The translations under genes were made by a program, and so were the position numbers. The notes under the pieces are model-generated. The model worked only from the letters and a program-made list of their open reading frames with translations. It was not told the origin of the DNA and ran no database searches. A stretch of 36,882 nt of DNA from a bacterium CG_4_9_14_3_um_filter_65_15 (GTDB lineage Bacteria > Krumholzibacteriota > Krumholzibacteriia > LZORAL124-64-63), in the NCBI GenBank assembly GCA_002790835.1, contig PFVX01000012.1, positions 1-36,882 of the forward strand, given 5' to 3'. Positions 1-36,882 of this stretch are shown here, piece by piece. How positions within the stretch are numbered: position 1 is the first letter of the stretch; each line of letters begins with the position of its first letter.

Positions 1-85
1 GACACCGAAATCCGGCTGTCTTGCCCCACTGTTTTTCTCGCTAACCGATTGTGATCAAAGCGGTAGGCTGTAGAGGGACAGGCTC
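1..85. mobile_element. Possible end of an insertion sequence (tentative)
   Basis: Base composition changes near position 85, from GC-rich codons to a mixed sequence. Read on the minus strand from the host side, the junction is TATA followed by GAGCCTGTCCC, which resembles the terminal repeat of some IS5-type elements next to a TA target. On the plus strand the first 54 bases read as the tail of a protein ending at a TGA at 52-54, as a transposase C-terminus would. No second end and no transposase motif lie inside the window, so this is only a possibility. The alternative is that the minus-strand secreted gene simply continues, because its frame stays open to the edge. Confidence 0.2.
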
Positions 86-203
86 TATAGTAGCCGACAG
101 GCGAAAGGTAGGCGCCGTCGGCGATGGCGGGCAGGGGTACCGGGGCCGTCAGGGTCACCGCAGCCAGCAGGGCCGAAAGCAAGAATGAGGAGATATGTTT
201 CAC
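1..203 (-). CDS. Secreted protein of unknown function, N-terminal part only
   Basis: I do not recognise this protein. A GTG start at 203-201 overlaps the stop of the upstream barrel gene in a GTGA arrangement, so the two genes are probably translationally coupled. GGAGG lies 6 nt before the GTG. The first 28 residues form a typical signal peptide: Lys at position 2, a hydrophobic run rich in Leu and Ala, and an A-I-A/D cleavage site. The mature part begins DGAYLSPVGYY. The frame stays open to base 1, giving 67 codons, but from about base 85 the codons become AT-richer (AGA, TTA, AAA, ACA). The gene may therefore be interrupted there by a mobile element, or it may simply continue outside the window. 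Start and secretion are well supported; the function is unknown. Confidence 0.5.
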   Translation of the reverse strand, partial: MKHISSFLLSALLAAVTLTAPVPLPAIADGAYLSPVGYYRACPSTAYRFDHNRLARKTVGQDSRISV

Positions 204-934
204 GATCCACCTCCACCGATGTGCAGCGAGCCGCAGAACCGCATCAACAGGCCGGACAGGTTCAGATCCCGGGACTCCCCGTCGCTGCTGTTGGGTCCGC
301 TGTTGCCGGTGAGGTCGATCTCCAGGCCCACGGCCCGGGTTCCACCGTCGAAACGCCATTGCGAACCGATGACGGCGCCGATCCCGTTGTTCCACCCCGA
401 TACGGTGACCGGATCGTCGGGGAATTCGGCCAGGTAGGATGGAAGGGTCTCGCGGCTCCAGACCATCTCCAGCAGAACGCCGGCGTTGAGGGACCAACTC
501 TCCCGGATGGGGAATTCATGGAGATATCCGGCCCGCACCGGGACCAGGCGCAACCTGGCCGACCTGTCGTCCGAAAAGGCGACCCGGTCGAAATAGGGGT
601 CTCCATCGGTCCAGCCGTAGCCCAGCCCCAGGAAGAGTTGGTCGCGCGGGCCGACGGGAAAGGCGATGCGGGCCTCCAGAAGCGGCAATCCGCCGTAGGT
701 GCCGTCCATGTCGTCTTCGAGCAGGGACATCCAGCCTGCGCCGAGCTGGATCTCGGCACGAACCGGGCCGATGGCGAGCGGAGGCGATTCGGCAGGATCG
801 GCGGAGGCCCCGATCTCCGGCGGTGAACCCGCCGAAGCGGCGTCAGGCCAGGCAGAAAACATGATGAACAGGACGACGGCGGCGGATAGCAGGCCGGCGG
901 GAATTCCGAGCCGGCGAGCGCGGATAATAGGCAT
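200..934 (-). CDS. Exported protein, probable small outer-membrane beta-barrel
   Basis: The protein has 244 residues from the ATG at 934, which follows GGGAGG at a normal distance; an upstream in-frame start has no such site. Residues 1-34 are a signal peptide with an A-S-A cleavage site. The mature chain alternates short hydrophobic and aromatic strands with Gly/Asp-rich turns, for example LGLGYGW and AVIGSQWRF. This is the pattern of an eight- to ten-stranded outer-membrane barrel. It lacks the usual C-terminal aromatic residue, ending in a Gly-rich GGGGS, so the barrel call is an inference from strand pattern only. It lies upstream of, and overlaps by 4 nt with, another secreted-protein gene, so the pair is likely co-transcribed. 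No substrate can be assigned. Confidence 0.6.
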   Translation of the reverse strand: MPIIRARRLGIPAGLLSAAVVLFIMFSAWPDAASAGSPPEIGASADPAESPPLAIGPVRAEIQLGAGWMSLLEDDMDGTYGGLPLLEARIAFPVGPRDQLFLGLGYGWTDGDPYFDRVAFSDDRSARLRLVPVRAGYLHEFPIRESWSLNAGVLLEMVWSRETLPSYLAEFPDDPVTVSGWNNGIGAVIGSQWRFDGGTRAVGLEIDLTGNSGPNSSDGESRDLNLSGLLMRFCGSLHIGGGGS

Positions 935-1070
935 ACAAAAACCTCCCGGACGATCGTGACATCGTTGCAGCCCCGTGGCCGACAACCGGCGAGAAGCTTC
1001 CGCACACGTTCTGTGTCACAGTCGTTATCAAGAGGTCATGCATGCAGTTTAAGGGGTGTTAATCCGGGGG

Positions 1071-1724
1071 TCAAGTCCCGGTTTTCCCGCCCCGCGACCG
1101 TCCGAGCCATCGATTGGTCAGGCAGCCCAGGACCGCACTGTAGGCGGCGTGGGCCAGGATGACCGTCAGGGGCATGGCCGGCATGTTCAGGCCCAGGAAC
1201 CCGATGCCCAGGGCCGATACGGCCGGGCTGAAGAGGAACCCGAGACCGATGAGGAAACCGTAGACCTCGAACCAGCGCAGGGGTTGCGGGCCGAATACGA
1301 CGGCGAAGATGATCCCGAAAACGGCTCCGTTCCAGAAGTGGTAGCTCCAGCCCAGAAGGTCAGAGAACAGGGACGGACCCTGCATGAAGCGGTCGGTCAG
1401 CAGCACGCCCAGCAGGCGGGGCATGTCTCCGGGCATGCCGCCCAGGCGAAAGCTGGTGGCACGCACGACCTCGAGGGCCAGCGTGGCCGTCAACCCGGCG
1501 CCGGCTCCGGCCAGGGTGCGCCGGACCAGGCGGGTGTATCCGCGACTCCGGGCGAGCAACAGCGTCCCGCCCAGCAGGATGATCGAAGGCGCCAGAACCG
1601 CCTTGCCGAGAAACGAGAGTTTGGCCACACCCGCCTGGGCGGCGGGGAACAGGTTCGGCGCGAGTCCGGCCAGGGCCAGGACGACCAGACTCAGGATGGT
1701 TTCGCCTTCAAGCAGCCGTTTCAT
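1071..1724 (-). CDS. Polytopic inner-membrane protein of unknown function
   Basis: This 217-residue protein has about six hydrophobic segments, at roughly residues 8-27, 40-58, 70-90, 130-147, 155-175 and 183-200, and a basic C-terminus, so it should sit in the inner membrane. The last helix carries HAAYSAVLG. An H-x2-Y-x-A-V-L-G motif of this kind occurs in several small membrane families of the DUF1440/DUF6789 type, which is only a weak hint. The ATG at 1724 follows GGAG by 7 nt. It lies 71 bp downstream of the DUF302 gene on the same strand, with a strong inverted repeat between them, so the two may be co-transcribed with attenuation of the second gene. The function is unknown. Confidence 0.65.
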   Translation of the reverse strand: MKRLLEGETILSLVVLALAGLAPNLFPAAQAGVAKLSFLGKAVLAPSIILLGGTLLLARSRGYTRLVRRTLAGAGAGLTATLALEVVRATSFRLGGMPGDMPRLLGVLLTDRFMQGPSLFSDLLGWSYHFWNGAVFGIIFAVVFGPQPLRWFEVYGFLIGLGFLFSPAVSALGIGFLGLNMPAMPLTVILAHAAYSAVLGCLTNRWLGRSRGGKTGT

Positions 1725-1755
1725 GACAATCTCCAGGGTTCGGGTCCAAGGGTTG

Positions 1756-1785
1756 CCGGGGCCGGACCGCAGCAGCCGGCCCCGG
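1756..1785. repeat. Perfect 10-bp inverted repeat between two minus-strand genes
   Basis: CCGGGGCCGG at 1756-1765 and CCGGCCCCGG at 1776-1785 are perfect reverse complements separated by 10 nt. The GC-only stem would be very stable in RNA. No T tract follows on either strand, so it is not a classical intrinsic terminator. It may reduce read-through from the DUF302 gene into the membrane-protein gene, or protect the upstream mRNA end. Confidence 0.55.
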
Positions 1786-1795
1786 GGGTATCGGG

Positions 1796-2263
1796 TCAGT
1801 GCAGCATGCCGGTCATTTTGGCCAGGTTGTCGTCGAGCATGCCGGCGGCCTGGTTCAGCATGGGGTTGTCATAGTCCGCCAGCAGCTTCGAAGGTGGGAT
1901 GTAGCTGACCACTGTCCTGCCTTCGGCATCCTTGAACACGTTGATGCGCACCGGCACGACCAGGCCCACGCCGGGATCGGCGGAGAACAGCTTCTTGCCC
2001 ATGGTGGGGCTGCCCACGAAGATGGATTCGGACTCCACCTGCAGGCCGGTCATTTCCAGCACCTTGCCCTGGTGCAGTTCGCCCATGACCATCATGCCGT
2101 TCTTGGCGACCATCTTGCTCAGCGCGTCCACGACATCAGGGACCGATCCGCTGACGACGGTCCGGTTGACGAGGGTGCCCGCCGAGGCGACGGGTGCGCG
2201 GCCGGCGGCCAAGGCCAGGGTCAGCACCAGCAGGGAAATCTTCAGGGTCTTTTGCGTCTTCAT
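1796..2263 (-). CDS. DUF302-family exported protein
   Basis: The protein has 155 residues. Residues 1-28 are a signal peptide with an A-S-A cleavage site. The rest matches the DUF302 fold: a segment around residues 55-75 (MVMGELHQGKVLEMTG), followed by VGSPTMGKKLFS and then GLVVPVRINVF, the order seen in that family. DUF302 proteins are small alpha/beta domains of unknown activity, often found beside redox or metal-related genes. The C-terminal 25 residues are helical. The ATG at 2263 is preceded by AGAGG at 8 nt. The gene is transcribed away from the thiamine operon and upstream of a membrane-protein gene. The family assignment is good; the role is unknown. Confidence 0.8.
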   Translation of the reverse strand: MKTQKTLKISLLVLTLALAAGRAPVASAGTLVNRTVVSGSVPDVVDALSKMVAKNGMMVMGELHQGKVLEMTGLQVESESIFVGSPTMGKKLFSADPGVGLVVPVRINVFKDAEGRTVVSYIPPSKLLADYDNPMLNQAAGMLDDNLAKMTGMLH

Positions 2264-2356
2264 GTTTTCTACCTCTTTGCGAAAAAGCGGAAGTTACCAA
2301 GGGAACAACCGTGAGTGAGGCAAGCGGGCCGTCTGTTACGGAATTTTTTTAGGGTC

Positions 2357-2385
2357 TTTACAACGGCGGCGGCGGGGAATATATT
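2357..2385 (+). promoter_or_regulatory. Sigma70-like promoter of the thiamine operon
   Basis: TTTACA at 2357-2362 and TATATT at 2380-2385 each match the sigma70 consensus at five of six positions, and the spacer is the optimal 17 bp. A start site about 6-7 nt downstream would fall at the 5' edge of the TPP riboswitch. The position agrees with the regulatory element that follows. Confidence 0.7.
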
Positions 2386-2388
2386 GAG

Positions 2389-2486
2389 CCTGCCGTTAGG
2401 GGTGGCCGCCTCCTTCTCCGGGAGGCAGCCTGAGAGAAACCCTTGGAACCTGAACCGGATTATGCCGGCGTAGGGAAACGGGCCGG
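2389..2486 (+). promoter_or_regulatory. TPP riboswitch (thi-box aptamer)
   Basis: The conserved thi-box blocks occur in order: GGGGTG at 2399, CTGAGA at about 2432, ACCCTTGGAACCTGA, then TGCCGGCGTAGGGA ending near 2476. A P1 stem is formed by CCGTT (2393-2397) and AACGG (2477-2481), extended outward with a bulge. The optional P3a hairpin is present as GCCTCC and GGAGGC. The P4 stem pairs CCGG with CCGG around ATTATG. TPP binding to this fold switches expression of downstream thiamine genes in many bacteria. The operon behind it, encoding a receptor, thiamine pyrophosphokinase and a transporter, fits. Confidence 0.95.
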
Positions 2487-2489
2487 ACT

Positions 2490-2515
2490 CGGCGCCTGAC
2501 GGAGGTGCCGTTTTT
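2490..2515 (+). terminator. Intrinsic terminator in the riboswitch expression platform
   Basis: CGGCGCC (2490-2496) pairs with GGTGCCG (2504-2510), giving seven pairs including one G-T, over a 7-nt loop. TTTTT follows directly. It starts only a few bases after the aptamer's P1 stem and ends about 45 bp before the receptor start codon. That is the layout of a transcriptional OFF switch: with TPP bound, RNA polymerase should stop here. Confidence 0.85.
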
Positions 2516-2561
2516 GTTTGCCTCCCGCTTCCACTGCCTGGCTGACCTTGCGAGGTATGCC

Positions 2562-4808
2562 ATGCGATTCCTGTTGTCGTTTTTCCTGCTCGCCCTGCTC
2601 CTACCCGGCGCCGCAACCGGGGAACCGGTCGCCGTCCAGCCCGATACCACGGTGACCGTCGACGACGGGGTGGTCGTCACCGCCAGCCGCTACGACGCCT
2701 CGGGCGGCGTCAACCTGACCAACATCACCCACGCAGAACTCGCTCTGCACGATCCGGATCAGGCGTTGCCCCTGCTCCTGCAGTCCATGCCGGGGGTGTT
2801 CGCCTACAGCGACGCCGGCAGCGGTCTGGGCTATACCTATCTGCGGGTGCGCGGATTCGACCAGCGCCGCGTGGGCGTGCTCTTCAACGGGATCCCCTTC
2901 AACGACCCCGAGGATCACCAGGTGTGGTGGGTGGACCTGCCGGACCTGGCCGCGAGCATCCAGGACATCCAGGTCCAGCGCGGGGTGACCAATTCGGTCG
3001 GCGGCATGACGGCCATCGGGGGAACGGTGAACATCGAGTCGGCGGATCTGGACTACCGACCCGGAGGCATGTTCTCGCTCGGCACCGGCAGCTACGGCTT
3101 CGCGCGCCAGATGGTCAGCTACCAGACCGGCGCCCTGGAGGGCGGCTTCCGCTCGCAGGTGCGGCTGTCCCACCAGGAGAGCGACGGCTACCGCGACCGC
3201 AGTGGGTACGATGGGTGGGCGGTGTTCTGGAGCGGGCAGTACGAGACCGAGTGCACCACCACCCGGGTCAACATCTACACGGGCCGCGAACTGACCCATC
3301 ACGCGTGGGACGCGGTGCCCCAGTCGGTGCTGGCGGTGGACCGCACGGCGAACATGGAGACCTACGCGGGCGCCGTGGACGACTTCCGCCAGCCCCACTA
3401 CGAACTGCACAACACGGTCTATCTGAGCGACGCGGTGACCCTGACCAACCGCCTGTACTTCATCCACGGCAGCGGGTTCTACGAGAACTACAAGGAAGCC
3501 CAGACCGCCGAAGATTACGCCCTCGACCGGTACCTGGGCCTGTCGGCGGACGACACGGTGGACTTGATTCGCCGCAAGTGGGTGCGCAAGAACCACGTCG
3601 GCTGGGTGCCGTCGCTGCGCTGGGAGCAGGGCCGCGGCCGGCTGCTGGTGGGCGGCGACTGGTACACCTTCCATTCCGACCACTGGGGCGATGTGCTGTG
3701 GGCCGATGGCTTCACGCCCGGGGATTTCACCACCCCCTGGAAATACCACCAGTACACCGGCGACAAGGACGCCTGGTCGGTCTACGTGAACCAGCGCTAT
3801 GATGTCGCTTCCGGCCTGACGGTCGTGGGGGATCTGCAGTTCCAGCACAAGCGCTACGCATTCATGCAGGACGAGGTGGGGAACTTCAGCGGGGATTTGC
3901 GCAACGCCTACACGGTGGACTACGACTTCACCAATCCCCGCGGTTCGTTGACCTGGCAGGTTCCCGGCAGTTTAGGCGGCGGTGACCTGAAGACCTGGGC
4001 CAGCGTGGGGCGCAACCACCGCGAGCCCACCGACGGCGAGCTGTTCGACACCTGGCAGAGCGGCAGCGACCTGGGAGCCCGGCCCCTTTTCGCCGACAGC
4101 CTCGCCGTTCTGGGGCCCGGGGGCGACATCGCCTACGTCGAACGGTCCGGTCCCCTGGTGCACGCGGAAAGAGTCACCGACTACGAGGTCGGTGTGGCCT
4201 GGCGGGGATCGCGCCTGAGCGTGACCGCAGGGGGCTACATCATGGATTTCCGCAACGAGATCGTGCCCTACGGCGGGGTGAACGAAGACGGGAGCAGCAT
4301 CCGCGGCAACGCCGGCAAGACGCTGCATCGCGGTCTGGAACTCGGCGTGCGCGCCGGCTTGGCCGCCGGGCACGACCTCAGCCTGGCCGCTTCGCGCAGC
4401 TGGGACGAATTCGACGAGTTCCTCTTTCACGACTGGGACGGCACGACCTACGACTTCAGCGGCAACCCCATCGCCCTGTTTCCCTCGCACCTGCTGATGG
4501 GAGCGTGGACCGGCGCCTGGTCCGACGGCGTGCGCACCCGCTTGCGCGTGCGCAACACGGGGCGGCAGCATCTGGACAACTCGGGGCTGGACGACCGCAC
4601 CATCGATCCGTGGACCACGGTGGATGTGTCGCTGTGGCTCGATCCGGTTTCCCTGGGCCTGAGCGGGCTGGACGGCGCCACGGCTTTCGTGCATCTTAGG
4701 AACATCTTCGACACCGAATACGAGACATGGGGCTACTGGTACGGCGAGAACTACCTGACCCCCGCAGCGGGGCGGAATTTCGCCCTGGGAATGGACTACC
4801 GCTTCTGA
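2562..4808 (+). CDS. TonB-dependent outer-membrane receptor, probable thiamine receptor (Omr1-like)
   Basis: The protein has 748 residues from the ATG at 2562, which follows GAGG and begins a clear signal peptide (residues 1-20). The earlier in-frame start lies inside the terminator and would spoil the signal peptide. A TonB-box-like stretch near residues 30-42 (VTVDDGVVVTASR) precedes the plug domain at about 45-160, with the typical LRVRGFDQRRVGVLFNGIP and GGTVNIES signatures. The rest is a long barrel of alternating strands ending in F-A-L-G-M-D-Y-R-F, the usual terminal strand with a C-terminal Phe. Substrate is inferred from context: a TPP riboswitch lies directly upstream, and the stop overlaps the start of thiamine pyrophosphokinase by one base. 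Riboswitch-controlled TonB receptors of this kind are known as Omr1 in Bacteroidetes. Confidence 0.88.
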   Translation: MRFLLSFFLLALLLPGAATGEPVAVQPDTTVTVDDGVVVTASRYDASGGVNLTNITHAELALHDPDQALPLLLQSMPGVFAYSDAGSGLGYTYLRVRGFDQRRVGVLFNGIPFNDPEDHQVWWVDLPDLAASIQDIQVQRGVTNSVGGMTAIGGTVNIESADLDYRPGGMFSLGTGSYGFARQMVSYQTGALEGGFRSQVRLSHQESDGYRDRSGYDGWAVFWSGQYETECTTTRVNIYTGRELTHHAWDAVPQSVLAVDRTANMETYAGAVDDFRQPHYELHNTVYLSDAVTLTNRLYFIHGSGFYENYKEAQTAEDYALDRYLGLSADDTVDLIRRKWVRKNHVGWVPSLRWEQGRGRLLVGGDWYTFHSDHWGDVLWADGFTPGDFTTPWKYHQYTGDKDAWSVYVNQRYDVASGLTVVGDLQFQHKRYAFMQDEVGNFSGDLRNAYTVDYDFTNPRGSLTWQVPGSLGGGDLKTWASVGRNHREPTDGELFDTWQSGSDLGARPLFADSLAVLGPGGDIAYVERSGPLVHAERVTDYEVGVAWRGSRLSVTAGGYIMDFRNEIVPYGGVNEDGSSIRGNAGKTLHRGLELGVRAGLAAGHDLSLAASRSWDEFDEFLFHDWDGTTYDFSGNPIALFPSHLLMGAWTGAWSDGVRTRLRVRNTGRQHLDNSGLDDRTIDPWTTVDVSLWLDPVSLGLSGLDGATAFVHLRNIFDTEYETWGYWYGENYLTPAAGRNFALGMDYRF

Positions 4809-5536
4809 TGTCGCCATATCCCTATGATCGCGGCGGGGCCGAAAACCTTGTCTTTCCCTGTTGCGGGCGCCGCGCCGTGGTGCTGTGCAGCGGCCCGCCT
4901 CCCTCGCCGTACGTGCTGCACTACTGGCTGCACGGCGCCGACCTGTTCGTGTGCACCGACGCGGCGGGGCATCCGTACGACGAACTGCCCTGCACGCCCG
5001 ACGTGGTGATCGGGGACTTCGATTCCCTGGCCGGGCGCCTGCTGGACGGCAAGCTCGGACCGCGCTACCTGCAGGTGGTGGACCAGTACACCACCGACAG
5101 CGAGAAGGCCATCCTGTTCCTGGTGGACCAGGGCTTCGAGGAGGCCGTGCTCCTGGGCGCGGAGGGTTGGCGGCTGGACCACACCCTGTTCAACTGCAGC
5201 CTGCTGGAGCGTTACAGCGACAAGCTGCGGATCTGCCTGGTGGGCGATGAGACCGACACGGTGCGCGTGGGCCCGGGTGAACACCATTCCTGGGATCTGC
5301 CCGAGGGCATGGCGTTCAGCCTGATGCCCCTGACCGGGAAAGTGTCCGGAGTGACGGTGGAGGGCGCCGAGTATCCCCTGCTGGGCGATACGCTTGAAAC
5401 GGGCGGCCCGGCCACCATCAGCAACCGCATCGCCATGTCGCCGCTGCTGTTGTCGGTGGGCGAGGGATCGCTGCTGGTCTCGTTCTTCCGCCAGCTGCCC
5501 CCGGATGACGACGACGGAATCCTGGACAGGCCCTAG
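4808..5536 (+). CDS. thiN: Thiamine pyrophosphokinase
   Basis: This 242-residue cytoplasmic enzyme transfers pyrophosphate from ATP to thiamine, making TPP, the ligand of the upstream riboswitch. Motifs in order: CTDAAG with D51, VVIGDFDS at 66-73, TTDSEKA at 95-101 and GAEGWRLDHTLFN at 117-129 with D124. These are the acidic and Thr/Asp motifs of the TPK catalytic domain. The C-terminal beta-rich thiamine-binding domain contains ATISNR near residue 205. The ATG at 4808 lies within TGATG and shares one base with the receptor stop, which supports this start and translational coupling. The length is slightly above the bacterial norm of about 210-220. Making TPP directly from imported thiamine points to salvage rather than de novo synthesis. 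Confidence 0.92.
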   Translation: MSPYPYDRGGAENLVFPCCGRRAVVLCSGPPPSPYVLHYWLHGADLFVCTDAAGHPYDELPCTPDVVIGDFDSLAGRLLDGKLGPRYLQVVDQYTTDSEKAILFLVDQGFEEAVLLGAEGWRLDHTLFNCSLLERYSDKLRICLVGDETDTVRVGPGEHHSWDLPEGMAFSLMPLTGKVSGVTVEGAEYPLLGDTLETGGPATISNRIAMSPLLLSVGEGSLLVSFFRQLPPDDDDGILDRP

Positions 5537-5539
5537 GGC

Positions 5540-6895
5540 ATGACCTGGCTCGCCACGGGCATCTACGCGGCCTTCCTGCTGCTGATGGTACTGCGCCTGA
5601 TGGGCCGGGCAAGCGGGGAAGCGGCCGACTACATCGTCGCCGGGCGCACCTTGACCCTGCCGGCCTTCACCGCCTCCCTGGTGACCACCTGGTACGGCGG
5701 CATCCTGGGCATCGGCGAGTACACGTGGCGTTTCGGCGTGAGCAACTGGCTCGTGTTCGGTGTGCCTTACTACCTCTACGCCATCATCTTTGCGGTTTTC
5801 CTCGCCCGCCGCGCGCGCCGCAGCGAGGCCCTGACCATCCCCGACCTGCTGGAACGCCGCTACGGCCGTCCCGCCGCGCTGCTCGGAGCCGGCACCCTCT
5901 TCGTGATGACCGCTCCGGCCGCGTACGTGCTCATGCTTGGCGTGATGATCGGTGTGATCACCGGCCTGCCCCTGTGGGTGGGCGTGTTCGTGGGTACGGG
6001 GCTGTCGGTGGGCTACGTGTTCCGCGGGGGGCTGCGCGCGGTGGTCGCCACGGACATGGTCCAGTTCGTTCTGATGTTCCTGGCTTTCCTGGTGCTGGTT
6101 CCGGTCTGCGTGGTTCGCTGGGGCGGGTGGTCCTATCTCGTGACGCACCTGCCGGAAAGCCATCTGACCTGGGACGGGGGGCTGGGCGCGCAGGCGATCG
6201 TGGTGTGGTACTTCATCGCCATGGCCACGCTGGTCGAACCGGCGTTCTACCAGCGTTGCTACGCGGCCAGGACGGCGGGGACGGCGCGTCGGGGCATCGG
6301 CGCGGCGGTCGTGCTGTGGATTATCTTCGATTTCCTGACCACCACGGCGGGGCTCTACGCCCGGGCCCTGCTGCCGGACCTGGCCGATCCGGTGCAGGCC
6401 TTTCCCCTGCTGGCGCAGAAGGCGCTGCCCCCTTACCTGCAAGCGGTGTTCACCGTGGGCCTGCTGGCCACGATCATGTCCACCATCGACAGCTATGCGT
6501 TGATCGGGGCGGTGACCCTGGGGCGCGACGTCATCGGTCGCTGGCGCGGCTTGACCGAGGGGGGATCCCTGCGCGTGGTGCGCTGGGCCCTGCTGGGCAC
6601 CGCGGCGGTGTCGGTTACCCTGGCCCTGCTGTCGGGGTCGGTGGTGGCCCTGTGGAAGGCGCTGGGGTCGGTGGGGACGCCGGTGTTGCTGTTGCCCCTG
6701 ATCGCGGCTCATTCGGCGTGGCGCATGCCCGGCCGCGCGGTGGTCCTGTCCATGGTTCTCAGCGGTGGGGTTTCCCTGGCCTGGCTGGTGCTCGGCCGCG
6801 GCGGGGGCGGCCCGTGGCTGGGCGTCGAACCGATCTTTCCGGGGCTGGGGGTGTCGGTGGCGATATTGCTGCCGCAGATGGCGCGAAAGGCGTGA
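5540..6895 (+). CDS. Sodium:solute symporter (SSS family), candidate thiamine transporter
   Basis: This 451-residue polytopic inner-membrane protein has about 12-13 hydrophobic helices. SSS-family marks are an N-terminal DYIVAGRTL (residues 30-38) after helix 1, LTIPDLLERRYG (98-109), and the signature RGGLRAVVATDMVQF at 162-176. It starts 3 nt after the thiamine pyrophosphokinase stop, so it is the third gene of the riboswitch-controlled operon. Sodium symporters linked to thi-boxes were named ThiV in comparative genomics of thiamine genes, so thiamine or a precursor is the likely cargo. The specificity is inferred from the operon, not from residues. Its TGA ends at 6895 and the convergent hemA stop begins at 6896, leaving no intergenic DNA. 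Confidence 0.85.
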   Translation: MTWLATGIYAAFLLLMVLRLMGRASGEAADYIVAGRTLTLPAFTASLVTTWYGGILGIGEYTWRFGVSNWLVFGVPYYLYAIIFAVFLARRARRSEALTIPDLLERRYGRPAALLGAGTLFVMTAPAAYVLMLGVMIGVITGLPLWVGVFVGTGLSVGYVFRGGLRAVVATDMVQFVLMFLAFLVLVPVCVVRWGGWSYLVTHLPESHLTWDGGLGAQAIVVWYFIAMATLVEPAFYQRCYAARTAGTARRGIGAAVVLWIIFDFLTTTAGLYARALLPDLADPVQAFPLLAQKALPPYLQAVFTVGLLATIMSTIDSYALIGAVTLGRDVIGRWRGLTEGGSLRVVRWALLGTAAVSVTLALLSGSVVALWKALGSVGTPVLLLPLIAAHSAWRMPGRAVVLSMVLSGGVSLAWLVLGRGGGGPWLGVEPIFPGLGVSVAILLPQMARKA

Positions 6896-8251
6896 TCAGT
6901 CCTTGTCCGGCTCATCCTCGCCGAAGATCCGGTGCAGGGTTTCCAGGGCGTGCTGGCGCTCCTCTTCGGTGCGCGCCTGCTTGAGGGTGGAGACGGAGCG
7001 GCCCAGGACCTTCTTGATGAACTGCTGCAGGCTGCGATCCACCGCCGCGGCGATCTCCGGCGATTCCTTCTTCGCCACGAAACCCACCTGCTTGTTCTTG
7101 AGCTCCTCGAGATAGGTCCGGAATTCGGCCACCGTGGGGAGCATGTCCAGGTCGGCCAGCCACTGGCGGAACTCGGCCAGCTCCTGGGCGATGATCTTCT
7201 CGGCGTGGGGCACCTGGCGCTGCCGCGCGGCGAGGTTGCCCTTGATGATCTCGTCCAGATCCTCCAGGCCGAACAGATAAGCCCCGCCGATGCCGGCCAC
7301 GTCGGGATGGATGTCGCGGGGAACGGCGATATCCAGCATGAAGATGGGGCGCCCCTTGCGGCTGGCGACGGCGCGGTGGACCATCTCCGGCAGGATGACC
7401 GGTTCGGTGGCGCCGGTGGTGGACAGGATGACGTCGGCCTCGGCCATGGCCTCGGCCAGTTCCTCCCACGGGCGCTGATCCACCAGGCCGTAGTGGCTCT
7501 CCGTTTCCACCTGCGGCAGCTCCCGGGCATCACCCAGTTTTCCGGTGCGCTTCTCTTCGCGCAGCACCTCGGCGAGCTCGATCGCCCGCTGCGGGCTGCG
7601 GTTGACCACCACCAGACGGCCGATGTCCTGCTGCAGGAAGTGACGGGCGGCCAGGGAGCCGGTGTCGCCGGCGCCGACCAGCAGGGCGGTGTGGTCGCTC
7701 AGGCGGGTGAAGAACTTGCGGGCCAGTTCCACCGCCGCGAAGGCCACGCTCACGGCGCCCTTGCTGATGTGAGTTTCGGTGCGTACCCGCTTTCCCGTGC
7801 GGAATGCCCCCTGAAAGGCGCGCAGCAGGACCGGCCCGGGTTCCTGGTGCAGGCGGGAAAGCCGGTAGGCGTCCTTGAGCTGCCCGCTGATCTGGGGTTC
7901 GCCCAGCATCATGCTTTCCAGGGCCGAGGCCACCCGGAACACGTGCTCCACGGCCTCCATCCCATCCAGGACCACGGCGTGCTCCCCGAAGAAGACGTCG
8001 GTGCAGGCTCCCACCCGGTCCAGGGCCTCGCGCAGGATAGCCGGTGAATCGGCGCCCTCGGTGACCTCCAGATAGATCTCGGTGCGGTTGCAGGTCGAAA
8101 CGGGGATGACGGCCACGCCGCCGGGAATCTCCGCGACCGCCTGCATCAACGCGACGGCCTGCTCCTCGCCGAGATGAGCCTTTTCCCGCACCTCGGTGGG
8201 GGCGTTCCGGTGGTTGATGGTGCGGGCGTGCAGGATGGTCGAACCGGTCAT
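6896..8251 (-). CDS. hemA: Glutamyl-tRNA reductase
   Basis: The 451-residue enzyme reduces glutamyl-tRNA(Glu) with NADPH to glutamate-1-semialdehyde, the committing step of C5 tetrapyrrole synthesis. The catalytic Cys is C54 in STCNRTE. The region around residues 95-125 (MLGEPQISGQLKDAY) is the conserved substrate-pocket block. The NADPH domain follows with LLVGAGDTG, LVVVNRS and later VILSTTGATEPV. The C-terminal helical dimerisation domain ends near residue 445. The ATG at 8251 overlaps the ccsA-like stop in ATGA; the frame is open far upstream, but that part is antisense-like. hemA is the last gene of the operon, although its enzyme acts first. It ends stop-to-stop against the symporter gene. 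Confidence 0.96.
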   Translation of the reverse strand: MTGSTILHARTINHRNAPTEVREKAHLGEEQAVALMQAVAEIPGGVAVIPVSTCNRTEIYLEVTEGADSPAILREALDRVGACTDVFFGEHAVVLDGMEAVEHVFRVASALESMMLGEPQISGQLKDAYRLSRLHQEPGPVLLRAFQGAFRTGKRVRTETHISKGAVSVAFAAVELARKFFTRLSDHTALLVGAGDTGSLAARHFLQQDIGRLVVVNRSPQRAIELAEVLREEKRTGKLGDARELPQVETESHYGLVDQRPWEELAEAMAEADVILSTTGATEPVILPEMVHRAVASRKGRPIFMLDIAVPRDIHPDVAGIGGAYLFGLEDLDEIIKGNLAARQRQVPHAEKIIAQELAEFRQWLADLDMLPTVAEFRTYLEELKNKQVGFVAKKESPEIAAAVDRSLQQFIKKVLGRSVSTLKQARTEEERQHALETLHRIFGEDEPDKD

Positions 8252-9141
8252 GGGTTCGCTCCCGGGTGCCGGGGATCGACGGTGGCACTGGCTGTCGTGA
8301 ATTTGTGGAAGGTGGGGAAGAAGTGGTGGGCTGCCCCGGTGGCGCCCATCACCACGATGAAGGCCCCGACCGCCAGCATATTCATGCGCCGTCCGCGCCA
8401 GCCCAGGAAATGATAGCCGGCCATGCCGGTGAGATAACCCAGGAAAATGACCCAGGTGGTCAGGATCTTGGGATCCCAGGGGGTGAGCTGGGCGGCCAGC
8501 TCCGGGTGCGTGTCGCGCAGGTGGTACATCCAGAGATGTCCCAGAGCCAGTGCCGAAAAGAGCAGGGGCAACGCCAGCTTGATGGCGCCGATGCTCATGC
8601 GCTCGAGTACCTCCAGCGAGGGCAGGCGTCGGAACAGCAACCCGAAGCTGTGGTTGGCGAGCTGTCGCGCCAGGATCAGGTACAGGATCGCGTACAGGAA
8701 GCTGAGGCTCAGGGCGGTGTAGGCCAGGATCGCCAAGGCGGCGTGGGCCGCGAACCCCGGCAGTTGCAGCAGGGGATTGCCGCTGATGCGGTTGCGGAAG
8801 AAGATTTCCGCGATCGTGACCAGGAAGAAGGCCATGCCGACGACGATGAAGCCGGTGTTCTTGGCACGGATCCGCAGCTCGATCACCAGGTAGGTGACCA
8901 TGATGGCCAAGCCCAGGGCGGACAGGAATTCCAGAGGTGATTCCAGGGGAATGCGCTGGAGGTAGGCCGTCTGGGCCACCATGGTGGCCATGTGGGTGAT
9001 CACGGTCACCGCCGCCAGCTGGGTGCTGCGATGGCGCGCGGTGGGGTGGTCGGAGTAGAAGAGCCACAGGTACAGCCCCAGGGTGGCGGCGTACAGGATG
9101 GGAAGCAGGATGCGCAGAGCCGTGACGGCTGCCAGCATCAT
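8248..9141 (-). CDS. CcsA/HemX-like integral membrane protein
   Basis: The 297-residue inner-membrane protein has about eight transmembrane helices and belongs to the cytochrome c assembly (CcsA/CcmC/ResC) superfamily. A conserved His in HAALAILAYTALSLSFLY (about residues 138-155) and a second block, H-x2-FP-x2-H-K near the C-terminus, resemble the haem-ligand histidines of the family. A WDPK segment (LTPWDPKILTTW, about 225-236) is recognisable, but the full tryptophan-rich WWD signature of true CcsA is not. In many bacteria a protein of this type (HemX) is encoded beside hemA and modulates GluTR level. The position here, overlapping hemY upstream (ATGA at 9141) and hemA downstream (ATGA at 8251), favours that reading. 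A role in haem export or cytochrome c maturation is the alternative. AAGGAGG lies upstream; ATG 9138 is a possible second start. Confidence 0.8.
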   Translation of the reverse strand: MMLAAVTALRILLPILYAATLGLYLWLFYSDHPTARHRSTQLAAVTVITHMATMVAQTAYLQRIPLESPLEFLSALGLAIMVTYLVIELRIRAKNTGFIVVGMAFFLVTIAEIFFRNRISGNPLLQLPGFAAHAALAILAYTALSLSFLYAILYLILARQLANHSFGLLFRRLPSLEVLERMSIGAIKLALPLLFSALALGHLWMYHLRDTHPELAAQLTPWDPKILTTWVIFLGYLTGMAGYHFLGWRGRRMNMLAVGAFIVVMGATGAAHHFFPTFHKFTTASATVDPRHPGANP

Positions 9142-10607
9142 CGGTCCTCCTTGAAAGCGGCGGATGGGGACGGAAGCGGGAGGCCGGCCAGTTCTTCGAC
9201 CACGCGCGCGGCGACGGCCTCGGCCTCCTTGCAACACGAATTGACGGAAATGCCGGCGTACGAACTGCCGGTCAGATGCAGACCCGGCAGGCGAGCGCAG
9301 CGTTCGGCCAGGGCGAGCAGCCGCGCGGGATGACCGACGACGTACTGGGCGATGGCCCGGGGGTGGCGAATGACGCGGGCCATGGCGGGCGCACCCTTGA
9401 TTCCCAGCAGGGGGCGCAACTCGGCCAGGGCCAGGTTCACGAGATCCTCGTCTTCCAGGTCCATGACCTGGGGGTTCGCCGCCCCGCCGGCCATGCAGCG
9501 GATCAGGGCCATGCCTTCGGGCGCGCGGCCCCGGAAGATGCTGCTGGTCCACAGGGCGCCCAGCAGATCGCGGTCCTCACGGGTCGGCACCAACAGGCCG
9601 AAGCCCTGCAGGTCGTGCCCGACGCGTTTCTGGGCGAAACCCAGGGCGATGACGGCCATGGGGGCAAAGGGGATTTCCCCCAGCAGGCGACCCAGGTCCG
9701 GATCCACCCCCCGCAGGTGAACGGCGGCCGCGTGGGCGGGAGAGGCGTCGATGACCGCGTCGTAGGGGCCCGGCGCGCAGTTTGGGCCGTCGATGCGCCA
9801 GCGGCCGTCGGCATCCCGGTCGATCGTTTCGATGCGCGCGCTGCAGATCACCCGGCAGCGGGGGTCCGCCTCCAGGGCGGTCGTCGCCGCGCTGATGAGA
9901 TCCTGCATGCCGCCGGTGAAGGAGTGCAGCACGCCGCTGGGGCCGGCGTCGGTCTTGCGCTTGCGCTTGCGGGCGAGGGCGATCATGGCGCGGAACAAAC
10001 CACCGTGATCGCGCTCCAGCTCCACCATGCGGGGGAAGGCGGCGGCCAGACTGAGCTGCCGCGCATCGCCCCCGAAGATCCCCTTGACCATGGGGTCCAG
10101 CATGACTTCGGCGAACTCGCGACCCAGGCGGCGGCACCCGAATTCGTAGATGGTCTCGTCCGTCTCGGGCCGCTGGGCAGCCAGACCCAGTCCCTTGCGG
10201 GCCGGAATGAACAGTTCGCCCAGCATGCGCAGCTTGGCGCGCAGCGGCAGCAGCGGCGAGCGCACGAACGCCCCCGGCGAGGTGGGGATCTCCACCAGGC
10301 GGCCGCGGACCAGCAGGAAGCGGTGACGGGTGACGTCGCTGCTGCGCAACAGGCGGTCGTGCAGGCCCAGCCGGTCGACCAGACGCAGGGTGGCCGGCTC
10401 GTTGTCCAGAAATCCGTTGGGGCCCCACTCGAGCTGCCAGCCGTCATCGTCGCGCAGGGTGCGCAGGTTTCCGCCGCAGGCCGAGTCCCTTTCCAGGATG
10501 GTCAGATCCAGGCCCAGTCCGCGCTGATCGGCTTCGTGCAGCAGGTCGAGGGCCGTGGCCAGTCCGGCGATTCCGCCGCCGAGGATGACGACTCTGCGGT
10601 CAGGCAA
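9138..10607 (-). CDS. hemY: Protoporphyrinogen oxidase, oxygen-dependent HemY type
   Basis: This 489-residue flavoprotein oxidises protoporphyrinogen IX (or coproporphyrinogen III in the coproporphyrin route). The N-terminal FAD dinucleotide fold is clear: VVILGGGIAGLATAL at residues 6-20, followed by an acidic end of the second strand (ILERDSACGGNLRT). The C-terminal FAD motif is seen in GLHLTGSSYAGISVNSC. EWGPNGFL is the characteristic early block of the family. The start appears to be a TTG at 10607: GGAGG lies 9 nt upstream, and the coding region overlaps the hemH stop by 8 nt. It ends in ATGA with the ccsA-like gene. The enzyme normally uses O2 as acceptor, whereas the coproporphyrinogen step in the same operon is oxygen-independent. 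Confidence 0.92.
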   Translation of the reverse strand: MPDRRVVILGGGIAGLATALDLLHEADQRGLGLDLTILERDSACGGNLRTLRDDDGWQLEWGPNGFLDNEPATLRLVDRLGLHDRLLRSSDVTRHRFLLVRGRLVEIPTSPGAFVRSPLLPLRAKLRMLGELFIPARKGLGLAAQRPETDETIYEFGCRRLGREFAEVMLDPMVKGIFGGDARQLSLAAAFPRMVELERDHGGLFRAMIALARKRKRKTDAGPSGVLHSFTGGMQDLISAATTALEADPRCRVICSARIETIDRDADGRWRIDGPNCAPGPYDAVIDASPAHAAAVHLRGVDPDLGRLLGEIPFAPMAVIALGFAQKRVGHDLQGFGLLVPTREDRDLLGALWTSSIFRGRAPEGMALIRCMAGGAANPQVMDLEDEDLVNLALAELRPLLGIKGAPAMARVIRHPRAIAQYVVGHPARLLALAERCARLPGLHLTGSSYAGISVNSCCKEAEAVAARVVEELAGLPLPSPSAAFKEDR

Positions 10608-11697
10608 GATGGGGAACCTCCGCGCCGAAAACCTGGTCGGCGAGCATGGCGGCCATGCCCTTGAGCCAGTCGTCGTCCATGTTCAGGGCGGCGCCGCGGC
10701 TGAATTCGCTCACGCCGAGCTGCTCGGCCAATTCCCGCAATTCCCCATCCAGTTCGATGATGGTCTCGATGTGCTCGCAGGTGAAGCTGACCGGCTGGAC
10801 GTGCAGTCGCTTACACCCTGCTTGCGCCAACTCGGTGACCCGCGCGGTGATCTCCGGACCCAGCCACTTGATGGGGCCGACCCGGCTCTGGTAGGCGGGG
10901 ACGGGTTGGCGCACGCTTTCCAGTTCCCGGCTCCAGGCGCCGTGTCCGGCTTCCTCCAGTGCGGCGACGACCAGACGGTTCACCGCCGCCACAGTGGCCA
11001 GGGTATGGGCCTGGTAGGGGTCGCCTTCGTCGATGAATGATTGCGGCAGGGAATGGGCCACGTAGACCAGCGCGCACTCCTGTGCGGGAGCGCCGGCGGC
11101 GGCCCAGGCGCTCAGCCGGGCGATCGTCGGCGCGGCCAGGGCGTGCAGGAAGCTGGGCAGCAGCCCCCACCCGGTCACGGTGTGGACGGGGGCTTCGGGC
11201 AAGGCCTCTCGGATCGCCTGCACCACGAAATCCAGGGTGCTGCCGCCCGTGGCGGAAGAGTACTGGGGATACATGGGCACGACGGCGAACTGGCGGGCCC
11301 CCCGGGCCACCAGCTTGTGCACGGTCTCGCGGGGATAAGGCCGCCAGTAACGCATGGCGATACCCGGATCGGCCTGGATGCCGAAGGATTCCAGGTGCCG
11401 GGCCGTGGCCACCGCCTGCAACCGGGTGGTCTCCATCTGGGGCGAGACGCAGTTGGGGTCGATCAGGGCATAGCGCTTGCGCACGTTCGGCGCGCGCAGG
11501 GTGCTGATCAGCCAGCCCAGCGCCGGAGCCACCAGCTTGGGGGCGGGGAAGATCATCGGATCGCGGAAGAGATTGCGCAGGAACGGCCGCACGGCCTCGG
11601 GAGCATCGGGCCCGCCCATACCGCACAGGATCAGCCCCGCAGGCAGGCTGGGATCCAGGCGGTCGGTCGGGAAGACGTTTTCCCGGATGATGGCCAT
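10600..11697 (-). CDS. hemH: Ferrochelatase
   Basis: The 365-residue enzyme inserts Fe2+ into protoporphyrin IX, the last step to protohaem. Signature blocks are PMYPQYSSATGGST at 141-154, the catalytic His in VAHSLPQSFIDEGDPY (H215), YQSRVGPIKWLGP at 269-281, and the acidic metal site CEHIETIIELD with E311. These are the two conserved ferrochelatase motifs with the essential His and Glu. The ATG at 11697 follows AGGAG by 6 nt and begins 8 nt after the hemN stop; the frame is open further upstream but overlaps hemN. The haem-forming pathway (protoporphyrin or coproporphyrin) cannot be settled from the sequence, but HemN and HemE beside it favour the classical protoporphyrin route. Confidence 0.95.
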   Translation of the reverse strand: MAIIRENVFPTDRLDPSLPAGLILCGMGGPDAPEAVRPFLRNLFRDPMIFPAPKLVAPALGWLISTLRAPNVRKRYALIDPNCVSPQMETTRLQAVATARHLESFGIQADPGIAMRYWRPYPRETVHKLVARGARQFAVVPMYPQYSSATGGSTLDFVVQAIREALPEAPVHTVTGWGLLPSFLHALAAPTIARLSAWAAAGAPAQECALVYVAHSLPQSFIDEGDPYQAHTLATVAAVNRLVVAALEEAGHGAWSRELESVRQPVPAYQSRVGPIKWLGPEITARVTELAQAGCKRLHVQPVSFTCEHIETIIELDGELRELAEQLGVSEFSRGAALNMDDDWLKGMAAMLADQVFGAEVPHLA

Positions 11698-11705
11698 GGT
11701 CGCTC

Positions 11706-13082
11706 CTAAACAGTCTTGCTGAAGATGGGGCGTCCCTTGCCCTTGCTCAGATAGGCGTCCATGATCATGGCCACGTTGCGCACGAAGTACCGGCCCTTGG
11801 GGGTGATGCGCAGGCCGTGATCGTCGACCTCGGCCAGCCCGTCGGCCACCAGCGGCGGCAGGGCGGCGAGGCTGTCGGCGAGCAACTCGTTCGCCGGGGC
11901 GCCGAACTCCTTTTCGGTCAATGACCAGGGCAACTCCAGGTTGCACATGATGTTGAGGATCACCAGACGGCGCAGGCGGTCGTCGTCGTTCAGCCGGTGT
12001 CCCTTGACGATGGGCAGGCGACCCTCGGCCACCGCTCTGGACCAGTTCTGCAGGTCGGGATCGTTCTGGGCGAAGCGGTCGCAGACGTCGCCGATCCCGC
12101 TCATGCCGAAGGCCAGCATGTGCGGCGCCGGCTTGGTGGCGTAGCCCATGAAGTTGCGGTGCAGGGCCCGTTGATCCAGGGCGTGGGACAGCTCGTCCTC
12201 GCGCTTGGCGAAATGGTCGATGCCGATCCAGCAGTAGTCCGCAGCGGTGAAGCTGTCGACGGTCAGCTGGAAGAGCTTGAACTTCTCGTAGCCCACGAGC
12301 ATCTGGGAGGTGTCGATCTTCTCCTGCTCGGGACGGACCCAGGGCACGTGGGCGTAGCTGAAGCAGGCCACGCGGTCGGGCGCCAGACCGATGATCTCGC
12401 CCAGGGTTTCGGTGAACGACTCGGCGGTCTGGCCGGGCAGGCCGTACACCAGGTCGATGTTCACGCCTTCGAAACCCGCGTCGCGGCAGCCCTGGTAAAC
12501 CCGGAGGGTCTTTTCGCGGGACTGCATACGCCCGATGGCTTCCTGGACCCGCGGTTCGAAGTCCTGGACGCCGAGGCTGATGCGGTTGAAGCCCAGGGAA
12601 TGCAGATAGGCCGCCTGCTCGGGAGAACCGATGCGCGGGTCGATCTCCAGGGAGACTTCGGCGCCGGGCCTGATGTCGAATGCCGTGCGGAACAGGTTCA
12701 GCGCGCGTTCGAGCTGGGGTTCTTTCAGGTAGTTGGGCGTGCCCCCGCCCCAGTGCATCTGCACCACGTGCCGCCCGGTGCCGATGATGCCGGTCACCAT
12801 GCCGATTTCCTTCTCCACCAGATCCAGGTAGCGGTCCACCGCGTCGGTCTCTCGCGTCACCAGGGCGTTGCAGCCGCAGTAGAGGCAGTGCTTGGCGCAG
12901 AACGGCAGGTGCAGGTACAGGGCCAGCTCGTCGCCGGGCCGGTCGGCCAGCTCCTCGAGGGCGATGCGGTACTCGGTTTCCCCGAAGGGTTCGGTCCAGG
13001 CCGGAACCGTGGGATAACTCGTGTAGCGCGGCCCCGGCTGGTTGTACTTCTCGACGAATTCGGGAGAAATGGGAATGGCCAT
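11706..13082 (-). CDS. hemN: Oxygen-independent coproporphyrinogen III dehydrogenase (radical SAM)
   Basis: The 458-residue protein decarboxylates coproporphyrinogen III to protoporphyrinogen IX without O2, using a 4Fe-4S cluster and two S-adenosylmethionines. The cluster motif is HLPFCAKHCLYCGCN with C62, C66, C69 and the extra C71 of HemN. The N-terminal KYNQPGPRYTSYPT (12-25) is typical of genuine HemN and absent from the HemW relatives. MHWGGGTPNYL (about 107-117) is the SAM-binding GGGTP motif. The C-terminal HemN domain contains LRRLVILNIMCNLEL. The length is right for HemN. It lies 3 nt after hemE and 8 nt before hemH. An oxygen-independent enzyme here means haem can be made at low oxygen up to the protoporphyrinogen step. 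Confidence 0.95.
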   Translation of the reverse strand: MAIPISPEFVEKYNQPGPRYTSYPTVPAWTEPFGETEYRIALEELADRPGDELALYLHLPFCAKHCLYCGCNALVTRETDAVDRYLDLVEKEIGMVTGIIGTGRHVVQMHWGGGTPNYLKEPQLERALNLFRTAFDIRPGAEVSLEIDPRIGSPEQAAYLHSLGFNRISLGVQDFEPRVQEAIGRMQSREKTLRVYQGCRDAGFEGVNIDLVYGLPGQTAESFTETLGEIIGLAPDRVACFSYAHVPWVRPEQEKIDTSQMLVGYEKFKLFQLTVDSFTAADYCWIGIDHFAKREDELSHALDQRALHRNFMGYATKPAPHMLAFGMSGIGDVCDRFAQNDPDLQNWSRAVAEGRLPIVKGHRLNDDDRLRRLVILNIMCNLELPWSLTEKEFGAPANELLADSLAALPPLVADGLAEVDDHGLRITPKGRYFVRNVAMIMDAYLSKGKGRPIFSKTV

Positions 13083-13085
13083 GAT

Positions 13086-14120
13086 CTATTCCTTCGTGAA
13101 GCCCTGGACGGTTTCGACCAGGGTCTGAACGGCGGTCAAAGAGGCTTGCGGCAAGATGCCGTGCCCCAGGTTGAACACGTGCCCGGGAGCGGCGGCGCCT
13201 TGGCGGCAGATCGCCAGAGCCCGGTCACGGATCTGTTCGGCGCTGCCGAACAGGCACAGGGGATCCAGGTTGCCTTGCACGGCCTTGCCCGGCAGTTGGG
13301 CGATGGCCAGGGACAGATCCTGGGTCCAGTCGATCCCGCAGCATTCGACGTCCAGGTCGCGCAGCAGGTGGTTGTAGGGGGTGCTTCCTTTGAGGAAGTA
13401 GATGCGAGGCACCCCGGTGTCCTTCAGCCCGTCCATGATGCGGCGGACCACGGGCAGAACCAGTGCGGCATAGTCGGCCGGATGCAGGATCCCACCCCAG
13501 GTGTCAAAGAGCTGGACGGCGTCCACGCCGGCGGCCACCTGCATGCGCAGGTAGTCGAGGATCTGGTCGCCGAGTTTTTCCAGCAACCCGCGCAGCAGCT
13601 CGGGCCGGCTGTAGAGCACGGTCTTGAGATTTTCGTAGTTCTTCGAGCCGCCTCCCTCGATGAGGTAGGTGGCCAGGGTGAACGGCGCGCCGGCGAATCC
13701 GATCAGGGGCGTCTTATCGCCCAGTTCCCGTTTCATCAGCCTGATGGCTTCGGCGACGAAGGGCACACCATCGAGCGAAGGATAGGTGCGCAGGGCGGCG
13801 AAATCCCGCTCGTCGCGCAGGGGACGGGCCAGCTGCGGGCCCCCGTTGCCGAAAGCGAATTCCGCGCCCATGGGAGCCAACGGCGTCAGGATGTCGCTGA
13901 ACATGATGGCGGCATCGAAACCGAACCGCCGGATGGGCTGCAGGGTGACCTCGCAGGCGGCCTCGGGAGTGCGGCACAGGTCGTTGAATGAGATGGCCTC
14001 GCGCACCTTCATGTACTCGGGCAGGTAACGGCCGGCCTGGCGCATGATCCAGATGGGCGGACGGGGCACGGGTTCCCCGCGCAGGGCCTTCAGGAACAGG
14101 GACTGCTGCAGATCACTCAT
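13086..14120 (-). CDS. hemE: Uroporphyrinogen decarboxylase
   Basis: The 344-residue cytoplasmic enzyme removes the four acetate carboxyls of uroporphyrinogen III to give coproporphyrinogen III. The N-terminal signature PPIWIMRQAGRYLPEY (21-36) and the following AAIMFSDILTPL block with its catalytic Asp are present. AAGVDAVQLFDTWGGIL and the final GHVFNLGHGILPQ also match the family. I place the start at ATG 14120, where GGAG lies 9 nt upstream. A TTG three codons earlier would overlap the hemL stop, but it has no spacing for a ribosome binding site. The gene lies 5 nt after hemL and 3 nt before hemN. Confidence 0.96.
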   Translation of the reverse strand: MSDLQQSLFLKALRGEPVPRPPIWIMRQAGRYLPEYMKVREAISFNDLCRTPEAACEVTLQPIRRFGFDAAIMFSDILTPLAPMGAEFAFGNGGPQLARPLRDERDFAALRTYPSLDGVPFVAEAIRLMKRELGDKTPLIGFAGAPFTLATYLIEGGGSKNYENLKTVLYSRPELLRGLLEKLGDQILDYLRMQVAAGVDAVQLFDTWGGILHPADYAALVLPVVRRIMDGLKDTGVPRIYFLKGSTPYNHLLRDLDVECCGIDWTQDLSLAIAQLPGKAVQGNLDPLCLFGSAEQIRDRALAICRQGAAAPGHVFNLGHGILPQASLTAVQTLVETVQGFTKE

Positions 14121-14125
14121 GGTGT

Positions 14126-15403
14126 TCAACTCCAGGATCGGAAGGTTTCGGCCACCGCGGCCACGGTCGCCGCGATGTCCTCGTCACTGTGGGCGGCGCT
14201 GACGAATCCCACTTCCCAGCCCGAAGGGGCCAGGTAAACGCCGCGCTCGATGAGCGCGCGGTGCAGGCGGCCGTAGGTTTCCATGCCCGCTGGATCGATG
14301 GCGGTGAAGCTGCGCGGGGCCGTGTCCTGGAAAACTGTCCAGAAAAGCGACCCCTGGCGCACGACGGTGGCGGTCACCCCGGCGTCTGACGCTGCGCGCG
14401 TCAGCCCGTCCTGCAGCAGGGCGCCCTTGCGCTCGAGGTCCTCGTAGAAGCCGGGCCGTCCGGTCTTTTCCAGGGTGGCCAGGCCCGCGGCCATGGCCAC
14501 GGGGTTGCCGCTGAGGGTGCCGGCCTGGTACACCGGACCCAGCGGCGAGATGTGGGACATGATCTCCTCGCTGGTCGCGTAGGCGCCCACGGGGAACCCG
14601 CCGCCGATGATCTTGCCGTACGTGCCCATGTCCGGGGTGATGCCCAGGACCTCGGCCGCGCCTCCGGCGGCCACGCGGAAACCGGTGATCACCTCGTCGA
14701 AGATCAACAGGGCGCCGTGCTCGCGGGTCAGGTCGCGGCAGGCCTGCATGAACTCGGGCCGCTGAATGAGCAGCCCCGAGTTGGCCGGGAACGGTTCGAC
14801 GATCACCGCGGCGATTTCCTTGCCGTGGACCGCGAAGAATTCCCGGAGTCCCTCGACGTCGTCCAACGGCAGCACCGCCGTGGTGGCGGTGAATCCGGCC
14901 GGCACGCCGCCGCTGCTGGGGGTGCCGAAGGTGGCCAGGCCGCTGCCGGCGTCCACCAGCAGGTGGTCGGCATGGCCGTGGTAGCAGCCGGTGAATTTGA
15001 CGATGACGTCGCGTCCGGTGAAGCCGCGCGCCAGCCGGACGGCGCTCATGACCGCCTCGGTGCCGCTGCTGACGAAGCGCACCTGGTCGAAGTGGGGCAG
15101 GCGTCCGAGGAAGGCCTCGGCCAGCAGCACTTCGCGCCGGCTGGGGGCCCCGAAGCTCGCGCCCTCGGCCATGGCTGCGGCGGCGGCCGCATGCACGTCG
15201 GGATCGGCGTGACCCAGGATCAATGGACCCCAGCTCAGGCACCAGTCGATGTAGCTGTCCCCGTCCTCGTCGGTGAAACGGCTGCCCGCGGCCTTGCGGA
15301 AGAACAGCGGATCGCCGGGCACGGACTTGAACGAGCGCACCGGGGAATTGACGCCCCCGGGCAGCACCTTGACGGCGCGTTCCCACCACGCGGCGTTGCT
15401 CAT
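14126..15403 (-). CDS. hemL: Glutamate-1-semialdehyde 2,1-aminomutase
   Basis: This 425-residue PLP enzyme converts glutamate-1-semialdehyde to 5-aminolevulinate, the step after HemA. VLPGGVNSPVRSF at 13-25 is the hallmark N-terminus. SSGTEAVMSAVRLAR binds the cofactor phosphate, IFDEVITGFR contains the PLP-pyridine Asp (D236), and K264 in TYGKIIGGGFPVGA is the Schiff-base lysine. The ATG at 15403 overlaps the hemB stop in ATGA, and the resulting N-terminus aligns with the known length of the family. Another ATG four codons upstream cannot be excluded. Having hemA and hemL in the operon, with no ALA synthase, shows the C5 route. Confidence 0.96.
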   Translation of the reverse strand: MSNAAWWERAVKVLPGGVNSPVRSFKSVPGDPLFFRKAAGSRFTDEDGDSYIDWCLSWGPLILGHADPDVHAAAAAAMAEGASFGAPSRREVLLAEAFLGRLPHFDQVRFVSSGTEAVMSAVRLARGFTGRDVIVKFTGCYHGHADHLLVDAGSGLATFGTPSSGGVPAGFTATTAVLPLDDVEGLREFFAVHGKEIAAVIVEPFPANSGLLIQRPEFMQACRDLTREHGALLIFDEVITGFRVAAGGAAEVLGITPDMGTYGKIIGGGFPVGAYATSEEIMSHISPLGPVYQAGTLSGNPVAMAAGLATLEKTGRPGFYEDLERKGALLQDGLTRAASDAGVTATVVRQGSLFWTVFQDTAPRSFTAIDPAGMETYGRLHRALIERGVYLAPSGWEVGFVSAAHSDEDIAATVAAVAETFRSWS

Positions 15404-16377
15404 CGTCGGACCCATCCCTGGCTGAGGGCGTCACGCCCGTGATAGGTGATGATCAGGTCGCTGCCGGCGCGGCGCATGGACATCAGGTTTTCGCGCACGA
15501 TGGCGGCCTCGTCGACCAGCCCGGCCTTGGCGGCGGCCTTCACCAGGGAATACTCGCCGCTGACGTTGTAGCAGACCACCGGGCAAAGCACTTCCGCGCG
15601 CACCCGGCGCACGATGTCCAGGTAGGCCAGGGCGGGCTTGACCATGACCATGTCGGCGCCTTCCTGCAGGTCCAGCAGCACTTCCAGGACGGCCTCCCGC
15701 CCGTTGCGCGGATCCATCTGATAGGTCTTGCGGTCGCCCTGCGGGGCGCTGTCGCACGCGTCGCGGAAGGGGCCGTAGTAGGCGCTGGCGTACTTGGCGC
15801 TGTAGGCCAGGATGCTGGTGTTCACGAAACCGCCGGCGTCGAGCTTTTCGCGGATGGCGCCGACGCGGCCGTCCATCATGTCGCTGGGGCTGACGATGTC
15901 CGCGCCGGCCTGGGCGTGGCTCAGGGCCATGCGGGCCAGTTGTTTCACGCTGGGGTCGTTGACCACCACGCCGTCCTCGAGGAATCCGCAGTGCCCGTGG
16001 CTGGTGTAGGCGCACAAGCAGACGTCGGTGACGGCGATGATGTCCGAACCGAAGCTTTTCTTCATCGCGCGCAGGGATTGCTGCACGACGCCTTTGTCGT
16101 CGAGGGCCGAGTCGCCGTGCTCGTCCTTGTGCTCGGGCACGCCGAACAGCAGGTGCGACCGCAGACCCAGTTCGAGGTCGGCCTCGATCTCGGGAATGAG
16201 CTGGTCGGTCGACACGTGGTGGATGCCGGGCATGCTGGGGATCTCTTCGCGGATGCCCTTGCCGGGCACCACGAAGTGGGGGGTGATCAGATGGTCGGCG
16301 CAAACATCGGTCTCGGCGCACATTTCACGCAGAACGGGGTTGGCGCGCAGGCGGCGCGGACGGTCCAGCAGATTCAT
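15400..16377 (-). CDS. hemB: Porphobilinogen synthase (5-aminolevulinate dehydratase)
   Basis: The 325-residue enzyme condenses two 5-aminolevulinates to porphobilinogen. The metal-binding segment DVCLCAYTSHGHCG carries C120, C122 and C130, the three-cysteine zinc site, so this is a zinc-type rather than a magnesium-only enzyme. The two active-site lysines are K195 in YSAKYASAYYGPFRDA and K247 in MVMVKPALAYLD. SPSDMMDGRV (163-172) is also conserved. The ATG at 16377 overlaps the hemD stop in ATGA, and the gene ends in ATGA with hemL, so the three are tightly coupled. Confidence 0.97.
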   Translation of the reverse strand: MNLLDRPRRLRANPVLREMCAETDVCADHLITPHFVVPGKGIREEIPSMPGIHHVSTDQLIPEIEADLELGLRSHLLFGVPEHKDEHGDSALDDKGVVQQSLRAMKKSFGSDIIAVTDVCLCAYTSHGHCGFLEDGVVVNDPSVKQLARMALSHAQAGADIVSPSDMMDGRVGAIREKLDAGGFVNTSILAYSAKYASAYYGPFRDACDSAPQGDRKTYQMDPRNGREAVLEVLLDLQEGADMVMVKPALAYLDIVRRVRAEVLCPVVCYNVSGEYSLVKAAAKAGLVDEAAIVRENLMSMRRAGSDLIITYHGRDALSQGWVRR

Positions 16378-17096
16378 GACGGATTCTCCGGGCTGGAGGT
16401 GACAGGGTCGATGTCCAGGCCGGCGGCCCGGACCATGCTTGCGAGATCGGGGGCGGCGGCCACGCGGGGAAAAAAGCCGGCCTCACGGGCCGCATCGGCG
16501 GTCGTGTCTCCGATGGCGACGCACGCCGGCCTATCCTGCCAGGTGGCGCAGAAGGCGCGAACCGTGGAAGGGCTGCAGAAGAATACGGTGTCCCCCGGCG
16601 ACCAGGGAGACGGCGGCAGTTCACCCGGCGGCACCGGGGCGGTGCGGTAAAGGGCGGGGGCGGTCACCGCAAAACCGGCGCGGGCCAGGATCTCCAGCGG
16701 TTCGCCCACGCGTTTTTCCGGGCCCGGCCACAGGACGGTCGCGGGACCGGAGTGGGTCTGGGTGAAGGCGGCGGCGAATTCATCGCCGTCCCGGCAACCG
16801 GGATCGAAATCCACGGTGAATCCACCCGCGGCCAGGGCGGCCGAAGTCCCCGAGCCCAGGGCGCCGATGCGGGCGATTCCCCGCACAAGGCCGGACTCCG
16901 CGAAGGCCGTCACCGCCTGGGGCGAGGAGAACAGGATCCAGTCCCAGGCCTGACCGGCGACGCCGTCGGGCAAGGGCACGGGCTCGAAGCGGATCAAGGG
17001 CAGCTCCATCACCGGGATGTCCGCCAGGCGCAGCGCAAGGGACCACTCGCGGTTGCGTTCGTGTTGGCGGGTCAGGACGATGCGGTCTGCAGCCAT
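16374..17096 (-). CDS. hemD: Uroporphyrinogen-III synthase
   Basis: The 240-residue enzyme closes hydroxymethylbilane to uroporphyrinogen III with inversion of ring D. HemD sequences are poorly conserved, and identification rests on marks plus position. The N-terminus IVLTRQHERN starts the first half-domain. WDWILFSSPQAVTAFAE (51-67) and IGALGSGTSAAL are the typical I-F-x-S-x-x-A-V and G-x-x-T-A-x-x-L blocks. DTVFFCSPSTVRAF and CVAIGDTTADAA near the end repeat them in the second half. It lies 4 nt after hemC and overlaps hemB by 4 nt, the classic hemC-hemD order. Confidence 0.88.
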   Translation of the reverse strand: MAADRIVLTRQHERNREWSLALRLADIPVMELPLIRFEPVPLPDGVAGQAWDWILFSSPQAVTAFAESGLVRGIARIGALGSGTSAALAAGGFTVDFDPGCRDGDEFAAAFTQTHSGPATVLWPGPEKRVGEPLEILARAGFAVTAPALYRTAPVPPGELPPSPWSPGDTVFFCSPSTVRAFCATWQDRPACVAIGDTTADAAREAGFFPRVAAAPDLASMVRAAGLDIDPVTSSPENPS

Positions 17097-17100
17097 GGTG

Positions 17101-18036
17101 TCAACGACTCCGATGGGCCTGGATGGCGGCCCAGGCTTCAGCCAAAAGGGTGTCCGGATCGGACGCGTCCAGGGTCAGGTGCAGGGGCGCGGGGTCGTCC
17201 ACGTCGGCGGCCAGGAAGGCCTCCAGGTGCCAGCCGCCATCGGTGGGCATGACGTGGGCGCCGAAGGGAATCTGGCAACCCCCTTCCAGGCGCAGCAACA
17301 GCTCCCGTTCGACGGCCACCGCTCGGGCGGGGTCGGAGCAGTGCAACCGGGCCAGACTGCCGAGCCAGGGTTCCTCGTCGCGGCACTGGATGCCCAGCAT
17401 GCCCTGGGCCGGGGCGGGCACGAAGTCCGCGGTCCCCAGAGGCCGCGCGAACAGGTCGCTCAGGTCAACCTCCAGACGCACCAGGCCCGCGCGCGCCAAC
17501 ATGATGGCGTCGTAAGGCTCCTCGCGCAGTTTCCCTACCCGGGTGGGCACGTTGCCGCGCAGGTCGACCAGCACCAGATCGGGCCGCAGGCGCCGGATCT
17601 GGGCCTGGCGTCGCGCCGCGCTGGTGCCGATGCGGGCGCCTTCGCGCAAAGGCAGCGTCTCGCCCGCCTGGAGGCGGGCCTCGTCGACGGCCTCGGGTTT
17701 GGCGAGCAGCATTTCGCGGGGATCCTCACGGCCCACCATGGCGCACAGCGTCAGCCCCGGGGGCATGGCCGTGGACAGGTCCTTGAGCGAATGCACGGCG
17801 AAATCCACCTGTCCCGAAAGCTGGGCTTCCTCGAGCTCCTTGGTGAAAAAGCCCTTGCCTTCGAGCTTGGAGAACGGCACGTCGTCGATCCGATCGCCCG
17901 TGGTCTTGATGATCGTGATCTCGGTGGCGATCCCCAGCCCTTCGAGCATGCCGGAGATGGTGTGGGCCTGCCAAAGGGCCAAGGCGCTGCCGCGGGTTCC
18001 GAGTCGGAAGAGCGGGGAATCGTTGGAGGCGTTCAC
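17101..18036 (-). CDS. hemC: Hydroxymethylbilane synthase (porphobilinogen deaminase)
   Basis: The 311-residue enzyme polymerises four porphobilinogens on its dipyrromethane cofactor to hydroxymethylbilane. The N-terminus LFRLGTRGSALALWQA is diagnostic. DFAVHSLKDLST contains the catalytic Asp (D86), R-x-G-T-S-A-A-R-R-Q lies at about 135-144, and the cofactor-binding Cys is C254 in LEGGCQIPFGAH. A GTG start at 18036 follows GAAGGA by 6 nt. This is the first gene of the ten-gene haem operon, and the promoter and palindrome described below lie directly upstream. Confidence 0.96.
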   Translation of the reverse strand: MNASNDSPLFRLGTRGSALALWQAHTISGMLEGLGIATEITIIKTTGDRIDDVPFSKLEGKGFFTKELEEAQLSGQVDFAVHSLKDLSTAMPPGLTLCAMVGREDPREMLLAKPEAVDEARLQAGETLPLREGARIGTSAARRQAQIRRLRPDLVLVDLRGNVPTRVGKLREEPYDAIMLARAGLVRLEVDLSDLFARPLGTADFVPAPAQGMLGIQCRDEEPWLGSLARLHCSDPARAVAVERELLLRLEGGCQIPFGAHVMPTDGGWHLEAFLAADVDDPAPLHLTLDASDPDTLLAEAWAAIQAHRSR

Positions 18037-18063
18037 GGGCGATCCTTCGGTGCGAGGTTTTTT

Positions 18064-18077
18064 GTTAACCGATTAAC
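18064..18077. promoter_or_regulatory. Palindromic operator candidate of the haem operon
   Basis: GTTAA and TTAAC form a perfect 5-bp dyad separated by CCGA. It lies directly downstream of the candidate -10 box of hemC and about 30 bp before the GTG start. The 5-4-5 geometry is that of CRP/FNR-type sites, though the half-site is not the classic TTGAT. A bound regulator here would block transcription initiation. The regulator is unknown. Confidence 0.4.
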
Positions 18078-18107
18078 TTTATGGTGGAATCCAGCCCCGA
18101 TTGTCAC
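18078..18107 (-). promoter_or_regulatory. Candidate promoter of the hem operon
   Basis: On the minus strand GTGACA (18107-18102) matches the -35 consensus at five of six positions, and CATAAA (18083-18078) matches the -10 consensus at four of six. The spacer is 18 bp. The start site would fall inside or just after the GTTAA-N4-TTAAC dyad, leaving a leader of about 35 nt before hemC. Confidence 0.45.
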
Positions 18108-18220
18108 CAAGGAGTCATTTTTCGGGAAAATTCCCGGACAGATTCCACCCGGAAAACATAGTCATCGTCTGGGCGAAATCCTAAAGTTTCCCTGCCACGG
18201 ACGGGGGGAGCCGGTCGGGC

Positions 18221-18248
18221 TTGCACGAACCCGGCAACGTGATAGGAT
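18221..18248 (+). promoter_or_regulatory. Weak candidate promoter of addB-addA
   Basis: TTGCAC at 18221-18226 and TAGGAT at 18243-18248 are separated by 16 bp. TGA directly before the -10 makes it an extended -10 element. The -35 match is poor (three of six). It sits 30 bp before the proposed addB start codon. It is proposed mainly because the intergenic region is short and holds no better candidate on this strand. Confidence 0.3.
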
Positions 18249-18277
18249 CCGGACCTTATCCCGATCTGGAGCGAACC

Positions 18278-21200
18278 GTGAAGATCCACGAAATTTCCCT
18301 GTCCCAGGACCTGCTGCGGACCATGGCCGAGACGCTGTGGTCGGCGATGCCGCCGTCTGACCTGCCGGATTGCCTGATCCTGCTCCCTTCCAGCCGCGCT
18401 TGCCGCACGCTGGAACACGTCCTGCTGGACCTGGCCCGGGAAAGGGACGGTCTGGCCGCGCTGTTGTTGCCCCGCATCACGACGTTGACCCAGTGGAGCG
18501 AAGCCGCGGCGGCGCTGGCGGGCGTGGACCTCGACAACCTGCCCGATCCCCGGGTGCGGCCCCTGGTTCTGGCGCCCCGCTTGGCCACCCTGCCCTGGTT
18601 GAAGGAGCATCCTGCCAGCGCGGCGGGCATGGCCGAGGAATTCATCACCCTGTTCGACGAGGCGCGGCTGGAGGAGTGCGACGGGCGGTTGCTGCGCGAG
18701 GGCGGGGGCGCCGACGCCGACGCCGACGCCTGGGCCGGCGCCGGTCCCGATGCGGAGGCCACGGCCGCCGATGTGCGGCGCATCCGGGAGGTCTGGCAAC
18801 TCTACCGTGGGCTCGTGCGGCGGGATCGCGTGGACGCCATGGTGGATCTGGCCAGCCGGATCGGCGGGCCGCAAGAGGTGGACATGCCGCGGTCGGCCCT
18901 GGTGATGGCCGGGGGCTTCGGGCGCCTCGACCGCATCGAGGCCAAGCTGTTGCAGGCGGCCCTGGATTGCGGTGACCAGGCCCAGCTCTTCTTGCCGGAT
19001 GCGGGGGGCGACGACCACCTCGACCGCGCGTTCTGCGCCACCTGGTCCGATCCAGCCGGCACCGATGGCACCGGCCCGTTCGGTCCCGCCGCGCGGTTGC
19101 GACGCGGCCTGTCCCCGGCCGGCGGCCCTCCCTTGGATGCGGCCCCGGCCAAGCCGGCACCCCTGTCGCTGCGGGAGCGCCTCGAGGCCGCCCGGCGGGA
19201 AAACGGTTCCCCCGATGCCCGCGCACGGATCACCCTGGCCTCCTGCGCCGACCCGGAGACGGAGGCCCGCTTCGTGGTCGATCGGGTCGTGCAGCACCTG
19301 CGCGCCGCAGGGGAGGATCCCGAACCCCTGGCCGTTGCCACACCCGATCCGCGCCTGGCATCCCGCATCCTGGCCATGTTGCAGGACGCGGGCATCGAGG
19401 CGGACAACACCCTGGGTCGCCCTCTGGCCTCGCAACCGGCGGGGCTGCTGATGCGCTTCATGCTGCGGACGGCGTTGACCGGCCTGCGCGCCGAGCCGCT
19501 GCTGGAGGTCCTGACCCATCCTTTCGTGTCCCTGCCCGTGGCGCGGGGGGCGCACCCGGTGTGGACCCTGCGCCTGGAAAAGCTCTTTCGCCGGGATGAT
19601 GCCCCGCAAATGGGCCTGGCGGGTCTGGGTCGACACGCCGCCGAGCGCGACCAGGTTGTGCGCGACCTGTTCGGCACCACGGAACCGGGCATGGTCGAGT
19701 TCGTGGGCCTGATCGAGGATGCTTTCGCGCCGCTGCTGGAACTGGCCGGTCGCCCGCACGCCACCTGGAGCGAGCACGTGGCCGCCTGCCGGGCCAGCTG
19801 GCGGGCGTTGACCGAAGGCGGCGCAGGATCCCGGAACGAGGAACGCCAGGACGAGACCGCCCTGCAGGGGATCTGGGAAATGCTGGAGGCCAACGCAGCC
19901 CTTCTGGACCCGCTCTCCCTCGCCGATTTCGCGGCCACCTCGGGCCGGCTGCTGGCGGCCGAAATGGTCGTTCCGCACCGTCCCCGCAACCTGCCGGTGA
20001 TGGTGACGGGGCTGGTGGAAATGCGCCTGGAGCAACGGGCCAACCTGATTCTGGCCGGTCTGCGCGAGGATGTGTTTCCCGCGCCGGCCCCGCCCCGCTT
20101 CCTGATGACGCCGGGGGCCCGCAGCCGGTTGGGCCTGCCGGGATGGCGCGAACACCTGGGCCTGGAAGCGGAGCTCATGTTGCGCCTGCTCAACAACGGC
20201 GTTCGGGTCACCGTGACCTGGCCCACCGAGGAAGGGGGGCAGCCCGTGCTGCCCAGCCCCCTGGTGAGCCGCCTGGCCCTGGCGCTGGATCGTCCCGCCG
20301 AGGTCGATGCCGAGGCGCCCGTCGCGGCGATCCCCCTCTGGCGCAGCGCCGCTGCGGCGGAAGACGAAATCTCGGCGGCCCAGCTGGCGTTCATGGTGGA
20401 TCCGCGTCCCACCCGGGCCCTGGTCCCGTGCCGCGCTCAGAACCAGCTGAGCTGGACGGCCCTGCGCCAGTGGCGCGAATGTCCCTATCGCTTCCTGATG
20501 GAGCGCCGCTTTGCGCTCAGCCGCGAAGAGGATCTGCGCCGGGAATTCAGCCGCATGGACTACGGCAGCCTCGTCCACGGCGCGCTGTACGATTTTCTGG
20601 CCCCCGGCGGTGAGGGACTGCGGCGGCTGGAAAGCGGTGACGAGACCGGCGCCCTGGCGGCCCTGGACGCCGCGGCCGATGCCCGTTTCTCCCCCGGCAG
20701 CGAAGAGTTGCCCGTGCGCCGCCTCTGGCTGGACAGCTTCCGGCGCGTCATCCCCGCGGTGGTCAGCACCGAACTGGCCCGCCTGCAGACCTGGCGGCCG
20801 CATCTGCTGGAACAGAAGTTCGCCGCCCCGCTGGAGGTCCTGGTGGATGGGACCCAGGGCCGCTGCGCCGGCCTCGAGGGGCCGCAATTCCAGCCGTCCG
20901 GTGGCTGGGAGGCGGCCCGCGAGCGTTCCTGCGGGATCGTCCTGCGCGGAACCCTGGACCGGTTGGACCAGTCGCGCCGCGACCCTGCCGAGACCGCGGT
21001 CCTGGACTACAAGACCGGCCTGGTGCCCACCGCCGGCCGGGTGGGAAAATTGGAGGACCTGCAGATCATCCTCTATGCGGCCGCGGTGGAGGCCGGGGTG
21101 GTGGATCCCGACCTGCAGGGCGTGAAGGTGGTCGAGGGTTCCTACTATCGTCTTCAGGAGGGCGAGGCCGGTCCGCCGGCCAAGCCGCATTTGCCGGGCG

Positions 21201-21460
21201 CGAGCGACGAAGGACGCCAGCTGCTGGCCGCGGGAATGGTGCGGCTCATCGAACTGGCCCTGGAAGCGGCCGCCACCGGCGCCGTCTACCCGGTTCTGGC
21301 CGAGGAGGCGCGCGCCGCCTCGGCTTCCGGCCTGCCCTGCCGGACCTGCGATCTGCGTGGGGTGTGCCGCATCGAGGAGGAGCGGGGCCGACCGGGGTAT
21401 CCGCCGGGGCTCTGGCTGGGGCTGGATGGCATCATCCACCAGCGGGAAGGAGCCTTCTGA
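18278..21460 (+). CDS. addB: AddB-like subunit of the recombination helicase-nuclease, with Fe-S nuclease domain
   Basis: The 1060-residue protein would pair with the AddA encoded next to it to process double-strand breaks for RecA loading. The N-terminal two-thirds resemble a UvrD-like fold without an intact Walker A: ILLPSSRACRTLEHVL stands where the P-loop would be. The C-terminal part is a PD-(D/E)XK nuclease with VLDYKTG (D910 and K912) and a downstream Q in EDLQIILY. Four cysteines bracket it: C735 in CPYRFLM and C1021, C1024, C1030 in CRTCDLRGVC. This is the iron-sulfur-stapled nuclease arrangement known from AddB. The start is GTG 18278, after GGAG at 6 nt. The stop overlaps the addA start by one base (TGATG). 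Confidence 0.88.
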   Translation: MKIHEISLSQDLLRTMAETLWSAMPPSDLPDCLILLPSSRACRTLEHVLLDLARERDGLAALLLPRITTLTQWSEAAAALAGVDLDNLPDPRVRPLVLAPRLATLPWLKEHPASAAGMAEEFITLFDEARLEECDGRLLREGGGADADADAWAGAGPDAEATAADVRRIREVWQLYRGLVRRDRVDAMVDLASRIGGPQEVDMPRSALVMAGGFGRLDRIEAKLLQAALDCGDQAQLFLPDAGGDDHLDRAFCATWSDPAGTDGTGPFGPAARLRRGLSPAGGPPLDAAPAKPAPLSLRERLEAARRENGSPDARARITLASCADPETEARFVVDRVVQHLRAAGEDPEPLAVATPDPRLASRILAMLQDAGIEADNTLGRPLASQPAGLLMRFMLRTALTGLRAEPLLEVLTHPFVSLPVARGAHPVWTLRLEKLFRRDDAPQMGLAGLGRHAAERDQVVRDLFGTTEPGMVEFVGLIEDAFAPLLELAGRPHATWSEHVAACRASWRALTEGGAGSRNEERQDETALQGIWEMLEANAALLDPLSLADFAATSGRLLAAEMVVPHRPRNLPVMVTGLVEMRLEQRANLILAGLREDVFPAPAPPRFLMTPGARSRLGLPGWREHLGLEAELMLRLLNNGVRVTVTWPTEEGGQPVLPSPLVSRLALALDRPAEVDAEAPVAAIPLWRSAAAAEDEISAAQLAFMVDPRPTRALVPCRAQNQLSWTALRQWRECPYRFLMERRFALSREEDLRREFSRMDYGSLVHGALYDFLAPGGEGLRRLESGDETGALAALDAAADARFSPGSEELPVRRLWLDSFRRVIPAVVSTELARLQTWRPHLLEQKFAAPLEVLVDGTQGRCAGLEGPQFQPSGGWEAARERSCGIVLRGTLDRLDQSRRDPAETAVLDYKTGLVPTAGRVGKLEDLQIILYAAAVEAGVVDPDLQGVKVVEGSYYRLQEGEAGPPAKPHLPGASDEGRQLLAAGMVRLIELALEAAATGAVYPVLAEEARAASASGLPCRTCDLRGVCRIEEERGRPGYPPGLWLGLDGIIHQREGAF

Positions 21461-24400
21461 TGGCCCCCGAGCGCAACGACGCGGGCCAGGCCGCCCGCTT
21501 GACCCAACTCCAGGCCGCCGGGCCCGATTATTCGGTCCTGTTGCGGGCCGGGGCCGGTTCGGGCAAGACCCACACCCTGGTCGACCGCTTTCTGCGTCTG
21601 TGCATCCAGGCCCCGGCCCGGATGCTCGCGGAATCGGAGGATCCGGCCGCGGCCGACGTCCTCTATCCGGGCATCGCTCCCCGCTCCATTCTGGCGATCA
21701 CGTTCACGCGCAAGGCGGCGGTGGAGATCAAGAGCCGCCTGCTGGAACGGGCGCGGGATCTGGCCCTCGCCGCGGCGCCCGATCTGCGCGCAAAGCTGGA
21801 GGACCTGTGCGGCCGTCCGCCCTCGAAGGGTGAGAACCAGCGGGCCACCGCCCTGTACGAGCAAATCCTCGAACATCCCCAGGGGCTGAAGATCGGGACC
21901 ATCCACCATTTCTGTCAGCTGATCCTGGGCCGCTTCGCCGTGGAGGCGGGGCTCGATCCGGGATACACCGTGCTCGAGGACACGGCCGAGCTCGAGGACG
22001 AGGCCCTGGACGAGATCGAACGCCGGTTGGCCCTGGACGACGGGCTGGCCCGCGAAGCGCGCATCCTGGGCAAGAATCCCGGTGCGATCCGCAAGGCCTT
22101 GGGAACCATCTTTCCCGCCCGCATGCGCCTGGAACGCTGGCGGGTGGGGCTGGATGCCAAGGGGCTGGATGCCAAGGAGGAGACCGCCGAACCGGCCATG
22201 CAGGAAGACCTGCGCCGAAGGCTGTTCCCGCAACACCCGGCCGGTGTGGTGCCGGGCCAGGCGGATTTGCTGGCCGATCTGGTCCGGGAGCTGGAGGAAT
22301 TCGCCGGCTCCGGCCTCGATGGTGTCCTGGAGGAGCTCGGTCCCGAGGCCGCTCGCCTGACTCCCACCGCGCGCGAAAAGGTGCGCAAGGAGGCCCGGGA
22401 GGCGGCCGATGTCTGCGCCGCGACCTTGGAGCGTTTGCGGTCCGCGGCGCCCGGGTTGGCCCACGACCAGGCCGCGAGCGAGGTCCCGGCGGCGATCCGT
22501 GCGGCGAGTAAGCCCTTGCTGAAGGCCGACGGCGCCCCGCGCCGCTTCGCCACGGGCAAGAATGACCCCGAGCTCAAGGATCGCTATCAGGACCTGGTCA
22601 TGGCCGCGGGCCGGGAGATCCTGGACCTGCTGCGGGCCTTCGACCTGCGGGATCTGCTGCTGCGCAATGCGGCCCTGCTGAAGCTGGGTCTGCCGGTTCT
22701 GGAGGTCTACGAGGGTCTCAAGCAGCGCGACCGGGTGGTGGATTTCCAGGATCTGGAAGAACTCGCCCGCAACCTGATGGGCGACGAGGCCCGGGCGATT
22801 TCGCTGCTGTACCGGTTGGACGAATCCATCACCCACATCATGGTGGACGAATTCCAGGACACCAATTTCAATCAGTGCGAGATCCTGGACCCCTTGACGC
22901 GGGAATTCCTCTCCGGGGGATCGGGTCAGACGGCGTTCCCCACGGTCTTCTATGTGGGTGACGTCAAGCAGTCCATTTACGGATTCCGCGGCGCGGAACC
23001 GCAGATCTTCGGCGACCTGGCGACCGAGTTCGGCCTGCTCTCGGGCGGGGACGATTCCCCGGAGCCGGGCTTGACGCGGGTGCTGACCCTGCCCACCAAC
23101 TTTCGCAGCCTGCCGGCCATCACCACCGGCACGGGCGAGCTTTTCTCGCATCCGCCGCTGGCCGAGGCCATCGGCGGGGCGGGGGACGAGGTCCGTCAAC
23201 GGAGTTACCGCCAGGGCGACGAGGGATGCCTGTGGATCCTGCCGCCGTTTGCCCCGGACGAAGATGACGACACCAGCGGGGACCAGCTTGCGGCCGCAGC
23301 GGCGGCCCAGCTGGTGCGCGGTCTGGCCGGACGCGCCGAGACCCGGGACAAGGCGGACCCGACGCGCCTGCGCCCCCTGGTCTGGCAGGACTTTCTCGTG
23401 CTGATGCGAACGCGCACCCAGGCGGGCCTTTACGAGGACGCTTTCCGTCGCGCCGGAATTCCCATCAATCCGTCCGGACGGGGGGCCTTGGCCACCACCC
23501 GCGAGATCCAGGACCTGCTGGCCCTGTTGCGCTGGCTGGTGTGGCCCGAAGACGATATCGCCCTGGCCACGGTGCTGCGCAGCCCGTTGTTCCGGCTGGA
23601 CCAGGCCGGGATCCAGAAAGTCCTGGCGCGGCCGGGCCTGCTGGACGAGCGCCCCGACGGGTCGGGGTACCGCACGCCGCGGGGCCTGTGGGAATCCCTG
23701 CGCGATGCGGACGATGACCCCGTCTGCGGACGGGCGGTGCGACTGCTGAAGAACTGGCGCGACCGGGCGGGTTACGAACACTGCCATGACCTGGTGCGCC
23801 GCATCTACCGGGAAGGCGACGTGCTGGAGCGATACCGCGCCGCTCTCGGGGAGCAGGCGGTCTACAACCTGGAACGCATCCACGACCTGACCCTCGGGCG
23901 CGAGCTGGCGGCCATGCCCACGGTCCGCGGCCTGATCCGCCTGCTGGAGCGGGCCTTGCGCCGAGGCGGGCAGGAGGTGGGTTTGGTCCCCGAGGCGGGC
24001 GACGGCGGTCGGGTGAATTTCATGACCATCCACGGCGCCAAGGGTCTGGAAGCGCCGGTGGTCCTGTACGTCGACGCGGACAAGGGGCCGGGCCGGGAGG
24101 ATGTCCAGGTCCTGCTGGAGGCGGACGATGCCTGTTCGCCTCTGTTGCTGGTGTCCACCAAACAGGGCCGGCACCGGACGGACGGACGGCAGGACGCGGT
24201 CACCCTGGCCGTGGGTGCGGCGGCCGACCGCCGCCGGACCGAGGACGCCAATCTCGATTACGTGGCCATGACGCGGGCCCGGGATCGCCTCTACATCCTG
24301 GGGGGGGACCAGAGTCCCCAGGAGAAGGAGCACGACAGTCCCTTGCGGCGGATCCGGGCGAGCGCCGACCAGGCGGGATGCGCCCACGTCCAGCTGGGGT

Positions 24401-25065
24401 TGCCGCCCGAGTTGGCCGCGGAGACGTCGGCAGACCAGACGACCGGCGACCCTGGCTTGGCCCGGCAGAAACCCGTCACCTGGACTCCGCCGACGGCGCG
24501 GGAGCCCATGCGGATCATCACGCCCTCATCGGTGGTCAAGGGGTCCGATCTGCCCCGGGAAACGGGCACGGGATCCGCCGGTCCCGGCGGCATTCGCCAC
24601 GGTTTGCGCGTTCACGCCCTGCTGGAAGCGGCCGCGCGGCTGGGCGCCATGCCCGCGGGGGACGGCTCCGCCCGGCAGGAGGCGCTGGCGGTGTTCGCAG
24701 CTGCGGATCTGGCCTGGATCTTCCATCCGGGGGCAAGCGGCGAACAGAGGTGGAGCGAAGTGCCCGTCATCGCCCAACTCGCCGCCGCAGATGGCAGGGG
24801 AAGCGCAGAACGCATCACCGGCGTCATCGACCAGCTGATCCTGCGACCGGGGCGGGTGGATATCGTCGACTACAAGACCAATCGCTGCGCCGCGACGCCC
24901 GGGTTGCGGGACGCCCTGGTGGAACACTACCGGGCGCAGCTGGATCTCTACCGGCAGGCCCTGGCCCTGGTTCATCCGGACCGTGAGCTGGGCACCTGGC
25001 TATTGTTCACCGACCCGGATCTCGATCCCTCAGACCGGCTGGTGGAGGTTGGGGGGAGCGCATAA
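21460..25065 (+). CDS. addA: AddA-like ATP-dependent helicase/nuclease (UvrD/RecB family)
   Basis: The 1201-residue protein has all superfamily 1 helicase motifs in order. They are Walker A AGAGSGKT with K36, motif Ia ITFTRKAAVEIK, motif II VDEFQDT with D463 and E464, motif III GDVKQSIYGFRGA, motif IV LPTNFRSL, motif V TIHGAKGLEAPVV and motif VI YVAMTRARDRLYI. A C-terminal PD-(D/E)XK nuclease follows: ITGVIDQLIL, then IVDYKTN with D1137 and K1139, and a Gln/Tyr-rich helix (YRAQLDLYRQAL). Helicase plus C-terminal nuclease is shared by AddA and RecB; pairing with a second nuclease-bearing partner, and no recC or recD nearby, favours AddA. ATG 21460 follows AAGGAG by 8 nt. Confidence 0.93.
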   Translation: MAPERNDAGQAARLTQLQAAGPDYSVLLRAGAGSGKTHTLVDRFLRLCIQAPARMLAESEDPAAADVLYPGIAPRSILAITFTRKAAVEIKSRLLERARDLALAAAPDLRAKLEDLCGRPPSKGENQRATALYEQILEHPQGLKIGTIHHFCQLILGRFAVEAGLDPGYTVLEDTAELEDEALDEIERRLALDDGLAREARILGKNPGAIRKALGTIFPARMRLERWRVGLDAKGLDAKEETAEPAMQEDLRRRLFPQHPAGVVPGQADLLADLVRELEEFAGSGLDGVLEELGPEAARLTPTAREKVRKEAREAADVCAATLERLRSAAPGLAHDQAASEVPAAIRAASKPLLKADGAPRRFATGKNDPELKDRYQDLVMAAGREILDLLRAFDLRDLLLRNAALLKLGLPVLEVYEGLKQRDRVVDFQDLEELARNLMGDEARAISLLYRLDESITHIMVDEFQDTNFNQCEILDPLTREFLSGGSGQTAFPTVFYVGDVKQSIYGFRGAEPQIFGDLATEFGLLSGGDDSPEPGLTRVLTLPTNFRSLPAITTGTGELFSHPPLAEAIGGAGDEVRQRSYRQGDEGCLWILPPFAPDEDDDTSGDQLAAAAAAQLVRGLAGRAETRDKADPTRLRPLVWQDFLVLMRTRTQAGLYEDAFRRAGIPINPSGRGALATTREIQDLLALLRWLVWPEDDIALATVLRSPLFRLDQAGIQKVLARPGLLDERPDGSGYRTPRGLWESLRDADDDPVCGRAVRLLKNWRDRAGYEHCHDLVRRIYREGDVLERYRAALGEQAVYNLERIHDLTLGRELAAMPTVRGLIRLLERALRRGGQEVGLVPEAGDGGRVNFMTIHGAKGLEAPVVLYVDADKGPGREDVQVLLEADDACSPLLLVSTKQGRHRTDGRQDAVTLAVGAAADRRRTEDANLDYVAMTRARDRLYILGGDQSPQEKEHDSPLRRIRASADQAGCAHVQLGLPPELAAETSADQTTGDPGLARQKPVTWTPPTAREPMRIITPSSVVKGSDLPRETGTGSAGPGGIRHGLRVHALLEAAARLGAMPAGDGSARQEALAVFAAADLAWIFHPGASGEQRWSEVPVIAQLAAADGRGSAERITGVIDQLILRPGRVDIVDYKTNRCAATPGLRDALVEHYRAQLDLYRQALALVHPDRELGTWLLFTDPDLDPSDRLVEVGGSA

Positions 25066-25068
25066 ACA

Positions 25069-25103
25069 GGGACCGGGAACGCCCTCCCTGGTGTTCCCGG
25101 CCC
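25069..25103. terminator. Strong hairpin between convergent addA and PDZ gene
   Basis: GGG-A-CCGGGAAC (25069-25080) pairs with GTTCCCGG-CCC (25093-25103), giving eleven pairs with one bulged A and a 12-nt loop. It lies in the 90-bp gap between the stop codons of two convergent genes, where a bidirectional terminator would be expected. There is no run of T on either side, so it may rather stabilise mRNA 3' ends. Confidence 0.5.
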
Positions 25104-25154
25104 CTGCTGTCCACGGCCGACCCGAAGCTGGCCGCGCATCATCGCGGCGAGCGG

Positions 25155-26192
25155 CTACTTGCGCTCGCTGATTTCCTCGCGGAGCTTGTCCAACTCCTTG
25201 CGAAGCTTTTCCAGCTCCTTGTGCAGTTCCTGCATCTCTTCGGCTTCGATCTTGTCGCCGAGGATCTCGACCCGGGGAATCCCCTTCAGGCGTTTGATGA
25301 CCATGTCGCGATCGTCCGGGTCCGGCACGTCCCAGACGTGGGGGGCCGAGGCGATGTCATGGTCGCCCTGGAAATAGAAGCGGTTGCGCTGACCGTACTT
25401 GTCCTTGGGCATCTCGCCCAGTTTCGCGGTCAACTTTTTCTCATGACCCGAACGCACGACCTCGATCTCGATCTTGTCTCCGGGGTCGGTCTTGTGCAGG
25501 GCGCGCAGCAGGTCGCTCAGCGATTCGATGTCCTTGCCGTCCACCTTGGTGATGACGTCTCCGGCCTTCATCCCGGCCTCGTCCGCGGGGCCGCCATCCT
25601 CGACCTTGGTCACCAGGGCGCCTGCGCCGTCCTCGACGCCGAAGTATTCGCCGAGCTGGTCGCCGAGGTCATCCAGTTCGACCCCGAGATAGCCCTGGTC
25701 CCCGTCGGCCATGGCGATAAATTCCTTCAATTCCCGGGCGTCCGGAACCTTGGTGAACCATTTCTCGCCCTCAGGCATTTTGAAGTTGAAGCCGTAATCC
25801 CCCGCTTCCCTTTCTCCCAGCTCGAATTTGAGCTTCTTCTGCTTGCCCTCCCGCAGCACCAGGATTTTGACCTCGGTGCCCGGTTCGGTCGCCCCAACCG
25901 CCTTGGTCAAATCGGAGCGGTCGGAGATATCCTGGCCGTCGAATTCCAGAATGATGTCGCCGTCTTCCATGCCCCCCTTATCGGCGGGACTATCGGAAAT
26001 AACCTCGGTGACCAGAACACCCGTCAAGTCCCCCATCTGCAGGGCCTTGGCCATGCTGGGGCGGATATCCTGGAGCATGACGCCCAGGTATCCGGGGGAG
26101 TGGGCGGCCAGGGCGGGCAGGGAGCCTGCGGCGAGGCAAGCCAGAGCGATGCCTGCGAGTTGCAGGTTCTGGCGTGATTTCAACGCGCGCAT
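25155..26192 (-). CDS. Exported double-PDZ protein with C-terminal coiled coil, no protease domain
   Basis: The 345-residue protein starts with a signal peptide or membrane anchor (residues 1-30). The first PDZ domain lies at about 34-122, with the YLGVMLQDI carboxylate-binding loop and DKGGMEDGDIILEFDG. The second lies at about 167-258, with GYLGVELDDL and DEAGMKAGDVITKVDGKDI. The last 35 residues are a charged heptad-repeat coiled coil (LHKELEKLRKELDKL). There is no trypsin-like or tail-specific protease domain, unlike DegP or Ctp, so it probably acts as an envelope adaptor that oligomerises by its coiled coil. The ATG at 26192 follows AAGGA at 6 nt. The gene is divergent from the hemerythrin gene. 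Partner proteins are unknown. Confidence 0.82.
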   Translation of the reverse strand: MRALKSRQNLQLAGIALACLAAGSLPALAAHSPGYLGVMLQDIRPSMAKALQMGDLTGVLVTEVISDSPADKGGMEDGDIILEFDGQDISDRSDLTKAVGATEPGTEVKILVLREGKQKKLKFELGEREAGDYGFNFKMPEGEKWFTKVPDARELKEFIAMADGDQGYLGVELDDLGDQLGEYFGVEDGAGALVTKVEDGGPADEAGMKAGDVITKVDGKDIESLSDLLRALHKTDPGDKIEIEVVRSGHEKKLTAKLGEMPKDKYGQRNRFYFQGDHDIASAPHVWDVPDPDDRDMVIKRLKGIPRVEILGDKIEAEEMQELHKELEKLRKELDKLREEISERK

Positions 26193-26213
26193 TTCTGTTC
26201 CTTTCGCGGCAAA

Positions 26214-26231
26214 TCCGGGCGCAGGCCCGGA
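26214..26231. repeat. Hairpin in the 5' leader of the PDZ gene
   Basis: TCCGGGC (26214-26220) and GCCCGGA (26225-26231) form a perfect 7-bp stem over a 4-nt loop, about 20 bp upstream of the PDZ start codon. It could affect translation or mRNA stability; there is no evidence of a ligand. Confidence 0.35.
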
Positions 26232-26367
26232 AACCATGGAGGGGGATATGGTCGTGGCAGTACCAACGCAGGAAATCCGGCATTGTTCCATTTCAACTCA
26301 AAAATCTTCCCCGTCCGCCGACAATATCTTTGAGGAAACAACTCACGTTTTTGGAAATGGAGGGACC

Positions 26368-26793
26368 ATGGCGCAGATCCAGTGGTCATCGGAGTTCGAA
26401 ACGGGCATCATGTCCGTCGACGGCCAGCACCAGAACCTGTTGGGAATCGTGAACAAGTTCGCAGCGGCCGTCGAAATCGGGAAGGGTCGGCGGATCATGG
26501 GGGATATCCTGCGGGACCTGGTCGGCTACACCCAGGAGCACTTTCTCTACGAAGAATCCCTCATGAAAGAGGCCGAGTACTCCAACCTCACGTTGCACGT
26601 CGCCCAGCATCACCAGCTGCTGGAGAAGGTCCAGCGCTTCCAGTTCGATTTCAACCAGGGCAAACGGTTGACCAAAGACGTCCATTCATTCCTGCAATAC
26701 TGGTTGCTGAACCACATTCAGGTCGACGACATTGCCTTTGCCAACTGGCTTGCCGCAGGCGGTGTCGAGGACACCACGACGGTGGGCTCCTGA
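26368..26793 (+). CDS. Bacteriohemerythrin
   Basis: This 141-residue single-domain, four-helix protein carries a non-haem di-iron site that reversibly binds O2. The full set of seven ligands is visible: H21, H58 and E62 (HFLYE), H77 and H81 (HVAQH), H116 and D121 (HIQVDD). The N-terminus IQWSSEFETGIMSVDGQH is typical of the family. The start is ATG 26368, 5 nt after GGAGG. There is no signal peptide, so it is cytoplasmic. It probably serves in O2 storage, sensing or delivery, which fits an organism coping with variable oxygen. Two tandem inverted repeats follow the gene and may end its transcript. Confidence 0.95.
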   Translation: MAQIQWSSEFETGIMSVDGQHQNLLGIVNKFAAAVEIGKGRRIMGDILRDLVGYTQEHFLYEESLMKEAEYSNLTLHVAQHHQLLEKVQRFQFDFNQGKRLTKDVHSFLQYWLLNHIQVDDIAFANWLAAGGVEDTTTVGS

Positions 26794-26806
26794 AATCCCA
26801 CGACCG

Positions 26807-26843
26807 GCCCGGGAGACCAGGTACCATGCGGTGATTCCCGGGC
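26807..26843. repeat. Inverted repeat downstream of hemerythrin
   Basis: GCCCGGGA (26807-26814) pairs perfectly with TCCCGGGC (26836-26843) across a 21-nt loop. It is the first of two tandem stem-loops in the 175-bp gap after the hemerythrin gene. Without a T tract it is not a standard terminator. Confidence 0.4.
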
Positions 26844-26848
26844 TATCC

Positions 26849-26887
26849 GATCGGGCAACTCGCCTCTTGGTGATGGGTTGCCCGATC
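26849..26887. terminator. Terminator-like 11-bp hairpin before the phosphodiesterase operon
   Basis: GATCGGGCAAC (26849-26859) and GTTGCCCGATC (26877-26887) are perfect reverse complements separated by 17 nt. It is the stronger of two stem-loops after the hemerythrin gene and probably separates it from the operon that starts at 26969. No U run follows. Confidence 0.5.
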
Positions 26888-26968
26888 TCATGACTGGGGT
26901 TACTTTTGGAGGCGGATTGGTGCCGGGGCGGTGATGTCGTCGCGGTTTCTCATGCGAAAAAGTGACCC

Positions 26969-29077
26969 ATGGCCCTGCTTGTTCCTCCCGCCAGCCTCAC
27001 CGTCCTTGCCCCGGCCTACATCGGCCCCGGCGCCGGGTTCGCCCTTGGCGGCTCGTTCCTGTTCGCCCTGGCGGGGATAGGGTTGGCGGCGGTGGCTCTG
27101 CTGGCCTGGCCGGTGCGGGTGGTCGTGCGCATGATACGCGCCCGGCGGCGACCCGGCCGGGCCAAGGCACGCCGTGTCGTGACCCTCGGCCTCGACGGCC
27201 TGGATCCCATCCTGGCGCGCAAGTGGATGGACGCGGGGCAGATGCCCAACCTGGCCCGTCTGAAGGCCGAAGGCGGTTTCCGCCCCCTGGGCACCACCTG
27301 GCCCGCCATGTCCCCGGTGGGGTGGTCGACCTTCGCCACCGGGGTGGATCCTTCCGGCCACAACATTTTCGATTTCCTGAATCGGGACATGGTCACCCAC
27401 CTGCCGATCCTGTCGTCCACGCGTTTGAAGACCCACTCGACCCGGCGCCACCTGGGGCCCGTGCCCCTGCCGGGCGGCGATCACCCCTTCGAATTGTTGC
27501 GGCGCAGCAAACCCTTCTGGACCACCTGCGGCGAGCAGGGCGTGGCCAGTTCCGTGCTGCGCATTCCCATCACCTTTCCGCCGGATCGCTTCGCCGGCCG
27601 GCAGCTTTCGGCCATGTGCGTGCCCGATCTGCGCGGAACCCAGGGGACCTTCACCCATTTTTCGGCCCCGGGTGAAGATCCGGCCGGTCGCACCACCGGC
27701 GGAGACCGGCGCACCCTGGAAGCGGCGGGTCCGGATACCTGGCGGGGCGAGTTGCCGGGGCCCGACCGCAGCCACGGAAGCGGCGTTCAGACCGTTGCGG
27801 TCACGGTCAAGGTGGATGCCTCGGCCCGACGCGCCGAATTCGAACTGGACGGCAACCGGTTCACCCTCGGCGAGCACGAGTACTCCGAATGGATTCCCTT
27901 GTGTTTTTGTGAAGGCCGCCGCCGGGCGTACGGCATCTGCAAGGTGCGGGTCACGCGGTTCGAGGCGCCGTTCGCGTTCTACGTCTCGCCGGTGAACATC
28001 GATCCCCTGCATCCGGCCTTTCCCATCAGCCAGCCGGCCCACTTTTCCCTGGCTCTGGCAAGGCTGCACGGCCGTTTCGCCACCCTGGGTCTGGCGGAAG
28101 ACACCTGGGCTTTGAACGAACGGGTCATCGACGAGCAGGCTTTCCTGGATCAGGCCTGGGCCAACCACGCCGAAAGGGAACGGCAGCTCTTCCATGCCCT
28201 GGATCACCAGCCCGACGGCGTCATCTCGGTGGTCTTCGACGCCACCGACCGCATCCAGCACATGTTCTTCCGTTACCTGGAGCCCGATCACCCGGCCAAC
28301 GCGGGCAAGGATACCGAGCGCCACAAGGACGCCATCGCGCAGCTGTACACCCGGGCCGACGATCTGGTGGGGCGGGTGCTGGCCAAGCTCGGGCCTCGGG
28401 ACGTGCTGCTGGTGGTCTCCGACCACGGCTTCAAGTCGTTCCGGCGCGGGGTGAATCTCAACGCCTGGTTCCGGCGCAACGGCTATCTGTACCTGAAGAG
28501 CGATCCCGTATTCGGGCCGTTGCCGCAGATCCCGGTGGGCACCCGATACGAGGCCACCGACGTGGACTGGACCCGCACCCGCGCCTACACCAACGGCCTG
28601 GCGGGGTTCTACCTGAACATCGCGGGCCGGGAGCGGAACGGCTGTGTGCCGCCTGAAGAGGCGCTTGCCCTCAAGCGCGAGATCATCGATCAGTTGCGCG
28701 GCCTGCCCGACCCCGCGGGCGGCGGCGAGGCCGTCACCGAGTTGTGGGCCGGCGAGGACATCTACCCGGGGCCGTACCGGGAGAACGGGCCCGACGTCAT
28801 CGTGGGCTACAAACCGGGCTACCGCACCGATTGGGATGCGGCCGTCGGCGCCGTCACCGATTTGATCGTCAGCGACAACACCCGCAGCTGGAGCGGAGAC
28901 CACTGCATGGATCCGCGCCAGGTTCCGGGAGTCCTGTTCAGCAACCGGTCGTTCGCGGCGACCCGGCCGGACCTGCGCGACATCGCCCCCAGCGTGCTGG
29001 ACCTGCTGGGCTTGCCGGTGCCGCGGCACATGACCGGTCGCAGCATCTTCGCCCCCGAACCGGAGCAGGCACCATGA
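26969..29077 (+). CDS. Membrane-anchored alkaline-phosphatase-superfamily phosphodiesterase-like protein (first of three)
   Basis: The 702-residue protein resembles the predicted phosphohydrolase/phosphomutase group COG3379. An N-terminal AYIGPGAG motif (16-23) leads into a single transmembrane helix (about 25-48) and a basic stretch, after which the catalytic domain begins. The metal-site residues are D76 in LGLDGLDP, a probable nucleophile S115 in MSPVGWSTFATG, D-x3-H in TDRIQH, D485-H486 in VSDHGF and the last His in SGDHCMD. There is no sulfatase C-x-P-x-R, so it is not a formylglycine enzyme. A long insert (about 230-345) is shared with the next protein. The ribosome binding site is weak. 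The stop overlaps the next start in ATGA. The substrate is unknown; phospho- or phosphono-ester cleavage is likely. Confidence 0.82.
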   Translation: MALLVPPASLTVLAPAYIGPGAGFALGGSFLFALAGIGLAAVALLAWPVRVVVRMIRARRRPGRAKARRVVTLGLDGLDPILARKWMDAGQMPNLARLKAEGGFRPLGTTWPAMSPVGWSTFATGVDPSGHNIFDFLNRDMVTHLPILSSTRLKTHSTRRHLGPVPLPGGDHPFELLRRSKPFWTTCGEQGVASSVLRIPITFPPDRFAGRQLSAMCVPDLRGTQGTFTHFSAPGEDPAGRTTGGDRRTLEAAGPDTWRGELPGPDRSHGSGVQTVAVTVKVDASARRAEFELDGNRFTLGEHEYSEWIPLCFCEGRRRAYGICKVRVTRFEAPFAFYVSPVNIDPLHPAFPISQPAHFSLALARLHGRFATLGLAEDTWALNERVIDEQAFLDQAWANHAERERQLFHALDHQPDGVISVVFDATDRIQHMFFRYLEPDHPANAGKDTERHKDAIAQLYTRADDLVGRVLAKLGPRDVLLVVSDHGFKSFRRGVNLNAWFRRNGYLYLKSDPVFGPLPQIPVGTRYEATDVDWTRTRAYTNGLAGFYLNIAGRERNGCVPPEEALALKREIIDQLRGLPDPAGGGEAVTELWAGEDIYPGPYRENGPDVIVGYKPGYRTDWDAAVGAVTDLIVSDNTRSWSGDHCMDPRQVPGVLFSNRSFAATRPDLRDIAPSVLDLLGLPVPRHMTGRSIFAPEPEQAP

Positions 29078-31023
29078 GAAGGGCTTCACTGCTGCTGGCG
29101 CTGGTGATCGTGTTTGTGGCCGGGTCCGCCCTCGGCGCCGGGCCGCGGGTGTTGGTCCTGGGCTTCGACGGCATGGACCCCGTCCTGCTGGAGCAGTTCC
29201 GCAGCGAGGGCGCCATGCCCAACTTCGAGAAGTTCCTGGCCGCGGGGGGGCAGCTCGAACCTTTCGCCACCAGCACCCCTCCCCAGTCACCGGTGGCCTG
29301 GTCGAACTTCATCACCGGCATGGATCCCGGCGGCCACGGCATCTTCGATTTCATCCACCGCGACGCCAAGACCATGCTGCCGTTCTTCTCGGCCAGCGAG
29401 GCCAAGGGCGCCGCCCGGTTCTGGCGTTTCGGCTCCTGGAAGATCCCGCGCGGCGGCAGCGAGGTGAACAACCTGCGCCACGGCACCGCGTTCTGGGAGC
29501 TGCTGGCCGACCGCGGCATCGACGCGACGATCTTCAAGGTCCCCTCGAACTTCCCGCCGGTGGACTGCGAGGCCCGGAGTCTTTCGGGCATGGGCACGCC
29601 CGACATCACGGGCAACTACGGTATCTCCACCCTGATCACCGACGACCCCCCGGTGAACAGGGACCTGGGCGGCGGGCGCGTGGTCTCGGTCTACCTGGAC
29701 CGGGGCCGGTTCACCGCCGACCTGGAAGGCCCGCCCAACGCCTACCGCGAGGGCGATCCGGCCGCGCTGGTGACGGTCGAGGGCCGTGTGGATCGCGCGC
29801 GCAAGGCCATCTGGCTGGATGTGGGCGGACGGCCCGTGGTTCTGGACGAGGGGCAGTGGAGCGAATGGGTGCCGGTGTCTTTTCCCTTGGTGCCCCTGAT
29901 CAAGTCGGTGCCGGCGATCTGCCGCTTCTACCTCATGGAGACCGATCCGTTGCGGCTGTACGTCACGCCCATCCAGATCGACCCCGAGAACCCGGAAATG
30001 CCCATCAGCACGCCGCCCGACTACAGCCGGAAAATCGCGGAGCAGACCGGGCTCTACTACACCCAGGGGCTGCCCGACGACACCAGCGCTTTGGAGAACG
30101 GTTTCTTCAGCGACGCGGACTACGTCGGCCAGAGTGAAATGGTGTTGCAGGAACGCGTGCGACAGCTCGAGGCCGAGCTGGACCGTTTCGCCGCTCTGGA
30201 CCGGGGCTTCCTCTTCTTCTACTTCAATTCCCCCGACCAGACCTGCCACATGACCTGGCGTAACATGGATCCGTCCAGCCCGACCCACGCCGAATCCGAC
30301 CTGGACCAGACGGGACGCATCCGCCAGGTCTACGCCGAACTGGACGCCGCCCTGGGTATGGCCCTGGCGCGTGTGCCGGACGACACCGTGGTCATGGTCA
30401 TGAGCGACCACGGCTTCGGGCCCTGGAACCGCGCCTTCAACGTCAACACCTGGCTTTTCGAGAATGGCTACCTGGCTCTGCAGCCGGGCGCCGATCCCGC
30501 CAACGTGCAGATGCTTCTGGGCGTGGACTGGTCCCGCACACGGGCCTACGCCATCGGCATCAACGGGCTCTACCTGAACCTGGCGGGACGCGAGCGGGGA
30601 GGGATCGTGCAGCCGGGCGCCGAGCAGGAGGCCCTGCTGGCGGAGCTGAAATCCCGGCTGGAGCAGGTGACCGACCCGCTGGACGGCCGGCGTGCGATCA
30701 AGACCGCCGACCGGTCCGACCAGGTCTACCACGGCGACAGGCGGGACATCGGTCCCGACATCGTGGTAGGTTACTATCGCGGTTGGCGCGGCAGCAACGA
30801 ATCGGCCATGGGCGAGATTCCGCCCCAGGTCTTCACGGACAACATGCTGAAGTGGAGCGGCGACCACTGCATCGCCGCGTCCGAAGTTCCGGGGATCATC
30901 ATGGCCAACCGGCCCCTGCTGCGCGAGCAGCCGGCATTGGTGGACATGGCCCCCACCATCCTGAAGCTGTTCGGAATCGATCCTTTGCCCGATATGGTGG
31001 GCGGGAGCGTGTTCGAGAAATAA
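29074..31023 (+). CDS. Secreted alkaline-phosphatase-superfamily phosphodiesterase-like protein (second of three)
   Basis: This 649-residue protein has a signal peptide (residues 1-22). The superfamily site is complete: D32 in LGFDGMDP, S72 in QSPVAWSNFITG, D-x3-H in DQTCH, D445-H446 in MSDHGF and SGDHCIA. It is a close paralogue of the preceding protein. Both carry an inserted domain with WSEWVPVSF or YSEWIPLCF, an I-D-P-x-x-P-x-x-P-I-S segment, and W-S/T-R-T-R-A-Y with L-N-x-A-G-R-E-R. This suggests tandem duplication. It begins in the ATGA overlap. The transmembrane anchor of the first copy is replaced by a cleavable signal, so this copy should be periplasmic or surface-released. Confidence 0.83.
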   Translation: MRRASLLLALVIVFVAGSALGAGPRVLVLGFDGMDPVLLEQFRSEGAMPNFEKFLAAGGQLEPFATSTPPQSPVAWSNFITGMDPGGHGIFDFIHRDAKTMLPFFSASEAKGAARFWRFGSWKIPRGGSEVNNLRHGTAFWELLADRGIDATIFKVPSNFPPVDCEARSLSGMGTPDITGNYGISTLITDDPPVNRDLGGGRVVSVYLDRGRFTADLEGPPNAYREGDPAALVTVEGRVDRARKAIWLDVGGRPVVLDEGQWSEWVPVSFPLVPLIKSVPAICRFYLMETDPLRLYVTPIQIDPENPEMPISTPPDYSRKIAEQTGLYYTQGLPDDTSALENGFFSDADYVGQSEMVLQERVRQLEAELDRFAALDRGFLFFYFNSPDQTCHMTWRNMDPSSPTHAESDLDQTGRIRQVYAELDAALGMALARVPDDTVVMVMSDHGFGPWNRAFNVNTWLFENGYLALQPGADPANVQMLLGVDWSRTRAYAIGINGLYLNLAGRERGGIVQPGAEQEALLAELKSRLEQVTDPLDGRRAIKTADRSDQVYHGDRRDIGPDIVVGYYRGWRGSNESAMGEIPPQVFTDNMLKWSGDHCIAASEVPGIIMANRPLLREQPALVDMAPTILKLFGIDPLPDMVGGSVFEK

Positions 31024-31036
31024 GAGGAGGTGCCGC

Positions 31037-31237
31037 ATGTTCGGCGGCGGTGACAAGATCAAGCTGGACAAGGAACTCATGGCCAAGGTGCGCAAGTACA
31101 GCGAGCTGGCCGGCTATTCCACGGCCGAGGAGTTCGTGCACCACGTCCTGGAGAAGGAGCTGTCGAAGTTCGAGGAAGGCGGCGCCTCGGAAGAGGAGAT
31201 CCGCAAGCGGATGCAGGGACTGGGTTACATTTCCTAG
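31037..31237 (+). CDS. 66-residue ribbon-helix-helix-like protein with LGYI tail
   Basis: A strong GAGGAGG lies 6 nt before the ATG. Residues 7-47 resemble a ribbon-helix-helix unit: a short strand (KIKLDKEL), then helix-turn-helix segments rich in Lys and Glu (RKYSELAGYSTAEEFVHHVLEKEL). The last 15 residues (EEEIRKRMQGLGYIS) form a tail resembling the C-terminus of the third phosphodiesterase of this operon. It is fused operonically: 13 nt after the second enzyme, zero nt before the membrane protein. It could be a DNA-binding repressor of the operon, but lying between enzyme genes it may equally be a protein-protein connector. I know of no characterised member. Confidence 0.7.
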   Translation: MFGGGDKIKLDKELMAKVRKYSELAGYSTAEEFVHHVLEKELSKFEEGGASEEEIRKRMQGLGYIS

Positions 31238-32053
31238 ATGGCTACTCTGAACGGCATCGTTTCCGGACTGTTCGACGTGGTGTGCCGGCCCCTGGGCGGA
31301 CACCCCGCCTGGGCCATGGTGGTCCTGGCCGGGTTGACCGGGGTGTGGGCCCTGGCTCTGTTCAAGCTCGCCACGCCCCAGAAACGCCTGGCCCGCAGTC
31401 GCGACCTCCTGTTCGGCCACATCTTCGAGATGGGCATGTACCAGGATCACCTGCGCGTGCTGGCCAAGATCCAGAAGGATCTGGCGCTGGCCAACCTGCG
31501 CTACCTGGCGCTGTCGCTGCCCGCCCTGGTGGTGCTGATCGTGCCCATGGTGCTGACCTTGGCGCAACTGGAGGGACGCTTCGCCAAGCGTCCCCTGCAC
31601 TCCGGGGAGGCGACGGTGCTGACGGTGGGTTTTGCCGCCGCGCCCGATCCGGACAAAGTCCGCCTGGAGCTGCCGCCCGGCGTGATGGTGGAGGCGGGGC
31701 CGGTGTTCGATCGGCAAGGTGGCGCCATGGCCTGGCGCCTGCGGGTCAACGGCGTTGGAGAGTTGCCGGCGCGGGTGACGGTCGCCGGAAAGACCGCAGC
31801 CGACATCGTCCTGCACGCGGGAGAGGGCCTGCCGCTGACGAGCCGCAAGCTGGGAGCGACGTGGTGGGAGAAGTTGCTGTATCCGGGGTGGCGGACGCTC
31901 CCCGCGGACAGCCCCGTGTCATCGTGGGAGGCGACCTACCCCGACCGCCACGTGGCTTATCTGGGCATCGGGTTGAACTGGCTGGTGGCGTTCATGATCC
32001 TTTCTGTGGCCGCGGGGCTGGCCTGCAAGGACGCCCTGGGCGTGGAGATGTGA
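31238..32053 (+). CDS. Three-helix membrane protein of unknown function
   Basis: The 271-residue protein starts immediately after the stop of the small protein (TAG then ATG). It has transmembrane helices at about 25-44, 88-110 and 240-263. Between the first two lies a basic amphipathic stretch (TPQKRLARSRDLLFGHIFEM, 46-65, then DHLRVLAKIQKDL). The helix-coil-helix arrangement recalls YidC/Oxa1-type insertases of the DUF106 kind, without certainty. Residues 111-238 form a soluble, probably beta-rich domain with RPLHSGEATVLTV. Position in the operon suggests it presents or assembles the exported enzymes. The function is unknown. Confidence 0.65.
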   Translation: MATLNGIVSGLFDVVCRPLGGHPAWAMVVLAGLTGVWALALFKLATPQKRLARSRDLLFGHIFEMGMYQDHLRVLAKIQKDLALANLRYLALSLPALVVLIVPMVLTLAQLEGRFAKRPLHSGEATVLTVGFAAAPDPDKVRLELPPGVMVEAGPVFDRQGGAMAWRLRVNGVGELPARVTVAGKTAADIVLHAGEGLPLTSRKLGATWWEKLLYPGWRTLPADSPVSSWEATYPDRHVAYLGIGLNWLVAFMILSVAAGLACKDALGVEM

Positions 32054-32093
32054 ACCCAAGGTAGGATGCGAACCCATGGAAGGCGGAGTGGGC

Positions 32094-33398
32094 ATGAAGG
32101 CAAGGCGGGGGCTCATCGGGACGATGGTGATTCTGGCCGGCTTGATCGGCTTGGCCGCCCTGTGGAGCGGCTGCGGCGGCGATCAGCCCGTGGATCCGCA
32201 GGCCCAGAAGCTGCTGGTCATCGGCATCGATTCGGCGGACTGGCGGCTGCTCGACCCCATGATCGAGGATGGGCGCATGCCCAACCTGGCCGGATTCCTG
32301 GATCAGGCCGCCACCGGCCGCATGAAGACCTTCGTGCCCCTGGAGAAGTCGCCCCTGCTGTGGGCCAGCATCTGCACGGGAGTCGAACCGGAGGTTCACG
32401 GGATTCTGCAGTTCGTCAAGGGTCAGGAGGAGGAGCTGGTTTCGAGCAGCTCCTGGCGCGCGCCCGCCCTGTGGGACATCCTGGACGCCGCCGGACGCAC
32501 CACCGACGTCATGGGCATGTGGACGACTTATCCCGCTCGCGACATCGCCGGGGTGATGGTCAGCGATTACCTGCCCTACGCGGACAAGGGACCCCTGCCG
32601 AAACTCGTGACGCCGGATTCGTTGACCGACGCGATCACCGCCCTGCGGGTTACGCCCGAGGCGGTCACGCGGCAGGACCTGGCCCGGTTCATCCCCGCCG
32701 ACCTGCTGGACGAAGCCGAGGCCGCCTACCCCCGTCAGGTCCAGGAGTTGCGGGACGTCTTCGCCTCCGACCTCACCTATCTGGCCGTCGCCGACTACCT
32801 CGCCCACCACGGCGCCGAACCCGACCTGTTCTTCTTCTACCTGCGCGGGCCCGACCGCATCAGCCACCACTTCTACCAGTACATGGCCGTCGATAAGGAT
32901 TTCGTACATGCGGATCCGGCCGAGGTCGCCGCGTTCAAGGACGTCGTCCGGAACTATTACGCCTGGGTGGATGAGGCCGTGGGAGAGGTCCTTGGCTGGT
33001 TCCCTCCCGACCGTCCGACCGTGGTGCTATCGGACCACGGGTTCTACGGCCCGCGCCAGAGCGGCAACAAGGGGGTCAAGGAGCACAGCGAGTGGGGGAT
33101 CTTCGCGGTGCGCAGCCCCCTGTACCGGGCGGGGGTCCGCTTCGGACACCTGGAGCTGCTGGACATCTGCCCGACCATGCTGGCCTTGCTGGGGTTGCCG
33201 CCGGCCAAGGACATGCCCGGCATGATCCTGAGCGAACCGGCCACCTCGGACGGCGCCAAGCGCCTGTCGCGCCTCGACGAGCACCGTGTGGAGTCCTATC
33301 AGGGGCTGGCTCCGGCGTCGGGCCCGGCGGGCGAACGCAACCCCGAGATCGACGAGCAGATCCGCAAGCAGCTCCGGTCCCTGGGCTACATCAACTGA
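32094..33398 (+). CDS. Exported alkaline-phosphatase-superfamily protein (third of three), possible lipoprotein
   Basis: The protein has 434 residues from ATG 32094, where GGAG lies 6 nt upstream; ATG 32076, six codons earlier, is a possible alternative. The N-terminus is one hydrophobic helix ending in LWSGC (C27), a poor lipobox, so lipidation is uncertain. The superfamily residues are D46 in IGIDSADW, S in KSPLLWASICTG, D-x3-H in PDRISH, D314-H315 in LSDHGF and a later His in KEHSEWGIF. It lacks the large insert of the first two proteins. It ends IRKQLRSLGYIN, resembling the tail of the 66-residue protein. The gene begins 40 nt after the membrane-protein gene. The substrate is unknown. Confidence 0.8.
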   Translation: MKARRGLIGTMVILAGLIGLAALWSGCGGDQPVDPQAQKLLVIGIDSADWRLLDPMIEDGRMPNLAGFLDQAATGRMKTFVPLEKSPLLWASICTGVEPEVHGILQFVKGQEEELVSSSSWRAPALWDILDAAGRTTDVMGMWTTYPARDIAGVMVSDYLPYADKGPLPKLVTPDSLTDAITALRVTPEAVTRQDLARFIPADLLDEAEAAYPRQVQELRDVFASDLTYLAVADYLAHHGAEPDLFFFYLRGPDRISHHFYQYMAVDKDFVHADPAEVAAFKDVVRNYYAWVDEAVGEVLGWFPPDRPTVVLSDHGFYGPRQSGNKGVKEHSEWGIFAVRSPLYRAGVRFGHLELLDICPTMLALLGLPPAKDMPGMILSEPATSDGAKRLSRLDEHRVESYQGLAPASGPAGERNPEIDEQIRKQLRSLGYIN

Positions 33399-33419
33399 TT
33401 TTTGGACCCTGCAACGAAA

Positions 33420-33455
33420 AAGGCGGCACCCGGCGAGTTGGCCGGATGCCGCCTT
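33420..33455. terminator. Bidirectional intrinsic terminator
   Basis: AAGGCGGCA (33420-33428) pairs with TGCCGCCTT (33447-33455), and an inner CCGGC/GCCGG continues the stem. On the minus strand it is followed by TTTTT, so it ends the thioredoxin transcript efficiently. On the plus strand GGCGTTTT follows, so it also serves the phosphodiesterase operon. The two gene ends are 21 and 15 bp away. Confidence 0.85.
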
Positions 33456-33470
33456 GGCGTTTTGCGGCGC

Positions 33471-34646
33471 CTATTGCGTTTCGGCGGCCGCCGTGAACTT
33501 CTGCAACTGCTCCTTGTAGTAGTCCTTGTCCGGTGCGAGATCGGCCGCGCGCTGGGCGAAACCGACCGCGTCGGCCAGCTGCCCCCGGGCGGCGCTGATC
33601 TCGGCCGCGGTGTCGAGGATGCTCGCGCGCGCTTCATCATCCCGGGCGAGATCGACGCCCTGCATGGCGAGCTTTTGCGCCTCGTCCAGGTTGATCTCGT
33701 TCTGGAAACACCACCAGGCGAAGCTGTTCAACTGGCCGGCATCCTGCTGCCAGTCCTCAGGCAGCATGCCCTTGCGCAGCTTGACGGCCTTGCCCGCATC
33801 GTGGTCCACCAGCAGGGCGTGTTCCACCATGAGCCCCTGCCGTGTGGGGCTGGGTTCGGCATCTCCGATGTCCTGGTCAAGGGCGGCCTTGAGGTAGGGC
33901 GCGGCCCGCTCGGGAATCTCCATGGACTGGGCCAGGCTGGACATCATGGCAGCCAGGGACTCGATCTGGTCGACGGTGGCGCCGGGGGCGGCCAGGGCCA
34001 GGTCGGCCTCGGATGCTACCTCGTCGAAGGTGAAGACCGAGTCGCGGGACCCGTAGAACATGTTGCTCAGGATCTGGTCCGAGCAGTAGGCCGCGCGGGA
34101 GGGGTCCAGGTCGCGAGCGGTGCGGAAGTACTTCACCGCCGTCTTGTAGTCCATGACGCAGGCGGCGTCGTTGGCCAGGCACTCGGCCAAAGCCCCGTTG
34201 GGCTCCTTGGCGAAGGCCTCCTTCTTGGCCGCGATGGTGCGTGTGTCGGAGCGGGCCTTTTCCACGGAAGCCACCCAGGCCTCGACGCCGTCGAAGCCCA
34301 GCCAGCGGTCGGTGATCTCACCTTTTCCGTTGACGGCCACGAAGGTGGGCAGAGCCCGGATGCCGTACTTCTCGGCCAGTTCCCTGTTGTTGTCGGTGTT
34401 GACCTTGGCAAAGACTGAGCCCTCGAGAGCGGCCGCGATGGCAGGGTTGGTGTCCGCCGCACGGGCGAACTGACGGCAGCTGGGTCACCAATCGGCGTAG
34501 AAGTCGACGATCACCAGCTGGTTGTTGGCCTGAGCCGCAGTCAGGGCGGCGTCGAGGGACTCTGCAGGGGTGACCTGGGCCTGGGCGCCGCCTGCAACGA
34601 GCAGGACGAGGGCGCAAAGGGCCAGGGTCGGGCGGGACTTTGCCAT
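33471..34646 (-). CDS. Selenocysteine-containing thioredoxin with helical-repeat C-terminus (UGA read as Sec at residue 54)
   Basis: One continuous frame runs from ATG 34646, 7 nt after GAGGAG, to 33471, broken only by a TGA at 34487-34485. Residues 1-24 are a signal peptide. The thioredoxin fold follows: VIVDFYADW, then the TGA, then PSC, so the TGA stands at the first Cys of W-C-x-x-C and the motif is W-U-P-S-C. The domain continues with AKVNTDNN and the cis-proline in ALPTF (P100), all after the TGA and in frame. A bacterial-SECIS-like hairpin starts 14 nt after the TGA. Residues about 140-391 are helical TPR-like repeats. It is probably an exported thiol-disulfide enzyme. Alternatives are a pseudogene or a TGC-to-TGA sequencing error. 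Without readthrough only a 53-residue peptide would form. Confidence 0.85.
34452..34487 (-). promoter_or_regulatory. In-frame UGA and bacterial SECIS element
   Basis: The UGA codon occupies 34487-34485. Fourteen nucleotides later GTTCGCC (34470-34464) pairs with GGCGGAC (34458-34452), giving seven pairs with one G-U over the loop CGTGC (34463-34459). The distance from UGA to the loop is 21 nt, and a G stands at the second loop position. Published features of bacterial SECIS elements, namely a loop about 16-37 nt from the UGA with a G among its first two bases, are met. It would recruit SelB with Sec-tRNA. Confidence 0.75.
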
Positions 34647-34675
34647 GAACGAACTCCTCGGCACAGGGAACGGCG

Positions 34676-34698
34676 CGACCGGGGAGAATCCCCGGTCG
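34676..34698. repeat. Perfect 10-bp hairpin in the thioredoxin leader
   Basis: CGACCGGGGA (34676-34685) and TCCCCGGTCG (34689-34698) pair completely around a 3-nt loop. It lies about 30 nt upstream of the selenoprotein start, between that gene and the amidohydrolase gene on the same strand. It may be a terminator for the upstream gene without a U tract, or a leader structure. A TATATT -10-like box lies about 20 bp upstream on the minus strand (34722-34717), but no good -35 box accompanies it. Confidence 0.5.
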
Positions 34699-34762
34699 TC
34701 CTCTTAAACAAGTAGGAATATACGGGATACCCGCAATACGGTTCCAGGGAAACCCGAAATTG

Positions 34763-36451
34763 TCAATTTTGGTGGTCAAAGACCACCCGACCATCAACCA
34801 CGGTGTACAGGACCTGCAAGTCCAAGAGGTCCTTGTCGTTACAGGTGGACGGGTCCCCGTCCATCACCGTGAAATCGGCCCGAAATCCCAATTTGATGCG
34901 TCCCGATGCGTTTTCCAGGAAGGCCGCGTAGGCGGATTCGGCGGTGTACAGCTCCACCGCCGTGCGACCGTCCAGGCGCCCGTCGGGTTGCCAGCCGCCG
35001 GCCGGGGTGCCGTCCGTGTGCTGGCGGGTGCGGGCTGCGTAGAGGCCCAGCCGAGGGTCCACGCGCTCGATGGGAAAATCGGTGCCGAAGCAGAGGTGCG
35101 CCCCGCTGTCGAGCAGCGACTTCCAGGCGTAGGCTCCGGCCTGCCGGGCCGGGCCCAGCCGCTGGGGCACCCAGTCCATGTCGCTGGTGCAGTGGGTGGG
35201 CTGCATGGCGGCGATGACGCCCAGTTCGGCGAAGCGGGGGATGTCGGCGGAGTCCACGATCTGGGCGTGCTCGATGCGCCAGCGGCGGTCCGCGCCGCCC
35301 AGCTCGGGCAGCGCCTCGGCGTAGATGTCCAGCACCATGCGGTTGGCCCCGTCGCCGATGGCGTGGGTGCAGATCTGGAATCCGGCCTCGCCCAGTTCCC
35401 GGGCCACTTCCAGCAAATGTTCGGGTGGGGTGACGGCCAAGCCGCGCGACCCCGGCTGGTCCGCATAGTCGGCCAGCAGCAGGGCGCCGCGGCTGCCCAG
35501 GGCGCCGTCGGCGTAGAGCTTGACCGCCCGGGCGGTGATCATGCCGTCGGGTGAGGTGAAGGGGCCCTCGCTGCGGGCCCGGGCCAGCACCTCGGGCATG
35601 TCGTCGAACATGCCGTAAACGCGCAGGGTCAGCTTGCCGGCGGCATCCAGTTCGCTGTAGATGCCCAGCCGCTCCCAGTCCAGACCGGCCTCGTGGACGC
35701 CGGTCACACCGAAGCGCGCGCAGTGGTCCAGGGCCAGTTCGATGCGCCGCATCTGTTCGGCGCGGTCGGGTTCGGGAATGGCGCCGCGCAACAGGTCGAC
35801 GGCGTTGTCGATGAGGATGCCGGTGGGGCGGCCGGTGGCGTCGCGCACGATCTGGCCACCGACCGGATCGGCCGTTTCGGCGGTGATGCCGGCGGCCTCG
35901 AGGGCCTTGCTGTTGGCCCAGGCGGCGTGGCCGTCGATGCGGCGCAGCAGAACCGGATGGTCGCCGCTGACGGCGTCGAGCAGGGCGCGGTCGGGGTAGA
36001 CCTGCTTTACCCAGTCGTTCTGATCCCAGCCGCGGCCCTCCAGCCAGCTGCCGTCGTCGCCTGCGGTCTTCGCCGCCTCCTCCACCAGCCTGGCCACCGC
36101 TGCGGCCGAAGGGGTGCCCACGGCGTCGATCTGGGCCAGGGAGGCTCCCAGACCGTAGAGGTGGCAGTGGCTGTCGACGAATCCGGGCAGCAGGGTGGCG
36201 CCCGCGAGGTCGATGACCTGGGTGTCGGGGCCCTGGAGCTGTTTTGCCCCGGCGTCATCGCCGACGTAGGCGATGCCACTGCCCGTGACGACCACGGCGG
36301 TCGCGGGAGAATCGGCGTCCCGCTCGGTCAGGGTCAGAATGCGGCCGCCCAAGAAGATGATGGAGGCGGTCACGGGTCCGTCGGCGTTGTTTGAGCGGCA
36401 ACCGGACGATATGAGCAAGGCGAACACGAACAGGGCGAACCGGAACCGCAT
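34763..36451 (-). CDS. Exported amidohydrolase (YtcJ-like, amidohydrolase_3 family), probable lipoprotein
   Basis: The 562-residue protein begins with a hydrophobic signal ending LLISSGC (C18), which could be a lipobox. The metal-dependent hydrolase barrel has HxH in DSHCHLYG (H95, H97). It continues with KLYADGALGSRGA, CTHAIGDGANR (His ligand), RIEHAQ (His ligand) and FGTDFPI (Asp ligand), the order of the amidohydrolase_3 group. N- and C-terminal beta segments (IIFLGGRILT and DFTVMDGD) close the small domain. These enzymes hydrolyse C-N bonds in amides or cyclic compounds; the substrate cannot be told. The ATG at 36451 follows AAGGTGG. It stands on its own, upstream of the selenoprotein, with no signs of transfer. 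Confidence 0.9.
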   Translation of the reverse strand: MRFRFALFVFALLISSGCRSNNADGPVTASIIFLGGRILTLTERDADSPATAVVVTGSGIAYVGDDAGAKQLQGPDTQVIDLAGATLLPGFVDSHCHLYGLGASLAQIDAVGTPSAAAVARLVEEAAKTAGDDGSWLEGRGWDQNDWVKQVYPDRALLDAVSGDHPVLLRRIDGHAAWANSKALEAAGITAETADPVGGQIVRDATGRPTGILIDNAVDLLRGAIPEPDRAEQMRRIELALDHCARFGVTGVHEAGLDWERLGIYSELDAAGKLTLRVYGMFDDMPEVLARARSEGPFTSPDGMITARAVKLYADGALGSRGALLLADYADQPGSRGLAVTPPEHLLEVARELGEAGFQICTHAIGDGANRMVLDIYAEALPELGGADRRWRIEHAQIVDSADIPRFAELGVIAAMQPTHCTSDMDWVPQRLGPARQAGAYAWKSLLDSGAHLCFGTDFPIERVDPRLGLYAARTRQHTDGTPAGGWQPDGRLDGRTAVELYTAESAYAAFLENASGRIKLGFRADFTVMDGDPSTCNDKDLLDLQVLYTVVDGRVVFDHQN

Positions 36452-36738
36452 GACAACCACCTTGGAAGAGGGAACGGGCCAAGGGGGAGAGTACCAGAAG
36501 GGGAAGGGCGGGGAAATGGCGGTTTCGAGTCCCACCCGGGGAGCCAAGTTTTTCAGGTAGGAAAAAGCTGTTGGATTTTGGCAGGTCCGAGGGGGCCTGC
36601 TTTTCGGTTTGGAGGCCGTATTTGCCAGGGTTCGGCTATTGCCGGTTCTCTCGGAATCCTGCGGACCATGATTTCCTCCGTAAACGACCTCTGGATCCGC
36701 TCTGAGTCTTGTTCCTCGTGTGGTATCAAGCAGGATGC
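36452..36738. other. Gene-free stretch with a terminator-like hairpin
   Basis: About 290 bp without a supported gene. GC content falls toward the right. A hairpin of GCAGG-T-CC (36581-36588) with GG-CCTGC (36594-36600), followed by TTTT, looks like an intrinsic terminator on the plus strand, but no plus-strand gene ends here. Otherwise I see nothing. Confidence 0.4.
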
Positions 36739-36882
36739 ATGGGGGATTATGAATTGGAGGATTTTAATGCCTTAAAAAGTTCTGAGGACCCGGGTACTTT
36801 GAAATCAAGCAGATTTGGCAAGACGATGTCTTCTAGTCCCAAATCAAGCGAAAGGAACACCATTTTTGTAGTTGAAAAAACC
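36739..36882 (+). CDS. Possible start of a hypothetical protein, cut by the window edge
   Basis: An ATG at 36739 opens a frame of 48 codons that stays open to the last base. Codon use is AT-rich (TTA, AAA, AGT, TTT), quite unlike the other genes here. The predicted peptide is polar, rich in Ser, Lys and Glu, and then turns hydrophobic (NTIFVVEKT). Only a weak AGGA lies upstream. It could be a horizontally acquired gene or a chance frame. No family is recognised. Confidence 0.3.
   Translation, partial: MGDYELEDFNALKSSEDPGTLKSSRFGKTMSSSPKSSERNTIFVVEKT

Follow-up and report, generated by a model that had tools for sequence, protein, structure and literature searches.

A Krumholzibacteriota thioredoxin-TPR protein whose active-site UGA is almost certainly read as selenocysteine

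Described thioredoxin-fold systems and the gene analysed

Prokaryotic selenoproteins have been catalogued in 2026 as 119 families and subfamilies, including thioredoxin, thiol:disulfide interchange, DsbA/DsbG-like, TlpA-like and other thioredoxin-fold proteins (PMC13188914). TsoB was catalogued there with two selenocysteine (Sec) residues in a UxxxxU motif, and bacterial SECIS elements (bSECIS) were delimited by a loop of 3 to 9 nt with G in position 1 or 2, a stem of 4 to 16 bp, a UGA-to-loop distance of 16 to 37 nt and a minimum free energy (MFE) of -7.5 or lower (PMC13188914). CnoX, which carries CXXC or SXXC and no Sec, cooperates with the cytoplasmic GroEL and DnaK (PMC6282202). Like CnoX/YbbN, the protein described here has a thioredoxin domain at the N-terminus, fused to TPR helices at the C-terminus. 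Its gene lies in the window (the whole stretch of 36,882 nucleotides that was analysed), with the following features.

33471..34646, minus strand: complete predicted selenoprotein gene, 391 amino acids with Sec at residue 54 (Sec54; translation with TGA as U), TAG stop at 33473-33471
34485..34487, minus strand: UGA codon for Sec54 in the UPSC motif, UGA in 29 genes and TGT or TGC in 4 orthologues
34575..34646, minus strand: predicted Sec-type signal peptide (MAKSRPTLALCALVLLVAGGAQAQ), basic residues followed by a hydrophobic core and small residues
34248..34532, minus strand: thioredoxin domain, about residues 39-133, with UPSC and the cis-proline P100 (PF00085, AlphaFold2 model)
33474..34235, minus strand: all-helical TPR-like domain, residues 138-391, with invariant W312-C313 in AWWC (AlphaFold2 secondary structure, TPR matches)
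34452..34470, minus strand: SECIS-like hairpin GUUCGCC-CGUGC-GGCGGAC, apical loop at 34459-34463, 21 nt after the UGA (consensus fold, control pairing, loss in Cys forms, synonymous freeze)

Direct reading of the minus strand gave an ATG start at 34646 with GAGGAG upstream, and a frame down to 33471 in which the TGA at 34487-34485 was the sole internal stop, bearing out the intact frame claimed in a preliminary description of this DNA. VDFYADW just before the TGA, PSCRQF just after it and the later ALPTF were all read in this frame; the TGA occupies the position of the first active-site Cys of the thioredoxin domain, as had also been claimed. Truncation by gene finders at V103 had been predicted as well, and table-11 ORF calling returned a 289-aa ORF that begins exactly at this GTG and ends at 33471. 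Standard gene callers would cut the gene at V103, so that the active site would be missing from the product. Values of dN/dS downstream of the UGA ranged from 0.06 to 0.54 (seven pairs), which indicates that this part of the frame is under purifying selection.

Architecture and putative function in the cell envelope

In members whose N-terminus is intact, visual inspection and hydrophobicity revealed a signal-like segment there, and the protein is predicted to be exported. The thioredoxin domain scored 54.8 bits against PF00085 (cut-off 23.5), a model matched by all 25 members of alignment A1 (25 family members, full length except one fragment), in which F49, W53, U54, C57 and P100 were invariant. 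The AlphaFold2 model, built with 25 sequences (mean pLDDT 93.7, pTM 0.84), displayed a thioredoxin fold up to about residue 133, then helices over residues 138-390; these TPR-like helices span about 250 residues, with TPR_2 matches in 21 of the 25 members. Export together with a long helical C-terminal domain had been put forward as unusual, a view that holds given the signal-like N-terminus, the model and the TPR matches. Across 31 Sec and Cys orthologues, residues U/C54, C57, P100, W299, N307, W312 and C313, among others, were invariant. C313 of the AWWC motif, encoded at 33708-33710 (minus strand) within the TPR-like domain, was kept in 32 of 32 aligned Sec and Cys orthologues. The window protein scored above the cut-off of none of the NCBIfam models.

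The protein is proposed to act in the envelope as a disulfide reductase or isomerase, its TPR part serving as the arm that binds clients. The most likely role, a thiol-disulfide reductase of the envelope with a DsbD-like donor, in which both substrate and donor are presumed, is given about an even chance. In the mechanism proposed, the hairpin 15 nt past the UGA would recruit SelB and the Sec-tRNA, so that the ribosome would read codon 54 as Sec and this residue would be inserted there. The mature protein would be located in the cell envelope, its TPR-like domain holding a client while Sec54 attacks disulfides, or sulfur groups oxidised in other ways, on that client. Cys57 would resolve the mixed selenenyl sulfide, with re-reduction of the selenoprotein probably falling to a DsbD-like membrane protein. 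One such DsbD-like protein, which scored 283 bits and so below its cut-off of 330, is encoded in the genome and could be the electron source. The invariant Cys313 might also have a role. A selenium-based redox chaperone of the envelope, joining a Sec-thioredoxin to a TPR client-binding domain, with Cys313 as a third redox partner of Sec54 and client binding coupled to selenenyl-sulfide chemistry, was considered and seems rather improbable.

The selenoprotein could instead be an envelope chaperone-redox factor comparable to the chaperedoxin CnoX/YbbN, that is, a TPR holdase whose Sec54 guards client thiols by mixed selenenyl sulfides and which is not a general disulfide reductase. By architecture the top PDB match was indeed E. 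coli YbbN/CnoX (3qou), likewise a thioredoxin domain with TPR, and CnoX of Caulobacter combines the activity of a holdase with that of a thioredoxin-type oxidoreductase (PMC6282202). However, whole-chain superposition was poor (TM 0.23/0.31, rmsd 20.9), from which the modelled overall structure does not appear to be that of YbbN, and the protein looks exported given its signal peptide, whereas CnoX works with GroEL and DnaK (PMC6282202). This alternative is possible but unlikely, and the thiol-disulfide reductase is retained as the working proposal.

No conserved operon was found around the family loci, the neighbours pointing to no single pathway; an amidohydrolase was encoded upstream in about half of the loci. 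Elsewhere in the window, a TPP riboswitch (2388-2493, plus strand, 65.5 bits) lies immediately upstream of the gene for a TonB-dependent receptor (2505-4808), which suggests a thiamine-regulated outer-membrane transporter. Three genes of the type I phosphodiesterase/nucleotide pyrophosphatase family (26969-29077, 28744-31023 and 32076-33398) are close together at 26969-33398 (plus strand), with an unnamed 271-aa ORF between them.

Decoding of the internal UGA

Across the 80 genomes searched within the phylum, 29 genes (including that of the window) displayed UGA at exactly the Sec54 codon. Within the family, the active-site part of the gene was found in 26 genomes, each with one internal stop, always TGA and always at the same codon, and the phylum search added UGA forms in genomes G039, G040 and G043. 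Orthologues in G044, G045, G046 and G047 had no internal stop and displayed TGT, TGC, TGT and TGT, respectively, at this position. The preliminary description had proposed Cys or UGA in homologues as a check on its selenoprotein reading, and Sec (29 genes) and Cys (4 genes) were the only residues found at position 54. UGA forms spanned three family-level groups, the four Cys orthologues lying in a fourth, and all UGA forms retained the second active-site Cys; more distant paralogues carried CGPC or CGSC. Sec and Cys forms were clustered on the tree, with two label changes when paralogues were included; as this tree is unrooted and has long branches, it does not settle in which direction Sec and Cys were exchanged.

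The gene is not universal in the family, 11 of the 38 genomes (some of them incomplete) having no match at 1e-20, and the order-level search returned the same genomes as the family-level search. A scan of named genomes gave thioredoxin-domain matches only and no full-length relatives, and no relatives were found on plasmids. The distant UGA orthologue of G040 (L170) displayed Gly for the usual Trp before Sec (IDGUGGC). The genome of the window also encodes a CGPC thioredoxin-domain protein of similar size (L172, 1401-2720), whose likeness is limited to the thioredoxin domain.

The genome itself, a draft of 3.39 Mb in 94 contigs, harbored every part of the Sec machinery that had been proposed for verification. 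SelA (446 bits), SelB (308 bits, with an extra match to the C-terminal part of the model in the same open frame), SelD (361 bits) and tRNA-Sec (69.6 bits, anticodon TCA by ARAGORN) all scored over their curated cut-offs. The frame of SelD contained an internal TGA in SAGUAAKLSP; this gene (L128, G000:C8:31606-32523) is itself a candidate selenoprotein, with a hairpin bearing a GGG apical loop after the UGA. SelA was found in 36 of the 38 family genomes. Of 27 genomes drawn mostly from other families within the class, 25 had it, the two without it being those already missed in the family. The Sec trait is thus nearly universal among the phylum genomes tested.

All UGA forms had TTCRCCCGTGNGG in common from 15 nt past the UGA, and the consensus UUCRCC-CGUGN-GGYRRA, beginning at this distance, described an invariant hairpin. 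The hairpin of the window (MFE -11.0 kcal/mol, z -2.81) had a 7-bp stem and the 5-nt loop CGUGC with G at position 2, and satisfied the bSECIS limits of PMC13188914 for loop, stem, G, spacing and MFE. Most relatives displayed a stem of 6 to 8 bp and a 5-nt CGUGN loop; the loop of L170 had 3 nt. Folding into the hairpin was obtained for 28 of 28 UGA sequences (-7.9 to -12.3 kcal/mol) and for none of the four Cys orthologues (-3.0 to -4.4 kcal/mol). Over 24 sequences, 96.9% of the cells were paired versus 36 to 59% for slid versions. Of 500 shuffles, 5 reached the covariation score; the excess is modest since the hairpin hardly varies. Over six codons starting at +6 after the UGA, synonymous codons were 99.5% identical versus 58% gene-wide, the highest of 377 windows along the gene.

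Rfam SECIS families gave no match and a longer 45-nt stretch folded no better than shuffles (z -0.62), so that the argument at the RNA level comes down to the short hairpin, its conservation and its loss in the Cys forms. Unlike the fdhF element of E. coli, the hairpin has no bulged U. The exact UGA-plus-hairpin pattern occurred once in the genome; other selenoproteins there, such as SelD, must use different sequences.

With UGA or Cys in the orthologues, the Sec machinery in the genome and a hairpin limited to the UGA forms, the earlier reading of UPSC as a selenoprotein motif is supported, and the internal UGA of the gene is almost certainly decoded as selenocysteine. Decoding of the UGA as a different amino acid (Trp or Gly in a variant code, for instance) or plain stop readthrough would also leave the frame open; yet many orthologues end in UGA as an ordinary stop, which means that there is no global change of the code, the only residue to replace Sec among the orthologues is Cys, and the genome carries the complete Sec machinery, all of which makes such readings very improbable. 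No other convincing TGA-split frame with high GC3 on both sides was found in the window, and so there is no sign of TGA being reassigned throughout. A possible second selenoprotein, suggested by a TGA in a DsbD-like frame of the genome (L171), was discarded, as this TGA reads as a normal stop at the end of the DsbD match. A cysteine thioredoxin gene altered by a pseudogene mutation or an assembly error, where a single change from TGC or TGT to TGA in one draft genome would mimic the picture, is the least credible explanation given a codon common to 29 genomes, purifying selection after the UGA and a conserved hairpin, and 29 separate assemblies with the same codon exclude an isolated sequencing error in practice. 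Pseudogene, sequencing error and code reassignment were all rejected on the orthologue evidence.

Comparison with known selenoproteins and redox proteins

A thioredoxin-TPR entry was not among the 119 catalogued families, and "TPR" and "tetratricopeptide" were absent from the text of the catalogue (PMC13188914). The main text of the deep-Sep paper held no thioredoxin-TPR term, and a full-text literature search for the combination returned nothing relevant; subscription papers, preprints and supplementary tables were mostly outside its scope, and a listing elsewhere is possible. An exported thioredoxin with TPR as a selenoprotein is thus an architecture unnamed in NCBIfam and in the 2026 catalogue.

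The thioredoxin domain resembles the C-terminal (gamma) domain of DsbD: NF001419 matched 25 of 25 members, and the structure search also returned 1uc7 and 2fwe. Unlike DsbD, the protein has no membrane electron-transfer domain, and it reached 55.4 of 330 bits against the DsbD model, over the thioredoxin part only and below the subfamily cut-off. The model of TsoB, a rhodanese/DsbD fusion-like selenoprotein (NF045694), was partially matched over the thioredoxin-like domain (38 of 805 bits), and the classical thioredoxin model TIGR01068 gave 61 of 96.8 bits, below the equivalog cut-off.

The natural Sec/Cys pairs, in which the hairpin is lost exactly with Sec, offer a clean comparison for why an envelope thiol enzyme keeps selenium. 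With Sec thioredoxins and thioredoxin-like selenoproteins, the protein shares the thioredoxin fold, Sec as the first residue of UxxC, Cys homologues and a bSECIS just past the UGA (PMC13188914). Compared with the catalogued Sec thioredoxins, it adds a predicted signal peptide and a TPR-like helical domain with AWWC, and is a new architecture among known thioredoxin-fold selenoproteins.

Follow-up and report, generated by a model that had tools for sequence, protein, structure and literature searches.

A conserved hairpin downstream of an in-frame UGA codon points to a thioredoxin-TPR selenoprotein in Krumholzibacteriia

Introduction

A thioredoxin-like gene on the minus strand of contig PFVX01000012.1 (assembly GCA_002790835.1) is interrupted by an in-frame UGA at positions 34487-34485. 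Is this codon read as selenocysteine, and is the hairpin behind it the signal for doing so? All positions refer to the 36,882-nucleotide stretch of DNA that was analysed, hereafter the window. An original prediction, made from the letters alone, had described the hairpin as SECIS-like. The comparisons below make it almost certain that the hairpin is a bacterial SECIS element, predicted to direct selenocysteine (Sec) to the UGA of an apparently exported thioredoxin-fold protein; SelB binding and insertion are what we infer from them. The mechanism is the standard, already known bacterial route of selenocysteine insertion. The features of the locus are collected in Table 1.

Table 1. Features of the selenoprotein locus, in window coordinates
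Feature	Positions	Strand	Basis and remarks
Selenoprotein gene, 391 codons including Sec	33471..34646	-	ATG start, TAG stop; one in-frame UGA; 29 homologues; Pfam Thioredoxin 1e-14; AlphaFold pLDDT 93.8
Shine-Dalgarno AGGAG	34654..34658	-	7 nt before ATG; similar GGAG motifs in most homologues
Hydrophobic signal peptide, about residues 1-23	34578..34646	-	read by eye: MAKSRPTLALCALVLLVAGGAQA; hydrophobic leaders in homologues
In-frame UGA, predicted selenocysteine	34485..34487	-	residue 54, W-U-P-S-C; Sec or Cys in 30/30 aligned proteins
UGC codon, resolving Cys57 of UxxC	34476..34478	-	invariant column
SECIS stem 5' arm GUUCGCC	34464..34470	-	sequence, conserved pairing
SECIS apical loop CGUGC	34459..34463	-	G at loop position 2; CGUG invariant; Arg codon bias
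SECIS stem 3' arm GGCGGAC	34452..34458	-	sequence, conserved pairing
Intrinsic-terminator-like hairpin 3' of gene	33420..33455	-	15-pair stem with T run; consensus match only

The hairpin and the bacterial SECIS model

The two arms of the stem form seven pairs, one of them U-G, around a loop of 5 nt. The stem begins 14 nt and the loop 21 nt after the UGA, and the energy of the hairpin is -9.5 kcal/mol. Upon re-measurement the coordinates and counts of the original prediction (7-bp stem, CGUGC loop, 14 nt, 21 nt) proved exact. The published constraints on bacterial SECIS elements are a loop of 3-9 nt, an upper stem of 4-16 bp, a G in the first two loop positions, a UGA-loop distance of 16-37 nt and a folding energy of -7.5 kcal/mol or lower (PMC13188914). 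The element lies inside every one of them, in loop and stem size, loop G, spacing and energy alike; for the stem, the loop and the spacing this had been claimed before. It also resembles the consensus model in having a 5-nt apical loop on a 7-bp stem 21 nt from the UGA, in lying within the coding region, in carrying G then U in the first loop positions and in folding with less than -7.5 kcal/mol (PMC13188914). It departs from that model at the two ends of its loop, where base 1 (C) and base 5 (C or A) are unpaired whereas an N1-N2 pair is frequent there, and in a primary sequence that looks lineage-specific (PMC13188914).

Taken in one sequence alone, the hairpin is only modest evidence, indeed weak, with a 2-6% chance of arising at random. 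The GC content of the window is 67%, and of the 761 TGAs that occur in any frame of its two strands, 43 have behind them an equally or more stable hairpin of the bacterial SECIS type. Synonymous-codon resampling of the same peptide yields an equally stable hairpin in 1.9% of cases. The original prediction, in which the hairpin was taken to make a random nonsense mutation less likely, was right as to function but gave too much weight to a single sequence, whose naked RNA favours another fold that is not common to the homologues.

The naked 61-nt RNA of the window does not fold into the SECIS stem. Its minimum-energy fold pairs UGGUG with CACCA, and its stability is not in excess (z = 0.42). With UGG-UGA included, the SECIS stem has a probability of 0.02, and with an RNA that starts after the UGA, of 0.24; the value rises to 0.94 when the first 9 nt after the UGA are withheld. 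A decoding ribosome covers the first bases after the UGA and hence resembles the last of these cases. A low stem probability in isolation is found also for three homologues (L024, L033 and L035). The alternative fold was set aside as the relevant structure because its pairs are not kept by the homologues (59%, as against 99% for the SECIS stem). A clearly better alternative fold had been named beforehand as grounds for abandoning the element. Taken literally, such a fold does exist when the window RNA is folded naked, but it is not common to the family, so that the objection holds for that naked sequence only.

Conservation among homologues

When the recoded protein was searched against 80 genomes of the phylum, which all belong to a single class, 29 of them yielded a homologue that carries one UGA and no more, at the residue where the window gene has it. 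Protein identity descends to about 28-30%, and the frame is open on both sides of the UGA. The stem recurs in the same register in all UGA homologues with at least 6 of its 7 pairs, and 98.5% of the stem cells are paired over 28 distinct sequences. The outermost pair, which is lost in three sequences, varies between GC, CG, UA, GU and UG, and one middle pair between GC, GU and AU. Two-sided changes occur in 7 cells, at two pairs, a figure reached by 0 of 500 shuffles; the covariation score likewise exceeds all 500 shuffles, which ignore relatedness. If the 3' arm is slid by 1-3 bases, only 35-57% of the pairs remain. The conserved hairpin and the compensatory changes that the original prediction proposed to look for are therefore present, and the G that it placed at loop position 2 belongs to a CGUG invariant in all UGA homologues. 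Since both the UGA and the hairpin are kept in 29 related bacterial genomes, the signal is real.

The element was also turned into a covariance model, and in the 80 genomes this model matched strongly (E below 1e-4) only at UGA genes of the thioredoxin-TPR family. The matches in G003, G006 and G067 are independent, these sequences not being in the model, while other members match by construction. Over the window's own genome the model found no second confident site.

In four genomes of one other family (G007-G010) the Sec position is occupied by Cys, within WCSWC, WCVYC or WCGPC. The predicted folds of the Cys homologues (L047, L049, L051 and L146) do not contain the SECIS stem. Pairing in the same register amounts to 2 of 7 in L047 and L051 and to 5 of 7, with the loop GCCGA, in L049, where it is perhaps due to chance or perhaps a remnant. 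In the tree a single branch (support 91/83) sets the Cys forms apart as a group, adjoining a Sec form. With its root at a midpoint only and two long Sec rows, this tree is compatible with an exchange between Sec and Cys in either direction.

Selenocysteine machinery

The genome of the window encodes tRNA-Sec (69.6 bits, over the cut-off, UCA anticodon) together with SelB (308 bits), SelA (446 bits) and SelD (361 bits). The selD gene (G000:C8:31606-32523, minus; L154) itself carries an in-frame UGA at the usual Sec position (KSAG-U-AAK), and SelD is therefore likely to be a second selenoprotein of this genome. SelA was found in 78 of the 80 genomes; G048, a 90%-complete draft that contains the UGA gene, gave no SelA match.

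Alternative readings of the UGA and the hairpin

The simplest alternative would be a nonsense mutation or sequencing error next to a hairpin formed by chance in GC-rich DNA. The frequencies of equally stable hairpins at TGAs of the window and in resampled codons speak for this reading. It is refuted by the homologues: the same UGA comes back in 29 separate assemblies at the low identities given above, in a frame open on both sides, with a stem maintained by compensatory changes. We consider this reading extremely improbable. An equally slight chance attaches to the idea that this organism has reassigned UGA to one of the standard amino acids. No evidence in its favour was found, and ordinary stop use refutes it, most of the clear genes of the window ending in UGA where expected. 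Moreover, the genome has a tRNA-Sec, and the UGA aligns with the Cys of a redox motif, not with Trp.

The hairpin might also be a by-product of protein conservation (F-A/T-R-A/E-A/V), with the UGA decoded otherwise, for example by near-cognate read-through. The peptide around the stem is indeed conserved, its Phe and Arg being invariant in 26 UGA genes, but the choice of codons goes beyond the peptide. All 26 genes examined use CGT for the loop Arg, while CGT makes up 6.8% of the Arg codons elsewhere in those genes, and wherever one of the two following codons specifies Ala it is GCG (27 of 27 cases, against a background of 25%). Pairing even survives an amino-acid change: where Ala is replaced by Thr (GCC to ACC), the opposite arm has a U, and an A-U pair results. 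The Cys homologues, which do not fold the stem, and the full Sec machinery of the genome also speak against a protein by-product, which we regard as very unlikely, if marginally less so than the two readings above. A bacterial SECIS element remains the preferred reading.

Architecture of the predicted selenoprotein

In the protein an apparent signal peptide is followed by a thioredoxin domain (PF00085, 1e-14), and the C-terminus is helical and TPR-like. A structure predicted with AlphaFold2 from 30 family members reached a mean pLDDT of 93.8. In it residue 54 immediately precedes helix 55-66, the place that the first redox Cys occupies in thioredoxins. The sequence profile matches designed TPR proteins as well as thioredoxin, DsbD and PDI structures, and all members match PF13098 and PF13899 in addition. 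The Pfam match, the W-U-P-S-C motif, the invariant Sec/Cys column and the model all agree with a thioredoxin-fold selenoprotein of the UxxC type. The protein is not a small cytosolic thioredoxin of the TrxA kind (about 105 residues, single domain), having 391 residues with a leader and a TPR region; the NCBIfam thioredoxin model scores 61 bits against a cut-off of 96.8.

As the UGA enters the A site of the ribosome, the CGUG loop would have bound SelB-GTP together with its Sec-tRNA(Sec), the loop G being the expected SelB contact, and selenocysteine would be inserted at residue 54. Once the protein had been exported, W-Sec-P-S-C would serve as its redox site, Sec being the attacking nucleophile and Cys57 the resolving residue. 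The TPR-like domain at the C-terminus probably serves to bind a partner or a substrate. A third Cys, C313 (33708-33710, minus strand), follows a conserved AWW motif in the TPR-like domain (FAWWC in the window) and is invariant in 30 of 30 aligned members; this residue may have a role in the redox cycle.

Several other elements were seen in the window. Directly upstream, the selenoprotein gene is preceded on its own strand by an amidohydrolase gene (Amidohydro_3, 34763-36547, minus), and at least eleven homologous loci have a similar C-terminus, recognized by eye, in the equivalent position. The gap between the two genes contains a perfect 9-bp hairpin, CGACCGGGG-ATTCT-CCCCGGTCG (34676-34698, minus), which lacks a T run and may be a leader or terminator element. 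An Rfam scan of the window found a TPP riboswitch alone (RF00059, 65.5 bits, 2388-2493, plus), just before an open frame at 2505.

Relation to known proteins

Thioredoxins that contain Sec (PF00085, UxxC) are known, for example in Geobacter and Anaeromyxobacter (PMC1794560, PMC13188914). The present protein shares with them the thioredoxin fold and a Sec that substitutes for the first cysteine of WCxxC, but differs in its apparent signal peptide, its 250-residue TPR-like C-terminus and its score below the NCBIfam thioredoxin cut-off. It is similar to the thiol:disulfide interchange selenoprotein (PF13098, UxxC) in its PF13098 and PF13899 matches and in being likely exported; the TPR extension present here is not mentioned for that protein in a 2026 review. 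The top Foldseek match is E. coli YbbN (CnoX, PDB 3qou), in which a thioredoxin domain is likewise followed by TPR helices, although superposition over the whole chain is poor (TM 0.23-0.31). Phage and viral collections yielded only generic thioredoxins. YbbN, to our knowledge, has neither a UxxC motif nor a signal peptide.

No NCBIfam model above cut-off was found for the thioredoxin-TPR subfamily, and the 2026 review makes no mention of a tetratricopeptide or TPR selenoprotein. The subfamily thus appears to be undescribed, an absence from these two sources not amounting to proof.

Recurrence of the SECIS core in a different gene

Eight weak covariance-model matches elsewhere in the class were opened; seven did not resemble UGA genes in a sensible frame, whereas one, L161, did. 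It lies in a different UGA gene (G001:C145:9165-9599, minus; LLLAPT-U-PGCQAGA), which has a UGA homologue in L166 (G007:C33:34480-34902, minus), the motif of the pair being APT/SPT-U-PGCQ. Both carry GCGCC-CGUGN-GGUGC at the identical distance of 21 nt from the UGA. G007 has this gene although its own thioredoxin-TPR homologue uses Cys. In G001, as in the window, the isolated fold prefers another structure. The second gene supports, as an independent case, a CC-CGUGN-GG core that recurs in the lineage. On a broader reading, to which we give an even chance, the window gene would represent an undescribed exported thioredoxin-TPR selenoprotein subfamily of one class, whose SECIS core (CC-CGUGN-GG, 21 nt) is common to at least one other selenoprotein family. 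Such sharing would suggest either a common SECIS ancestor or a narrow, lineage-specific rule of SelB recognition.

Significance

If UGA is treated as a stop in gene calling, this protein is split into two pieces, and both the gene and its family have therefore probably been missed or misannotated. The 29 natural SECIS variants, together with a Cys sister group that still has SelA, should be useful for the study of SelB-SECIS recognition and of the exchange between Sec and Cys.
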